From: a virus
Strand: one strand, 5' to 3'
Length of the DNA stretch: 53,080 nt
IMG/VR virus record: IMGVR_UViG_3300033571_028072
Span: 1 to 53,080 of that record
The translations under genes and the position numbers were made by a program. Shown one piece after another: positions 1-53,080 of this stretch (its first letter is position 1; every line of letters begins with the position of its first letter). The notes beneath the pieces were generated by a model that saw only the letters and a list, made by a program, of their open reading frames with translations, was not told the DNA's origin and made no database searches.

Positions 1-42
1 AATGCAAACGAAAGCGTCTTTGACGTAGCATTGGCTGCCTAA
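1..42 (+). CDS. 3' end of an upstream gene (partial)
   Basis: Reading frame 1 is open from the first base and ends at a TAA at 40-42, giving a C-terminus of 13 residues that ends VFDVALAA. A hairpin followed by a T-tract lies just downstream, which fits the end of a transcription unit. The fragment is too short for a family assignment. The gene lies upstream of a lysis cluster in a T4-like genome, but nothing else can be said. Confidence 0.45.
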   Translation, partial: NANESVFDVALAA

Positions 43-60
43 ACACAGCCTAGGGTTTCG

Positions 61-100
61 GTGGGTTTCCTCGTAACAGAATAACCCGCTTTATTTTTTT
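61..100 (+). terminator. Rho-independent terminator after the upstream partial gene
   Basis: GTGGGTT (61-67) pairs with AACCCGC (83-89) through seven base pairs, one of them G-T, across a 15-nt loop. A run of T with one A follows (90-100). It sits between the stop at 42 and the start at 113, so it would separate the upstream gene from the lysis cluster. The stem is short and the loop is large, so efficiency is uncertain. Confidence 0.55.
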
Positions 101-112
101 AAGGAAAATGTT

Positions 113-454
113 ATGCCTGAACCAGGATTTCTAACAGCTAAAATTATGTCCGGATTGGGTGGGTTGATTGGTGGGTTGACACTTATGGTGTTCATGAAGC
201 CAACGACAATTTTAGATGCAGCTTTACGCGGAGGTATCTCAACAGGAACAGGTATAATATTTTCTACTCCTATTCTAGAGTGGTTTGGAATGAATCAAAC
301 GTTTGATATGATTCTAATGTTTGGGTTTATTACTGGCTTTCTTGCTTGGGGGGTTCTTTCATTAGTCGCTCAAATTTTCATCAATGCACAAAAAAAGAAT
401 CATGATATTATTGATGTGGTCAATAAGACCAAACAGAGCAGTGATAAAAAATGA
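113..454 (+). CDS. Small membrane protein, putative holin
   Basis: A 113-residue protein with two clear hydrophobic stretches (about residues 11-30 and 64-90), a weaker glycine/isoleucine-rich one between them (about 40-57), and a charged lysine-rich C-terminal tail. It has no signal for a soluble enzyme. It begins at ATG 113 after an AAGGA-like ribosome site and lies 6 bases before a cell-wall hydrolase gene. That size, membrane layout and position are typical of a holin, which opens the inner membrane for the lysin at the end of infection. The family was not recognised by sequence, so the role is inferred from context. Other small membrane proteins, such as an antiholin, remain possible. 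Confidence 0.6.
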   Translation: MPEPGFLTAKIMSGLGGLIGGLTLMVFMKPTTILDAALRGGISTGTGIIFSTPILEWFGMNQTFDMILMFGFITGFLAWGVLSLVAQIFINAQKKNHDIIDVVNKTKQSSDKK

Positions 455-460
455 GGTATT

Positions 461-991
461 ATGTTTATATTAAGAATAGTTTTCATTTTCTTTTTGGGGA
501 GCATTCTTTATGAGTATTTTCCTTATCTAGTGCATCACAAATTCGAAGAAGTAAAAGAGGAAAAACATCCCCCTTATGTAACTATGGCACAACGTGAAAA
601 GGAGATAGATTGTCTGGCAAAAAACATTTACTATGAGGCAGGTATCGAATCTTTTGAAGGTAAAGTAGCAGTTGCACAAGTTACAATCAATCGAACAAAA
701 TCAGGAAAATTTCCAAAAGATATATGTGCAGTTGTATATGAAAGAAATTTAGTATACAATAATGTCATATGTCAATTTAGTTGGTATTGCGATTCAAAAG
801 CTAAAGTGAGACCTATCCATGCAGCAACCTATAAAGAATCCGAGGCTGTGGCTAAAAAGGTATTACTTGAAGGATACCGCCTATCAATCATCACAGAGGA
901 CGTACTATACTATCATGCAGACTATGTCAACCCCCGATGGAAAAAACAACGAGTCGCCAAAATCGGAAAACACATCTTCTACAAAGGTTAA
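461..991 (+). CDS. SleB-type cell wall hydrolase (endolysin)
   Basis: 176 residues. Residues 1-24 form a hydrophobic N-terminal anchor or signal (FILRIVFIFFLGSIL), followed by a charged linker. From about residue 49 the Hydrolase_2/SleB fold begins: the YYEAG segment with the likely catalytic Glu59, the VAVAQVTINR helix at 70-78, and the CAVVY and CQFSWYC segments at about 89-110 that are hallmarks of this family. SleB enzymes cleave peptidoglycan glycan strands. The N-terminal membrane segment suggests export by the host Sec system or a signal-anchor-release lysin rather than a purely cytoplasmic enzyme. It follows the holin-like gene, so the pair forms the lysis cassette. The last 77 bases overlap the next gene in another frame. 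Confidence 0.88.
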   Translation: MFILRIVFIFFLGSILYEYFPYLVHHKFEEVKEEKHPPYVTMAQREKEIDCLAKNIYYEAGIESFEGKVAVAQVTINRTKSGKFPKDICAVVYERNLVYNNVICQFSWYCDSKAKVRPIHAATYKESEAVAKKVLLEGYRLSIITEDVLYYHADYVNPRWKKQRVAKIGKHIFYKG

Positions 992-1307
992 TTGGCTCGA
1001 AAAGCTAACACTTTTGAGGGGTTCGCTTTTCGACTTCTTTGAACATAAACTAAAACCAAGCACCGCCGAATCAATTGGGTGGGTAGGCATTGTTCTCCTG
1101 CACGCCGCACTCATTCCTACATTCCTAGCAGTCATGGCAGGTGTAACTGATAAGATGCCTCCTGTTGATCTGGTTCTTTTCATCTGGGCAGCTTTGGTCA
1201 CTTTCTTTGTTCGCGCTGCAATTTTAAAAGATACTGTTAACGTTTTGACGATTGGTGCAGGATTTATCGTTAACGCTGTTTTCATGGCACTTATTCTATT
1301 CAAATGA
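915..1307 (+). CDS. Membrane protein overlapping the lysin gene
   Basis: From ATG 915 the product has about 130 residues; ATG 924 is an equally good start. A longer reading back to 819 would overlap the lysin much further and adds a sequence that looks like out-of-frame lysin. The protein has a polar N-terminus and then three hydrophobic segments (GWVGIVLLHAALIPTFLAVMAG, VDLVLFIWAALVTFFVRAAIL, VLTIGAGFIVNAVFMALILF). It ends with ATG of gene 33 overlapping its stop. No family is recognised. Overlap with the endolysin and three membrane segments make a lysis accessory (antiholin or second holin) the most natural guess, but this is only context. Confidence 0.65.
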   Translation: MQTMSTPDGKNNESPKSENTSSTKVNWLEKLTLLRGSLFDFFEHKLKPSTAESIGWVGIVLLHAALIPTFLAVMAGVTDKMPPVDLVLFIWAALVTFFVRAAILKDTVNVLTIGAGFIVNAVFMALILFK

Positions 1308-1558
1308 ACACACTTACAGATCAATTTATTATTTCAAAGAAGTTTACAACTGCTAATGAATTTTCGTTGTACATAGAAAGTTTAGTCACGGCAAAAAAAC
1401 TTTCCTACATGGAAGCTGTCATCAACTATTGCGAAGAGGCTGATATTGATGTAGAATCAATCAAGTCGCTGGTGAATAAGTCTCTCAAAGAGAAGATTCA
1501 ATGTGAGGCAGAGGAACTAAACTATTTCAAAAGGAAAACAGGTAAACTTCCGTTATGA
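1304..1558 (+). CDS. 33: gp33 late transcription coactivator
   Basis: 84 residues with the pattern of T4-type late coactivators in marine phages: a helical N-terminus (FSLYIESLVTAKKLSYMEAVINYCEE), then DIDVESIKSLVNKSLKEKI and a C-terminal EAEELNYFKRKTGKLPL. In T4, gp33 bridges host RNA polymerase and the sliding clamp, together with the gp55 sigma factor, at TATAAATA late promoters. It is shorter than T4 gp33 (112 residues), as is usual in marine relatives. The ATG overlaps the upstream stop (ATGA) and its own stop overlaps gene 59, so it is translated as part of a coupled unit. The order 33-59-32 matches T4. Late boxes further along the window fit its presence. Confidence 0.85.
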   Translation: MNTLTDQFIISKKFTTANEFSLYIESLVTAKKLSYMEAVINYCEEADIDVESIKSLVNKSLKEKIQCEAEELNYFKRKTGKLPL

Positions 1559-2148
1559 TGAACATGGACGCCTTTAAGGCCTATCGTTATTATCTTGCCC
1601 TTCGTATGCATTTTACCACAGATCGTTATGATGTTGTGAAACATAAAGGTCGTATTAAAGTGTCGAATGACAAATTCATGCGCCAAAAGAACTTGTATAC
1701 GAAGTTGGCAAATCAATTTCAAGACGAAGAATATATCAACTTTCTTGTGTCGAACTTTGTTTCGGGAGATCAATGGGGCGGTATTTTTGATACGCGCGCG
1801 CACGACACATATCTCAATTGGAAAAAACGAACCGAGTCACTTGCATACACATTTAAAAATGATATGCAAAGAGTCCTTCAAGAGTTGAATCTATCTGCGT
1901 TCGACGAAGCTGTAATCTTTGAAGTACAAAAAAATCAACACCCATATATAATAAGAGCTTACTTGAGTAAGGATATTACAATCGAGACTCTTGTAATTCT
2001 AAACAAAATGTACAATTTCTGTGAAAAATTTGATAAAGAAATAGATGAGACATTTGTATGGCCCGATATTTCAAGACTTATAAGGAAGTACAGCCCTTTC
2101 GTCAAAATGAAAAAGGATAGGTTCAGTGAACTCATTGGAAGACTTTGA
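1555..2148 (+). CDS. 59: gp59 helicase loader
   Basis: 197 residues. The N-terminal half (FKAYRYYLALRMHF, YDVVKHKGRIKVS, then LYTKLANQF) follows T4 gp59 (KSVYKLYLMIKQHM, YDVIKYNWCMRVS), and the INFLVSNFV segment corresponds to T4 IFISNLV. gp59 loads the replicative helicase gp41 onto gp32-coated single-stranded DNA at forks and recombination intermediates. It is slightly shorter than T4 gp59 (217 residues). Its start overlaps the gene 33 stop (ATGA), and two more Met codons follow within four residues, so the exact start is uncertain by three codons. Gene 32, its binding partner, lies downstream after two small genes. Confidence 0.88.
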   Translation: MMNMDAFKAYRYYLALRMHFTTDRYDVVKHKGRIKVSNDKFMRQKNLYTKLANQFQDEEYINFLVSNFVSGDQWGGIFDTRAHDTYLNWKKRTESLAYTFKNDMQRVLQELNLSAFDEAVIFEVQKNQHPYIIRAYLSKDITIETLVILNKMYNFCEKFDKEIDETFVWPDISRLIRKYSPFVKMKKDRFSELIGRL

Positions 2149-2356
2149 ACGTCTAGAAACCAAAATTGATACTCTTGAAAAAGAAGTTATTGACATTCAT
2201 GAAAGATATTTGACTGTTGCGGAGACCATTCGCGAAATGCAAAAGTACATGGTTAAAATTGCACAACATCAAGCGATCATTGCAGACCAAATTTCACATT
2301 GGCCCTACATTGCAGTAGATCGCAAAACATCTAAACTTAATAAGGACAAGGAGTAA
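2126..2356 (+). CDS. Small coiled-coil protein of unknown function
   Basis: 76 residues starting at GTG 2126, inside the 3' end of gene 59 (23-base overlap). Residues 3-55 have a heptad-like pattern of Leu/Ile and charged residues (LEDFERLETKIDTLEKEVIDI), predicting one long coiled coil; the C-terminus is basic. It belongs to no enzyme family I recognise. Position between the helicase loader and the ssDNA-binding protein suggests a replication or recombination accessory or a small structural peptide. The coding potential is supported by the tight overlap and by uninterrupted continuity with the next gene. Confidence 0.7.
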   Translation: MNSLEDFERLETKIDTLEKEVIDIHERYLTVAETIREMQKYMVKIAQHQAIIADQISHWPYIAVDRKTSKLNKDKE

Positions 2357-2367
2357 TAGGTTTTACT

Positions 2368-2553
2368 ATGGGCGATACTAGACGTTTTAATGATGATTAC
2401 GGTGATGGTAAAAAAATCAAAAAGTTAAAAAAGAACAAACGAATCGTTGACAAATACCGCAAGGTCGTGCATAATTATGATTCGTTTAATGATGATGCGT
2501 TTGATGAATACTTAGATCATGAGTACAAACAAAACAAAACGAAAATACGTTAA
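2368..2553 (+). CDS. Small basic protein of unknown function
   Basis: 61 residues beginning MGDTRRFNDDYGDG, followed by a lysine-rich stretch (KKIKKLKKNKR, about residues 15-25) and an acidic/aromatic C-terminal half. It starts 11 bases after the previous stop, with a weak ribosome site. No family is recognised. The charge pattern suggests nucleic-acid binding or an intrinsically disordered adaptor, and placement just ahead of gene 32 keeps it in the replication unit. Function is unknown. Confidence 0.65.
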   Translation: MGDTRRFNDDYGDGKKIKKLKKNKRIVDKYRKVVHNYDSFNDDAFDEYLDHEYKQNKTKIR

Positions 2554-2587
2554 TACATCGCAACACACTTTTCATACGGAGTAAACT

Positions 2588-3496
2588 ATGGTTATTCAAT
2601 CTCTTTCTGATCTTAAAAAGTCCCGCGGCGGTTTCGAAAACCTGATGAAGGAAGTAGAAAAGATCGCCAATCCCACCACCAATCAAGAAGATAATCGCTT
2701 TTGGCAACCAGAAGTCGATAAGGTTGGCAATGGTTATGCAGTTATTCGATTCCTCCCCCCGTGTAAAGGCGAGGACCTTCCCTGGGTTCGTATTTGGAAC
2801 CATGGCTTTCAAGGCCCAACAGGCAAGTGGTATATCGAAGATTCATTGACGACTATTGGATTGCCTGATCCTGTCAGTGAACTCAACAATCAGCTTTGGA
2901 ACAGCGGCAATGAAGCAGACAAAGATGTTGCTCGCGCTCAAAAGCGTAAGCTGACTTATATCAGCAACATTCTTGTTGTGACTGATCCGGGTCGTCCTGA
3001 GAATGAAGGCAAAGTATTCTTGTACAAGTTTGGCAAAAAAATCTTTGACAAGATCAAAGACGTTGCTGATCCTCAATTCCAAGATGAGGAGTCGGTCAAT
3101 CCTTTCGACTTCTGGAATGGTGCAAACTTCAAACTGAAGATTCGTAAGGTTGAAGGTTATCGCAACTATGACAAGTCAGAATTTGACAAACCTTCTCCTG
3201 TTGCAAAATCTGATGAAGAAATTGCAGCGATTTGGGATCAACAACATGCACTCAAGACGTTTATCGATCCTTCACGTTTCAAGTCATACGATGAACTGAA
3301 GGCAAAGTTGAATGCTGTTCTCAATGCACCCGCAGCGCCTAAGCGTGCTGAGGAAATTGAAGTTGATGAACCTGTGCAACGTGCAGCACCTGTAAAATCA
3401 GCAGCACCTAAACCTGTCGTAAAGAAGGAAGAAGTAAATTTTGATGATGATGATGAATCGTTGTCTTACTTTGCTAAGCTAGCAAACGACGACTAA
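2588..3496 (+). CDS. 32: gp32 single-stranded DNA-binding protein
   Basis: 302 residues, the same length as T4 gp32 (301). It has a basic N-terminal B-domain (LSDLKKSRGGFENLMKE), the core OB fold (WQPEVDKVGNGYAVIRFLPP, KLTYISNILVVTDP, GKVFLYKFGKKIFDKI, NPFDFWNGANFKLKIR) and an Ala/Pro/Lys linker leading to an acidic C-terminal tail (DDDDESLSYFAKLANDD) used for protein contacts. It coats ssDNA in replication, recombination and repair. The zinc-binding cysteines of T4 gp32 are absent: the only cysteine is Cys59, although the neighbouring His (His72) remains. A GGAG ribosome site precedes the ATG. The gene ends at a strong terminator. Confidence 0.95.
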   Translation: MVIQSLSDLKKSRGGFENLMKEVEKIANPTTNQEDNRFWQPEVDKVGNGYAVIRFLPPCKGEDLPWVRIWNHGFQGPTGKWYIEDSLTTIGLPDPVSELNNQLWNSGNEADKDVARAQKRKLTYISNILVVTDPGRPENEGKVFLYKFGKKIFDKIKDVADPQFQDEESVNPFDFWNGANFKLKIRKVEGYRNYDKSEFDKPSPVAKSDEEIAAIWDQQHALKTFIDPSRFKSYDELKAKLNAVLNAPAAPKRAEEIEVDEPVQRAAPVKSAAPKPVVKKEEVNFDDDDESLSYFAKLANDD

Positions 3497-3498
3497 AC

Positions 3499-3522
3499 AA
3501 AAGGGGCGCAAGCCCCTTTTTT
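3499..3522. terminator. Bidirectional terminator between convergent genes
   Basis: AAAAGGGGC (3499-3507) pairs with GCCCCTTTT (3512-3520) around a GCAA tetraloop, followed by TT on the plus strand and a T-run on the minus strand. It lies 2 bases after the gene 32 stop, and its right edge overlaps the stop codon of the minus-strand 556-residue gene (3521-3523). It therefore ends both converging transcription units. Confidence 0.93.
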
Positions 3523-5191
3523 AATATGATGCTCTTGAATCGCTATATCGTGTAAATGATGATTGCATACGTGGTTCAGCTTTAATGGGTATAGCTGTTT
3601 GTGTGTTTGTGCTATTATTATTCTGAATCACAATAGGTTGTACTTGACCCCCAACTTGCATCTCGCCAGTTAAATTCTTATTCTGTGAACTCTCAGACAT
3701 TAGCTCAGTAGAAAAGTTTCTTCTTGCGGTCGTTGGTGTAATCATCTCCTCAGGTGATGCAGGTGCTCGAACCTGAATATCTCTTTCTTGTTGTGCTGCT
3801 TTTAGCTCTTTAAACTTTGCCTCTGCTTCATCATACTTACCTTGCTTTACAAGATTTTGTATTTGCATGTAATCTTTTTTAGTTAACTGAGTATCATATT
3901 CAGCTTCACCGTCTTTACCCTCCAATGACACTTTATATGTGTCACGACCAAATAGACCCCCCGACACACGTTGACCCAACAATCTACCTGTTTTATATGA
4001 TTGAACATTACCCTCAGGATTCTCAATAACATTGCTATCAGAGCCGCTGGCCATGAACTGACCAATTTTTTGATTTTTCTTTGAAAATAAACTTCCTAAG
4101 AAACTATTACCAAACAAAGATTTTTGTGACACAATACCTTCATCAAGTTTATCTTGTTGTGTAAGAATAGGTCCTGAGGATTCTTGTTTCTTGCGGGATT
4201 CGATGTTTGAACTAATCATTTGTTCGGCTTGTGGTTTTCCTGTCCCACCAGATAAATCTCTGTTGGTTTCTTCTTTGATATAATTGTAGGTGTCCTTTAT
4301 TTTATTAAAGAATCCACCTCGTTTTTGTTCAATGACAGGCGTTTCAGGCTCAGGTGGTTTAATATTTTTGATGGGTTCACGATCTGCTACTGCAGGTGCT
4401 TTCGTGTTTATGTCATAAAAATTTTTACCATCTTTATTTTCACTTAACCACTTCTTTAAATCTTCTCTATTTCTGCCGTATTGAGTAAACAATTCTTCAT
4501 CGCTTAAATCCGACTCAACAGCTTGATTTATCTCTCCCCATCGTACAGACCCAGCAGCACGTCTTGCATTTAGCTTGCCTGCCCGTCCTGCAGTTAAAGG
4601 CCTTCCAGATGCATCTGTCTCGCCACGTTTTTCCATAGCATAAGGATTGAATTCTAATCCAGGAGCGTTTGGATTTGCATCTATCTTTCTTTTTTCAATT
4701 GAGGCGCCAATAAAAGGTAAAGTCGCGATTGTTGCCGCAGCTGCTAATGGACCTGCAATACCCGCTGCAGCCGCTGGGGGCGGCACAGGAGGCACTGTAC
4801 TTGGCACAGGAACTTTTTTGGGAGTGGGAATATCCCCAAAATCAAGACTAAGTTGTTTTGGGTCCTCTTTTTGAGGTGTTTCATCTTCAGATACAGGTTG
4901 CCTATTCGAGGTAGGAGCCTTTTCAGATGATGCACCAGGTGCTCCCTGTAAAGGTTTCTTTTCTACGTAAGGCTTTTGTTCAAATATCTGTTTTTCTTCG
5001 GAAGACTTTCTAAGTATTTTTTCAATATTGATGAGAGCTCTTGACTCTTTTTTTGTTTCTTTTAAAATCTCTTTAACATCTTTATAGAATTGTTTCACCT
5101 CAGAAGGTACAGAGGTGGGAGGATCATTTTGCTTTGTGTAAGCAAGATTATTTCCTGTTAGTAAAGCAGGCAATCTTTTTTGTTGTCTCAT
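3521..5191 (-). CDS. Putative tail tape measure protein (gp29 position)
   Basis: 556 residues. The N-terminal part has a charged helical segment likely to form a coiled coil (about 28-75), then a Pro/Ala-rich hydrophobic stretch (about 131-166: VPPPAAAAGIAGPLAAAATIATLPFIG). The rest is a long polar region with short Ala/Gln/Lys helices and a Gln/Asn/Thr-rich C-terminus. No enzyme motif is seen. The start codon overlaps the stop of the gp51-like frame (ATGA), so translation is coupled. In most tailed phages the tape measure follows the tail-assembly chaperones, and T4 gp29 (590 residues) has nearly this length; a hydrophobic segment is also common in tape measures. No direct similarity to gp29 is evident to me, so the call is by position, length and composition. 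Confidence 0.5.
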   Translation of the reverse strand: MRQQKRLPALLTGNNLAYTKQNDPPTSVPSEVKQFYKDVKEILKETKKESRALINIEKILRKSSEEKQIFEQKPYVEKKPLQGAPGASSEKAPTSNRQPVSEDETPQKEDPKQLSLDFGDIPTPKKVPVPSTVPPVPPPAAAAGIAGPLAAAATIATLPFIGASIEKRKIDANPNAPGLEFNPYAMEKRGETDASGRPLTAGRAGKLNARRAAGSVRWGEINQAVESDLSDEELFTQYGRNREDLKKWLSENKDGKNFYDINTKAPAVADREPIKNIKPPEPETPVIEQKRGGFFNKIKDTYNYIKEETNRDLSGGTGKPQAEQMISSNIESRKKQESSGPILTQQDKLDEGIVSQKSLFGNSFLGSLFSKKNQKIGQFMASGSDSNVIENPEGNVQSYKTGRLLGQRVSGGLFGRDTYKVSLEGKDGEAEYDTQLTKKDYMQIQNLVKQGKYDEAEAKFKELKAAQQERDIQVRAPASPEEMITPTTARRNFSTELMSESSQNKNLTGEMQVGGQVQPIVIQNNNSTNTQTAIPIKAEPRMQSSFTRYSDSRASY

Positions 5192-5391
5192 CCTCTCATC
5201 CTTCTTTCTGCGATTCGGTCTCGCATTCTTTCGTTTTCTTCTCGAATGTGTTCAACTAATAATGTCAAATATATTTCCCTCTCCCACGGCAACATGTTCT
5301 CAATCTCTGTTAAACTATACTTATGATATTGCATAAGTCCAAAATTTGTTTTGTAAAAATCTGCTAGTGAGTCTCTTCCGAGACTTATACG
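5188..5391 (-). CDS. 51: gp51-like hub assembly protein, -1 frame extension of gp26
   Basis: The minus strand is open in the -1 frame relative to gp26, from the slippery site at 5397-5391 to a TGA at 5190-5188, encoding 67 residues after the shift. The sequence (DSLADFYKTNFGL, HKYSLTEIENMLPWEREIYL) matches the small gp51 of marine T4-like phages. The only ATG in this frame is at 5334-5332 and gives a 48-residue product that would lack the conserved-looking N-terminal part. I see no usable ATG, GTG or TTG nearer the gp26 end. Production by ribosomal frameshifting as a gp26-gp51 fusion is therefore the likelier route. In T4, gp51 acts catalytically in hub assembly and is not in the virion. The TGA overlaps the ATG of the following gene. 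Confidence 0.75.
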   Translation of the reverse strand, partial: RISLGRDSLADFYKTNFGLMQYHKYSLTEIENMLPWEREIYLTLLVEHIREENERMRDRIAERRMRG

Positions 5392-5400
5392 AAAAAATTT
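5370..5400 (-). promoter_or_regulatory. Programmed -1 ribosomal frameshift signal in gp26
   Basis: On the minus strand, in the gp26 frame, the codons are GCA AAT TTT TTC GTA TAA. Two overlapping slippery heptamers fit the X XXY YYZ rule: A AAT TTT (5400-5394) and T TTT TTC (5397-5391). After T TTT TTC comes a 5-nt spacer (GTATA, 5390-5386), then a perfect 6-bp stem AGTCTC/GAGACT (5385-5380 and 5375-5370) closed by a GGAA tetraloop of GNRA type. The gp51-like frame is exactly -1 to gp26. Slippery site, spacer and hairpin together match the standard -1 signal. Confidence 0.8.
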
Positions 5401-6086
5401 GCAAGGCCCTCGACTTTGGCCTTGTTTATTGCATTACAATTAGTACACACTAGTTCTACACTCTTTGATAATTTCGGCATGGTCTGGAAGAATTTTTCAA
5501 TTTTTCCAAACTGTTCGATATTCATCGACGCAACAAACTCCTTTAGTTCTTCCTTATCATCTACAGTTATATCAAAATACTTCCCATCACTGGTATAAAT
5601 TCCTTTGATACATCTCTCAATCTCTTCAAAATAATTATCAATCCCTGTTTGTATTAAGTCAGGAAGATCAAGTTTAAATCTTGGGTATTTCATTTCAACA
5701 CCCACCGACTCAGTCAACATAAATTTACTAATATGATCCTTGTCCTTTTGTAACTCTACATTATCAATATTTACACTAAAGTCAATTTTATTTTCACATG
5801 AACGACAAGTTAAAACAAGATCTATCTTTTCTCCGACAGACTTTGCTCGCATCTTAAGAAAGATGTACTCAATATCAAAACTAGCTAATGTTTTTAAATT
5901 TAGCTTGTTAAAGGTACAAATGTCAACGATTTCTTCCATAACCCGCGAAATATCAGAATCATCTGATTCTCTCGCCATCAATAACGCTTTATATTCCTTA
6001 ACGAGAAAGGGACGATATTTAGCTTTTTTTCCTGTGGACGGAATAGTCAATTCATAGGTTGGGACTTCAAGTTTAGGTATAGCCAT
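5385..6086 (-). CDS. 26: gp26 baseplate hub / tail assembly protein
   Basis: 233 residues (T4 gp26: 208), belonging to the T4 baseplate family PF12322. The N-terminus (MAIPKLEVPTYELTIPSTGKK) and the FLVKEYKALLMARES segment are typical. Two CxxC pairs, Cys94/Cys97 (CRSC) and Cys214/Cys217 (CTNC), could form a zinc ribbon. In T4, gp26 is needed for the baseplate hub. The last codons carry a slippery sequence and the next open frame is -1, which resembles the short member of a G/GT-type chaperone pair. It lies 14 bases after the gp54-like gene, with an AGGAT ribosome site, inside a minus-strand tail block. Confidence 0.9.
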   Translation of the reverse strand: MAIPKLEVPTYELTIPSTGKKAKYRPFLVKEYKALLMARESDDSDISRVMEEIVDICTFNKLNLKTLASFDIEYIFLKMRAKSVGEKIDLVLTCRSCENKIDFSVNIDNVELQKDKDHISKFMLTESVGVEMKYPRFKLDLPDLIQTGIDNYFEEIERCIKGIYTSDGKYFDITVDDKEELKEFVASMNIEQFGKIEKFFQTMPKLSKSVELVCTNCNAINKAKVEGLANFFV

Positions 6087-6100
6087 TTTTTAATCCTATT

Positions 6101-6745
6101 TTATAAAGGAGGTGCTGGTATGTAATCTTCTGCTGTGTTTGTTCTTCCTACCGAGGGTTGTGGTTGAGTTGTTCTAGTAGTTTTTAATAATTCTTGTGGA
6201 CCAAGTATGCTTGCTTGATAAATTTCTGTATTTGAAATATCAGCTGTTTCCCAAACACGGTATGAAAACGTTACAGGTAAGATATGGAAACGATCTAATG
6301 CGGCTTGGTTCATTGAAAGCGATCCAATAGCAATAGGATATGCATCAATTAGTTGTATCGAGTATGTGTAATTTTCTTTTTCGTCAAGTTGATATATTGT
6401 TATTGTTCGTGCATATTCATCTTTGTAGTTTAACGTAAAGCTAGAAGGATTTATAACCGAGTGAATCCAATTATCAAATGCTTTCCTTACTAACATATCT
6501 TTATCACAAAGGAATGATAAGTTAATAGACTCTCCATAATTAATCGAACCAGGTCTAACATAAGCAGGCCCAAATAAAGTTTGCTTTTTTAATGAAAGAG
6601 TGGCTCCCGGCAAACTTGCACTTTGACAAAATAAACTTATTAGCCTCTCATCGCCGAAAAGATTGGGAATAATTACTTCGAAGCGATTTTGCCTTGCAAG
6701 GCCGCGTGTTGATACTTGTGTAACGAATTCGGAGATTGTGGTCAT
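6101..6745 (-). CDS. 54: gp54-like tail tube initiator (gp19 tube family)
   Basis: 214 residues. It starts with the ISEFVTQVSTRGLARQNRFEVIIP segment, followed by CQSASLPG, an extended FGPAYVRPGSINYGESINLSFLCDKDM stretch and VRKAFDNWIHSVINP, the pattern of T4-type tube-fold proteins (Phage_T4_gp19 family). The closing part (IQLIDAYPIAIGSLSMNQAALDRFHILPVTFSYRVW) is also characteristic. Located among baseplate genes rather than beside the sheath gene, it best fits gp54, which starts tail tube polymerisation on the baseplate, rather than the main tube gp19. T4 gp54 is longer (320 residues). The ATGA start overlaps the previous stop. A second tube paralogue is an alternative. Confidence 0.72.
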   Translation of the reverse strand: MTTISEFVTQVSTRGLARQNRFEVIIPNLFGDERLISLFCQSASLPGATLSLKKQTLFGPAYVRPGSINYGESINLSFLCDKDMLVRKAFDNWIHSVINPSSFTLNYKDEYARTITIYQLDEKENYTYSIQLIDAYPIAIGSLSMNQAALDRFHILPVTFSYRVWETADISNTEIYQASILGPQELLKTTRTTQPQPSVGRTNTAEDYIPAPPL

Positions 6746-7320
6746 TTGATTTTGTCCATTGTTTCTTTCCAGACCTTTGCTGAACTTGCCTTAACAAATC
6801 TATCTGTGGGCAATAACGATGCTGCTAACCAATCTTCATAAGGTATCTTTAGAAAGTTTGATACCACTTGCGAATTCAAATAACGACGAATACATGGCTC
6901 ATAATATTTACTTACTTCATTAGCGTTTAAAACACCATATGAGTATGCGATCCTCTTTTCTTCACGTGTTCCGCTGATCTGTATATTTAATAGAGTCGCC
7001 ATAACTTTGAATCGAAGAACAGGCGGCAAGTAATGAAGATTATACCCCATAAATCCACCTTCAACACGCTTGTAAGGATACACAAGAGGGAAGGTGTCGT
7101 AGTACGGAAGGCTATCCTTTGTTTTGGGATCATAATAATACAAATATAGTTGTCCGGGCACCAGCCGACGAACCAGAAGGTCATTGTTTGACATTAGATT
7201 GCCGGGCCTAAATTTTTGACGACCCAGATCTGCAATACGTTCTTTATACCAGTCGACTGATGCTTCCTGGTCTTTTCCTGTAAATCGAAGGTTTTCAAAA
7301 GGATTTTTTGTAGTCGCCAT
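6742..7320 (-). CDS. Head/tail completion protein, gp2 (DNA end protector)-like, tentative
   Basis: 192 residues with a WYKERI helix near the start, a central LPYYDTFPLVYPYKRVEGGFMGYNLHYLPP segment and a C-terminal FLKIPYEDWLAASLLPTDRF motif. I associate this architecture with T4-type gp2, which binds packaged DNA ends in the head and blocks RecBCD. Gene order supports it: T4 has 3-2-4 transcribed away from 53, and here this gene follows gene 4 on the minus strand, overlapping it by 26 bases. It is shorter than T4 gp2 (274 residues), so gp3 (tail completion, 176 residues) is a real alternative. Its stop overlaps the next start (ATGA). Confidence 0.6.
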   Translation of the reverse strand: MATTKNPFENLRFTGKDQEASVDWYKERIADLGRQKFRPGNLMSNNDLLVRRLVPGQLYLYYYDPKTKDSLPYYDTFPLVYPYKRVEGGFMGYNLHYLPPVLRFKVMATLLNIQISGTREEKRIAYSYGVLNANEVSKYYEPCIRRYLNSQVVSNFLKIPYEDWLAASLLPTDRFVKASSAKVWKETMDKIK

Positions 7321-7762
7321 TTATTTTTAATTCGTCCTCAGTTAAAACAAGAAATTTCCATTTTCGATCTTCGCAAAACTCTCTTGCTGCTTTCCATTTT
7401 GCTTGATTGACACCATAAGTAAACACTTCTTCTAGAAATTGTTTTGTTACTCTTTTAGGTTTCACGGGTTCTTGAGTAAACTTTTTCGGCTTAATCTCAA
7501 TCAAGTATTTTTCTATTTGACCATCTCTATCTTGCACTTTCATATAGAAGTCAACAAAATACCGATGAATTCTTTTATCCACGGGAGAAACATATGGTAT
7601 GACAGCCACTTCAGATCCCCACTCAAGTATAGCGGGTGTCGTATCACACCAATTCATAAACTTTAGTTCCCAGCTGCTTCGATAGATAATATCGTTAATA
7701 TTGCCTCGATACTTGTCTGGGTTCTTTACTTTATAACGACCTTTATAAGTTTCTTTATACAT
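7295..7762 (-). CDS. 4: gp4 head completion protein (nuclease-like fold)
   Basis: 155 residues (T4 gp4/50: 150). The family is marked by YKGRYKVKNPDKYRGN at the start, SSWELKFMNWCD, then YFVDFYMKV and YLIEIKPKK. The spaced Glu (WELKF), Asp (VDFY) and E-x-K (IEIK) residues reproduce a PD-(D/E)xK nuclease core. T4 gp4 is required to finish heads before tails attach. It is the first gene of the minus-strand block, 28 bases after a GATAAATA late box, and is divergent from gp48. Confidence 0.9.
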   Translation of the reverse strand: MYKETYKGRYKVKNPDKYRGNINDIIYRSSWELKFMNWCDTTPAILEWGSEVAVIPYVSPVDKRIHRYFVDFYMKVQDRDGQIEKYLIEIKPKKFTQEPVKPKRVTKQFLEEVFTYGVNQAKWKAAREFCEDRKWKFLVLTEDELKINGDYKKSF

Positions 7763-7764
7763 AC

Positions 7765-7772
7765 CATAAATA
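7765..7772 (+). promoter_or_regulatory. Late promoter box CATAAATA before gp48
   Basis: CATAAATA matches the T4 late box TATAAATA at 7 of 8 positions and the NATAAATA form of marine T4-like phages. It lies 29 bases before the gp48 start at 7802 in the only gap between two divergent gene blocks. Confidence 0.65.
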
Positions 7773-7789
7773 ATTAATCTACACTCAAA

Positions 7790-7797
7790 TATTTATC
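7790..7797 (-). promoter_or_regulatory. Late promoter box GATAAATA before gene 4
   Basis: On the minus strand this reads GATAAATA, again NATAAATA, 27 bases ahead of the gene 4 start at 7762. It faces the plus-strand box at 7765-7772 with 17 bases between them, so the two late promoters point towards each other and their transcripts would start within a few bases of one another. Confidence 0.6.
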
Positions 7798-7801
7798 AGC
7801 C

Positions 7802-8974
7802 ATGGCAATCGACCGCAATAGAATTCTAGATAAGTTCAATACTGATCAGATCTTGGGAAAGGGATTTGAGGGGCGTGAACAACGAAACCCAACTTCAATT
7901 TCACAATCTATTTCAGGTCCTTATAACATTAATCAATTAGTATATCCTGAGGATATTGCAAATAGAGCAGATTTACAACATTATATAGTATTTTACATTA
8001 ATGTGCGAGGAAAAACTAAATTTAAACCTGCAAAAGTTGTTGATGTTGATGTGAGTTCACGAGGGCAAAACAGAATCAGCCAAGCAGGTTTACAAAATAC
8101 TGCACAAGTAGGTGCTGCGATTGCTGCTACAGGCGCTGCTGCTACAGGACAATTAATCGGAAATGCAGTTAAAAGTTCTGTACGAGGAAAAGCAGGTGCG
8201 TTACTTAGATTAGCGACACAAAAAGGAAAAGGTGCAGCGGGAGCATTGGTTGCAGGTGCTGTTGCGGGAGGAACAACTGCTGCTTTACAACAATTATCTG
8301 ACACATTTTCGGTTAAAGAACCTGAAAGAACATCAGATGCAATAATGCTTCCCATTGAAACAATACCTTCTGTAAAGTATTCGATGAAGTATAAAGACTT
8401 TGATTTCGGTATGCTTGGAGGGATTTTAGGCGGATCATCAGCGATTGATTCAACTCTTGCAGGACGAGCAGGAGAAGGTGTGGCAGCTGCAATCGCATCT
8501 ATTGGAAATCTGGCAAAAGGAGTTCCTGGATTAGAAGGTGTGGCGGGAGCTGCAGTTCAAGCAGGAAAATTAGCCGCGAAAGTAACAACTAATCCTTTTA
8601 AAGAAGTTTTATTTGAAGCTGTAAACTATAGAACGTTTTCATTTTCATATAGTTTTCTTCCAAAAAGTGTAGCCGAAGTATTAAATGTTCGTCGAATCAT
8701 TGATCTGTTTAAGTTTCACATGCATCCCGAACTATCAAAAGATGGATTATTTTATGTTTACCCATCAGAATTTGAAATGCAATATTATTTTAAGGGGGAA
8801 GAAAACGAGTTTCTCCATAAAATCAGCACATGTGTTTTGACAGACATGCAAGTTACATATGGAAATGAATATTTTTCATCGTTTAGAGATGGTGAACCCA
8901 CAGAAATCAGAATGTCTTTAACATTCCAAGAAGTCGAATTAATGACTAAAGAAAGAATCGTAAAGGGTTATTAA
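7802..8974 (+). CDS. 48: gp48 baseplate tail tube cap
   Basis: 390 residues (T4 gp48: 364). A variable Gly/Ala-rich middle (about 95-165 and 200-265) interrupts a structured N-terminus (QHYIVFYINVRGK) and a C-terminal domain beginning at about residue 268 (NYRTFSFSYSFLPKSVAEVLNVRRIIDLFKFHMHPE) that ends GEPTEIRMSLTFQEVELMTKERI. This C-terminal pattern is that of T4-type gp48, a tube-fold protein that caps the hub and nucleates the tube with gp54. It is the first gene of the plus-strand baseplate block, behind a late box, and is followed after 1 base by gp53. Confidence 0.8.
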   Translation: MAIDRNRILDKFNTDQILGKGFEGREQRNPTSISQSISGPYNINQLVYPEDIANRADLQHYIVFYINVRGKTKFKPAKVVDVDVSSRGQNRISQAGLQNTAQVGAAIAATGAAATGQLIGNAVKSSVRGKAGALLRLATQKGKGAAGALVAGAVAGGTTAALQQLSDTFSVKEPERTSDAIMLPIETIPSVKYSMKYKDFDFGMLGGILGGSSAIDSTLAGRAGEGVAAAIASIGNLAKGVPGLEGVAGAAVQAGKLAAKVTTNPFKEVLFEAVNYRTFSFSYSFLPKSVAEVLNVRRIIDLFKFHMHPELSKDGLFYVYPSEFEMQYYFKGEENEFLHKISTCVLTDMQVTYGNEYFSSFRDGEPTEIRMSLTFQEVELMTKERIVKGY

Positions 8975-8975
8975 T

Positions 8976-9545
8976 ATGTCGTATTTCTCAAGATTTCCTT
9001 ATGTTGCATATACTCTTGATTCGGGGGCGACATTTTCTGTAGTTGCAGATATTTTAAGAAGAATTTCTGTAAGTCAAGATACAAAGGAAAATTATAGCCT
9101 CTATGAAGAATACACAGTTAAAGACGGCGAAACACCCGAGATCGTTTCATTTAAATTTTACAATGACACTCAATATCATTGGGTTATTCTTCTTATCAAT
9201 GACATAATTGATCCGCGATTTGATTGGCCTTTGACTGAAAAACAACTGTATAATTACTCAAGCGTAAAATATGGCGCCAACATATCTGCTGTTCGTTACT
9301 ATACCATATCAAACACTGATACCACGGTAGTTGACCCCACACAAAGTTATAGATTAAAAGATATTGATGCGGGCCAGTCAGTTGGATCAGACGGAGGTCC
9401 TGTTTTTCCTTACGCTGATGCATATCCGGTGACGAATCTTGATCATGAAGCGAAGGTTAACGAAGAAAAAAGAAACATTCGTGTTTTGCGTCCGAAGTTC
9501 CTTGCAGCATTTCTATCTGAATATGAGGCCGTGATAAATGGCTAG
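8976..9545 (+). CDS. 53: gp53 baseplate wedge subunit
   Basis: 189 residues (T4: 196). The YEEYTVKDGETPEIVSFKFYND segment followed by QYHWVILLINDIIDPRFDWPLTEKQL matches T4 gp53 (YYIKGSPRPEELANAIYGNPQLYWVLLMCNDNYDPYYGW). gp53 joins wedges around the hub with gp25 and gp6; its N-terminal part is LysM-like. It begins 1 base after gp48 and overlaps the hub gene by 8 bases. T4 also places 53 next to 4 and 5, though here the gp27-like gene intervenes. Confidence 0.88.
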   Translation: MSYFSRFPYVAYTLDSGATFSVVADILRRISVSQDTKENYSLYEEYTVKDGETPEIVSFKFYNDTQYHWVILLINDIIDPRFDWPLTEKQLYNYSSVKYGANISAVRYYTISNTDTTVVDPTQSYRLKDIDAGQSVGSDGGPVFPYADAYPVTNLDHEAKVNEEKRNIRVLRPKFLAAFLSEYEAVING

Positions 9546-10863
9546 TACAACTGAGTTAAGTTATCCAGGGCAAATTGACTTTCAATTTCTAAAGCTAATA
9601 TCTTCAAATGGAATTGTAGTTGATTTAAATGATTACTTGATTGAGTTCAATCTGGTCGAGGATATTTTTTCAAACTTTCTGCATGGGCAAATATTAATAA
9701 CTGATTCGAATAATATTCTTTCACGATTACCTATCGTAGGAGATGAAATACTTGTTGTCAGTTACGGAACTCCGTCTCTAAATGCTTATTTCAAGAAGTA
9801 TTTTCACGTTTATTCTGTAACAGATCAAAAAACAGTTACAGATAATAACACACAAACATATATTCTACATTTTTGTTCACTCGAGGCAACATTTGATGCT
9901 AATCTGGCTGTGTATAAAGCGTTTTCAGGAAACGTTTCTGATGTTGCGTTTGAAATATATGATACTTTTTTGAAAAACCCCAGGTATGTCAAGTTTATTG
10001 AAAGTAGTATCGAAGCGAATGAGGAAGTGCAAACACAATTCTTATTCAGCGAAACACAAAATACTTTAAAATTTGTCAGCCCGGGATGGTCGCCTGCAAA
10101 GTGTTTAAACTGGTTAAGTTCAAAGGCAATTCCTCGAGACGGAAAGGCATGTGATTTTCTTTTTTGGGAAAGCACTGCAGGATTTTTCTTTTCAAGTATA
10201 GAAGACCTTCTGATTGAAGCCGATAAGACAAACAAAATAGCAGGGGAATATTTTTATATCCCCCCAGGAACCCTTGAATCAGGCGATACTGTCGCAAAAC
10301 TTTTCTTGGCGCAGAGCTTCGAAGTGGTAAGTTTTGTTGATAATTTAAAAAACTTCACTAACGGATTCTATGCAAATAAGATTATTACTTACGATCCTCT
10401 TACTAAAAAGTATGAAGTGCAGGAATTTGATTATCCCACTGAATTTGATTCATTCACACATACTGAGGGTAAGTTGAGTGTTCCGACATTTACACAAGAA
10501 ATATTTCGAAACTCAGAATCTTTTGTGAAAGTATATCCAACAAACTCTAAACTTTTTAGCGGTATAACTCAAAATTATACAGATCGAATGAAGGATATTT
10601 TCGGCAATAGAAATACGAAATTAAATGAGCTGAACAACTTTAAAGTAAATATTACCGTTCACGGCAGATCAGATTTATATGCCGGTGCAGTCATTCGATT
10701 TAATTATCCTGATACAGTCAGTCATGCAAATGCGAATGACCCGGGAACTGATATGTTATACTCAGGAAATTATATAGTTTCAACTATTCGTCACAAAATC
10801 AATTTCCGGAATCATGTAATGATTCTAGAACTAATCAAAGATTCATTTGCGAAGAAATCATGA
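9538..10863 (+). CDS. 27: gp27-like baseplate hub protein
   Basis: 441 residues (T4 gp27: 391). It opens with an extended strand-rich domain (LSYPGQIDFQFLKLISSNGIVVDL, LVEDIFSNFLHGQILITDSNNIL, VGDEILVVSYG) typical of the tube-like domains of hub proteins of the gp27/gpD group. It then has WSPAKCLNWLSSKAIP and closes with FKVNITVHGRSDLYAGAVIRFNYPD and YIVSTIRHKINFRNHVMILELIKDSF, a pattern also seen at the end of hub proteins. The next gene, overlapping by 4 bases, encodes the gp5 spike to which gp27 binds. I rely on position and fold-like pattern rather than direct T4 similarity. Confidence 0.75.
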   Translation: MASTTELSYPGQIDFQFLKLISSNGIVVDLNDYLIEFNLVEDIFSNFLHGQILITDSNNILSRLPIVGDEILVVSYGTPSLNAYFKKYFHVYSVTDQKTVTDNNTQTYILHFCSLEATFDANLAVYKAFSGNVSDVAFEIYDTFLKNPRYVKFIESSIEANEEVQTQFLFSETQNTLKFVSPGWSPAKCLNWLSSKAIPRDGKACDFLFWESTAGFFFSSIEDLLIEADKTNKIAGEYFYIPPGTLESGDTVAKLFLAQSFEVVSFVDNLKNFTNGFYANKIITYDPLTKKYEVQEFDYPTEFDSFTHTEGKLSVPTFTQEIFRNSESFVKVYPTNSKLFSGITQNYTDRMKDIFGNRNTKLNELNNFKVNITVHGRSDLYAGAVIRFNYPDTVSHANANDPGTDMLYSGNYIVSTIRHKINFRNHVMILELIKDSFAKKS

Positions 10864-13349
10864 TATTAAAACAAGCATTTAATTGGTGGGTAGGAGTCGT
10901 TGAAGATAGAAACGATCCAGAAAAATTAGGTCGCGTGCGTGTGCGAATTATTGGCTATCATACCGATAATCGTTCAATTCTACCCACAGAAGACCTACCT
11001 TGGGCATTAATAATGCAGCCATCGACGTCTGCTGCGATCTCAGGCATTGGTTCTGCACCCGTCGGATTGATGACAGGCAGTTGGGTAGTAGGATTCTTCT
11101 TAGATGGCGATGATATGCAACAACCCATCATTATGGGTTCGTTAGGAGGATTACCTTCACCATTACCACGATGCGTTGAATCAACACAACAACAAACAAA
11201 CAATCCTCCGAATGTAGTTAGATCAGCTGATGGTGCACCAGTTGTTGACGGATCAGGTAATCCTATTCTATCGGGGGCTGTATCGATTTCACCTGAAATA
11301 GGCACTTTACCTCCTCTAACAGAATTACAGGTGCAAAGATTGATGGACGAGGTAGGAAGAAAAGAATCTAGTTCTATTCCTGGCGGCACACAAAATTATG
11401 GGGCCCAAAACAGATTTGGTTATATTGGTAAGTATCAATTTGGGGCTCCTGCTTTAGCGACATTAGGGTATGTGAAGGTAGGAAATAATCAAAAGTTGTC
11501 AAACTCTGTTCTTGATGATCCCGAGTCTTGGACAAATAAAAACGGATTAAAGTCAAAGCAAGATTATATTAATCAAGGATCCAAACAAGAAAGAATAATG
11601 TTTGAGAATTTAACATTTAATTATAATGTGTTAAAAAGAAAGAACATTATAACAACAAATGATGATCCGGGAAAGGTTGCAGGTCTTTTAAGTGTTTCTC
11701 ACTTATTGGGTGCGGGTGGTGCTATTGCCTTTGCTTCTGGAAAAGATAGTAAAGACGGTAACGGTGTAACAGGAAAAACATATTATGACTTGGGTGCTCT
11801 TGCTGTTGGGCCTTCAATACCATTACCCAATGAACCCCCAGGAGATATTCCCGCAAGCGTAAATCCTGCAGATCCTTTGAACAACATGAGCAATTTGGAG
11901 CCTCGCCCATTTGCTGATCCAAATAATGAATATCCTAAGTGTGATTATGCAAATCAACCTGACACAAATAAATTAGCAGCAGGTTCGATAGAAAAGACAG
12001 TAATCGAAAAAAGAAGAACAACAAGAAGAGAAGATATTCCTGTAGTCACTGGTGAACCTTGGGATGAACCCTTTCCCGCCTTTTGTGCAAAATATCCCTA
12101 TAATCAAACGTTCGAAACTGAAGCGGGACACATTGTTGAGTTTGATAATACAAAAGGTCAAGAAAGAATACATGTATACCACAAGGCAGGAACATTTATT
12201 GAAATTGATGTAAATGGATCGATGGTCAGAAAAACTGTGGGTGATAACTTTGAATTAGTTGAACATAATAATTACCTGTATACTCGCGGCGCATACAAAT
12301 TAACCGTTGAGGGTGCTACACAAATATTAGTTAAGAATAAAGCAGATATTCAAATCTATGGTGAAACTAATTTAACGGTTAATAATAAACTTAATTTAAA
12401 TGTTGCAGAAGATATGAATATCATCGCGGGGGGTGATTTAAATATCAAAGCGAAGGCATTCAATATTGATACAGAACAAAACTTTGACGCTTATGTTGGG
12501 GGTGATGTAAGATTTACTGCCGCAGGCAATTTCGATACTGTTGCAGCGGATATAAATTTTGATCCAAGTGGGTTATTAAACCTTGCATCTGGTACGGCTT
12601 CAAGCGTTTCTTCAAATGGATTGGGGGTAGCACCAGGTACGCTTTCATTCGAAGAAACTGATGTTAATCCATTACAAAGACCTGATTGCAATCAAGATGC
12701 ATTTGATTTAGATGCAGGTGAACCAGGGGCAGAAGAAATTCATCAACGACAAGTTGCCAATGGTGATGTAGTTGAAACTAGCCCAACTGAGGGTGCTTCA
12801 TCTGAACCACAACAAAATGCTGTTCCTCCAATCGATTGTAATTGTAATGAATTTGTGGGAATCACATTCTTCTCAGATAATATTCAATTGTCACGTTACT
12901 TTAATTTAGGTCAATTGTCGTCTCGAGCAGTTGTTATTAAAGAAAAAGTGGTCAGTCAAAGAGGGTTAACAACAGGTCAAATCGTTTGTAATCTTAAAAA
13001 TCTTGCAGTAAATTGCTTAGACAAGATAAAAGAAAAGTATCCTGATATGATAGTCACGAATGCATTCCGACTTGATGTAGCAGGAAGAACAAACGTTTCT
13101 GACCACGGTATGGGTATGGCAGCAGATATTCAGTTTCCGACAGTACAACCTTCACAATATTTCGAAATAGTTAATTGGATCGCGGAAAATGTGCCGTATA
13201 AGCAATTACTTCTGGAATATGGCGGAGGAGCAAGAAATCCATGGATTCATATTGCTTTTGATAAAGGGGGTCAAAGGGCTGCGGTACCCATTGCAACATT
13301 TAAAGATCACCAAGTTTACGCAAGAAACAAATTTATTAATCTAGCTTAA
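10860..13349 (+). CDS. 5: gp5 spike with lysozyme-like and M15 peptidase-like domains
   Basis: 829 residues, much longer than T4 gp5 (575). Domains in order: OB fold at 8-100 (WWVGVVEDRNDPEKLGRVRVRI, PWALIMQP, GSWVVGFFLDGDDMQQPIIMGSLGG); lysozyme- or transglycosylase-like domain at about 150-310 (RLMDEVGRKES with Glu164/Glu169, FGYIGKYQFGAPALATLGY); a strand-repeat needle at about 470-590 (ADIQIYGETNLTVNNKLNLNV); and a C-terminal M15-type D,D-peptidase-like domain (SDHGMGMAAD and WIHIAFD) with His749, Asp756 and His797 in the places of zinc ligands. It trimerises into the puncturing device and opens peptidoglycan during entry. Two predicted wall-cutting domains in one spike are unusual against T4. 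It overlaps the hub gene by 4 bases. Confidence 0.9.
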   Translation: MILKQAFNWWVGVVEDRNDPEKLGRVRVRIIGYHTDNRSILPTEDLPWALIMQPSTSAAISGIGSAPVGLMTGSWVVGFFLDGDDMQQPIIMGSLGGLPSPLPRCVESTQQQTNNPPNVVRSADGAPVVDGSGNPILSGAVSISPEIGTLPPLTELQVQRLMDEVGRKESSSIPGGTQNYGAQNRFGYIGKYQFGAPALATLGYVKVGNNQKLSNSVLDDPESWTNKNGLKSKQDYINQGSKQERIMFENLTFNYNVLKRKNIITTNDDPGKVAGLLSVSHLLGAGGAIAFASGKDSKDGNGVTGKTYYDLGALAVGPSIPLPNEPPGDIPASVNPADPLNNMSNLEPRPFADPNNEYPKCDYANQPDTNKLAAGSIEKTVIEKRRTTRREDIPVVTGEPWDEPFPAFCAKYPYNQTFETEAGHIVEFDNTKGQERIHVYHKAGTFIEIDVNGSMVRKTVGDNFELVEHNNYLYTRGAYKLTVEGATQILVKNKADIQIYGETNLTVNNKLNLNVAEDMNIIAGGDLNIKAKAFNIDTEQNFDAYVGGDVRFTAAGNFDTVAADINFDPSGLLNLASGTASSVSSNGLGVAPGTLSFEETDVNPLQRPDCNQDAFDLDAGEPGAEEIHQRQVANGDVVETSPTEGASSEPQQNAVPPIDCNCNEFVGITFFSDNIQLSRYFNLGQLSSRAVVIKEKVVSQRGLTTGQIVCNLKNLAVNCLDKIKEKYPDMIVTNAFRLDVAGRTNVSDHGMGMAADIQFPTVQPSQYFEIVNWIAENVPYKQLLLEYGGGARNPWIHIAFDKGGQRAAVPIATFKDHQVYARNKFINLA

Positions 13350-13350
13350 T

Positions 13351-13920
13351 ATGCCTCTTACTCCGGGTGTTCAAATAAAATTATTAGTTGGAAACGTTCA
13401 GGGGTTTCCCGACCCCCCATTAGGCTTTTCAGACCCCGAACCACTTTTAAAAGACATTTATGAAAACAACCCCATCTCTTTTGATTTAAGATATCAATTG
13501 GTTACTCCTGGGCCTATGCCGGGTGATCCTGAAACGAATGTATCAACTAAAGTGGATTTAGTTTCTTATACTGCTAATGTATCAGGTCTCTCTGCAATTA
13601 AAGTATCTGACCAGGTTATCCGCGTTTCCGGTACACCGACAGATATTTTTACTGATGGATATTATAATGTCTTATTAAGAGATAAAAAAACGTTGAAAAA
13701 ACTTCAGAGTGATTCGGGAGAAGATTTTTTAACGATTGTTCAATGGGCTATACCTACAACACGAACAAAACAATTCACGCAAAACGTCACAGTAACAGTT
13801 ACTAATCTAGATGATTCCTCATTTGAAAACAATTCAAACCTTTTGCTACAAACTGCTTATTGGAGATCAGACCTTGCAACAGCAACTTTTCGTAACCTTT
13901 TAAGTCAGAGTGATATATAA
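13351..13920 (+). CDS. Unrecognised structural protein between spike and spike tip
   Basis: 189 residues, mostly short strands with Pro/Gly turns. It begins MPLTPGVQIKLLVGNVQGFPDPP and includes ISFDLRYQLVTPGPMPGDP and a middle part (KVSDQVIRVSGTPTDIFTDGYYNVLLRDK) that looks like an immunoglobulin-type sandwich. No signal peptide or enzyme motif is seen. It sits 1 base after gp5, and its stop shares bases with the start of the PAAR protein, so it is coupled to both spike proteins. A baseplate or spike accessory is a reasonable inference, but I do not recognise the family. Confidence 0.75.
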   Translation: MPLTPGVQIKLLVGNVQGFPDPPLGFSDPEPLLKDIYENNPISFDLRYQLVTPGPMPGDPETNVSTKVDLVSYTANVSGLSAIKVSDQVIRVSGTPTDIFTDGYYNVLLRDKKTLKKLQSDSGEDFLTIVQWAIPTTRTKQFTQNVTVTVTNLDDSSFENNSNLLLQTAYWRSDLATATFRNLLSQSDI

Positions 13921-14243
13921 TGCCAGCAGTTGCACGAGCTAATGGAACAGACACTGTATTTTCTCCTGATGGGGCAGGCCCAGGTAAACCCAATTGTCGA
14001 TTACCGTTGAATACAAACACGGGTGCAGCAACCGTCACAAATGTGTTTGTAGAAGGCATCCCCCCCGTTGTTCAAGGTGATTTACCTGCTGTACACAATA
14101 GAACAGGGTGTATACCTGATACACAAGTTTTATCAACCTTTTCATCAAAAGTTTTTGTAAACGGAAAACCTATTGCAAGAATCGGTGATAATTATGGTGA
14201 TAACATTATTACATCAGGTAGCACAAAAGTTTTTGCTGGTTAA
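13920..14243 (+). CDS. 5.4: PAAR-type spike tip (gp5.4)
   Basis: 107 residues (T4 gp5.4: 97). The sequence is built of short turns and strands with the PAAR-like elements VVQGDLPAVHNRTGCIPDT, SSKVFVNGKPIARIGDNYGD and a TSGSTKVFAG end. PAAR proteins form a conical tip, often metal-stabilised, on the gp5 needle. His and Cys in AVHNRTGC are candidate metal ligands. It follows the spike and precedes gp25, matching the order in other contractile systems. Confidence 0.9.
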   Translation: MPAVARANGTDTVFSPDGAGPGKPNCRLPLNTNTGAATVTNVFVEGIPPVVQGDLPAVHNRTGCIPDTQVLSTFSSKVFVNGKPIARIGDNYGDNIITSGSTKVFAG

Positions 14244-14266
14244 AACAAAAGGTAATAAATACTTTT

Positions 14267-14659
14267 ATGGCAAACAATACACGCTTATTCTCAGATATTA
14301 ATTTAAATTTCAGATCGCACCCTGCAACTGCTGATGTTGTTAAAGTAGAAGATGAAGAAGCAGTGAAGAGTGCGATCCGTAATCTCATTTCGACTAAAAA
14401 TTTTGATCGACCCTTTCATCCTGAAATCGGATGTGGTATTCATCAATTATTGTTTGAAAACTTTACACCATTGACGTTACAGCTGGCAAGAAAAGCGGTT
14501 GAAGATATTTTAAGGGCATATGAACCTCGAGCAGACATTATAGATATAATCGTGAGTAATACAGAAGATCAAAATGAATTGACGATTACGGTTATATTTA
14601 AAATTGTTAATAGTGATAAGCCAATAAAAGTAACAACACTTATTAATAGGAATAGGTAA
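14267..14659 (+). CDS. 25: gp25 baseplate wedge (GPW/gp25 family)
   Basis: 130 residues (T4: 132). The DINLNFRSHP start, the RNLISTKNFDRPFHPEIGCGIHQLLFENF core and the LARKAVEDILRAYEPRADI helix are diagnostic of the GPW/gp25 family. With two gp6 copies and gp53 it forms the central core bundle of each wedge. An AAAGGT ribosome site precedes the ATG. Its stop and the gp6 start share one base. In T4 gene 25 lies beside 26; here it has joined the 5-6-7-8 block. Confidence 0.95.
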   Translation: MANNTRLFSDINLNFRSHPATADVVKVEDEEAVKSAIRNLISTKNFDRPFHPEIGCGIHQLLFENFTPLTLQLARKAVEDILRAYEPRADIIDIIVSNTEDQNELTITVIFKIVNSDKPIKVTTLINRNR

Positions 14660-16713
14660 TGGCTACCAGTTTAAAAGTATCTGAACTTGATTTTGATGAA
14701 ATCAAGAAAAATTTAAAGGATTTCTTTAAACAGCAATCCGAATTTACCGATTATGACTTCGAAGGTTCAGGTCTATCTGTTCTGATTGATACGCTTGCAT
14801 ACAATACTCACTATAATTCTTTTTATCTAAATATGGCGGTGAATGAGGTATTCATCGACAGTGCTGTTAAAAGAGAGTCAGTTGTTTCCCTTGCTAAAAT
14901 GTTAAATTACACTCCAAGAAGTGCAAAGGGAGCTGTAGCAAAAATTAATGTAACAGTTAATAATGTGCAAGGAAATCCGCCATCTCTAATCATAGATCGT
15001 TACACTGCGTTTACATCTGTTATTGATTCAAAAACATACACATTTTATAATATTGAACCTGCAACAATTATTCCATCAGCAGGTGTTTATTCATATGAAG
15101 GTCTTTCTATTTACGAAGGAACCTTTGTAGTAAACAAATTTGAAGTGAAACCTACGCCAGGTCCTGCTCAAAAATATGTCATACAAAATAGAAATATCGA
15201 TACTGACACCCTTAAGGTTTCTGTTCAACCAAGCTCAACATCTACAGAAACTGCAGCTTATGCACGATTTACAAAAGATATTACTGAATTAACAGGTGCT
15301 GCGGAAGTATACTTTCTTGAACAAAATGCATTTGGTTTATATGAGGTATATTTTGGCGACGGCATTTTAGGTAAAGCTCTTTCTGTAGGAAATCAGGTTA
15401 CATTAGAATATTTGGTGACAGCAGGGGAAGTAGCAAATGTTTCAGAAAAAATTCCTCAAACATTCAGCGTTGCAACATCTATTCAAGGTTATACTGATGT
15501 TAGCATAGCAGTTACACAAAAATCATCTGGCGCCTCACCTGAAGAAACAATCGATGAAATTCGATTTAATGCAGTTCGAAACTCAACTGCACAAAATAGA
15601 TTAGTTACAACTACAGATTATGAGAATTTTTTAAGAGGAACATATCCTTACATTGAACAAGTAATTGTATGGGGTGGAGAAGATAATGATCCACCAAAAT
15701 ATGGAAAAGTTTTTGTTTCAATTCAAACGAAACCTAATCAGATTTTGACTACGACAAGAAAGTCACAAATCCTGACAGAAATAGATAAACGTCGAATGTT
15801 GGGAATGCAAACCGAGTTTGTTGATCCTGAAATCTTTTATATCGTTATTCAAGATATCGCAAAGTATAATCCTAATGTTACAAATGATAGTTCAACAGAT
15901 GTAGAAAATGCTATTCGTATTGCGATAGAAAACTACTTTAATGAAAATATTACTAAATTCGGCGATGACTTCTCAGCTTCAAAACTTATCGCAGCTATTG
16001 ATGGTGCAAAGCAATCTATTTTAAGTAATAGTATGATTCCTATTCTTGAAAGACGATTAAATCCTGATCCTGGAGTAGCGTTCTCACAAAGTTTTAAGTT
16101 GGAAAATAAGATAGAACATGAAGTACTTTCATCTACGTTCTTCTTCTATAATTTATTAGGCGAGGTTATTGAAAGTAAGTTAATTGATATTAAGGATGAA
16201 AGCTCAAAAATTGTCACAGGAAGCTATCGCAGAACAGGTCAAATTGTCTCTGTTAATACGCCACTTGCGCCTCATGGGTTGGTCGCTGGAGAAAAAATAA
16301 CAGTTAACTTCACAGGGTCTGCTTTAGACGGGATATATACTGTTGATTCTGTTCCAACACCACGAACTCTTACATTAATTACACAAGAATCTGGTGTTGA
16401 TTATGGTTCAATTACTATTACAGAATCACAAACAGGAACAATCAAGGTTGTAACAACAAGAGATAATCGTGTCTTGAATAATAACGTAGGAAAAATACAA
16501 TACGATTCAGGTGTTGTGGTGATTAACAGTCTTAACGTTTATGGATTTTTGATTGACCAAACAGATTTACGCTTATATTTGCGCTTAACACGAGATTCAG
16601 AAGATATATTTGTTTCGAAAAATCAAATTTTACGTCTTGACACAGACTCTGCTAACGAAGCTGTTAATAGATTGGCAGGAACTTCGATTAGCACACTTGC
16701 GGTACCTAAATAA
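14659..16713 (+). CDS. 6: gp6 baseplate wedge (baseplate J family)
   Basis: 684 residues (T4: 660). The N-terminus (LKVSELDFDEIKKNLKDFFKQQSEFTDYDFEGSGLSVLIDTLAYNTHYNSFYLNMAVNE) and the GASPEETIDEIRFNAVRNSTAQNRLVTTTDYENFL segment are characteristic of T4-type gp6 and the wider baseplate J group. gp6 dimers make the ring that clamps the hub and triggers sheath contraction. The C-terminal third contains a small strand domain at about 530-575 (APHGLVAGEKITVNFTG, DGIYTVDSV) that recurs in the 879-residue protein downstream. It lies between gp25 and gp7 with essentially no spacing. Confidence 0.93.
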   Translation: MATSLKVSELDFDEIKKNLKDFFKQQSEFTDYDFEGSGLSVLIDTLAYNTHYNSFYLNMAVNEVFIDSAVKRESVVSLAKMLNYTPRSAKGAVAKINVTVNNVQGNPPSLIIDRYTAFTSVIDSKTYTFYNIEPATIIPSAGVYSYEGLSIYEGTFVVNKFEVKPTPGPAQKYVIQNRNIDTDTLKVSVQPSSTSTETAAYARFTKDITELTGAAEVYFLEQNAFGLYEVYFGDGILGKALSVGNQVTLEYLVTAGEVANVSEKIPQTFSVATSIQGYTDVSIAVTQKSSGASPEETIDEIRFNAVRNSTAQNRLVTTTDYENFLRGTYPYIEQVIVWGGEDNDPPKYGKVFVSIQTKPNQILTTTRKSQILTEIDKRRMLGMQTEFVDPEIFYIVIQDIAKYNPNVTNDSSTDVENAIRIAIENYFNENITKFGDDFSASKLIAAIDGAKQSILSNSMIPILERRLNPDPGVAFSQSFKLENKIEHEVLSSTFFFYNLLGEVIESKLIDIKDESSKIVTGSYRRTGQIVSVNTPLAPHGLVAGEKITVNFTGSALDGIYTVDSVPTPRTLTLITQESGVDYGSITITESQTGTIKVVTTRDNRVLNNNVGKIQYDSGVVVINSLNVYGFLIDQTDLRLYLRLTRDSEDIFVSKNQILRLDTDSANEAVNRLAGTSISTLAVPK

Positions 16714-16715
16714 TA

Positions 16716-18827
16716 ATGACTACTTCTATCGACGAAAAATTATCTCAACTAGTTGAGGATCAGTTACCCGATTTCGTTCGGGAAACATATCCTATTTTTC
16801 AAACTTTTCTTGAAAAATATTACGAATACAATGAACAGAATGGGCAAGTTCAATATAATATACAAAAGGCCCGCTCATTTGCTGATATAGATGAAACAGC
16901 AAATGCTTTCGTTGACTATTTTATTAGTCAATATGCTTACAATTTACCTAAGAGTGTTTTTAAAGATCAGCTTTCTTTAGTTGATAGCGGGCTTGTCAGT
17001 TCAACAGAAAGTAAAAGATTACTTGCAAAAAGATTAACTGATTATCATGGATCTAAAGGATCTGAAAAAGCGATACGTTTGCTGTTTCGTTTGTTGTTTG
17101 ATGCTGAAATAAGTGTTTATTATCCGAAGGTTGATATATTTCGCCCATCAGACTCCGAATGGAAAACAATCAAAACAATATTCTTATATGATCCTTTAGC
17201 TAATGTTGTTGTTTCAGAATACGGTGCAGGTGTTATTCGAGGTCAACAATCAGGTGCATCAGTAGTCATTGACTCATTGTTTTCATTAAAGTTTCTTGAA
17301 GATGGTACGATTCCTCTTTATGAAATGAAAATTGAAAACGATTCGCTAACCGGTGACTTTATTCCCGGTGAGATAGTGACATTAAATTATGGAAATCTGA
17401 CAACAGGTAATTTGGATATAGTAGGAAATATTAAGTTTTATAATGCTATTTCTTCTATTGATATTATCGATCCTGGAACAGGGCATGTTGAAGATTCTGA
17501 GCTGTATGATGATACTATATCTGTTTCTACCTTTTTAGGAACAATCGGTCGTGTTGGACCCACTGGACAAATCAAACAAATCGATTTAGTTAATCATGTT
17601 GATACAGATAATGAATATAATAGTTCAACTGTTTTAAATTTATTTTTCCCCACACCGCTAGTAAATTATAATGGCGCGTTTTCTCTTAAAGGTAACATCG
17701 CAGACATTACATTGTTCTCCTCAGGGAATGCGTTATTTCACGGGTTATCATATAACGACACGATTAACCTGACATTTACTTCAGGTGTTACTCGAGGATC
17801 AAATACTTATACTGTCAATTCTGTTTTAACAAGCAAAAAATTTAATGTAGCAAATACCCTTATTCGCGGCAATGCGGGAGTAATTACAGGTAATTTGACA
17901 TTAGATGCAAGAAGTGCAAATTTAGTTCCTCGATTTGGTGCGATTGCAAGCTATCCTGCAGAGTTTTTAAACAAAAACAGTCAAATTTCAGATGAAAAAA
18001 AGCTACAAGATGGTGACTTTTATCAAGATTATTCTTATCAAATAACTGCCGACCAGTCGTCATATCTTTGGAAGGATATAATTAAGAAAAGTATCCATCC
18101 AGTGGGATACAAATTATTCACGCGCGTATTCTTGGTTTTTGCAAATGCATTTTCTGCCACTAAAGTTGAACCAGGAGGTGCATACACAACCTCTTTAATG
18201 CGCCTTCAAATCGCGAACCCTATTGGAGCAGATGTTCCTTCTCGAGGTATTAATCAGATCATTATTGAATCAGTTGGGCGTGTATCTCGAGACATTTACA
18301 AATACAGAAGTTCAGGCATATTCTATAGAGATTTTGATAGATGGAAATTTTATAATTCAAGTTTAAGGATTTATGATATTCAAGATTGGACGCCTGAGAG
18401 AGTAACTAATAATTATGACAAACTCACAGATCCTCAAATAGCTTTATCGACGGATATATATCAAGGCTTATCTAATGTGATATTGAATAGTCGCTTTACA
18501 TCTTCATCTAACTGGGCTGTAGGTGCAGGCCAATCGATTTCATTGGGTAATTTAGATATTACTGCAGCGACCTCAAACACAGTGCAACAATACACTGCTG
18601 ATGCAAACAATAAGTATATGGCGACATATGAAATTATTTCTAGTTCAGCGGGTTCAGTTGCTTTAGCATCAAATACGTTTGTCGGCACATCCAGATCATC
18701 ACCTGGATCTTATAGTGAAATTTTTTGGATTGATACTCCAATCGCAAACGTAATCGTTTCAGCAACAGGATTTACGGGCAATGTTAGTAATGTACATGTT
18801 AAAAAGTTAATAAGACGATTAGGATAA
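16716..18827 (+). CDS. 7: gp7 baseplate wedge with C-terminal lectin-like domain
   Basis: 703 residues (T4 gp7: 1032). The opening (LSQLVEDQLPDFVRETYPIFQTFLEKYYEY) and RLTDYHGSKGSEKAIRLLFRLLFDAEISVYYP are typical of gp7 in marine T4-like phages. gp7 starts wedge assembly with gp10 and contacts gp8 and gp6. At about 165-230 there is a small strand domain (GVIRGQQSGASVVID, GEIVTLNYG) that also occurs in neighbouring proteins. Residues from about 583 (NVILNSRFTSSSNWAVGAG to the end) look like a carbohydrate-binding beta sandwich, an addition at the wedge surface. The gene starts 2 bases after gp6. Confidence 0.85.
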   Translation: MTTSIDEKLSQLVEDQLPDFVRETYPIFQTFLEKYYEYNEQNGQVQYNIQKARSFADIDETANAFVDYFISQYAYNLPKSVFKDQLSLVDSGLVSSTESKRLLAKRLTDYHGSKGSEKAIRLLFRLLFDAEISVYYPKVDIFRPSDSEWKTIKTIFLYDPLANVVVSEYGAGVIRGQQSGASVVIDSLFSLKFLEDGTIPLYEMKIENDSLTGDFIPGEIVTLNYGNLTTGNLDIVGNIKFYNAISSIDIIDPGTGHVEDSELYDDTISVSTFLGTIGRVGPTGQIKQIDLVNHVDTDNEYNSSTVLNLFFPTPLVNYNGAFSLKGNIADITLFSSGNALFHGLSYNDTINLTFTSGVTRGSNTYTVNSVLTSKKFNVANTLIRGNAGVITGNLTLDARSANLVPRFGAIASYPAEFLNKNSQISDEKKLQDGDFYQDYSYQITADQSSYLWKDIIKKSIHPVGYKLFTRVFLVFANAFSATKVEPGGAYTTSLMRLQIANPIGADVPSRGINQIIIESVGRVSRDIYKYRSSGIFYRDFDRWKFYNSSLRIYDIQDWTPERVTNNYDKLTDPQIALSTDIYQGLSNVILNSRFTSSSNWAVGAGQSISLGNLDITAATSNTVQQYTADANNKYMATYEIISSSAGSVALASNTFVGTSRSSPGSYSEIFWIDTPIANVIVSATGFTGNVSNVHVKKLIRRLG

Positions 18828-18832
18828 ATTCC

Positions 18833-18840
18833 TATAAATA
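18833..18840 (+). promoter_or_regulatory. Late promoter box TATAAATA before gp8
   Basis: A perfect TATAAATA in the 37-base gap between gp7 and gp8, with 24 bases from the end of the box to the gp8 ATG. A CGGAG ribosome site lies between. This placement matches T4 late promoters. Confidence 0.85.
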
Positions 18841-18864
18841 TTAGAAATATTTCGGAGACCCTGA

Positions 18865-20250
18865 ATGGCAGCTATCATTACAAAAGATACACGACTTTTA
18901 AATGCCAAAGCATTCGTCGAGTCGGTATCTGAGTCAGAAAATACAGTATATTATGTTTTCCTCGGAAAACCCACTACTTGGCCTACAGAAAATGCGCCAC
19001 CCCAGGCTGCAGATGATTACGCCACTCAAAGAGATATTTGGGATAATATGGAGGCAATGAAATTAGTCACAACCAATGACATAATTCATGCTATCCCGCG
19101 ATATAATTGGGCAGCAGGCAATGTATACGCACAATATAATGATAGAATCGCATCAGGGAATTTGTTTGATTTTAGATATTTTGTTATCAATTCGCAATAC
19201 AACGTTTATAAGTGCCTAAGCAATGGGTTAGGTAATGTAACTATTAATGAACCCCTAGGAACTGGTGCAGTGCATACAGGGTTGGTTGAAAACAAAAATG
19301 CAACACAAGATAGTTATGTTTGGAAATTCATGTATACCATTCCTGTGGGTACTTGGGTCAAATTTGGCACAACTAGCTTTATTCCTGTACTTAATGTAAA
19401 TTCTTCAGTTAGCACATTAGCTTCTAATGTCACAGGTATTTACGGATATAATATTTTAAGTGCAAACGTAGGGGGTCCAACACCCACCCCAGGATTATAT
19501 TTTGCAAAAATTGTAGGTGCCGGCGATGGAACTGCAAATGCATATATTCGTATTAACAGTGCGGGTAATGTGAGTAGTGTTACTACGAGAGTGTATGGAA
19601 ACAGCTATATACAAGCAAAAATTACAGGTCTAATCGACCCGGCAACAGGAACAAATTACGGCTTGGGTAATGTTGTTATTGAACCTATTCTTTCACCTCC
19701 TGGCGGTCATGGATCAGATACAATTGACGAACTTGGTGCAATTTACGCTATGGTGAACGTAAGATTTGAACAATCTGATGCACCTACTATTCCGACTGAA
19801 AATTTTAAATTTAGGCAAATCGGGGTTTTAAAAGATCCTACTCTCTTTGGTACAACAAATGTTCCTACTCTTACGGGTGCAAATACACTGCTAAGAGCCT
19901 ATTCGAATGTAACTATTGACGGTGTTATCACGAATTCATACAAATTGACTTCAGGTGCAACGCTAAAAGGATTGACTTCTGGAGCTAATGCAACCGTTGT
20001 AGGGTTTGTTGGTAATGTCATTAATTATGTGCAAACAGAAACATCGTCTGCAAACGTTGAAGCAAACTTTAAACGTTTTGTTTTAAGTGAAAATTTATAT
20101 GTAGATAGCATCGGTGTTGGACAAATTCTTGAATTAGGTAATGCTGCTGTTAATCCTAGATCGGGCGAAATTATCTATATAGATAATAGAAATGTAATTA
20201 CAAGAGCTACTGACCAAGTAGAAGACGTTTTCGTAGTTATAGAATTTTAA
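18865..20250 (+). CDS. 8: gp8 baseplate wedge
   Basis: 461 residues (T4: 334). The N-terminal domain shows the gp8 pattern: the NAKAFVESVSESENTVYYVFLGKPTTWP start, an IIHAIPRYNW segment, FDFRYFVINSQYNVYKCL and DSYVWKFMYTIP. gp8 dimers lie on the outer face of the wedge with gp6 and gp7. The extra length is in the C-terminal part, where a small strand module (SGATLKGLTSGANATVVGFVG, about 368-388) resembles modules in gp7 and gp13. It is preceded by its own late promoter and a good ribosome site, so it probably starts a new late transcript that continues into the large structural genes. Confidence 0.92.
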   Translation: MAAIITKDTRLLNAKAFVESVSESENTVYYVFLGKPTTWPTENAPPQAADDYATQRDIWDNMEAMKLVTTNDIIHAIPRYNWAAGNVYAQYNDRIASGNLFDFRYFVINSQYNVYKCLSNGLGNVTINEPLGTGAVHTGLVENKNATQDSYVWKFMYTIPVGTWVKFGTTSFIPVLNVNSSVSTLASNVTGIYGYNILSANVGGPTPTPGLYFAKIVGAGDGTANAYIRINSAGNVSSVTTRVYGNSYIQAKITGLIDPATGTNYGLGNVVIEPILSPPGGHGSDTIDELGAIYAMVNVRFEQSDAPTIPTENFKFRQIGVLKDPTLFGTTNVPTLTGANTLLRAYSNVTIDGVITNSYKLTSGATLKGLTSGANATVVGFVGNVINYVQTETSSANVEANFKRFVLSENLYVDSIGVGQILELGNAAVNPRSGEIIYIDNRNVITRATDQVEDVFVVIEF

Positions 20251-20259
20251 AGAGAAGCC

Positions 20260-23200
20260 ATGGCAATTAATTTTAATGTTAATCCATATTATGATGATTA
20301 TGACGAGGATAAGGGATTCCATAGAATTCTATTCAAACCTGGCGTGGCAGTGCAAGCGCGTGAACTTACGCAATTGCAAACTATTATGCAAAAGCAGGTT
20401 GAAAGAATGGGAAAGCACTTTTTCGAAGAAGGTGCCATGGTCATTCCCGGTCAAATATCAATTGACAAAAATGTAAAAGCAGTCAAATTAACTACTGCCA
20501 GTGTTGGATCAACAAATCTATCAACACTTTTTAATGGCGAGAATAAAATTATTGTCGGGAATAGCACAGGAGTCGAGGCTCTTGTACTTTTAGGACTTAA
20601 TGCTGAGGGAGATGATCCCCCAACACTTATTGTTCGTTTTACAAAAACAGGCACTAATTTTGTAACAAACGAATTTGGAACATCTGAAACAATCACGATT
20701 CAAGGTACAAGCACAGTTTTTGTTACGAATGCAACTCAAGCTGTATTTTCAAGTTCTATAGCCGCTATACAAGAGGGTGTTTATTTTGCTAACAATAACT
20801 TTATTAAAGTTTTAGCACAAACTATACCTCTTGAAAAATATACAAATACACCATCTTATCGTGTCGGATTAACATTATCAGAAACAATCGTAACAGAAAT
20901 AGACGATGAAACATTGTATGATAATTCTATAGGCACAACTAATGAGTCAGCTCCTGGAGCAGATCGTTATAAGATGGAGCTTGTACTATCAAAACTTTCT
21001 CTTACATCTGAATTTGATCAAGACTTCTTTGAACTTGCCCGAATTGAAAATGGAGTTATTTTAAGAACAGTAAACAGAACACAGTATAATATTCTTGAAA
21101 AAACTCTTGCAAGGAGAACATTCGAAGAATCTGGGAACTATACAGTCAATCCTTTTAGAATTCAGATTCGTGAACATCGAAACAATGATAGAGGACAATG
21201 GGCACAAGGTGCAGCTTATTTGAGAAAAGATGTTGTTATCAATAACGGGAATATATATGTCGCTATTGATTCGGGTACTGCAGGCGGAACAGCACCCGTA
21301 CACACCCTTGGTGCAGTTAGTGATGGCACAGTTAAATGGTTATATACAGAAAATCCTCCATATAATCGAGGATTTTCATTGACTGGGTCGGAGACAAATT
21401 TATCTGTAGGTATTGAGCCAGGAAAGGCGTATATTAATGGATATGAAATTGAAAAAATAGCCACACAATACTTAACTGTATCAAAGGCACGTGACACGCG
21501 CGCAGTCAGTTCAGAAGAAATAGATGTAACTATAGGAAACTACGCTTTAATAACAGATGTAAATATGGGTGTAGCTGCAACTACATTTGATTTTTCAAAG
21601 TTTCCTAATGTTAAGTTATATTCAGATTTAGAAGCAACAACTGAGATTGGAAGCGCTAAACTTCGCGGAGTTTATTACCATACAGGAAATGCATCTCTAG
21701 CTAATGCAGTATTTAAACTGTCACTATTTAACATAAACGTTAATGAAAACTTTAGCTTTAAGCGCGATGTTAAGAGAATAAAAGCTGTTTCTGGAGCTAC
21801 AACAACTTTTAGTGCTAATATTGCATTGTATGAGTTAAATCCCGGGCTTAACACAGATTATGTAGAATTACCGCAAACAGTTTCTGTTTCGGGTACAGCT
21901 GTTACCGGTCAAGGAACATCATTTTTCAATGACTTTAAAGCTGGCGACTATATTTACATTGATTCAACAAAACAGTTATTAAAAGTTAGCTCAATTACAA
22001 GCGACTACTCTCTTACAGTCTCAACCTCAGCGATATCTGCAACAAATTCACGATACTATCGTGCAGAAATGGTATTGCGTGAACCAGAGCATACACCTGC
22101 ATTGTTTTCTTTACCGTTTGATGCTATAAAATCTACATCGAGTGCAGTGTTTTATAATTTAAAAGCTCTTGAAAGAACCGCTGCGGCTGGTGTTGTAACT
22201 ATTGATTCGGGTAATGTTGTGCCTTCAAACATGACTCTTGATGATGTGGTTGTATTCAATAGAACCGATAATGGTAATACACAATTAGCAACGTCTTTAA
22301 CGGTTGGTACGGGGGGTGCAGGGTTTACTTTAAGCGGGTTGACAGGAACTAATGATTATACAATTTTAGCACCAATTAAATCAGCCGCTGCTGCACGCAC
22401 TAAGACTTCCACAATTAAATCACAACTTCTTACAAATGATGCTGCTAAAGGAACTGTTCTTTTAATTGAAAACTTCGATGTTTATAAAATTGATGCAGTA
22501 AAACAAATCGGAACCTTTGCAAACAATTTAGCAGGGAATGTAGATATAACTCATTGGTTTACGTTTGATAGCGGGCAAAGACCAACACATTATGAAAGAT
22601 CGCGATTAACACGAAAAACAGGATTTCCTGCGCCTGGCGGAAATGTAAGAATTGATTTTCGTTATTTTCTTCATGGTGGTGGATTAGATGGATACTTTGA
22701 TGCAAGCTCTTACAATAATATTAATTATGAGGATATACCTATAGTCGGAGGATATATTAAATTATCTGATGTTTTGGATTTCAGGCCTGTTCTTGAATCA
22801 ACAATTACAGGAGTTACAGGTATAGAAGAAGGAAGTTCGGGGTTCCAATCATCTTTCTTACCTCACAGAAATTATCCTTTAACTGTAAATTATGAACACT
22901 ATTTACCTCGAATAGACAAAATTAGCATGGACCTACGTGGTAACATATTTACCACAGCGGGGGCACCTTCTGTAGTGCCTGCAGATCCTGAAAATCCAGC
23001 TACAGGCATGACATTGTATAAGTTAAATTTAGCACCTTATACACCAATACCCTCGCCTCCTGCTGTCAATATTTCTTATATCGATAATAAGCGTTACACG
23101 ATGAGAGATATTGGTGAGCTTGAAAAAAGAATACAAAATGTAGAGTATTACACAGCCCTTTCCCTATTAGAACAAGATACGGCGTCATTATCAATTCGTG

Positions 23201-23868
23201 ACTCTTTAGGTTTAGAAAGATATAAGAACGGATTTATTGTTGATAATTTTGAAGGTCATGGTGTAGGAGAGGTAACTTCTCTAGATTATCGTTGTGCAGT
23301 TGATATGGAAAATAACGAATTACGTCCAACCCATACAATGCAAAACGTTAACTTAATTGAAAAGTCTCCTTCGACGCGAACCACATCTGGATATCAAGTC
23401 ACGGGTGATTTGATCACTCTTAAATATACGCATAAAGTTTTAGCGCGTCAGGCATTTGCATCAAAAACAGAAAACATCAATCCTTTTGCAATTGCATCAT
23501 TTAATGGGTCAATAACATTAAATCCTCCTGGCGATGAATGGTTCGAAGTTGAGCAAAGGCCTGACATTATTGTAAACCAAGAGGGTGATTTTGATGCAAC
23601 CGTTGCATCACTCCAAGCCACAGGATCTTTAGGAACTGTTTGGAATGCATGGCAAACACAATGGACAGGTTCAACAATCACTACAGGTTTGACTGTTGAT
23701 AGTTATGGCTTTGGAACATTTACTGCTGAGGAATTCGCTACAATAAATGGTAGCGGAGGATTGTGGTCAGATACAATATTTGCTATGTCAGATTCAGCAA
23801 CTCAAGCCAGAATAAGAACAGCATGGGATGCCACACCAGCCATTGACAATTCAGGCTCAACATGGTAA
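20260..23868 (+). CDS. Large baseplate/virion structural protein (DUF4815-type)
   Basis: 1202 residues. The N-terminus (FNVNPYYDDYDEDKGFHRILFKPGVAVQARELTQLQTIMQKQVERMG) is the signature of a large structural family in marine T4-like phages known as DUF4815. Most of the rest is strand-rich, with KWLYTENPPYNRGFSLTGSE, then EPGKAYINGYEIEK, then RIDFRYFLHGGGLDGY and, after about residue 940, the helical IGELEKRIQNVEYYTALSLLEQD. It follows gp8 by 9 bases, where T4 has gp9 and gp10, so it may link the wedge to fibres. No T4 protein is clearly similar. Function is structural by family and position; the exact site in the virion is unknown. Confidence 0.8.
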   Translation: MAINFNVNPYYDDYDEDKGFHRILFKPGVAVQARELTQLQTIMQKQVERMGKHFFEEGAMVIPGQISIDKNVKAVKLTTASVGSTNLSTLFNGENKIIVGNSTGVEALVLLGLNAEGDDPPTLIVRFTKTGTNFVTNEFGTSETITIQGTSTVFVTNATQAVFSSSIAAIQEGVYFANNNFIKVLAQTIPLEKYTNTPSYRVGLTLSETIVTEIDDETLYDNSIGTTNESAPGADRYKMELVLSKLSLTSEFDQDFFELARIENGVILRTVNRTQYNILEKTLARRTFEESGNYTVNPFRIQIREHRNNDRGQWAQGAAYLRKDVVINNGNIYVAIDSGTAGGTAPVHTLGAVSDGTVKWLYTENPPYNRGFSLTGSETNLSVGIEPGKAYINGYEIEKIATQYLTVSKARDTRAVSSEEIDVTIGNYALITDVNMGVAATTFDFSKFPNVKLYSDLEATTEIGSAKLRGVYYHTGNASLANAVFKLSLFNINVNENFSFKRDVKRIKAVSGATTTFSANIALYELNPGLNTDYVELPQTVSVSGTAVTGQGTSFFNDFKAGDYIYIDSTKQLLKVSSITSDYSLTVSTSAISATNSRYYRAEMVLREPEHTPALFSLPFDAIKSTSSAVFYNLKALERTAAAGVVTIDSGNVVPSNMTLDDVVVFNRTDNGNTQLATSLTVGTGGAGFTLSGLTGTNDYTILAPIKSAAAARTKTSTIKSQLLTNDAAKGTVLLIENFDVYKIDAVKQIGTFANNLAGNVDITHWFTFDSGQRPTHYERSRLTRKTGFPAPGGNVRIDFRYFLHGGGLDGYFDASSYNNINYEDIPIVGGYIKLSDVLDFRPVLESTITGVTGIEEGSSGFQSSFLPHRNYPLTVNYEHYLPRIDKISMDLRGNIFTTAGAPSVVPADPENPATGMTLYKLNLAPYTPIPSPPAVNISYIDNKRYTMRDIGELEKRIQNVEYYTALSLLEQDTASLSIRDSLGLERYKNGFIVDNFEGHGVGEVTSLDYRCAVDMENNELRPTHTMQNVNLIEKSPSTRTTSGYQVTGDLITLKYTHKVLARQAFASKTENINPFAIASFNGSITLNPPGDEWFEVEQRPDIIVNQEGDFDATVASLQATGSLGTVWNAWQTQWTGSTITTGLTVDSYGFGTFTAEEFATINGSGGLWSDTIFAMSDSATQARIRTAWDATPAIDNSGSTW

Positions 23869-23891
23869 ATACGAAAAGGAAAGAATAAAAA

Positions 23892-26531
23892 ATGGCCTTA
23901 AGACAAGTTCTCCGTCAACAAACTGCTACTCAGAGAGGAATAGCACGTGAAGGTGTTCGAACGTCAGTTGTTTCTCGTATTGATAGAAGAACAGTTGATG
24001 ATAGAATAGTTTCAACTGCTACAATTCCTTTTATTCGTTCGCGATTTATTGCCTTTGTTGGCAGAAATTTTAAACCCAATACACGATTATATGCTTTCTT
24101 TGATGAAATACCTGTGAATTCGTATATAACACCTGCCTCCAATGTTGGTGTATCTAGTGTGTCTGGAAAGTTTGACTTTGAATCTTCAGCCGAACAATAT
24201 GCAGAAGAAAACGCTTTGGGTGCAAGACGTGTTGAAAATAATCACCAAAGCGCATTTAATAAAGGTGATATTGTTTTTGTTTCACAAAGAACAGGATATC
24301 CCACTGCTAATACATTAACTAATACTCCCGGCAGTGGTGTTTTGACGTATTATGGAGCAGGAAATGTAATGTATCTTACCAATATAAAAGGTACATTATT
24401 GCAAGGTGATATTGTTACTGGATCAATTTCAGGAGCATCGGCGACTCTAAGTGCAACTGTTACTGCGCCTCAAATGGGAACAAACATTTTAACAAATGCT
24501 ACAGGTGATATTGCTGGCACTTTTCTTATTCCTAACACTAGCTTTTTAAAGTTTAGAACAGGTGTTAGAGAATTAGTTTTCTCTGATGATCCTAACAATA
24601 ACAAGATTCTTGCAGAAACTCAAGGTCGTGTTAATTACAGTGCGGTCGGCACTTTACAAACAAGACAATCAACTATAGCAGCTGTTAGAAACGCCGAAGT
24701 TGTTCGTGAAGTTGTAAGAGAAACAGATACTGTTACTGACACTGCAGATAGAATTATTGCAGATACGGGTTGGTATGATCCGCTTGCACAAACATTCTTG
24801 ATTGATGTTAAAAACGGTTGCTTTTTAACTAAGGTTGATATTTTCTTTCAATCGAAAGATTCATCATTACCTGTCTCCTTAGAAATTCGTAACACTGTAA
24901 ACGGATATCCAGGTAAACGTGTTCTCCCTTTCTCAAAAGTAACCTTGAACCCAGAAGAAGTTACAACGTCTACAAATGCTTCAACTGCAACAACCTTTAC
25001 ATTTAAGAGTCCTGTTTATGTAGAGGAAAACGGAGAATATTGTATTGTTCTATATACTGATTCAATTAATTATAAAGTTTGGATTTCTGAATTGGGTCAA
25101 AATGAATTGGGTACAGACAGAAGAATTTCTCAACAGCCTTATGCAGGTGTTTTATTCAAATCACAAAACGCTTCTACATGGACAGCGGATCAACTTCAGG
25201 ATTTGAAATTCACTTTGTATAGAGCTGAGTTTGATACGTCAACGACTGGAAGATTTACAGTTGTCAATGAATCATTGCCTTTCCAAAGATTGCCTGTAAA
25301 TGCCTTGAAATTTAAAGGAAATTCAAACGTCGTTACTGTAATTCATCCATCTCACGGATTTACAAATGGGTCATCAGTTCAAATAACAGGATTTGATGGG
25401 GCTTACAATATCCCAGCAGGTAACGTTAACGCAACTCACACCGTTGGGAATGTTTTAATCGATTCATATACAATTACAGTAGGTAATATTGCTGATAGAT
25501 CTATATCTCACACTTCAAGTAATATAAGAGCAACACGTGATTTAGTATTTAGCGTATTACAACCTGTTATTGAATTTAGAAATTTCACAGGTACCGACGT
25601 TTCCTTTAGAGCAAATGTCACTCCCGGAAATGTAGCTACCGCAGCTAAAGAACTTTCAATACCTGTTCTGGCAAATGAAAATAATTATTTTGCTGCGCCT
25701 AAAGCAGTTAAGTCAACATTAAACGAAAACGCACCTTCTGGAGCGGCAAGAAAGTCTCTAGAAATCACTGCTACACTTTCTTCTACTCTTGAAAATTTAT
25801 CTCCTGTCATTGATATAAACAGAACATCTGCTATTGTTGTATCAAACAGAATAGACAATGTTACACAAGCTAATGTGTTGTTTGTTCATGACACTTCAAA
25901 TGTTTTAACTGCTAATTCGAATATTGCTCTTTCAGGTAATTTGATAACAACAAATAATCCGGTAGTAGCAAATATTCTTGGAACTCTACATGTAGGCAAA
26001 TCATTACAGATCAGCTCAAATGCGGGTGTTAACGCTAATGTAATTATTTCGCGTGTTACAAATGACGAAAGAGGTAACGCAAATGTAGAAGTATATTACA
26101 CATTCGCAACACAACCTGTGTCATCGAATGTCGTTACTTTAGTTCAAAGAGATTCGTTTGTTGACGAAAGAGCTTATTTGGGCGGCTCAGCGGCAGCAAA
26201 ATATGTTACTAAGCAAGTGACTTTAGAATATCCTTCGAAGTTCTTAAAAATTCTGTTTAGTTCAAATGTACCTCGTGAAGGTGAAATTGATGTTTATTAT
26301 AAGATTTTACCTCAAGGATCACAAAGACCTTTGGGACAAGAAAATTATATTCTAGCACAACCTTTATTCCCAATACAAAAGAGCGAGAATCCCAGAACAT
26401 TTTATGATGTGAATTATGAGATTGACGACTTGCCTTTGTTTACTGCAGTTACAGTTAAAATTGTATTTAGGTCTTCAAATAATGCTCAAGTTCCATCGAT
26501 CAAAGATCTAAGAATAATAGCATGCCCTTAA
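23892..26531 (+). CDS. Large virion structural protein, possible fibre connector
   Basis: 879 residues. It starts MALRQVLRQQTATQRGIAREGVRTSV and has a central domain GWYDPLAQTFLIDVKNGCFLTKVDIFFQSKDSSLPVSLEIR (about 296-336) that I associate with baseplate-associated proteins of marine T4-like phages. Strand modules are present at about 175-195 (LLQGDIVTGSISGASATL) and about 475-500 (VVTVIHPSHGFTNGSSVQITGFDG); the second resembles one in gp6. The start is preceded by AAAAGGAAAG. It overlaps a coiled-coil gene by 10 bases and the first giant fibre follows, so a role as baseplate-to-fibre connector (gp9/gp10-like position) is plausible but unproven. Confidence 0.75.
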   Translation: MALRQVLRQQTATQRGIAREGVRTSVVSRIDRRTVDDRIVSTATIPFIRSRFIAFVGRNFKPNTRLYAFFDEIPVNSYITPASNVGVSSVSGKFDFESSAEQYAEENALGARRVENNHQSAFNKGDIVFVSQRTGYPTANTLTNTPGSGVLTYYGAGNVMYLTNIKGTLLQGDIVTGSISGASATLSATVTAPQMGTNILTNATGDIAGTFLIPNTSFLKFRTGVRELVFSDDPNNNKILAETQGRVNYSAVGTLQTRQSTIAAVRNAEVVREVVRETDTVTDTADRIIADTGWYDPLAQTFLIDVKNGCFLTKVDIFFQSKDSSLPVSLEIRNTVNGYPGKRVLPFSKVTLNPEEVTTSTNASTATTFTFKSPVYVEENGEYCIVLYTDSINYKVWISELGQNELGTDRRISQQPYAGVLFKSQNASTWTADQLQDLKFTLYRAEFDTSTTGRFTVVNESLPFQRLPVNALKFKGNSNVVTVIHPSHGFTNGSSVQITGFDGAYNIPAGNVNATHTVGNVLIDSYTITVGNIADRSISHTSSNIRATRDLVFSVLQPVIEFRNFTGTDVSFRANVTPGNVATAAKELSIPVLANENNYFAAPKAVKSTLNENAPSGAARKSLEITATLSSTLENLSPVIDINRTSAIVVSNRIDNVTQANVLFVHDTSNVLTANSNIALSGNLITTNNPVVANILGTLHVGKSLQISSNAGVNANVIISRVTNDERGNANVEVYYTFATQPVSSNVVTLVQRDSFVDERAYLGGSAAAKYVTKQVTLEYPSKFLKILFSSNVPREGEIDVYYKILPQGSQRPLGQENYILAQPLFPIQKSENPRTFYDVNYEIDDLPLFTAVTVKIVFRSSNNAQVPSIKDLRIIACP

Positions 26532-26758
26532 AAAAAGTAAAAGATAACCCCAATCTGTTTCGAGATGCACATTCGAATGCTATCGTGAATCGAGACGTAA
26601 GGGGTTATCAAGACTATATTGCTAATAGAGATAGAATGAAAAGTCAAGAACAAGCAATGTTAAATAATAGTAAAGAAATTGAAAATCTCAAGAAAGATGT
26701 TTCTGAGATTAAGGATTTGTTACAAGTAATAGCTAATCGATTACAGGAAACGAAATGA
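26522..26758 (+). CDS. Small coiled-coil protein next to fibre gene
   Basis: 78 residues. Residues 1-30 are polar (LKKVKDNPNLFRDAHSNAIVNRD), and from about 40 to the end a coiled coil is predicted (LNNSKEIENLKKDVSEIKDLLQVIANRLQ). The gene overlaps the upstream structural gene by 10 bases and the fibre gene by 4 (ATGA), so it is translationally linked to both. A trimerising adaptor or fibre assembly helper is a reasonable inference. I do not recognise a named family. Confidence 0.75.
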   Translation: MPLKKVKDNPNLFRDAHSNAIVNRDVRGYQDYIANRDRMKSQEQAMLNNSKEIENLKKDVSEIKDLLQVIANRLQETK

Positions 26759-29700
26759 CAATTCAAGTAAATATCGTTGATACCATTGAAGAATGGCGTG
26801 TAAAAACAAATGAGATGGGAGTCAAGATTGCTGATCTTGACAACAACCTCTTTACTATCAACGTCATTGCTTCAGGTAATATAACCGTTAGTGGAAATCT
26901 TACATCCGGAGGCAATCTTGTTGTTTCTGGAAATGCATCCGTTGGAGGTAACATTTCGGGTTCCAGTAATCTGGTTATTGCCGGTTATAGTTCGGTTACG
27001 GGTAATATTTCAACAGCTTCCAATGTTATTGTTTCACGTGACGCTATTGTTACTGGTAATATTGTAACAAGTTCTAATGTTGTAGTAGCAAGAGATGCTA
27101 TTGTTACTGGTAATGTTTCTACAAGTGGTAATGTTGTTGTAACAAACGAAGCGCGTGTAACAGGAAACATATTTACAACATCAAATTTAATTGCATCAAA
27201 AGATTTAGTAGTTTCAGGTAATGGATTTATTACGGGTAACGTAGCCGCTGCAAATATTAATGCAACAATCAACTATAAAACATATGTTGCAAACAAACCC
27301 TCTATTAATGTAATTTTCAAAGGAAATATTCTCGGCGTAGCTAATTTGGCGTTAAGTAATGAAAATACAAACATTATTGATGTTTCTGCAAATGTAGCGG
27401 CTGATTCAGTTACATTAGGCACACACACTGTAGGCGATTATGTAAAAACTATTAGCGGAAGTGCAGGGAATATTACTGTTGGTACAGGCACAGGTGAAGG
27501 CTCTGTTCCTATTGTTGATCTTATAATGACCAATGTTGATCCCGGTGTCTATGGTAACGCCAATGCTGTTCCTAGAATAACTGTAACTAAAGATGGCAGA
27601 TTAACAAATGCAGGTAACCTATTAATTGATCGCAATTATGGGTTAACAACTAACAAACCATCAATTAATATACGGTTCACGGGTAATATAGTCGCAAATG
27701 CAAATCTAACATTATCAAATGAAGGTACAAATATTCTAACGGTGACAGATGGGAATGTTGGTGTCGATTCAGTTACATTAGGTACACACACTGTTGGTGA
27801 TTATGTAAAAACTGTTACAGGGACTTCTGGAAATATTACTGTTACTAGTGGGACAGGTGAAGGATCAACACCAACAATCGATCTTGCAATGACTAATGTT
27901 TCTCCTGGTGTTTATGGAAACGCTAATGCTGTACCTGAAATAATAGTAACAAAAGACGGTAGACTAGTAAATGCAGGTAATTTATTAATTAATAGGACTT
28001 ATGGGTTAACTGCAAACAAGCCTTCTGTAAACTTAAACTTTATTGGAGACGTAACTGGAAAAGCGAACGTCAACTTAAGCAATGAAAACACTAATGCATT
28101 AGATGTTACGTTAACAATTGCAGCCGACTCAATTGCACTAGGAACAGACACAACAGGAAATTATACTAATCGAGTTGTTGGTGGTACAGGTTTAACAGCT
28201 ACAGGTACAGCTGATGAAGGTAATGTTATAACAGTAGGATTAGCAACTGTTGCAGGACTAACTGTTGGAACATATGGGAATGCTAATGCAGTATCACAGG
28301 TAACTGTTGACTCCACAGGTAGAGTAACATCAGCAGCTAACTTGTTAATTGATAGAAATTATGGGTTAACTGCAAACAAACCATCAGTTAACTTGAAATT
28401 TACAGGTGATGTTACTGGTACAGCTAATATAAATTTAGCAAATGAAAATACTAATGCATTAGATGTGACAATGACAATTGCTGCAGATTCAATTGCACTA
28501 GGAACAGATACAACAGGTAATTATACTGATAGGGTTGTTGGTGGTACAGGTATTACTGCTACAGGTTCAATTAATGAAGGCAATGTTATAACTGTTGGCT
28601 TAGCAACTGTTGCAGGCTTGACAACAGGAACATATGGGAATGCTAATGCAGTATCACAGGTAACTGTTGACTCAACAGGTAGAGTAACAAGTGCAAGCAA
28701 CCTATTAATTGATCGCAATTATGGGTTAATAACCAACAAACCAGCAATTAACGTTAGATTCGTAGGTAACATTATAGGCAATGCCAATTTAACATTGTCA
28801 AATGAAAATACAAATAACTTTCAGATTTCTGCTAATCTGAATAATGTATTCACGGGTACCCCAGGGCAGACATATGGGTCAGATACAAAGGCCATATCAA
28901 TAAAAATTGACCCTTCAGGTAGAATAGAAACTATTTCAGAAGCTACTATATCTATAGCACCTCAATTAGGAAACTATGTAAAAGAAGTTGGCGGAAGTGC
29001 TAACATAGTTGTGACCAACGGATCGGGTCAAGGATTACTCGCAAACGTTGATTTAACGATGACCAATGTTGATCCCGGTGTCTATGGTAACGCCAATGCT
29101 GTTCCACAAATAACTGTAACTAGAGATGGTAGATTAGTAAATGCAAGTAACCTATTAATTGATAGAAATTATGGGTTAACTGCAAACAAACCATCAGTAA
29201 ACTTGAAATTTACAGGTGATGTAACAGGAACAGCTAATCTAAACCTTTCTAATCAAAACACCAATTTATTAGATGTAACATTAACTGTTGCTGCTGACTC
29301 AGTTGCACTAGGTACAGATACAACGGGTAACTACGTAAAATCTATTGCAGGTGCAAGTAGTAGTGCCAATATTGTTGTACAAAATGGTAGTATGGAGGGT
29401 GGTGATGCAACAGTTGATTTAGTTGCAACTGCAGTTTCTCCAGGAACATATGGTAATGGCACATGTGTCGGTACATTCACCGTTGATAAAACAGGTAGAT
29501 TAACAAATGCAAGTAATACAGCAATTACATTTCCCACAGTAACTCAACAATTTGGCAAAACTAACGAAACAATTTTCTCCTGTACACAAACCTCAGTCGG
29601 AAGTTTAAGTACCTCAAATCCAAACTTTATTGTTGGTCCTGGTTCAGGATTTGCCATAACATCAGGGGGATTTAACACAATCCTTGGTGCTTGTGCAGGC

Positions 29701-32058
29701 AATTTAATTACCTCTGGCAGTAGAAATTTCCTTGTCGGAACATGTGCAGGAGGAAACATTGCAACAGGTAATGATAATATTATCTTTGGATGTGTCACAG
29801 GAAATGTGGGATTAACTGCTTCTACTAGTAACGTTATTATTATGGCTACGGGGGGAGTACCGAGACTTGAAATAGATTCAACCCGTAACAATATATTTGC
29901 AGGGACATGTGCAGGATTTTTTAATACAACAGGTGCATGTAACATCTTTATAGGCCATCTAGCTGGGATATGTAATACTATAGGCGCTGTAAATATTTTT
30001 ATGGGGGAAAACGCCGGAGCGTGTAATTCTACAGGTTGTTGCAATAACTTCTTTGGTCGTTATGCAGGTCTTTGTAACTCTGCAGGTAGTTGTAATAACT
30101 TCTTTGGGGGAGCAGCAGGTCGTAGTAATTCTACAGGTAGTTGCAATAACTTCTTTGGGCATCGCGTTGGGTTTTTGAATACAACAGGCAATAATAATGT
30201 TTTCTTAGGAACATATGCGGGATACAATAACACAACGGGTAGCGAAAATGTATTTTTAGGTTGTTATGCGGGGCGCTGTAATCGTCCGGGATGTAGAAAT
30301 CTTTATTTAGGAGTGTGTGCAGGAGGTAATGTAACAACAGGTAATGATAATATTATCTTTGGGTGTTTAACTTCTTGCGTGGGATTAACTGATGCTACCA
30401 GTAACGTCATTATTATGGCTACTGGTGGTGTGCAGCAACTTAAACTTGACTCTGCTAAAAGAAATATTATACTAGGGCAATATGCTGGAGCGTGTCTTGG
30501 TGGAGCATCAGCAGATCATAACTTCTTTGCAGGACAATGTACAGGATTTAGTACTACTAATGGCAGATATAACACTTTTATTGGAAGATTTGCAGGTCTT
30601 TGTAATACTACGGGAATAGGCAACAATTTCTTTGGAAGATTTGCAGGTCGGTACAACACCTCAGGATGTAATAACTTTTTTGGAGGTGTTAGTGCGGGCA
30701 CCTGTAATACAACTGGTTGTAATAATACGGCTTTAGGTCTATCTGCTTTCTTTTTTAATACCATAGGATCCGATAATATTAGTATAGGTTGTGGAGCGGG
30801 AACTTGTAATCTTTCAGGTTGTAAAAATATATACTTAGGTTGGCGCTCTGGGGGGAATGTGACAACCGGTAATGATAACATTATGTTTGGAAATCTAACC
30901 TCTAACGCAGGATTAACTGATTCTACAAGTAACGTCATTATTATAGCCACTGGGGGTATTCAAAGATTTGAAATAGATTCAAACTGTAATAATATATTTG
31001 CCGGAACATGTGCAGGTAGTCTAGCAAGAGGTTGTCACAACATCGCTGCGGGTTTTTGTGCTCTTGGAGTACAAACTACTTCATGTTATAATACAGCATT
31101 TGGGTATTTAGCGGGTCAATGTATTACAACCGGAACATGTAACATGTTATTCGGGACATGTGCAGGCCAACGTATTACAACGGGCAGCAACAATACTTTG
31201 TTCGGACATGCTGCAGGTACTAGCATGACAACAGGGGTTAATAATACATTTATTGGCATGGGTGCAGGTGCTGATAATCTCATCGGATCTAGGAATGTTG
31301 CATTAGGTTATTTCACCGCACAATACTCACAGTCAGCGGGTGATAATATCAGTATAGGCACTTACGCGGGTAGGTATACTGAAGGTTGTAAAAATATCAT
31401 GATAGGTGAATCTACGGGTGTCTATGCTTGTATATCACCTGCACCAAATAATAACATCGGGTTAGGCAGCGGAACTTTTCATGGAATTGGGCTTTATGAT
31501 GTTGACCAAACCGTTTTCGGTTGTAACCCTCCCTTTGGTTTGAGCGGATGTGAAAATATAGCTATGGGTCATAGAGCTGGAGCATTCTTAACAACAGGAA
31601 ATAATAATATTTTCATTGGATGTTGTACAGGTTCTAGCACCGGTGGATTAGGAAAACTAACAGGAACATCTAATAGAATTCTTTTAGGAAATTCTTCACA
31701 TAATTGTGCATGTATTCAAATTGCGTGGACAGTAGCCTCTGACATTCGTGACAAATGCATATTCGGACCTGTTCCTCATGGTAAAAATTTCCTTAATGCC
31801 ATCAATCCAATAACATACTCCTTTAAAAATCGTGAAACAAATGAACTCACTGAAACAAAGAAACGTTATGGATTTAGTGCACAGGAAGTTTTAGCTGCAG
31901 AGGGCGACAATCCGATTATTGTTGGATCAGATACGCCTGATAAGTTAGGATTGACACATGAATATATTATACCTATCCTTGTAAATGCCGTGAAGGAACT
32001 TACACAGGATGTTGAAGAACTAAGAGCCGAAATAGCAGAACTTAAAAAGAGAGTATAA
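26755..32058 (+). CDS. Giant tail fibre with Cys-rich repeats and S74 chaperone
   Basis: 1767 residues. Order: a short attachment segment (TIQVNIVDTIEEWRVKTNEMGVKIADL); hexapeptide-like strands at about 40-165 (SGNxxVxGNI and SNVVVxRDAIVTGN); six modules at about 180-930, each with KPSVNLKFTGDVTG and GTDTTGNY elements; a long array of 17-residue AGxxNTTGxxNxFxGxx repeats at about 965-1640; then the peptidase S74 domain from about 1660 (SDIRDKCIFGP, ITYSFKNRETNE, KRYGFSAQEV) ending in a coiled coil (VEELRAEIAELKKRV). S74 domains fold and trimerise beta-rich fibres and then cut themselves off. The array resembles trimeric adhesin heads but is unusually rich in Cys. It probably binds the host surface. 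Confidence 0.88.
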   Translation: MTIQVNIVDTIEEWRVKTNEMGVKIADLDNNLFTINVIASGNITVSGNLTSGGNLVVSGNASVGGNISGSSNLVIAGYSSVTGNISTASNVIVSRDAIVTGNIVTSSNVVVARDAIVTGNVSTSGNVVVTNEARVTGNIFTTSNLIASKDLVVSGNGFITGNVAAANINATINYKTYVANKPSINVIFKGNILGVANLALSNENTNIIDVSANVAADSVTLGTHTVGDYVKTISGSAGNITVGTGTGEGSVPIVDLIMTNVDPGVYGNANAVPRITVTKDGRLTNAGNLLIDRNYGLTTNKPSINIRFTGNIVANANLTLSNEGTNILTVTDGNVGVDSVTLGTHTVGDYVKTVTGTSGNITVTSGTGEGSTPTIDLAMTNVSPGVYGNANAVPEIIVTKDGRLVNAGNLLINRTYGLTANKPSVNLNFIGDVTGKANVNLSNENTNALDVTLTIAADSIALGTDTTGNYTNRVVGGTGLTATGTADEGNVITVGLATVAGLTVGTYGNANAVSQVTVDSTGRVTSAANLLIDRNYGLTANKPSVNLKFTGDVTGTANINLANENTNALDVTMTIAADSIALGTDTTGNYTDRVVGGTGITATGSINEGNVITVGLATVAGLTTGTYGNANAVSQVTVDSTGRVTSASNLLIDRNYGLITNKPAINVRFVGNIIGNANLTLSNENTNNFQISANLNNVFTGTPGQTYGSDTKAISIKIDPSGRIETISEATISIAPQLGNYVKEVGGSANIVVTNGSGQGLLANVDLTMTNVDPGVYGNANAVPQITVTRDGRLVNASNLLIDRNYGLTANKPSVNLKFTGDVTGTANLNLSNQNTNLLDVTLTVAADSVALGTDTTGNYVKSIAGASSSANIVVQNGSMEGGDATVDLVATAVSPGTYGNGTCVGTFTVDKTGRLTNASNTAITFPTVTQQFGKTNETIFSCTQTSVGSLSTSNPNFIVGPGSGFAITSGGFNTILGACAGNLITSGSRNFLVGTCAGGNIATGNDNIIFGCVTGNVGLTASTSNVIIMATGGVPRLEIDSTRNNIFAGTCAGFFNTTGACNIFIGHLAGICNTIGAVNIFMGENAGACNSTGCCNNFFGRYAGLCNSAGSCNNFFGGAAGRSNSTGSCNNFFGHRVGFLNTTGNNNVFLGTYAGYNNTTGSENVFLGCYAGRCNRPGCRNLYLGVCAGGNVTTGNDNIIFGCLTSCVGLTDATSNVIIMATGGVQQLKLDSAKRNIILGQYAGACLGGASADHNFFAGQCTGFSTTNGRYNTFIGRFAGLCNTTGIGNNFFGRFAGRYNTSGCNNFFGGVSAGTCNTTGCNNTALGLSAFFFNTIGSDNISIGCGAGTCNLSGCKNIYLGWRSGGNVTTGNDNIMFGNLTSNAGLTDSTSNVIIIATGGIQRFEIDSNCNNIFAGTCAGSLARGCHNIAAGFCALGVQTTSCYNTAFGYLAGQCITTGTCNMLFGTCAGQRITTGSNNTLFGHAAGTSMTTGVNNTFIGMGAGADNLIGSRNVALGYFTAQYSQSAGDNISIGTYAGRYTEGCKNIMIGESTGVYACISPAPNNNIGLGSGTFHGIGLYDVDQTVFGCNPPFGLSGCENIAMGHRAGAFLTTGNNNIFIGCCTGSSTGGLGKLTGTSNRILLGNSSHNCACIQIAWTVASDIRDKCIFGPVPHGKNFLNAINPITYSFKNRETNELTETKKRYGFSAQEVLAAEGDNPIIVGSDTPDKLGLTHEYIIPILVNAVKELTQDVEELRAEIAELKKRV
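27290..29540 (+). repeat. Six tandem ~360-bp modules in the first fibre
   Basis: The AACAAACC-type segment encoding NKP recurs at 27292, 27652, 28015, 28375, 28735 and 29185, with spacings of 360, 363, 360, 360 and 450 bases. Some stretches are nearly identical at DNA level, for example around 28276 and 28636, and around 28346 and 29161. Unequal recombination among them would change fibre length. Confidence 0.85.
29650..31690 (+). repeat. 51-bp (17-residue) Cys-rich repeat array, first fibre
   Basis: The repeat is A-G-x-x-N-T-T-G-x-x-N-x-F-x-G-x-x. For example, AGYNNTTGSENVFLGCY is exactly 17 residues and is followed by AGRCNRPGCRNLYLGVC. Cysteine is frequent at repeat positions 4, 9-10 and 16-17. 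Three interruptions of the type GNDNIIFGxxTxxxGLTxxTSNVIIMATGGVxxxxxDS divide the array into blocks. Confidence 0.85.
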
Positions 32059-32390
32059 TGGGAACCGTAACGAATCTCTACATCGACCAAGGTACAACGT
32101 ACAATGCGATTGTACAGGTCTTTGATGATGATGACAATCCTTTTAATTTGACAGGATATAGAGCAAACGCACAAATTCGAAAGAATTATGCAGCTTCAAC
32201 TGTATCAGCTGAGTTCACTGCAAACGTTCTTTCTGTTTCAAACGGCACAATATCATTATCTTTGACTCCATCACAAACAGCGAATCTTAAATATGGTAGA
32301 TATGTTTATGATGTTGAGATCACTAGTAATACCAACATTTTAAGACCTATTGAAGGCATAGTCGTTGTTTATCCTCAAGTTACGAGGTAA
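32058..32390 (+). CDS. Small strand-rich structural protein
   Basis: 110 residues: MGTVTNLYIDQGTTYNAIVQVFDDDDNPFNLTGYRANAQIRK, then a VSNGTISLSLTPSQTANLKYGRYVYDVEIT segment and a terminal GIVVVYPQVTR. The pattern of an N-terminal extended strand, an acidic turn and a seven-strand sandwich resembles N-terminal domains of baseplate upper proteins and other phage fibre adaptors. Its start shares bases with the fibre stop (TAATG). A short adaptor of the fibre region is likely; no confident family name. Confidence 0.75.
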   Translation: MGTVTNLYIDQGTTYNAIVQVFDDDDNPFNLTGYRANAQIRKNYAASTVSAEFTANVLSVSNGTISLSLTPSQTANLKYGRYVYDVEITSNTNILRPIEGIVVVYPQVTR

Positions 32391-32392
32391 GT

Positions 32393-34150
32393 GTGAAGAT
32401 AAAAAAGGCGGTACTTCTTGTTTTAACAAATAAAACAAAGGGGTCTGTATTATCTTCTGAAGGTGTTTACGGGGTATTGAATCCCGTAAAACAAAAAGGT
32501 TTAATGCTTTCTGAAAATGAGTTAATATCTAACTTAAATCCTTTATTTCAAGATATTACAACATCAAACGATGCATTCACTACAATACTATTTTACAATC
32601 GTAGTATTGTTGGTGATTCAATTGATGAACTTGATGTTGTCAATCTTACATTCAATAAGCCCCTCTCTGACTCTACGACTTTCACTGATAGTATCATCAG
32701 ATCGCAAGGCAAAGGTCTAGTTGATAGTATTATCACAGGTGAAATATTCTCAAAATCAATTACAAAGAGATTGAGCGATGAAGGTATAGCTGTTGAGCGA
32801 TTCACCTTGTCTTTAAGCAAAACAGTAAGCGATGCCTCAGCAATTTCTGAAACGTTAAGCAAACTTATTACAAAAGTAAATGCAGATACAAGAAGTACAT
32901 CTGAATTTATAGCTTTACAAACAACAAAACCTTTATCCGATGTAAAAACATCTGCAGATTCAAGCACCGTTACCTTTGCAAAATCACTAAATGATATATC
33001 GCAACACATCGAACAAACTATCTTTAACTTCTCTAAGACATTAGCAGATCAAAACAGTTTAGTAGATACACCAGCAAAAAGTGTTAGTAAGATCGCACAA
33101 AGTCAATTTGAACAATCAGATACATCTAGTTTAAGTACAACTAAATTTCAAAGTGATTTGGTATCTTTAACAGATAGTGCAATCAATAACATTATAAAAG
33201 GCATTGCAGACGTTTCTGCAAACTTTGAATCTTTGTTTTTTGATGCCATCAAGATTCTAAGTGATGATTCTTTAAAGGCAGATACTCCACAAAAATCTTT
33301 AACTAAGATAACAGAAGATTTCTTCTCAACACTTGATAGTGTTGTTGCAACATTAATTAAAGAGCGTGCACTTACTGATTCGATTGCCTCAGCTGATGAT
33401 ATTGTCAGAGCATTTACAAAAGGTGTTGCAGAAATAGTTACATTTCCTGAAACTACGACCTTTTCAGTTATTAAATTATTACAAGATGCAAATAATCCTC
33501 TTGAACAGTTAACAAAACAAGTAGATAAAACACTTTCTGAGATTTCAACACAATTTGCGGATCAGTCGACACTTGCCTTTACAAAGGAACAAGTCGATAC
33601 ATTTACACAAGCTGATTCACAAATACTACAAACTATAAAAAGTATTTTAGATTCAAACCTATCAATAGATCAGTTAAACTTTTCAACGAATAAGCTACTT
33701 GTAGATGAAAATCAACCACTTTCATTAACTACTCTTGCTGCAATCAAAATTCTTCTTGATTCTAATTCTTTACAAGAGACTGTATCGCTTGAATTTGATA
33801 CAAGTTTTACTGATACAACTTCAAGTACAGATAGTCTAATCGCTCAAATCATATTAAGTGTACTTGTTTCTGATTCTGTATCATATGAAGATGCTGTTAC
33901 AGTAGTAGCTAACCTTATTCGTAACCTTTCAGATGATGTGTCGGTTCAAGAATCATTAGCACTTTATTTAAGTGCTATTCTAGAGAATCAAATTGTTCAA
34001 CTATTTGACACTATAAATATTTCGAAAACTAACTCTTTAAGTGATGAAGTTAATTCAGCGGCCCCAGGAAGTATTTTCCTGTATGACTATACAGACGACA
34101 TATCATACTTCGCAGATCAATATGTGGGAGTAATCTCTACAATAACCTAA
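32393..34150 (+). CDS. 18-residue repeat protein, probable fibre or whisker
   Basis: 585 residues starting at GTG 32393, 2 bases after the upstream stop. From about residue 130 to 470 it is a run of degenerate 18-residue repeats of the form K-x-L-x-D-x5-[DE]-x7, such as KSLNDISQHIEQTIFNFS and KGIADVSANFESLFFDAI. The regular spacing of Asp/Glu and hydrophobic residues suggests a repetitive solenoid or long rod. It has no Cys and no enzyme motif. It sits between two fibre genes, so it is probably a virion fibre. Similar Asp/Ser repeat proteins occur widely in marine phages, without a known function. Confidence 0.75.
   Translation: MKIKKAVLLVLTNKTKGSVLSSEGVYGVLNPVKQKGLMLSENELISNLNPLFQDITTSNDAFTTILFYNRSIVGDSIDELDVVNLTFNKPLSDSTTFTDSIIRSQGKGLVDSIITGEIFSKSITKRLSDEGIAVERFTLSLSKTVSDASAISETLSKLITKVNADTRSTSEFIALQTTKPLSDVKTSADSSTVTFAKSLNDISQHIEQTIFNFSKTLADQNSLVDTPAKSVSKIAQSQFEQSDTSSLSTTKFQSDLVSLTDSAINNIIKGIADVSANFESLFFDAIKILSDDSLKADTPQKSLTKITEDFFSTLDSVVATLIKERALTDSIASADDIVRAFTKGVAEIVTFPETTTFSVIKLLQDANNPLEQLTKQVDKTLSEISTQFADQSTLAFTKEQVDTFTQADSQILQTIKSILDSNLSIDQLNFSTNKLLVDENQPLSLTTLAAIKILLDSNSLQETVSLEFDTSFTDTTSSTDSLIAQIILSVLVSDSVSYEDAVTVVANLIRNLSDDVSVQESLALYLSAILENQIVQLFDTINISKTNSLSDEVNSAAPGSIFLYDYTDDISYFADQYVGVISTIT
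32780..33800 (+). repeat. 54-bp (18-residue) degenerate repeats
   Basis: Consecutive units starting with K (KPLSDVKTSADSSTVTFA, KSLNDISQHIEQTIFNFS, KTLADQNSLVDTPAKSVS and so on) are 18 residues apart, with a few of 17, 19 or 20. The DNA has diverged more than the protein period, so the array is old. Confidence 0.75.
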
Positions 34151-34161
34151 GGAAAATAAAA

Positions 34162-34608
34162 ATGATCAAAGAAACTCTAAAAACAATTGGTAAACTTGAC
34201 GTTGTATTGACAAATGAACTAGGTGAAGTAAAACAACAATTTACTGTACCTAACCTTGTCGTTCAAACTGGCAGAAACTATATTGCCCATCGTATGACTG
34301 GTACAGGCAACGCCGTCATGTCACACATGGCAATCGGAACGAATAACACTGCTGCAGCACTTAATAATACAACACTTGGTACTGAAAGCGCACGTGTGGC
34401 ATTGACAAGCGCTACAACAGCAGCAAACGTAGTGACTTACGTTGCAACATTCAATCCGGGTACACCTTCAGCCGCAAATGCAGTTGTTGAAGCAGGCATT
34501 TTCAACGCCAGCTCAGGGGGTGAACTTCTTTGCCGCACAGTATTTGATGTAGTTAACAAAGGAACCCTGGATACATTAAGTATCACTTGGACTGTTAGCA
34601 ATAGTTAA
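34162..34608 (+). CDS. Small virion structural protein
   Basis: 148 residues: the IGKLDVVLTNELGEVKQQFTVPNLVVQTGRNYIAHRM opening, then MSHMAIGTNNTAAALNNTTLGTESARVAL, and a strand-rich end (FDVVNKGTLDTLSITWTVS). This arrangement is common in small tail proteins of marine phages, where the first half forms a sandwich and the second half repeats it. A GGAAAA ribosome site precedes the ATG. It lies among fibre genes, so a fibre or baseplate accessory is likely. No precise role is known to me. Confidence 0.75.
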   Translation: MIKETLKTIGKLDVVLTNELGEVKQQFTVPNLVVQTGRNYIAHRMTGTGNAVMSHMAIGTNNTAAALNNTTLGTESARVALTSATTAANVVTYVATFNPGTPSAANAVVEAGIFNASSGGELLCRTVFDVVNKGTLDTLSITWTVSNS

Positions 34609-34624
34609 TTATTGAATAATTTAA

Positions 34625-36205
34625 ATGGCAAATATTACCCTAAGGTTAGTTAAGGGAACTCCACTTACTAATCAAGAGGTTGATAACAACTTCTCAAATA
34701 TCAATCTTGCGAAAGTAGAGATTGGTAGAGACCTTTCGGGTAATATTTACTACCCAAACGTTTCGGGTATTCAAGGGAGAGACGTTTCAAACGCATCTCC
34801 CTCAAATGCTCAAGTTTTGACATGGGTTACTAGCAGTAATGCATGGGTCCCATTAAGTATTGCATCAGTTGGACCCGATTCAGTTGTTTTAGGTACAGAC
34901 ACAGTAGGTGATTATGTTGCTAACCTAATTCAAGGTTCTGGAATTACAATTACCTCAGGTACCGGTGAAAGTTCTACTCCTACTGTTGCTGCTAATGTCA
35001 CATCTGTAGGTTCCTTTGTTGGGGATGTTTCAAATACCAACTTACTTTCAAGTATTTTACAAGTAGATGGCAGCGGATCAACACTAGATGCTGATCTTTT
35101 AGATGGTCAGCAAGGTACATATTACCTTGATTGGACTAATACAACTAATAAACCCGATCCGGTTATTACCGTCACCCTTACGGGTGACGTTTCAGGAACC
35201 GCGTCTGCTACATTAGAAAATGTAACATCTAACACAATTACTATTTCCACTACAATAGGGTCAAATTCAGTTGAACTTGGTACAGATACGACAGGACCTT
35301 ATGTTTCAAATATCACAGTAGGATCTGGGTTAACAGTTTCCGGAACTGGTGACGAAGGCAATGTAGTAACTGTTTCGCACGCTGATACAAGCTCTGTAGT
35401 TAATGTTTCATCGGACAATTCGAACGGTACTGTAATTCAAGACATTACACTAAATTTTGATACATTCGGACATACTACTTCAGCAACTGTAGCGACTGTA
35501 GACCTTGATTCAAGATTCTTAAGACTTTCGGGTGCATCAACACAATTTGTAACAGGCCCAATTGATTTTCAAGGTAACGTTATATTTACTGGTAATGTGA
35601 TAACGGTTAGCGCCAATAATTTAATTGTCGAAGATAACATTATTCAAATTGCAAGGGATAATACTACAGACGATATAGATTTTGGAATTGTTGGGCATTA
35701 TAATAATGGGGCAAATGTTCACGCAGGTTTCTTTAGAGACGCTTCTGACAATGGCACCTGGAAAATATTTGATCAATATGCAATCGAACCAACAACAAAT
35801 GTTAATATCGACACAGCAAATGCATCGTTTAGACTTGCGAATTTCGCAGCAAATATTGTTACTTTAAATACCGTAGTATTAAAATCAGATAGCGATCTGG
35901 TTACCGGTAACAGCACGTTAACAACAACATCAGAAACTTCCTTAGGCGGGTTTTCAACATCAACTTACACATCAGGTAAGTTTGTAATCACAGGAAAAGA
36001 AGGTTCAAATGTTCAAATCAGTGAACTGCTTGTTGTACACAATGGTGCAACAGCGTCTGCCACAGAATATGGTGTTGTAAAAACAAATCAAACTGTATTT
36101 ACTGCTAACGTTGATATAAATTCAGGAAATTTTCGTGTACTTGTTTCGGGTGCAACAGCAGATTCAACTAAGTATACTTGGTCAGGAACTTTACTTCGCA
36201 CATAA
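34625..36205 (+). CDS. Tail fibre protein without S74 domain
   Basis: 526 residues. The start (MANITLRLVKGTPLTNQEVDNNFSNINLAK) is a common attachment segment of marine phage fibres. The middle repeats modules seen in the 1767-residue fibre: VVLGTDTVGDYVANLIQGSG, KPDPVITVTLTGDVSGTA and VELGTDTTGPYVSNITVGSG. A GNVITVSANNLIVEDNIIQIARDN segment follows, and the C-terminus is a strand domain (FVITGKEGSNVQISELLVVHNG to the end). It has no S74 chaperone and no Cys-rich array. It precedes the largest fibre gene and may form a proximal fibre segment or a separate short fibre. Confidence 0.78.
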   Translation: MANITLRLVKGTPLTNQEVDNNFSNINLAKVEIGRDLSGNIYYPNVSGIQGRDVSNASPSNAQVLTWVTSSNAWVPLSIASVGPDSVVLGTDTVGDYVANLIQGSGITITSGTGESSTPTVAANVTSVGSFVGDVSNTNLLSSILQVDGSGSTLDADLLDGQQGTYYLDWTNTTNKPDPVITVTLTGDVSGTASATLENVTSNTITISTTIGSNSVELGTDTTGPYVSNITVGSGLTVSGTGDEGNVVTVSHADTSSVVNVSSDNSNGTVIQDITLNFDTFGHTTSATVATVDLDSRFLRLSGASTQFVTGPIDFQGNVIFTGNVITVSANNLIVEDNIIQIARDNTTDDIDFGIVGHYNNGANVHAGFFRDASDNGTWKIFDQYAIEPTTNVNIDTANASFRLANFAANIVTLNTVVLKSDSDLVTGNSTLTTTSETSLGGFSTSTYTSGKFVITGKEGSNVQISELLVVHNGATASATEYGVVKTNQTVFTANVDINSGNFRVLVSGATADSTKYTWSGTLLRT

Positions 36206-36208
36206 ATA
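36201..36208 (+). promoter_or_regulatory. Late promoter box CATAAATA before the second giant fibre
   Basis: CATAAATA overlaps the stop codon of the 526-residue fibre gene and lies 30 bases before the GTG start at 36239. An AAGGGG and an AGGGAA ribosome site lie between. It matches the NATAAATA form seen at 7765. Confidence 0.6.
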
Positions 36209-36238
36209 AGAAAAATAACGCTAAGGGGATAGGGAACC

Positions 36239-39200
36239 GTGGCTAACGATAAGAAATTTATAGTAAAGAATGGTCTTTGTGCTCAAAATATAGAATTTCA
36301 TTCACCCAATAATGCAAACACATTAATTGCTTCTATGGTAAATGGAAGCAATGTTTTAACATTTGCAGGTACAGTTGACTTCAACATGCTCACCAAGGGT
36401 GGGTGTCCCGTTGGCGCAGGTCTTGATTCACAAAAGAACTTTTTGGTTGTTGATGCTTGTTCCTTAACCAGCACAGGTTGTCATAATGTCCTTATCGGGC
36501 AGGGAGCAGGTCTTTGTACAACTTACGGTAACCATAATATTTTTATCGGGCTAAAAGCAGGCACAAATATTACTGATGGTGGAAATAATATAATTGCAGG
36601 AAATGAAGCAGGTTCTTGTGCTGTCAGTAACACTAGCAATAATGTATTTTTAGGAAATTTAGCAGGATGGTGCGCTCAAGGTTGTGGGTTCAACAACTTT
36701 ATAGGATATGGAGCAGGAGCGCTTTCATCAGGTTGTAATAATAATTTCTTTGGGCTTTTAACAGGACTTAGTAATACTAGTTTTCACAACAACTTCTTCG
36801 GTGATTCTGCGGGGTTGTTTAATCAAGGTGAAAATAATAACTTTATGGGAAGAGCGGCTGGAAGGAGTAATACTGGCCAAAATAACAACTTTTTTGGGTG
36901 CGGGGGAGGTTACTCAAATACTACTGGGAATAGCAATAATTTCTTTGGGTGGCGCGCGGGCCTTAATAATACTGCAGGAAGTCAAAACATTTTCATGGGA
37001 GAATGTTCGGGTATTTGTAATTCCACAGGAAGTTACAACCTTTTCTTTGGGTTTCGCGCAGGTCAATATGTTACAACAGGAACTAACAACACAATTATAG
37101 GTTCCTTAAGCGGAACCTATAATTTAACAGACACTGTTTTTATTGGTGCAGGATCTTGTGAAAGAATTAAAGTTAATAACTCTGGATTGTATGTTAATGG
37201 TTCATTGGCTAATTTAACTGGTGCTACATTAACCGCACAAAAGAACTTTTTGGTTGTTGATGCTTGTTCATTAACTGCTACTGGTTGCTTTAATACATTT
37301 ATTGGACAAAATGCAGGAAGATGTACAACATTCGGTAAGAATAATAACTTCATTGGATCATGTGCAGGACGTTTAAATACCACCGGAAGTTGTAATAACT
37401 TTTTTGGTAGATATTCAGGATGTTCCAATACCACCGGCAACAGTAATAACATCTTTGGAGCATATGCAGGAATTGCTAATACCACTGGCAGTCATAATAA
37501 CTTCTTTGGAGCATATGCAGGACGTTTTAATACCACTGGCAGTCATAATACATTCATTGGTTGTTTTGCTGGATTCTATAATACCACCGGAGATTGTAAT
37601 ATCTTTATCGGTAGGTTATCTGGACATAAAAATACTACCGGCTCTTGTAATATTTTCTTCGGTCCATCAACAGGAAATTGCAATACCACAGGCACTGATA
37701 ATTTCTTTGCTGGATTGTGTGCAGGATTTAACAATGTAGAAGGATGCAATAATATTTTAATTGGGCGTTTGGCAGGATTATGCTTTACTACTTTGCCTTT
37801 GGGAAAAGGTTCTTATGCATACCCCTCAAATAACATAGGATTAGGGGAATGTGTTTTAGTTAATATTAACGGAGGAATCAATAATATTGCATTGGGGTGG
37901 CGTGCAGGGTTTAATATAACATCGGGAAGATATAACACATTTCTAGGTGTTGGGGCAGGTAGCTGTAGTAATACAGACGGATATTTTAATACTTACATTG
38001 GATATAACGCTGGGCAGTGCACTGCAGGCAATTGTAATGTTATCATTGGATGTTTTGTTGATAGTGCAAGCATTTCTAACACCGTCATTATTAATGCAGG
38101 AACTGACCAAAGGCTTAAAGTTAATAACTCTGGATTGTATGTTAATGGTTCATTATTTGCAAGCGGTGCTTCATTAGACGCAACTGGAGATTTAGTAATC
38201 AATGGAGGCACTTGTGCATTAACAGCAACAGGTTGTCATAATACATTTATTGGATGTTTAGCGGGAAGATATACCACTTTTGGTAAGTATAATTTCCTTG
38301 TGGGGCAATGTGCGGGTTTTTGTGCCACAACCGCATGTTATAATCATTTTATAGGTAGATGGGCAGGACGTTATACCACAACTGGCGGTATTAATAACTT
38401 TTTTGGATTGGCAGCAGGATTTTTAAACACAACCGGGACTGAAAATAACTTCTTCGGATTTTGTGCAGGTAGAAGCAATACCGGGGGAAGCAAAAATGTT
38501 TACATTGGGTCTTTTGCAGGATTTTACAACACAACAGGTTGTTTTAACATAGCCATTGGTTGCGGCGCTGGTTGTAGGTTTACATTTGGATGCAAAAATA
38601 TTTCTATAGGTCATTACGCAGGGAAAGCCTCAACAGGAGCTAGAGGTTGTTATAATATCTCTCTTGGGCAGGATGCGGGGGGTTATCTTACAACAGGAAA
38701 CCATAATGTAGCAATTGGCTTCGAAGCAAATAGGCTAACTACGTTTGGTGCATATAATGTATCTTTAGGATACGCTGCGGGTCGAGGAACCACTACAGGT
38801 TGCAACAACATTTACATGGGTGAATCAAGTGGATGTACCTCAAGCACAGCCTCTAATAATATTTTCTTCGGAAGATTTAGTGGATTACGCAACACAACAG
38901 GATGCTTTAATATATTTGCTGGACAATGTGCAGGGGTTTGCAATACAACAGGTATTAATAACATCTTCATTGGATGCAATGCAGGATGTAATATAACTTT
39001 TGGCACTGATAATACTATTATCGGATCAGTTTTAGGTGCTAATGCAACAGTTACTCATACGGTTATGATTGGTGCAGGTTCATGTGAAAGAATTAAAGTT
39101 AACAATGCTGGATTATATGTTAATGGTTCATTATTTGCAGGGGGCGCATCAATAGATGCAACTGGAGATTTAGTAATCAATGGGGGCACTTGTGCATTAA

Positions 39201-42200
39201 CTGCAACTGGTTGTCACAATACGTTTATTGGATGTCTAGCGGGACGTTATACCACTTTTGGTAAGTATAATTTTTATGCAGGACAATGTGCGGGTTTTTG
39301 TGCCACAACAGCAAGTCATAACATATATTTAGGTAGATGGGCAGGAAGATTTAATACAACAGGTAGTTACAATACATTTTTAGGATATTATGCAGGGATG
39401 TGTATCACAACCGGAGAGGGCCATGTTGCAATAGGGTGTTTTGCCGGATGCAGATTAACAACAGGAATAAACAATGTATATGTTGGTAGAGGTGCGGGCC
39501 GGTCAACAACCTTTGGTAGCAGAAATACTTCTATTGGACAGTCCGCAGGATTCGGTATTACATCAGGTTGTTATAATACACACCTGGGATTTGGGGCAGG
39601 CTTGTGTGCAGGGGGTGCATGTGGACAAGTTTTTATAGGTAGATACGCGGGCCAGCGCAGTACAGGAAATTATTCTGTTTCGGTTGGGCAATTTGCAGGT
39701 TGTTATGGTCAAAACGAAGCGTCAATTAGTATAGGGGCATTCGCTGCCAGAAACGCTGCAGGTTGTTGTAATATTCTAATAGGTTATGAAGTTGGATGTT
39801 CCTTTGCGCTATCAACAGATAATATTCTGATTGGTCGTCGTGCAGCTTTTCGTACTTTTTCTGGGAATAGAAATATTATCGCTGGAACATGTGCAGGCTA
39901 CTGTATAAACGGAGGGTCATGTAATGTATTCATTGGTACCCAGGCGGGCTTCTGTGCTTCTGATATATGTTTTAATACCTTTATTGGAACACGTGCAGGG
40001 TTTTGTAACACAACCGGTACAGACAATATTTTCATCGGAAGATACGCCGGGTGTTGTTTAACAACTGGAGGTAATAATACTATTATAGGTTCTGTTTTCG
40101 GAACTTCTTCTGCAATGACTAATACGGTCTTAATTGCTGCAGGAACTTCTGAGCGTCTACGTGTTAATAGCACAGGATTATATGTAAACGGAGCTCTATT
40201 TGCTGGAGGAGCATCATTAACTGCTCAAAAGAACTTTGTCGTTGTAGATGCTTGTGCACTAGGAGCAGGTGCATGTCATAATACTTTTATAGGATCAGGT
40301 GCGGGGCGTTGTACATCAACAGGTGATTATAATTTCTTTGCTGGGATGTGTGCAGGATTTACCAATATTCAAGGATTGAATAATATTGCAATAGGCAGAT
40401 GTGCAGGCTTTGGTCTTAGATCTAGCGATAATATTGTTTTAGGTGCATATGCAGGATGTTGTATAACTACAGGGCTTGGTTGCAATATTTTTATAGGCTC
40501 TCATGCAGGTAGAAATAATGCATCTCAATGTAATATCTTCTTGGGATTTTATGCAGGCAGGGCATCTACAGGCGCATACACTGTTAATATTGGAAACTCT
40601 GCAGGTGAATATGTAAATGGCTCTAACAATGTTCATATAGGACAAAATGCGGGTAGACGAGGTACTAATAATACACAAAATACAATTGTGGGGGCTTACG
40701 CAGGTAGCGGAGCCTCACATGCTGGATGTTACAATACTTTCTTAGGGTTTAGGGCTGGCCAATGCAATACTGGCAACAATAATACTTTCCTAGGAAGATG
40801 TGCCGGATGGAGTAATAATGGATGTAATAATACCTTCATTGGAACAGGTGCTGATGGAGGTAATACTGCAGTCAGCTTCGAAGTGATAATAAACGCAGGG
40901 ACATGTTCACGCCTCAGAGCTAATAACGCAGGATTGTATGTAAATGGCAGTTTGCTTGCAGGAGCATCAATAGATGCAACCGGGGATTTTGTTGTAAATG
41001 GAAACGCTTGTGCATTAACGGCTACAGGGTGTCATAATACATTTATTGGATGTTTAGCGGGAAGATGCACAATATATGGATGCGATAATTTATTTTTAGG
41101 AAGAAGTGCCGGTTGGGGAAATCAAGTAGGTTGTTTTAATATTTTCTTGGGTGCTTGTGCGGGATATTGTTCTACTACAGTAGACATAGGAAAAGGTACT
41201 TTAGTAGGTCCGCTACGAAATTTCGTTGCCGGCTTTTGTGCAGGATTTAATCTAGGGTGTGGAACTGGTAATCAATTTTTAGGCACATGTGCAGGATTTG
41301 CGACTACTTCAGGCAGTACTAATACCTTTATTGGAAGTTATGCAGGGAGCTGTAACACAGATGGGGTCAACAATGTCCATATAGGCTTTATGGCAGGTCG
41401 GTTCGCATCAGCTTCGGGTCAGTTTAACTTATATCTTGGAGCTAGTGCAGGAATGTGTGTTGCGGGCTGTTGTAATACTATTATAGGAACTTATGAGACG
41501 GCTGTTAGCGCTAACAATTTACTTGTAATAACAGCTGGTCGTTGTCAAAGGATAAAAGTTAATAATACAGGAATGTATGTTAACGGTACTTTGCTAGCAG
41601 GGGGTGCTTCATTAACAGCACAAAAGAACTTCTTTGTAGTTGATGCATGTGCAATTACAAGCACTGGTTGTCATAACACCTTTATTGGCTGTGGTGCGGG
41701 TAGATATACAACATTTGGTAAGTATAATTTCTTTGCTGGCCTGTGTGCCGGATTTAATAATACAAGAGGATGTGGCAATTTCTTTGCAGGTTGTTTTGCT
41801 GGGTTCTGTAGCACAACTGCAAATCATAACATTTTTATAGGAAGATGCTCTGGCGCAGCAAATACAACAGCAGCTGGTAATATGTTCTTGGGATTTTTTG
41901 CGGGGAGATGCAATACAACAGGGTGTTATAATATTTTCTTAGGTCAATATGCAGGATTTAAAAATACAACAGGAAGATGTAATTTTATTGCAGGCCAATG
42001 TGCAGGGTTTAACAGCGCTACTGGTAGTCATAACATTTTAATAGGATATTACGCGGGTTTTAATAATTCAAGTGGGCAAAGTAATGTTTTCTTTGGGTTT
42101 CAAGCTGGAGTGAACAATACTTCCGGATCTCACAATGTTTTCATTGGCGAATGTGCCGGACAGAATAGTACAACTGGCGCGAATAATGTTTTCATTGGCA

Positions 42201-42895
42201 AGTCGACGGGCTTTTCTAATACGTTTGGCTGTCATAATTTCTTTGCAGGTTGCTGTGCGGGTTTTAGCAATACGACAGGTTGCTACAATTTCTTCGCAGG
42301 ATTTTGTGCAGGTATGCAAAATTCCTCAGGAAAATATAATATTTCTATCGGATGCCGAGCAGGTGTTTATCTTTCGACCGGATTTTGTAATCTTTTTCTA
42401 GGTTCTCTCGCAGGTCGTTGCGTAAACTCAGGTAGTAATAACATTCTCTTAGGTTTTACAGCGGGTGCAGGCGCGGCGGGGTTAGCAAATCTCACAACTG
42501 AAAGCAACCGTATTGTTATGGGTAATAATGCACATGCTTGCGCTCAAATTCAAATTGCATGGACAACAGTTTCAGATATTCGTGATAAATGCATATTCGG
42601 ACCTGTACCGCATGGTCGTGGATTCTTGGCTAATGTTACACCAATTGCGTATGCATTCAAGAATCGTGAAACAAATGAAATAACCGATCCTGAAAACAAA
42701 AAACGTTATGGTTTTAGTGCACAGGAGTTGATTGAACTTGAAGGAGATGAGAAAGTAATTATAAGTGATGAAAATCCTGATAAGTTGCAAATGACTTCTG
42801 ATTATCTTGTACCTATTCTGGTCAATGCCGTGAAAGAATTGTCCGCTGAACTTGAGGGGTTGAAAGCTAGAATAGAAGCTTTAGAGAATAAATGA
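36239..42895 (+). CDS. Giant tail fibre (2218 residues) with Cys-rich repeats and S74 chaperone
   Basis: Starts at GTG 36239 after purine-rich ribosome sites. Residues 1-30 (NDKKFIVKNGLCAQNIEFHS) are a typical fibre attachment segment. Almost all of residues 70-2090 is an array of 17-residue AGxxNTTGxxNxFxGxx repeats, organised in seven blocks. Most blocks begin with a KNFLVVDACSLTATGCHNTFIG-like or DATGDLVINGGTCALTATGCHNTFIG-like segment, and six are preceded by a YVNGSL element. The C-terminal about 110 residues form a peptidase S74 domain (SDIRDKCIFGPVPHG, IAYAFKNRETNE, KRYGFSAQEL) with an end coiled coil, closely similar to the first fibre. It is probably a trimeric beta-roll adhesin matured by self-cleavage. 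The stop overlaps the next start. Confidence 0.88.
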   Translation: MANDKKFIVKNGLCAQNIEFHSPNNANTLIASMVNGSNVLTFAGTVDFNMLTKGGCPVGAGLDSQKNFLVVDACSLTSTGCHNVLIGQGAGLCTTYGNHNIFIGLKAGTNITDGGNNIIAGNEAGSCAVSNTSNNVFLGNLAGWCAQGCGFNNFIGYGAGALSSGCNNNFFGLLTGLSNTSFHNNFFGDSAGLFNQGENNNFMGRAAGRSNTGQNNNFFGCGGGYSNTTGNSNNFFGWRAGLNNTAGSQNIFMGECSGICNSTGSYNLFFGFRAGQYVTTGTNNTIIGSLSGTYNLTDTVFIGAGSCERIKVNNSGLYVNGSLANLTGATLTAQKNFLVVDACSLTATGCFNTFIGQNAGRCTTFGKNNNFIGSCAGRLNTTGSCNNFFGRYSGCSNTTGNSNNIFGAYAGIANTTGSHNNFFGAYAGRFNTTGSHNTFIGCFAGFYNTTGDCNIFIGRLSGHKNTTGSCNIFFGPSTGNCNTTGTDNFFAGLCAGFNNVEGCNNILIGRLAGLCFTTLPLGKGSYAYPSNNIGLGECVLVNINGGINNIALGWRAGFNITSGRYNTFLGVGAGSCSNTDGYFNTYIGYNAGQCTAGNCNVIIGCFVDSASISNTVIINAGTDQRLKVNNSGLYVNGSLFASGASLDATGDLVINGGTCALTATGCHNTFIGCLAGRYTTFGKYNFLVGQCAGFCATTACYNHFIGRWAGRYTTTGGINNFFGLAAGFLNTTGTENNFFGFCAGRSNTGGSKNVYIGSFAGFYNTTGCFNIAIGCGAGCRFTFGCKNISIGHYAGKASTGARGCYNISLGQDAGGYLTTGNHNVAIGFEANRLTTFGAYNVSLGYAAGRGTTTGCNNIYMGESSGCTSSTASNNIFFGRFSGLRNTTGCFNIFAGQCAGVCNTTGINNIFIGCNAGCNITFGTDNTIIGSVLGANATVTHTVMIGAGSCERIKVNNAGLYVNGSLFAGGASIDATGDLVINGGTCALTATGCHNTFIGCLAGRYTTFGKYNFYAGQCAGFCATTASHNIYLGRWAGRFNTTGSYNTFLGYYAGMCITTGEGHVAIGCFAGCRLTTGINNVYVGRGAGRSTTFGSRNTSIGQSAGFGITSGCYNTHLGFGAGLCAGGACGQVFIGRYAGQRSTGNYSVSVGQFAGCYGQNEASISIGAFAARNAAGCCNILIGYEVGCSFALSTDNILIGRRAAFRTFSGNRNIIAGTCAGYCINGGSCNVFIGTQAGFCASDICFNTFIGTRAGFCNTTGTDNIFIGRYAGCCLTTGGNNTIIGSVFGTSSAMTNTVLIAAGTSERLRVNSTGLYVNGALFAGGASLTAQKNFVVVDACALGAGACHNTFIGSGAGRCTSTGDYNFFAGMCAGFTNIQGLNNIAIGRCAGFGLRSSDNIVLGAYAGCCITTGLGCNIFIGSHAGRNNASQCNIFLGFYAGRASTGAYTVNIGNSAGEYVNGSNNVHIGQNAGRRGTNNTQNTIVGAYAGSGASHAGCYNTFLGFRAGQCNTGNNNTFLGRCAGWSNNGCNNTFIGTGADGGNTAVSFEVIINAGTCSRLRANNAGLYVNGSLLAGASIDATGDFVVNGNACALTATGCHNTFIGCLAGRCTIYGCDNLFLGRSAGWGNQVGCFNIFLGACAGYCSTTVDIGKGTLVGPLRNFVAGFCAGFNLGCGTGNQFLGTCAGFATTSGSTNTFIGSYAGSCNTDGVNNVHIGFMAGRFASASGQFNLYLGASAGMCVAGCCNTIIGTYETAVSANNLLVITAGRCQRIKVNNTGMYVNGTLLAGGASLTAQKNFFVVDACAITSTGCHNTFIGCGAGRYTTFGKYNFFAGLCAGFNNTRGCGNFFAGCFAGFCSTTANHNIFIGRCSGAANTTAAGNMFLGFFAGRCNTTGCYNIFLGQYAGFKNTTGRCNFIAGQCAGFNSATGSHNILIGYYAGFNNSSGQSNVFFGFQAGVNNTSGSHNVFIGECAGQNSTTGANNVFIGKSTGFSNTFGCHNFFAGCCAGFSNTTGCYNFFAGFCAGMQNSSGKYNISIGCRAGVYLSTGFCNLFLGSLAGRCVNSGSNNILLGFTAGAGAAGLANLTTESNRIVMGNNAHACAQIQIAWTTVSDIRDKCIFGPVPHGRGFLANVTPIAYAFKNRETNEITDPENKKRYGFSAQELIELEGDEKVIISDENPDKLQMTSDYLVPILVNAVKELSAELEGLKARIEALENK
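36440..42500 (+). repeat. 51-bp Cys-rich repeat array in seven blocks, second fibre
   Basis: The same 17-residue period as the first fibre, for example AGFSNTTGCYNFFAGFC followed by AGMQNSSGKYNISIGCR. Block boundaries recur as near-identical DNA encoding LYVNGSL at about 37180, 38130, 39110, 40175, 40930 and 41570. The blocks starting near 38130 and 39110 are almost identical for over 100 bases. Confidence 0.85.
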
Positions 42896-43209
42896 CCGAT
42901 AATAAATATGATTGTGTAAAGTGCGGGGCATGTTGTGTTAAACATTTCAACATCCCCGTTCTTGCAAATGAAGTTAACTTAATTGATGAAAGACTAAAAA
43001 AATATTTAATAGTTTCACCGATCCAACCTGGCGGATATTCGTTACGGCAAGTTGGTGAATCAAGGCGGTGCGTTGCCCTTGAAGGTACCGTGGGAGAAAG
43101 TGTAAACTGTAGTGTTTATGAGTTTAGGCCTCCTGTTTGCATAAGATTCCAACCCGGATCAGATCTTTGTAAAAAAGCTCGACTTGAGGTTCTAAATATT
43201 CGAGATTAA
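42892..43209 (+). CDS. YkgJ-type zinc/iron-chelating cysteine cluster protein
   Basis: 105 residues with the CxxCxxCC signature at Cys8, Cys11, Cys14 and Cys15, further cysteines at 60, 73, 83 and 93, and the CSVYEFRPPVCIRFQPGSDLC end that marks the YkgJ/UPF0153 family. These small proteins are thought to bind zinc, iron or an Fe-S cluster; their reaction is unknown. The start codon overlaps the stop of the 2218-residue Cys-rich fibre (ATGA), which suggests coupled translation. It is the first gene of the accessory cassette before the neck genes. A metal or cluster handling role linked to the fibre is speculative. Confidence 0.82.
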   Translation: MTDNKYDCVKCGACCVKHFNIPVLANEVNLIDERLKKYLIVSPIQPGGYSLRQVGESRRCVALEGTVGESVNCSVYEFRPPVCIRFQPGSDLCKKARLEVLNIRD

Positions 43210-43220
43210 ATGGAGTTATC

Positions 43221-43892
43221 ATGAAACGTGTTTTAATAGCCACACCATGCTTATATGGTAAAGTTGATGCATATTATGTTCATAGTTTATGTGAATCAAT
43301 CAAATTGGGATTGAAAGAAGATCTTGCGATTAACGCAGTCTTCTTGTCTAACGAATCAATTCTTCCCATGGCAAGAAACGAATTGTTCAATCTTGCATAT
43401 ACTCAAGGGTATGACCACATGGTATTCATTGATGATGATGAATACTGGAGCCCAAATATTCTCATTGAAATTCTTAAGTCCCCGAAGGATGTCGTTGCTG
43501 TTCCGGTTGTTAATAAGGGTGACAAAACGATAGAGTATAATGTCTATCTATCAGAGAATAGTAAAGTAGATCCAAAGGATGGATATATAAATGTTCAAAA
43601 AGTGGGAACCGGGTTTGTAAAGCTATCCCGAAAAGTATTAACTGACTTATGGGAATCAAATCCTGAAATAGCCTTTCGAGGTAAAATACTAAAAAACATT
43701 TGTGAGTTTTCTGTTCGGAATGATTCCTTCATCGGTGAAGATATTACACTCTCAAGAAAAATTAAAGAGTTAGGTTATGAAATTTGGGTTAACCCCAAAC
43801 ACACGGTAGCACATTTGGGTGTTAAAATGTACAAAGGTAATTTTGAAAAAGATTATAATGAAAAACATTCTATTTTACAATCTGTGGCATAA
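43221..43892 (+). CDS. Glycosyltransferase, GT-A fold
   Basis: 223 residues. The start RVLIATPCLYGKVDAYYVHSL, the LPMARNELFNLAYTQGYDHMVFIDDDEYW segment with an Asp triad at 71-73 as the metal and nucleotide-sugar site, and the later VGTGFVKLSRKVL and FIGEDITLSRKIKELGYEIWVNP segments are typical of GT-A glycosyltransferases related to GT2/Anp1 types. It would transfer a sugar from a nucleotide donor; the acceptor cannot be told. A GGAG ribosome site precedes the ATG. The gene heads a run of four transferase-like genes with overlapping ends. Confidence 0.82.
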   Translation: MKRVLIATPCLYGKVDAYYVHSLCESIKLGLKEDLAINAVFLSNESILPMARNELFNLAYTQGYDHMVFIDDDEYWSPNILIEILKSPKDVVAVPVVNKGDKTIEYNVYLSENSKVDPKDGYINVQKVGTGFVKLSRKVLTDLWESNPEIAFRGKILKNICEFSVRNDSFIGEDITLSRKIKELGYEIWVNPKHTVAHLGVKMYKGNFEKDYNEKHSILQSVA

Positions 43893-44820
43893 CGGCGACG
43901 TTTTTTCGGGTCGAGGTTACCTTAAACATATTAAAGACTCGCTCCCTGATGTAAAGTTCGGGTATTATCACGTATGCAATTCGAAAATTGTTAGTGATCT
44001 GATTCGCACACAATTTAAGCCTGATCTGAAAAAATGGCAAGTCGAACAGCTAAACTACAATAAGATTTTTGAAACAGATGAAACCATCTATATTAACACA
44101 TGGGTGGGGGCGTACTTTTATCAAAATCAAACACGAATGAGCGACCACAAAGAGTTTATAGTAAACCTTCCTGGAGAGGGTCATGCCAATTACTTGTCAT
44201 TACATAAAATTTATACTTTTGTAGTCGACTATTTAAATAAGAACCATGGGTGTGATATAATACTTGATGACAATCCTTTAGTTTACGTTCCAAAAGTGAA
44301 TTGGAGTGTTTATGAAATCAAATCCGCTGATAGCTTCTTGCAAGAACATAAAGGAAAAAAACATTTGATTTGTAATGGAAAAGTTCGTAGTATGCAAAGC
44401 GAATTAGGTAACCTTGCCTCCATCATAGAACATTTAGCTAAAACTTATTCGGCTGACACTTTCATTTGCACAGAAAAATTTGAAACAAAATTAAACAATA
44501 TACACTTTACATCTGATATATTCAACATAGAGTGTGACTTAAATGAGATAACGTACTTGTCAACATATTGCGACACTATCATGGGAAAGAATTCAGGCCC
44601 TTTCATGTTCACTCATGTAAAGGAGAATATAAATAATGCTAACAAGATTTTCGTTGCAATGAGTCATAATGTGAGTGACTGCTATCCTTACCATATAAAA
44701 AACTTGCCTTGTAAATATTTCTTTACTGCAGCAGAGTCACCCAATCTTGTCGCAAACGCAATTGAAAGTGCAATTAATTTATCTCATGGCTCAATTATAA
44801 ACTTATCTAAATATGAATAA
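43858..44820 (+). CDS. Glycosyltransferase-like protein (GT-B-like)
   Basis: About 320 residues from ATG 43858; this start fits the core (KNILFYNLWHNGDVFSGRGYLKHI), while an upstream ATG at 43819 would add only translated out-of-frame sequence of the preceding gene. The NGDVFSGRGYL loop near the start, LICNGKVRSMQSELGNLASIIEHLAKTY in the middle and the LNEITYLSTYCDTIMGKNSGPFMFTH segment resemble the two-domain layout of heptosyltransferase-like GT-B proteins, where the last segment forms the donor site. It overlaps the gene before by 35 bases and the gene after by 8. The precise family is uncertain. Confidence 0.68.
   Translation: MKNILFYNLWHNGDVFSGRGYLKHIKDSLPDVKFGYYHVCNSKIVSDLIRTQFKPDLKKWQVEQLNYNKIFETDETIYINTWVGAYFYQNQTRMSDHKEFIVNLPGEGHANYLSLHKIYTFVVDYLNKNHGCDIILDDNPLVYVPKVNWSVYEIKSADSFLQEHKGKKHLICNGKVRSMQSELGNLASIIEHLAKTYSADTFICTEKFETKLNNIHFTSDIFNIECDLNEITYLSTYCDTIMGKNSGPFMFTHVKENINNANKIFVAMSHNVSDCYPYHIKNLPCKYFFTAAESPNLVANAIESAINLSHGSIINLSKYE
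44628..44635 (+). promoter_or_regulatory. Possible internal late box TATAAATA
   Basis: A perfect TATAAATA inside the GT-B-like gene, 177 bases before the next start at 44813. In an AT-rich genome such an octamer can occur by chance, so function is unproven. Confidence 0.3.
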
Positions 44821-45538
44821 AATTGATGTGATTATTCCCACAATGTGGCGAGATGAAAACTTTCCCGATGCTTTAAAAAAGTATTGTGAGTGCAAGTTCA
44901 TCAATAAGATCATTGTAATCGACAATGACTACATCAAGCGCCCAAAAGATTTAATCAAACATGAAAAATTGACCTTAGTCAATTACGGTAAGAACATTTA
45001 TGTGAATCCTGCATGGAATGAAGGATACTATCGCTCAAAAGCAGATGTAATCAATCTTTTAAATGATGATATATATGTTGAAGATGGTGTTTTTGAGTTT
45101 ATGCAAAATTTAAATTTTTCTGAAATTGATATAATCGGTGTGCATCTAAAGGATGGTATTACAAACTATCACATCACACATCACCCTGATAGAAAAGAAG
45201 AACTTATTCGCTTAAACGTAAATAAGTCACAACCTATTGGTGGGCAGAGTTTTGCTTATGGTGTATGCATGTTTGTGAAAAGATCATCGTATCGTGTCAT
45301 ACCAAGTTTATACCAAATATGGTATGGCGATGATTATCTAATTCAACGGTGTAAGAATATTTACACGTTAAAAACAAGCAAAATACATGGAGTAGTTTCT
45401 AAAACAATCGTATCAGAAGATATAAAGCAAAGTGTTCAAAAAAGAATTGATCTTGATACTTTGAATGTATACCGCTACAACCATTTCTTTAACGGAAGAA
45501 ATTGGGATATTGTACAAAACACAGTGAGGAAATTATGA
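44813..45538 (+). CDS. Glycosyltransferase, GT-A (GT2-like)
   Basis: 241 residues. It begins MNKIDVIIPTMWRDENFPDALKKY, the first strand and helix of GT2 enzymes, then KIIVIDND and NPAWNEGYYRSKADVINLLNDDIYV, where Asp85-Asp86 take the place of the metal-binding pair. The later segment with IGGQSFAYGVCMFVKRSSY and IWYGDDYLIQRCK fits the acceptor side. It overlaps the preceding gene by 8 bases and the next start overlaps its stop (ATGA). The acceptor is unknown; it may act with the other transferases in the run on one glycan. Confidence 0.82.
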   Translation: MNKIDVIIPTMWRDENFPDALKKYCECKFINKIIVIDNDYIKRPKDLIKHEKLTLVNYGKNIYVNPAWNEGYYRSKADVINLLNDDIYVEDGVFEFMQNLNFSEIDIIGVHLKDGITNYHITHHPDRKEELIRLNVNKSQPIGGQSFAYGVCMFVKRSSYRVIPSLYQIWYGDDYLIQRCKNIYTLKTSKIHGVVSKTIVSEDIKQSVQKRIDLDTLNVYRYNHFFNGRNWDIVQNTVRKL

Positions 45539-46434
45539 GTAAATATGCAATCTTTCACCTCCAAGGGGGAATAGGTAAACATGTTGCAGCGACAGCAGTT
45601 GCTCGTTGCATTAAGAACAACTACCCAGATAGAAAACTAATCGTAGTTTGTGCTTATCCCGACTTGTTTATCAATCTAAACTTTGTCGAGCGTGTTTACA
45701 CGTTGGGTAACACCAGTTACTTCTATCAAAGGTATGTTCAAGATAAAGATTCTATTCTCTTTCATCATGAACCTTACTTTACTACCAACCATATTCACAA
45801 AAGAAAACGGCTTATTCCCAATTGGTGTGAGATGTATGGGTTAAAGTACGATAATGAGATGCCTACTATTAAATTTAATAAGTTGCAATTCGATTTGTCA
45901 AAAACTTTCTGGCAAAGAAAGAAACCTCTAATGTTAATTCATACGAATGGGGGATTGATGGCGACTGATGCGAAACCTTATGCATGGACACGTGACATGC
46001 CTACCGATATTGCTCAGGAGCTTATTAATCACTACAAAAATGATTATCACATCTATCAGGTAACAAAATTCAATTCACCTAAACTTGATGGAGCAGAGCA
46101 CATTTTTGCCACCCCTCAACAAGCATTAAGTTTGATGGAATTTTTCACTATACTGCTTCATGCGAAAAAAAGAATTTTAATCGATTCAAGTTTGCAACAC
46201 GCCGCTGCTGCTATGAATAGAAAATCAACTGTCCTATGGAATGGAACAAGCCCCAAGGTGTTTGGTTACGATATGCACGATAATATTTGCACAGAAATTC
46301 CGTATGACTTTAAACTTCCTGGAAGTTATCTATTTGACTTTGACTTCAATGGAAATGAACATGAATACCCATTCACAGAAGATATAAAGTTGTTCGATGT
46401 AAATAAGATTATTGAATCTGTGGATAAGCAATAG
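45535..46434 (+). CDS. Glycosyltransferase-like protein (GT9/heptosyltransferase-like)
   Basis: 299 residues from ATG 45535, chosen because a GAGG ribosome site lies 7 bases upstream and the stop of the preceding gene overlaps it (ATGA); a start at 45502 is less likely. It opens with KYAIFHLQGGIGKHVAATAVARCIKNNYPDRKLIVVCAYPDLFINL, the glycine loop and helix of GT9-like GT-B folds. It has LMLIHTNGG in the middle and KRILIDSSLQHAAAAMNRKSTVLWNGTSP near the end, like the donor-binding half of heptosyltransferases. Substrate is unknown. Confidence 0.75.
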   Translation: MSKYAIFHLQGGIGKHVAATAVARCIKNNYPDRKLIVVCAYPDLFINLNFVERVYTLGNTSYFYQRYVQDKDSILFHHEPYFTTNHIHKRKRLIPNWCEMYGLKYDNEMPTIKFNKLQFDLSKTFWQRKKPLMLIHTNGGLMATDAKPYAWTRDMPTDIAQELINHYKNDYHIYQVTKFNSPKLDGAEHIFATPQQALSLMEFFTILLHAKKRILIDSSLQHAAAAMNRKSTVLWNGTSPKVFGYDMHDNICTEIPYDFKLPGSYLFDFDFNGNEHEYPFTEDIKLFDVNKIIESVDKQ

Positions 46435-46440
46435 GAGATT

Positions 46441-47376
46441 ATGATGGCTAATGAAACATCAAAACAAATTGAACCGAAAACATATTACTTTATGGCAGGT
46501 CTACCTCGAGCAGGTAGCACACTATTATCTGCCATTTTAAATCAAAATCCTCGCATTCATTCAGGTCCTAGCTCGCCCGTAGTGCCCACGATGCTTGCCC
46601 TTGAAACATCTTTATCACAAGATGAGTTATTTCTAGCTTATCCAAAACCACAAATTGGCGCACAAATGATTGCAAGCATTCTGCCACAATTTTATATGGA
46701 TGTTGACAAACCTGTAATTATCGATAAAAACAGATCATGGGTTAATCGCTTACACTACATTACAGGTTACTTTGGAATTCAACCAAAAGTTATTTGTCCC
46801 GTAAGAAGTATAGATGAAATTCTTGCATCGTTTATTGCTATGCAAAGAAGAAATCTTCAAAAAGTTGACAGCGTAAAACTTAATTTTCTTGACGAAATGC
46901 TTGTCAAATCGAATCTTCCGCTGACTGATGACAATCGATGTGAACTAATGGCAAGTCCAATGGGTATTTTAGGTCAAAGTTATGAGGGATTGAAACAATG
47001 TATTATGCAGGGTCAACAAAGGGCTTTACACTTTGTCGAATATGATGATTTACTTGATAATCCTGAAGATACGATGCAAAAGATTTATGATTTTCTTGAA
47101 GAGGACTACTTTAAACATGACTTTACAAATGTGGTAAATATACACCAAGAAAACGATGCTCAAGTTTACGGAATGGCAGACATGCATGAAGTACGTGGAA
47201 CTTTGGGTCGTCGTGGTATCAATCCTGCAGAGATACTATCAGAAAATATTATAAATAAATGCAAGAACGCAGAATTTTGGCGAACGATGAACGATGAAAT
47301 ACCACAAGAAGAATTTCTCCCTGACGATGACCCAATCGTAACGCAATCTGATTCAACATCCATAATAGGAGCTTAA
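46441..47376 (+). CDS. PAPS-type sulfotransferase
   Basis: 311 residues. GLPRAGSTLLSAIL at 20-33 is the 5'-phosphosulfate loop of sulfotransferases, and CPVRSIDEILASF at 119-131 (Arg122, Ser130) is the 3'-phosphate site; both are needed to bind PAPS. The middle (LGQSYEGLKQC, LHFVEYDDLLDNPEDTMQKIYDFL) is typical of the Sulfotransfer_3 group. It would move a sulfuryl group to a sugar or other hydroxyl. AGGAG is only 3 bases from the first ATG but 6 from the second (46444), which is probably the true start. Its neighbours are four glycosyltransferases and an APS kinase, which makes a sulfated glycan the likely product. Confidence 0.85.
   Translation: MMANETSKQIEPKTYYFMAGLPRAGSTLLSAILNQNPRIHSGPSSPVVPTMLALETSLSQDELFLAYPKPQIGAQMIASILPQFYMDVDKPVIIDKNRSWVNRLHYITGYFGIQPKVICPVRSIDEILASFIAMQRRNLQKVDSVKLNFLDEMLVKSNLPLTDDNRCELMASPMGILGQSYEGLKQCIMQGQQRALHFVEYDDLLDNPEDTMQKIYDFLEEDYFKHDFTNVVNIHQENDAQVYGMADMHEVRGTLGRRGINPAEILSENIINKCKNAEFWRTMNDEIPQEEFLPDDDPIVTQSDSTSIIGA
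47250..47257 (+). promoter_or_regulatory. Possible internal late box TATAAATA
   Basis: A perfect TATAAATA within the sulfotransferase gene, 120 bases before the 87-residue gene at 47378. It may supply that gene and the APS kinase fusion with extra late transcript, or be chance. Confidence 0.35.
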
Positions 47377-47377
47377 A

Positions 47378-47641
47378 ATGCTTTTACAAGAACAAGAACT
47401 AACACCACAGCAAAGAGTAGAAGGTACAGTACGTGCAGCACGTGACAGCGTTTGGGTTGTTAATGATGAAATTCAAAAGAAAGCTGACCGTGGGGAACTT
47501 ACACCAGAAGGTCGCGGAAACATTGAACGTAACGTTGCTCACTTAGAAATCGTTATGGCTGACCCACAAGTTGTTGAACTTGGTGGCGATCTTAGCGATC
47601 TTACAGCAGCAATTACTGACGGAAAGGCAGCTTTAGAATAA
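47378..47641 (+). CDS. Small conserved-looking protein of unknown function
   Basis: 87 residues, mainly helical and charged: ELTPQQRVEGTVRAARDSVWVVNDEIQKKADRGELTPEGRGNIERNVAHLEIVMADPQVVELGGDLSDL. It has no Cys and no membrane segment. GC content and codon use look richer than the neighbouring genes (GGTGGCGATCTTAGCGATC). A TAGGAG ribosome site is 6 bases before the ATG, and the next gene follows after 1 base. The helix content could fit a small virion or chaperone protein, but no family is recognised. Confidence 0.75.
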   Translation: MLLQEQELTPQQRVEGTVRAARDSVWVVNDEIQKKADRGELTPEGRGNIERNVAHLEIVMADPQVVELGGDLSDLTAAITDGKAALE

Positions 47642-47642
47642 T

Positions 47643-48479
47643 ATGCAGAAAATTCTTATTATGGGTCTTCCTGGAGCAGGAAAGACATACTTTGCAGAAA
47701 GATTAAAAACCTATCTTGAGACACACGGAAAACGGGATCTATCATCTGCCCCTGATACTCCCTTTCAAAATCTTAACGCTCGAGTAAAATGGTTTAATGC
47801 TGACGAAGTGCGAAGAAAGTATAATGATTGGGATTTCAGTACTGAAGGAAGAATTCGTCAATCAATCAGAATGCTGGAATTCGCACTTTCTTGCAATGAA
47901 GAATATGTAATTTGCGATTTTGTAGCGCCTCTTGTAGAGATGCGAAACAACTTTAAAGCAGATTGGACAATCTGGATTGATACCATTGCAGAAGGTCGAT
48001 TTGATGACACAAATAAGGCATTTATTCCACCAGAGCATTATGATTTTCGCATTACTGAACAGAATGCTGAAGTGTGGGTGCCTTATGTGGGCGAAAGAAT
48101 CGTGCAAAACATTCGTCGACAAAAGTTTGACTGGCAAAAAGAATCTGTTCAAATGTTGGGTCGTTGGCAACCGTGGCATGCAGGTCATCGTGCTCTTTTC
48201 GAAAGAGCACTTGCTAAAACAGGTCAAGTTTGTATTATGATTCGTGATTGTCAGGGGTGGAATGATAGTAATCCTTTTGCAATTCAGCAAGTTAAAAACT
48301 TTATTCGCAGAGACCTAGACCCCCATTATCAAGGACAATATGAAGTTATTGTTGTTCCCAATATTGTGAATATCACTTATGGTAGAGATGTGGGATATAA
48401 GATCGAGCAAGAAGTTTTTGATGATAATATACACTCAATTAGTGCGACAAAAATACGTAAAACAATGGGTCTGAAGTAG
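47643..48479 (+). CDS. APS kinase fused to HIGH-type nucleotidyltransferase
   Basis: 278 residues with two domains. Residues 1-155 resemble APS kinase (CysC): Walker A GLPGAGKT at 8-15, WFNADEVRRKYNDWDFS at 50-66 and a VICDFVAPLVEMRNNFKADWTIWIDT block at 89-114. Residues 168-278 are a cytidylyltransferase-type domain with HAGH at 179-182, YGRD at 246-249 and ISATKIR at 266-272. The kinase makes PAPS from APS and ATP. The second domain transfers a nucleotide; an ATP-sulfurylase-like role would complete PAPS synthesis but is not shown, since NMN or other adenylyl transfer fits equally. It lies just behind the sulfotransferase that needs PAPS. Such fusions occur in other marine phages. Confidence 0.85.
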   Translation: MQKILIMGLPGAGKTYFAERLKTYLETHGKRDLSSAPDTPFQNLNARVKWFNADEVRRKYNDWDFSTEGRIRQSIRMLEFALSCNEEYVICDFVAPLVEMRNNFKADWTIWIDTIAEGRFDDTNKAFIPPEHYDFRITEQNAEVWVPYVGERIVQNIRRQKFDWQKESVQMLGRWQPWHAGHRALFERALAKTGQVCIMIRDCQGWNDSNPFAIQQVKNFIRRDLDPHYQGQYEVIVVPNIVNITYGRDVGYKIEQEVFDDNIHSISATKIRKTMGLK

Positions 48480-48482
48480 TAA

Positions 48483-48526
48483 ATAACAGTCCTTATAAAT
48501 ATTCACAAACTTATAGGGACTGTTAT
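48483..48526 (+). promoter_or_regulatory. Hairpin hiding the gp13 start, with late promoter in its left arm
   Basis: The left arm 48483-48498 (ATAACAGTCCTTATAA) pairs with 48511-48526 (TTATAGGGACTGTTAT) through 16 pairs, one of them U-G, with a 12-nt loop. The right arm contains the AGGGAC ribosome site and the first two bases of the ATG at 48525. The late box TATAAATA is at 48494-48501, so a late transcript starting about 6 bases later would lack the left arm and leave the start open, whereas read-through RNA from upstream would be closed. Confidence 0.85.
48494..48501 (+). promoter_or_regulatory. Late promoter box TATAAATA before gp13
   Basis: A perfect T4-type late box, 23 bases before the gp13 ATG, at the head of the neck and packaging genes. 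The expected transcription start, from the T4 geometry, is near 48507, inside the hairpin loop. Confidence 0.85.
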
Positions 48527-49484
48527 GGCTTCTGTATCATCTAGACAAGAATTAATCGATTATTGCTTGCGTCGACTAGGTCACCCCGTTATTGAAATTA
48601 ACGTGGATGATGACCAGATAGAAGATAGAATCGATGATGCATTACAATTCTATCGTGAATATCATTTCGATGCTGTAGAAGAAGTTTATCTCAAAGCTCA
48701 GGTTACTTCTTCTAATCTTATTTTAACTTCGAATACTGCTAATGCATTTGTTGGCGGCGAAACGATTACGGGTCAAACATCAGGAGTTCTTACAACTGTT
48801 GTTTCTACTCCTTTATCTGGTAACGTAATTCAAGTTTATAAAACAACCCAAGAAGTTGATTTTACAGCAGGTGAAACGGTAATTGCAGATTCGGGAGCGA
48901 CCGCAGTTGTTTCTTCCTTCTCAAAAGGAACTTACGATAATCGGTACTTTCCCATATCAGACGCAGTATACGGAATAAAGAAAGTTTTACCTTTCTATAA
49001 TCGAACATCAGGTATTAACTTATTTGATATTCGTTATCAGATGTTAGTACAAGATCTGTATAATCTCATGTCAGTAGACATGATTCATTACACAATGATT
49101 CAGAATCACCTGCAGATGATTAACATGCTTCTTGTTGGAGAAAAACCTTTCCGTTACAATCGACATATGAATAAATTATATGTTGATATGGATTGGGAGA
49201 AAGATGCAGGTTTAGGTGACTATCTAATTGTTAATGCCTTTAGAATACTTGATCCCAGCACGTACACAGATGTTTATAATGATATGTTTCTTAAGAGATA
49301 CGCAACTGCATTGATTAAACGTCAATGGGGTGAGAATCTAAAGAAATTTGAAGGTGTTCAGTTACCTGGCGGTGTAACATTGAATGGACAAAAGATCTTT
49401 GAAGAAGCAATTGATGAGATTCAAAAGATTGAAGAGGAAATGCAATTGAAATTCGAATTACCTACTGACTTCTTTATTGGTTAA
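48525..49484 (+). CDS. 13: gp13 neck protein
   Basis: 319 residues (T4: 309). It begins SSRQELIDYCLRRLGHPVIEINVDDDQIEDRIDDALQFYREYHFDA and continues at about 150 with YFPISDAVYGIKKVLPFYN, DIRYQMLVQDLYNLMS and YTMIQNHLQMINMLLVGEKPFRYNRHMNKLYVDMDW, all typical of gp13 in marine T4-like phages. An inserted strand module (about 60-138, with GGETITGQTSGV and AGETVIADSGATAVV) lies between. gp13 seals the filled head and, with gp14, makes the neck where the tail docks. Translation from upstream transcripts should be blocked by the hairpin before it. Confidence 0.93.
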   Translation: MASVSSRQELIDYCLRRLGHPVIEINVDDDQIEDRIDDALQFYREYHFDAVEEVYLKAQVTSSNLILTSNTANAFVGGETITGQTSGVLTTVVSTPLSGNVIQVYKTTQEVDFTAGETVIADSGATAVVSSFSKGTYDNRYFPISDAVYGIKKVLPFYNRTSGINLFDIRYQMLVQDLYNLMSVDMIHYTMIQNHLQMINMLLVGEKPFRYNRHMNKLYVDMDWEKDAGLGDYLIVNAFRILDPSTYTDVYNDMFLKRYATALIKRQWGENLKKFEGVQLPGGVTLNGQKIFEEAIDEIQKIEEEMQLKFELPTDFFIG

Positions 49485-49548
49485 TCATCATTCCTGACAA
49501 AGCAATTGTACACCCATGTCAATTAAATCACAATACACAAGATAAGTA

Positions 49549-50295
49549 ATGGCAACAAATTTTTACTTTCAAAGCGGAATACCGATGGGGAAGCGTTCAG
49601 AGTCGCTTCTTCATGAAGATCTTATTATTGAATGCTTAAAAATTTATGGTTTTGATTGTTATTACATTCCCAGAAAGGCGGGAAATCGTGATATGATTCT
49701 GAATGAGGATCCCACAAACTCTTACAATGATGCCTTCGCGATTGAAGCCTATCTTGAAAACACTACGGGATTTGGTGGAACAGATCTTCTATCAAAATTT
49801 GGTGTTGAGATACAAGACACAGCAACCTTTATTGTTGCAAGACGACGTTGGGAAGAAGTTGTAGGAAGAAGAAGAGCAAGTGTTCTTATTAATCGTCCTG
49901 CCGAAGGTGACCTTCTTTACTTCCCTCTAACAAAATCATTTTTTGAAATTAAATATGTAGAAGTAAAAGATCCCTTCTTTCAAGTGGGTAAACTCTATGT
50001 TTACAAACTCGAGTGTGAGCTTTATCAGTATAGTCATGAAACGATCAATACTGAAATTTCTGAGATCGATAAGATTGAAGCTGACTTAACACAAAACATA
50101 GGCGAATATACTCTGACTTTCGAAGATGGTACAGCATTGTTACTTGAAACTGATGCACCGTCTGAATTGATTTTGGAGAGCTTTGATATTAATAATTCAG
50201 ATAAGAATGCACAAAACGATGACTTTGATACAAATATTGATGATATTTTAGATTTCTCAGATATAAATCCTTTTGGTGAGGTTAGTGCACGATAA
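49549..50295 (+). CDS. 14: gp14 neck protein
   Basis: 248 residues (T4: 256). The SLLHEDLIIECLKIYGFDCYYIPRK opening, GFGGTDLLSKFGVEIQDTATFIVARRRWEE and LTKSFFEIKYVEVKDPFFQVGKLYVYKLECELYQYSHE segments identify the T4-type neck protein family. It forms the second neck ring with gp13. The C-terminal third is acidic with Asp/Asn repeats (NNSDKNAQNDDFDTNIDDILDF). A 64-base gap separates it from gp13 and holds no gene I can support; the next gene starts on its stop. Confidence 0.93.
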   Translation: MATNFYFQSGIPMGKRSESLLHEDLIIECLKIYGFDCYYIPRKAGNRDMILNEDPTNSYNDAFAIEAYLENTTGFGGTDLLSKFGVEIQDTATFIVARRRWEEVVGRRRASVLINRPAEGDLLYFPLTKSFFEIKYVEVKDPFFQVGKLYVYKLECELYQYSHETINTEISEIDKIEADLTQNIGEYTLTFEDGTALLLETDAPSELILESFDINNSDKNAQNDDFDTNIDDILDFSDINPFGEVSAR

Positions 50296-51053
50296 TGTTA
50301 AATAACGCAAAGTTTTATTGGGGAACAATTAGAAAGTGCATTGTTGGCTTTGGAAACTTATTTAATAACATTGAAATCCAAAGATTAAATGCAAATGGCT
50401 CTGTCAATAAGAGCTTACGTGTTCCTTTAGCGTATGCACCTCGACAAAAGTTTTTGGCTAGAATAGATCAGCTTCCAAATCCTGAAGAAAGAAATGTTCA
50501 AATAACTTTACCTCGTATGTCATTTGAGCTATTAGGCATTGAATATGACTCGACACGAAAGCTGTCTTTTGTTCAAAAGAATAGCGTAGTCAATTCAACT
50601 AACAACACATTAACAACACAATATGTACCTGTACCCTATAACATTCGAATCAATCTTTATATCTACTCAAAAAATTCAGATGATGCATTGCAGATAGTAG
50701 AACAAATTCTACCATATTTCAACCCCGATTTCAATTTAACCGTTAAAGCTGTTCCTGAGTTGAGTATCACACATGATATACCTGTTATACTTAATAACAT
50801 TGATTTTTCAGATAGTTATGATGGAGAGTTTACAGAAAGAAGAGCAATTATTTGGACGCTTTCGTTTACATTGAAAACAAATTTCTACGGTCCTTCGACG
50901 AAACAGGGTATTATCAGAACAGCAAAGGTCAACTATTGGAACAATGAACCTCTGACAAACAGTTTAGGGAATTATGAGGTTACCACAAACGCAAATGTTT
51001 ACGCAGGTAATACAGTTATATTTCTAGAAACATTTGAGGGATTAGATGAGTGA
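50295..51053 (+). CDS. 15: gp15 tail sheath stabiliser / terminator
   Basis: 252 residues (T4: 272). FYWGTIRKCIVGFGNLFNNIEIQRLNANG, then VPLAYAPRQKFLARI, and NIRINLYIYSKNSDDALQIVEQILPYFNPDFNLTV match T4 gp15 (RRYATLMGDLFSNIQIKR, VPITYASKEHFM, YELSIFTRYEDDMFQIVEQILPYFQPHFN). The hexamer caps tube and sheath and joins the tail to the neck. It starts on the gp14 stop (TAATG) and overlaps gene 16 by 8 bases. Confidence 0.95.
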   Translation: MLNNAKFYWGTIRKCIVGFGNLFNNIEIQRLNANGSVNKSLRVPLAYAPRQKFLARIDQLPNPEERNVQITLPRMSFELLGIEYDSTRKLSFVQKNSVVNSTNNTLTTQYVPVPYNIRINLYIYSKNSDDALQIVEQILPYFNPDFNLTVKAVPELSITHDIPVILNNIDFSDSYDGEFTERRAIIWTLSFTLKTNFYGPSTKQGIIRTAKVNYWNNEPLTNSLGNYEVTTNANVYAGNTVIFLETFEGLDE

Positions 51054-51444
51054 TAAACTAAATGAGGTGTTCAACCTTCAACCCACAGAATCACAAAAAA
51101 TTTTGCGTGAAGTTGGGTCGGATGACGATTATGAACTTGCCCGTGATACCTTGCGAGAGGTGATAACACAAGGTAGGAATGCTTTGGATGATGTTATTTC
51201 TTTGGCTAGAAGTTCAGAGCATCCTCGTAGTTATGAGGTTGCAGGACAGATTATGAAAACAATGTCAGACGTTGCTAAGGATCTTTTGACATTGAAAAAA
51301 CAAAAATTTGAACTTGATAATCCAAAAGAATCTCCTGCAGCTGCAGCTCAAATAGCACAACAAAACAACATTGTCTTTGCAGGGTCTACGGAGGACTTGT
51401 TGCGAATGATAAAGCAACAAGACACTAAGACAATTGATTCCTAA
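51046..51444 (+). CDS. 16: gp16 terminase small subunit
   Basis: 132 residues (T4: 164). DDDYELARDTLREVITQGRNALDDVISLARSSEHPRSYEVAGQIMKTMSDVAKDLLTLKKQK corresponds to the T4 oligomerisation helices ([47 protein letters not shown]), and the NIVFAGSTEDLLRMI end matches T4 NATVFMGSPTELMDEI. It recognises replicated DNA for packaging and stimulates gp17. The shorter N- and C-termini are common in marine relatives. It overlaps gene 15 by 8 bases and gene 17 by 11. Confidence 0.92.
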   Translation: MSDKLNEVFNLQPTESQKILREVGSDDDYELARDTLREVITQGRNALDDVISLARSSEHPRSYEVAGQIMKTMSDVAKDLLTLKKQKFELDNPKESPAAAAQIAQQNNIVFAGSTEDLLRMIKQQDTKTIDS

Positions 51445-53080
51445 TAAATTAAAGAATAGTTATAATGGAAATACTCGCCTTAAGCAAGTCGGGTATCCTA
51501 TTCAGTTTTCACAGGATCAAGTAAAAGAACTTGTCACGTGCGCGCGCGATCCCATCTATTTTATTCAAAAGTATTGTAAAATAGTTTCGCTTGACTTGGG
51601 TCTTGTTGACTTTGAACTTTACAATTATCAGAAAAAATTTATCGATATTATTGAAAATAATAGAAAAGTTATTAGCATGCAGCCGCGACAGATGGGTAAG
51701 TCGCAAGTTGTAGCTGCTTACATTCTTTGGTATACATTGTTTCAAGCAAATAAAACAGTCGCGATTCTGGCGAACAAAGCTAACGCGGCTCGAGAGATTA
51801 TGTTTCGTTATCAATTGATGTATGAACATCTCCCGTTGTTCCTTCAGCAAGGGATTCGCACTTGGAATAAAGGTGACATTGAATTGGAAAACGGATCGAT
51901 TGTTTTTACAGCGGCGACAAGTAAGTCAGGTGTCCGTGGTCGTTCTGTTAACTTGCTTTACGTTGACGAAACAGCTATTATTCCAAATAACATCGCTGAG
52001 GAATTCTTCACTGCCGTTTATCCCGTTGTTTCAGCTGGTTCAACAACCAAGATTATATTGACGTCTACACCGTTAGGTTATAATCATTTTTGGAAGTTTT
52101 GGAATGATGCTGAACAGGGAGCGAATGGTTTTGTTTCTTATCGTGTTCGTTATAATGAGCATCCCAATAGAGGTGAAAAGTGGGCAGAAGAACAACGCAG
52201 GCTTCTTGGCGATCTGAAGTTCAATCAAGAGGTTCTTTGTTCATTCATCGGATCTTCCGCTTCATTGATTGCAGGTGATGTAATAGCAAATATGTCACCC
52301 GTGCCTTATGTGTTTACAACAGATGACGGTTTGGATATTCTTGAAGAACCTATAAAAGATCATCAGTATGTAATTATAGTAGATACATCTCGAGGTGTTG
52401 GGGGTGATTTTTCAGCTTTCACAATTACTGATGTTACAGCAATACCGTATAAGGTTGTGGGTAAATATAAGAACAATAAAATCAGCCCCTTGTTATATCC
52501 AGATATTATACATAAGGTAGCAAAGGATTTTAATTCTGCATATGTTCTCGTAGAGATAAATGATATTGGGCAACAAATTGCCGATATACTTCATTCAGAT
52601 CTTGAATATGAGAATATATTCAGAATTGGTTCAAGTACAAAGCAAGGTCAGTTTCTTACAAGCGGATTTAAAGGATCATCGTTCCTGGGTGTTAGAACAA
52701 CCAAACAGGTAAAACGGATTGGTTGTTCAAATCTAAAAACGTTGATTGAATCAAAAAAGTTACTGATCTTCGATAAGGATATTATTTCTGAGTTGTCTAC
52801 TTTCATAGAGAAACGTGGCGGAGTTTACGCTGCAGATGAAGGTTATCACGATGACTTGGTAATGACACTTGTTCTATTGGCGTGGGCAAGTAGAGATCCT
52901 TATTTTAGAGAATTGACTAACGTCAATCTTCGAAATGCATTGTTTGAAAATCAAATGAAACAAATTGAAGACGAACTGACACCTTTTGGCATTGTAAATA
53001 GTGGGGTATCTGAAAAAGTTTCAGCTGAAGTTATGTCAGGAGATTTATGGGTTACTGGTGGTATGGATGAGTATATGAAT
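51434..53080 (+). CDS. 17: gp17 terminase large subunit (3' end outside window)
   Basis: 549 residues are present with no stop before the window edge (T4: 610). The frame has no ATG near its beginning; TTG 51434 gives MIPNKLKNSYNGNTRLKQ, which fits the N-terminus expected for marine gp17, and overlaps gene 16 by 11 bases. The ATPase half has Walker A PRQMGKS at 84-90 and Walker B LLYVDE with Asp178-Glu179, followed by LTSTPLG. The nuclease half has Asp317 (IIVDTSRG), Glu374 (VEIND) and Asp473/Asp474 (HDDLVMT). It pumps DNA into the head and cuts concatemers. It is cut by the window edge, so its C-terminus was not seen. Confidence 0.93.
   Translation, partial: MIPNKLKNSYNGNTRLKQVGYPIQFSQDQVKELVTCARDPIYFIQKYCKIVSLDLGLVDFELYNYQKKFIDIIENNRKVISMQPRQMGKSQVVAAYILWYTLFQANKTVAILANKANAAREIMFRYQLMYEHLPLFLQQGIRTWNKGDIELENGSIVFTAATSKSGVRGRSVNLLYVDETAIIPNNIAEEFFTAVYPVVSAGSTTKIILTSTPLGYNHFWKFWNDAEQGANGFVSYRVRYNEHPNRGEKWAEEQRRLLGDLKFNQEVLCSFIGSSASLIAGDVIANMSPVPYVFTTDDGLDILEEPIKDHQYVIIVDTSRGVGGDFSAFTITDVTAIPYKVVGKYKNNKISPLLYPDIIHKVAKDFNSAYVLVEINDIGQQIADILHSDLEYENIFRIGSSTKQGQFLTSGFKGSSFLGVRTTKQVKRIGCSNLKTLIESKKLLIFDKDIISELSTFIEKRGGVYAADEGYHDDLVMTLVLLAWASRDPYFRELTNVNLRNALFENQMKQIEDELTPFGIVNSGVSEKVSAEVMSGDLWVTGGMDEYMN

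Follow-up and report, generated by a model that had tools for sequence, protein, structure and literature searches.

In phage lambda, and in siphophages more widely, two tail assembly chaperones (G and GT in lambda) are made from one start by a -1 shift near the end of the first ORF; the lambda pair is located before the tape measure gene and slips on the heptamer GGGAAAG. A comparable layout of control elements is found in E. coli dnaX, where an internal Shine-Dalgarno-like sequence lies ~10 nt upstream of the heptamer A_AAA_AAG and a hairpin lies downstream, the frameshift giving a shorter product. Among myophages, the chaperone genes of the Vandenendeviridae and Andersonviridae undergo a -1 frameshift at the T-rich site GTTTTT (PMC12846349), and T4-like chaperone genes were treated by Vladimirov, Gautam and Davidson 2022 (Virology 566:9-15), whose study, as far as it is presented in PMC10885494 and PMC12846349, deals with a short and a long form, slippery sites of the poly-T kind and an arrangement as separate genes. 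PMC10885494, citing that study, states that frameshifting is replaced in some T4-like phages by a short gene together with a longer fusion gene. Genes 26 and 51 of T4 itself are essential and encode hub assembly chaperones, their role in hub assembly being described in contradictory terms (PMC3004832). Our literature search found no open paper on a gp26/gp51 frameshift in cyanophages and no usable ribosome profiling of cyanophage infection.

Here we analyzed a window of 53,080 nt, the whole stretch of DNA under study, from a marine T4-type phage (virus record IMGVR_UViG_3300033571_028072), in which a -1 frameshift had been predicted to join gp26 to gp51. The original prediction held that no such frameshift had been described in T4-type phages, which is wrong given the work of Vladimirov et al., as that work is reported in the two articles above. 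The core idea is already published, because PMC10885494 reports separate and fused T4-like genes from that study; what is presented below on the upstream element, on the classes of hairpin and on Aeh1 and nt-1 as a link may add to it.

The locus resembles the described T4-like chaperones in its putative short and long forms, its poly-T site and, in T4, its separate short and fused long genes. With lambda it would share two products from one start and a -1 shift near the end of the first ORF, whereas its slippery heptamer, T_TTT_TTC, is different and the ORF that follows is only a candidate tape measure gene. The T-rich site of the Vandenendeviridae and Andersonviridae is similar but shorter, and the upstream and downstream elements of dnaX recur in the gp26/gp51 family, with T_TTT_TTN in place of A_AAA_AAG and a longer rather than a shorter predicted product.

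Results

The junction between gp26 and gp51

The heptamer, spacer, stem, GGAA loop and -1 open frame that had been predicted at this junction are all present and exact to the base (Table 1). On the minus strand, the gp26-like ORF ends with GCA AAT TTT TTC GTA TAA, and 5 nt (5390-5386) separate the heptamer from the stem, which has 6 bp. The -1 frame re-reads the last C of the heptamer and runs for 67 codons to a TGA at 5190-5188 that shares bases with the start codon (ATG, 5191) of the following ORF, giving a predicted long form (TAC-NC) of 299 aa. The first 19 gp51-like residues do lack a start codon of their own, as had been claimed: codons 1-19 of the extension hold no ATG, GTG or TTG, and codon 20 is the first ATG (5334-5332). 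The anatomy of a chaperone pair, with two overlapping frames from one start and the second extending the first, is present in the window.

Table 1. Features of the gp26/gp51 junction, by window position.
Feature	Position	Strand	Basis
gp26-like ORF, 233 aa, putative short tail assembly chaperone form (TAC-N)	5385..6086	-	PF12322, phrog_150
Shine-Dalgarno-like GAGGG, 9 nt 5' of heptamer; weak form of relatives' GGAGGG	5407..5411	-	position and codon bias in relatives
Slippery heptamer T_TTT_TTC	5391..5397	-	conserved as T_TTT_TTN, synonymous bases fixed
Zero-frame TAA stop, predicted end of short product	5385..5387	-	sequence
Hairpin AGTCTC-GGAA-GAGACT, starting 6 nt after heptamer	5370..5385	-	folding, -8.1 kcal/mol
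-1 frame extension, putative gp51-like C-terminal part of TAC-NC	5188..5391	-	phrog_634, alignment with T4 gp51 C-terminus, pN/pS
First ATG in -1 frame, rejected as independent gp51 start	5332..5334	-	no Shine-Dalgarno signal across relatives
556-aa ORF, candidate tape measure protein	3521..5191	-	position and size; ATG overlaps extension stop (ATGA)

The 40 main ORFs of the window hold 123 in-phase X_XXY_YYZ heptamers, and only the gp26-like ORF opens onto a long -1 continuation, which extends 194 nt beyond its stop (65 nt in the runner-up). In the tail tube cap ORF (window 7802-8974, plus strand) an in-phase AAAGGGT just before the stop is followed by 24 further -1 codons, probably by chance. 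An overlapping slip site, A_AAT_TTT, had also been proposed at the junction; it is indeed present in the window, but we rejected it as a second conserved site and regard it as probably incidental, because most relatives lack it and its presence follows the amino acids encoded there.

Both parts of the predicted product belong to known families. The gp26-like ORF matches PF12322 (gp26/T4_baseplate) over the full model (profile 2-218 of 219) with an E value of 5.7e-59 and 199.9 bits, exceeding the curated cut-off of 24.5, and matches phrog_150 with an E value of 9.7e-66. The -1 extension matches phrog_634, the gp51 family (baseplate hub assembly catalyst), with an E value of 1.7e-26 (profile 58-118 of 121). 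An AlphaFold2 model of the gp26-like protein has a pLDDT of 90, and its best matches in BFVD are phage gp26 proteins. A PDB fold search with this model gave no significant match, the comparison to the HK97 chaperone gp13 (2OB9) yielding a non-significant E value of 3.6-4.0 and a TM score of 0.34-0.37 by target length, and a PDB sequence search with the gp26 profile returned nothing credible.

Conservation of the frameshift site in relatives

Relatives were collected from viral contigs using gp26 (42 loci) and a gp51 profile (80 loci), neither set being selected by slippery site, and were supplemented with named isolates. An HMM-based scan of the first 136 loci found both parts in 133, the other three being two contigs that end early and Vibrio K362, whose diverged extension was missed by the profile. 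In all 133, gp51 lies in the -1 frame relative to gp26, leaving no case of gp51 in another frame, which the original prediction had named as contrary evidence. T_TTT_TTN is found at the junction in 131 of these loci, most often 3 nt before the stop. The remaining two belong to the Ackermannviridae and have ATTTTC, and Vibrio K362 has CTTTTC followed by an open -1 frame; these sites resemble that of the Vandenendeviridae and Andersonviridae more than that of the T_TTT_TTN majority. Manual reading placed the same arrangement in Aeromonas phage phiAS5 and in the jumbo phage Phosso.

Clustering at 75% identity groups the loci with the heptamer into 96 clusters (at 50%, all loci together fall into 48). 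The codon before Phe-Phe encodes Ser, Asp, Asn or Ala, yet it ends in T in all 96 clusters, where 63.4 were expected from each gene's own codon use (P 3e-20), and the first Phe is TTT in all 96, where 65.4 were expected on the same basis (P 5e-19); both P values are only indicative, because the clusters are related to one another. The synonymous bases of the heptamer are fixed far beyond codon bias. Taken with the constant -1 frame, this conservation strongly supports the predicted joining of gp26 to gp51.

Several of these loci bear on annotation. In the Ackermannviridae and Vibrio K362 (L050:4788-4962, L135:3749-3911 and L052:4554-4758), the -1 extension after gp26 is unannotated or differently annotated, and the Ackermannviridae extension matches phrog_9633, a family of unknown function that would be a chaperone C-terminus. 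In the jumbo Sinorhizobium phage Phosso (469 kb; L142:2923-3986), a distant gp26 relative ends with TTT TTC GAA TGA and is followed by an open -1 frame, for which no family match was found.

Candidate stimulatory elements

In 35 of the 96 clusters, a GAGGG, often as GGAGGG, precedes the heptamer at a distance of exactly 9 nt. Where a Glu codon occupies this position, GAG outnumbers GAA by 35 to 20, as compared to 561:1629 elsewhere in the genes, and pairing with the anti-Shine-Dalgarno is overall stronger than in synonymous shuffles (Stouffer z -10.2 vs +4.9 at random control sites). The window's own GAGGG is not distinctive when compared with synonymous shuffles (z -0.04). The original prediction missed this Shine-Dalgarno-like element (GGAGGG/GAGGG).

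The hairpin of the window is not significant when considered alone, as 12 of 200 dinucleotide shuffles fold equally well and synonymous-codon shuffles give z -0.76 (p 0.21). At the sister locus L005, a hairpin of the window type is extended to 8 bp (p 0.007). Across the family, 16 clusters have a proximal stem of at least 8 bp that begins between +4 and +9, where 1.1 would be expected, and we relied only on this excess of strong proximal stems, because stems exceed synonymous shuffles at all distances; most clusters have no strong proximal hairpin. Two hairpin classes carry compensatory changes, such as U-A to G-C and G-U to U-A or U-G, and their covariation scores, calculated from few sequences, are higher than those of all 500 shuffles. 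The expectation that the hairpin would be conserved with compensatory changes is therefore borne out in some lineages, but neither in the window nor in the relatives closest to it. A single universal hairpin was rejected, as the loop centres lie at +13.5, +15.5 or +21 depending on the lineage and many clusters are devoid of any.

Translation of the -1 frame and alternative readings

Public annotations read gp51 as a separate gene, its CDS starting 3' of the gp26 stop in P-SSM2, Mosig, Milchi and Astolliot, and none of the isolate records that we inspected joins the two frames, gp51 being called from a late start or left out. According to this reading gp51 would begin at its own ATG, perhaps through coupling to gp26 or re-initiation beyond its stop, with the overlap being incidental, and an ATG is found at extension codon 19-21 in 85 of the 96 clusters. 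However, 11 clusters lack such an ATG, and where it exists it is without a Shine-Dalgarno signal: its pairing energy has a median of 0.1 kcal/mol, weaker than background, whereas gp26 starts (-6.5 kcal/mol) and those of the next gene (-4.2 kcal/mol) both have a ribosome-binding site. Moreover, in relatives, pN/pS in extension codons 1-19 is 0.40 in the -1 frame compared to 1.1 and 1.5 in the other frames, and by this measure selection acts on the protein encoded in the -1 frame even before any start codon. The frame is also always -1, and T4 has the same sequence fused in frame. We rejected an independent start at the internal ATG, given the missing ribosome-binding site and the selection on codons 1-19, and consider a separate gp51 gene improbable.

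Runs of T or A can also make RNA polymerase slip, and the short and long products might arise when the polymerase slips on the T6 run and not by ribosomal frameshifting, a reading to which the 7 T of some relatives would lend itself. The run is mostly only 6 T, however, and the base after it varies among relatives (C, T, A or G), while the phase of the heptamer, the upstream Shine-Dalgarno-like element and the proximal hairpins all fit ribosomal -1 slippage, making a transcriptional origin less probable still. That the two frames are one gene which an error in sequencing or a recent mutation has broken, as might be suspected from the error-prone nature of homopolymer runs in sequencing and from the single frame of the long form in T4, is refuted by the relatives, since the same split and in-phase heptamer recur in many independent isolates and metagenomes with differing stop codons and stop distances, and its probability is negligible.

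T4 genes 26 and 51 as short and long forms

The T4 genes for gp26 (208 aa) and gp51 (249 aa) lie in divergent orientation. T4 gp51 matches PF12322 over residues 1-201 (E 3.9e-52) and phrog_150 over almost the full length (residues 3-248), and the marine -1 extension can be aligned to its C-terminus. On account of these matches and this alignment, T4 gp51 represents the long form, encoded in a single frame, and T4 gp26 the short form. Separately, T4 gp26 (L046:3803-4429) weakly matches phrog_1140, the family of the hub distal subunit gp28 (E 9e-4), indicating a possible distant relationship.

A tree built on the domain common to both proteins brings together the gp26 and gp51 N-domains of the T4 group (89/79), outside Aeh1, phiAS5, nt-1 and K567, all of which retain the frameshift arrangement. 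The tree backs, without proving, a duplication within the T4 group, owing to its long branches and a warning issued by the tool. The original prediction that the separate T4 genes are a derived form gains support from the full gp26-like domain and extension of gp51, from the tree and from the Straboviridae frameshift: because Straboviridae outside the T4 group (Aeh1, phiAS5 and nt-1) keep it, the split looks derived.

The downstream ORF

The 556-aa ORF (3521-5191, minus strand) yielded no family match, and homology to T4 gp29 was not found. In phage phiM7, the neighbouring ORF at a similar place matches tape measure PHROGs (1.8e-5). By its place and size, it is plausible that the 556-aa ORF encodes the tape measure protein.

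Discussion

Judging by the sequence comparisons, a single gene very probably gives rise to two tail assembly chaperones from one start by -1 ribosomal frameshifting. Most ribosomes would stop at the TAA and release the 233-aa short form (gp26, TAC-N), while a presumed minority, with Phe-tRNA in both the P and the A site, would slip back one base on T_TTT_TTC and continue for another 67 codons beyond the second Phe to produce the 299-residue gp26-gp51 protein. In the gp26/gp51 family the slip is probably aided by the Shine-Dalgarno-like sequence that lies 9 nt before the heptamer, and a hairpin ~4-9 nt downstream probably helps as well in some lineages. By analogy to lambda G/GT, both forms would act during tail building by coating and recruiting the tape measure protein, which is probably the product of the next ORF. 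We infer this chaperone action of the gp26/gp51 pair from T4 genetics (PMC3004832) and from the lambda analogy.

On balance, we favour a view of the chaperone frameshift of the T4 superfamily as a dnaX-like cassette, composed of GGAGGG, a 9-nt spacing, T_TTT_TTN and lineage-specific, exchangeable hairpins, that would be ancestral from a jumbo phage to basal Straboviridae. The divergent genes 26 and 51 of T4 would be duplicates descended from it, of which one has lost the extension and the other has had its frames fused.

The upstream Shine-Dalgarno-like site is a named candidate control element that is open to testing. T4 genes 26 and 51 may be recast as a chaperone pair, short and long, whose counterparts in other T4-type phages would be made by frameshifting, and marine 'gp51' is most likely the tail end of a frameshifted long chaperone and not a free-standing hub catalyst.
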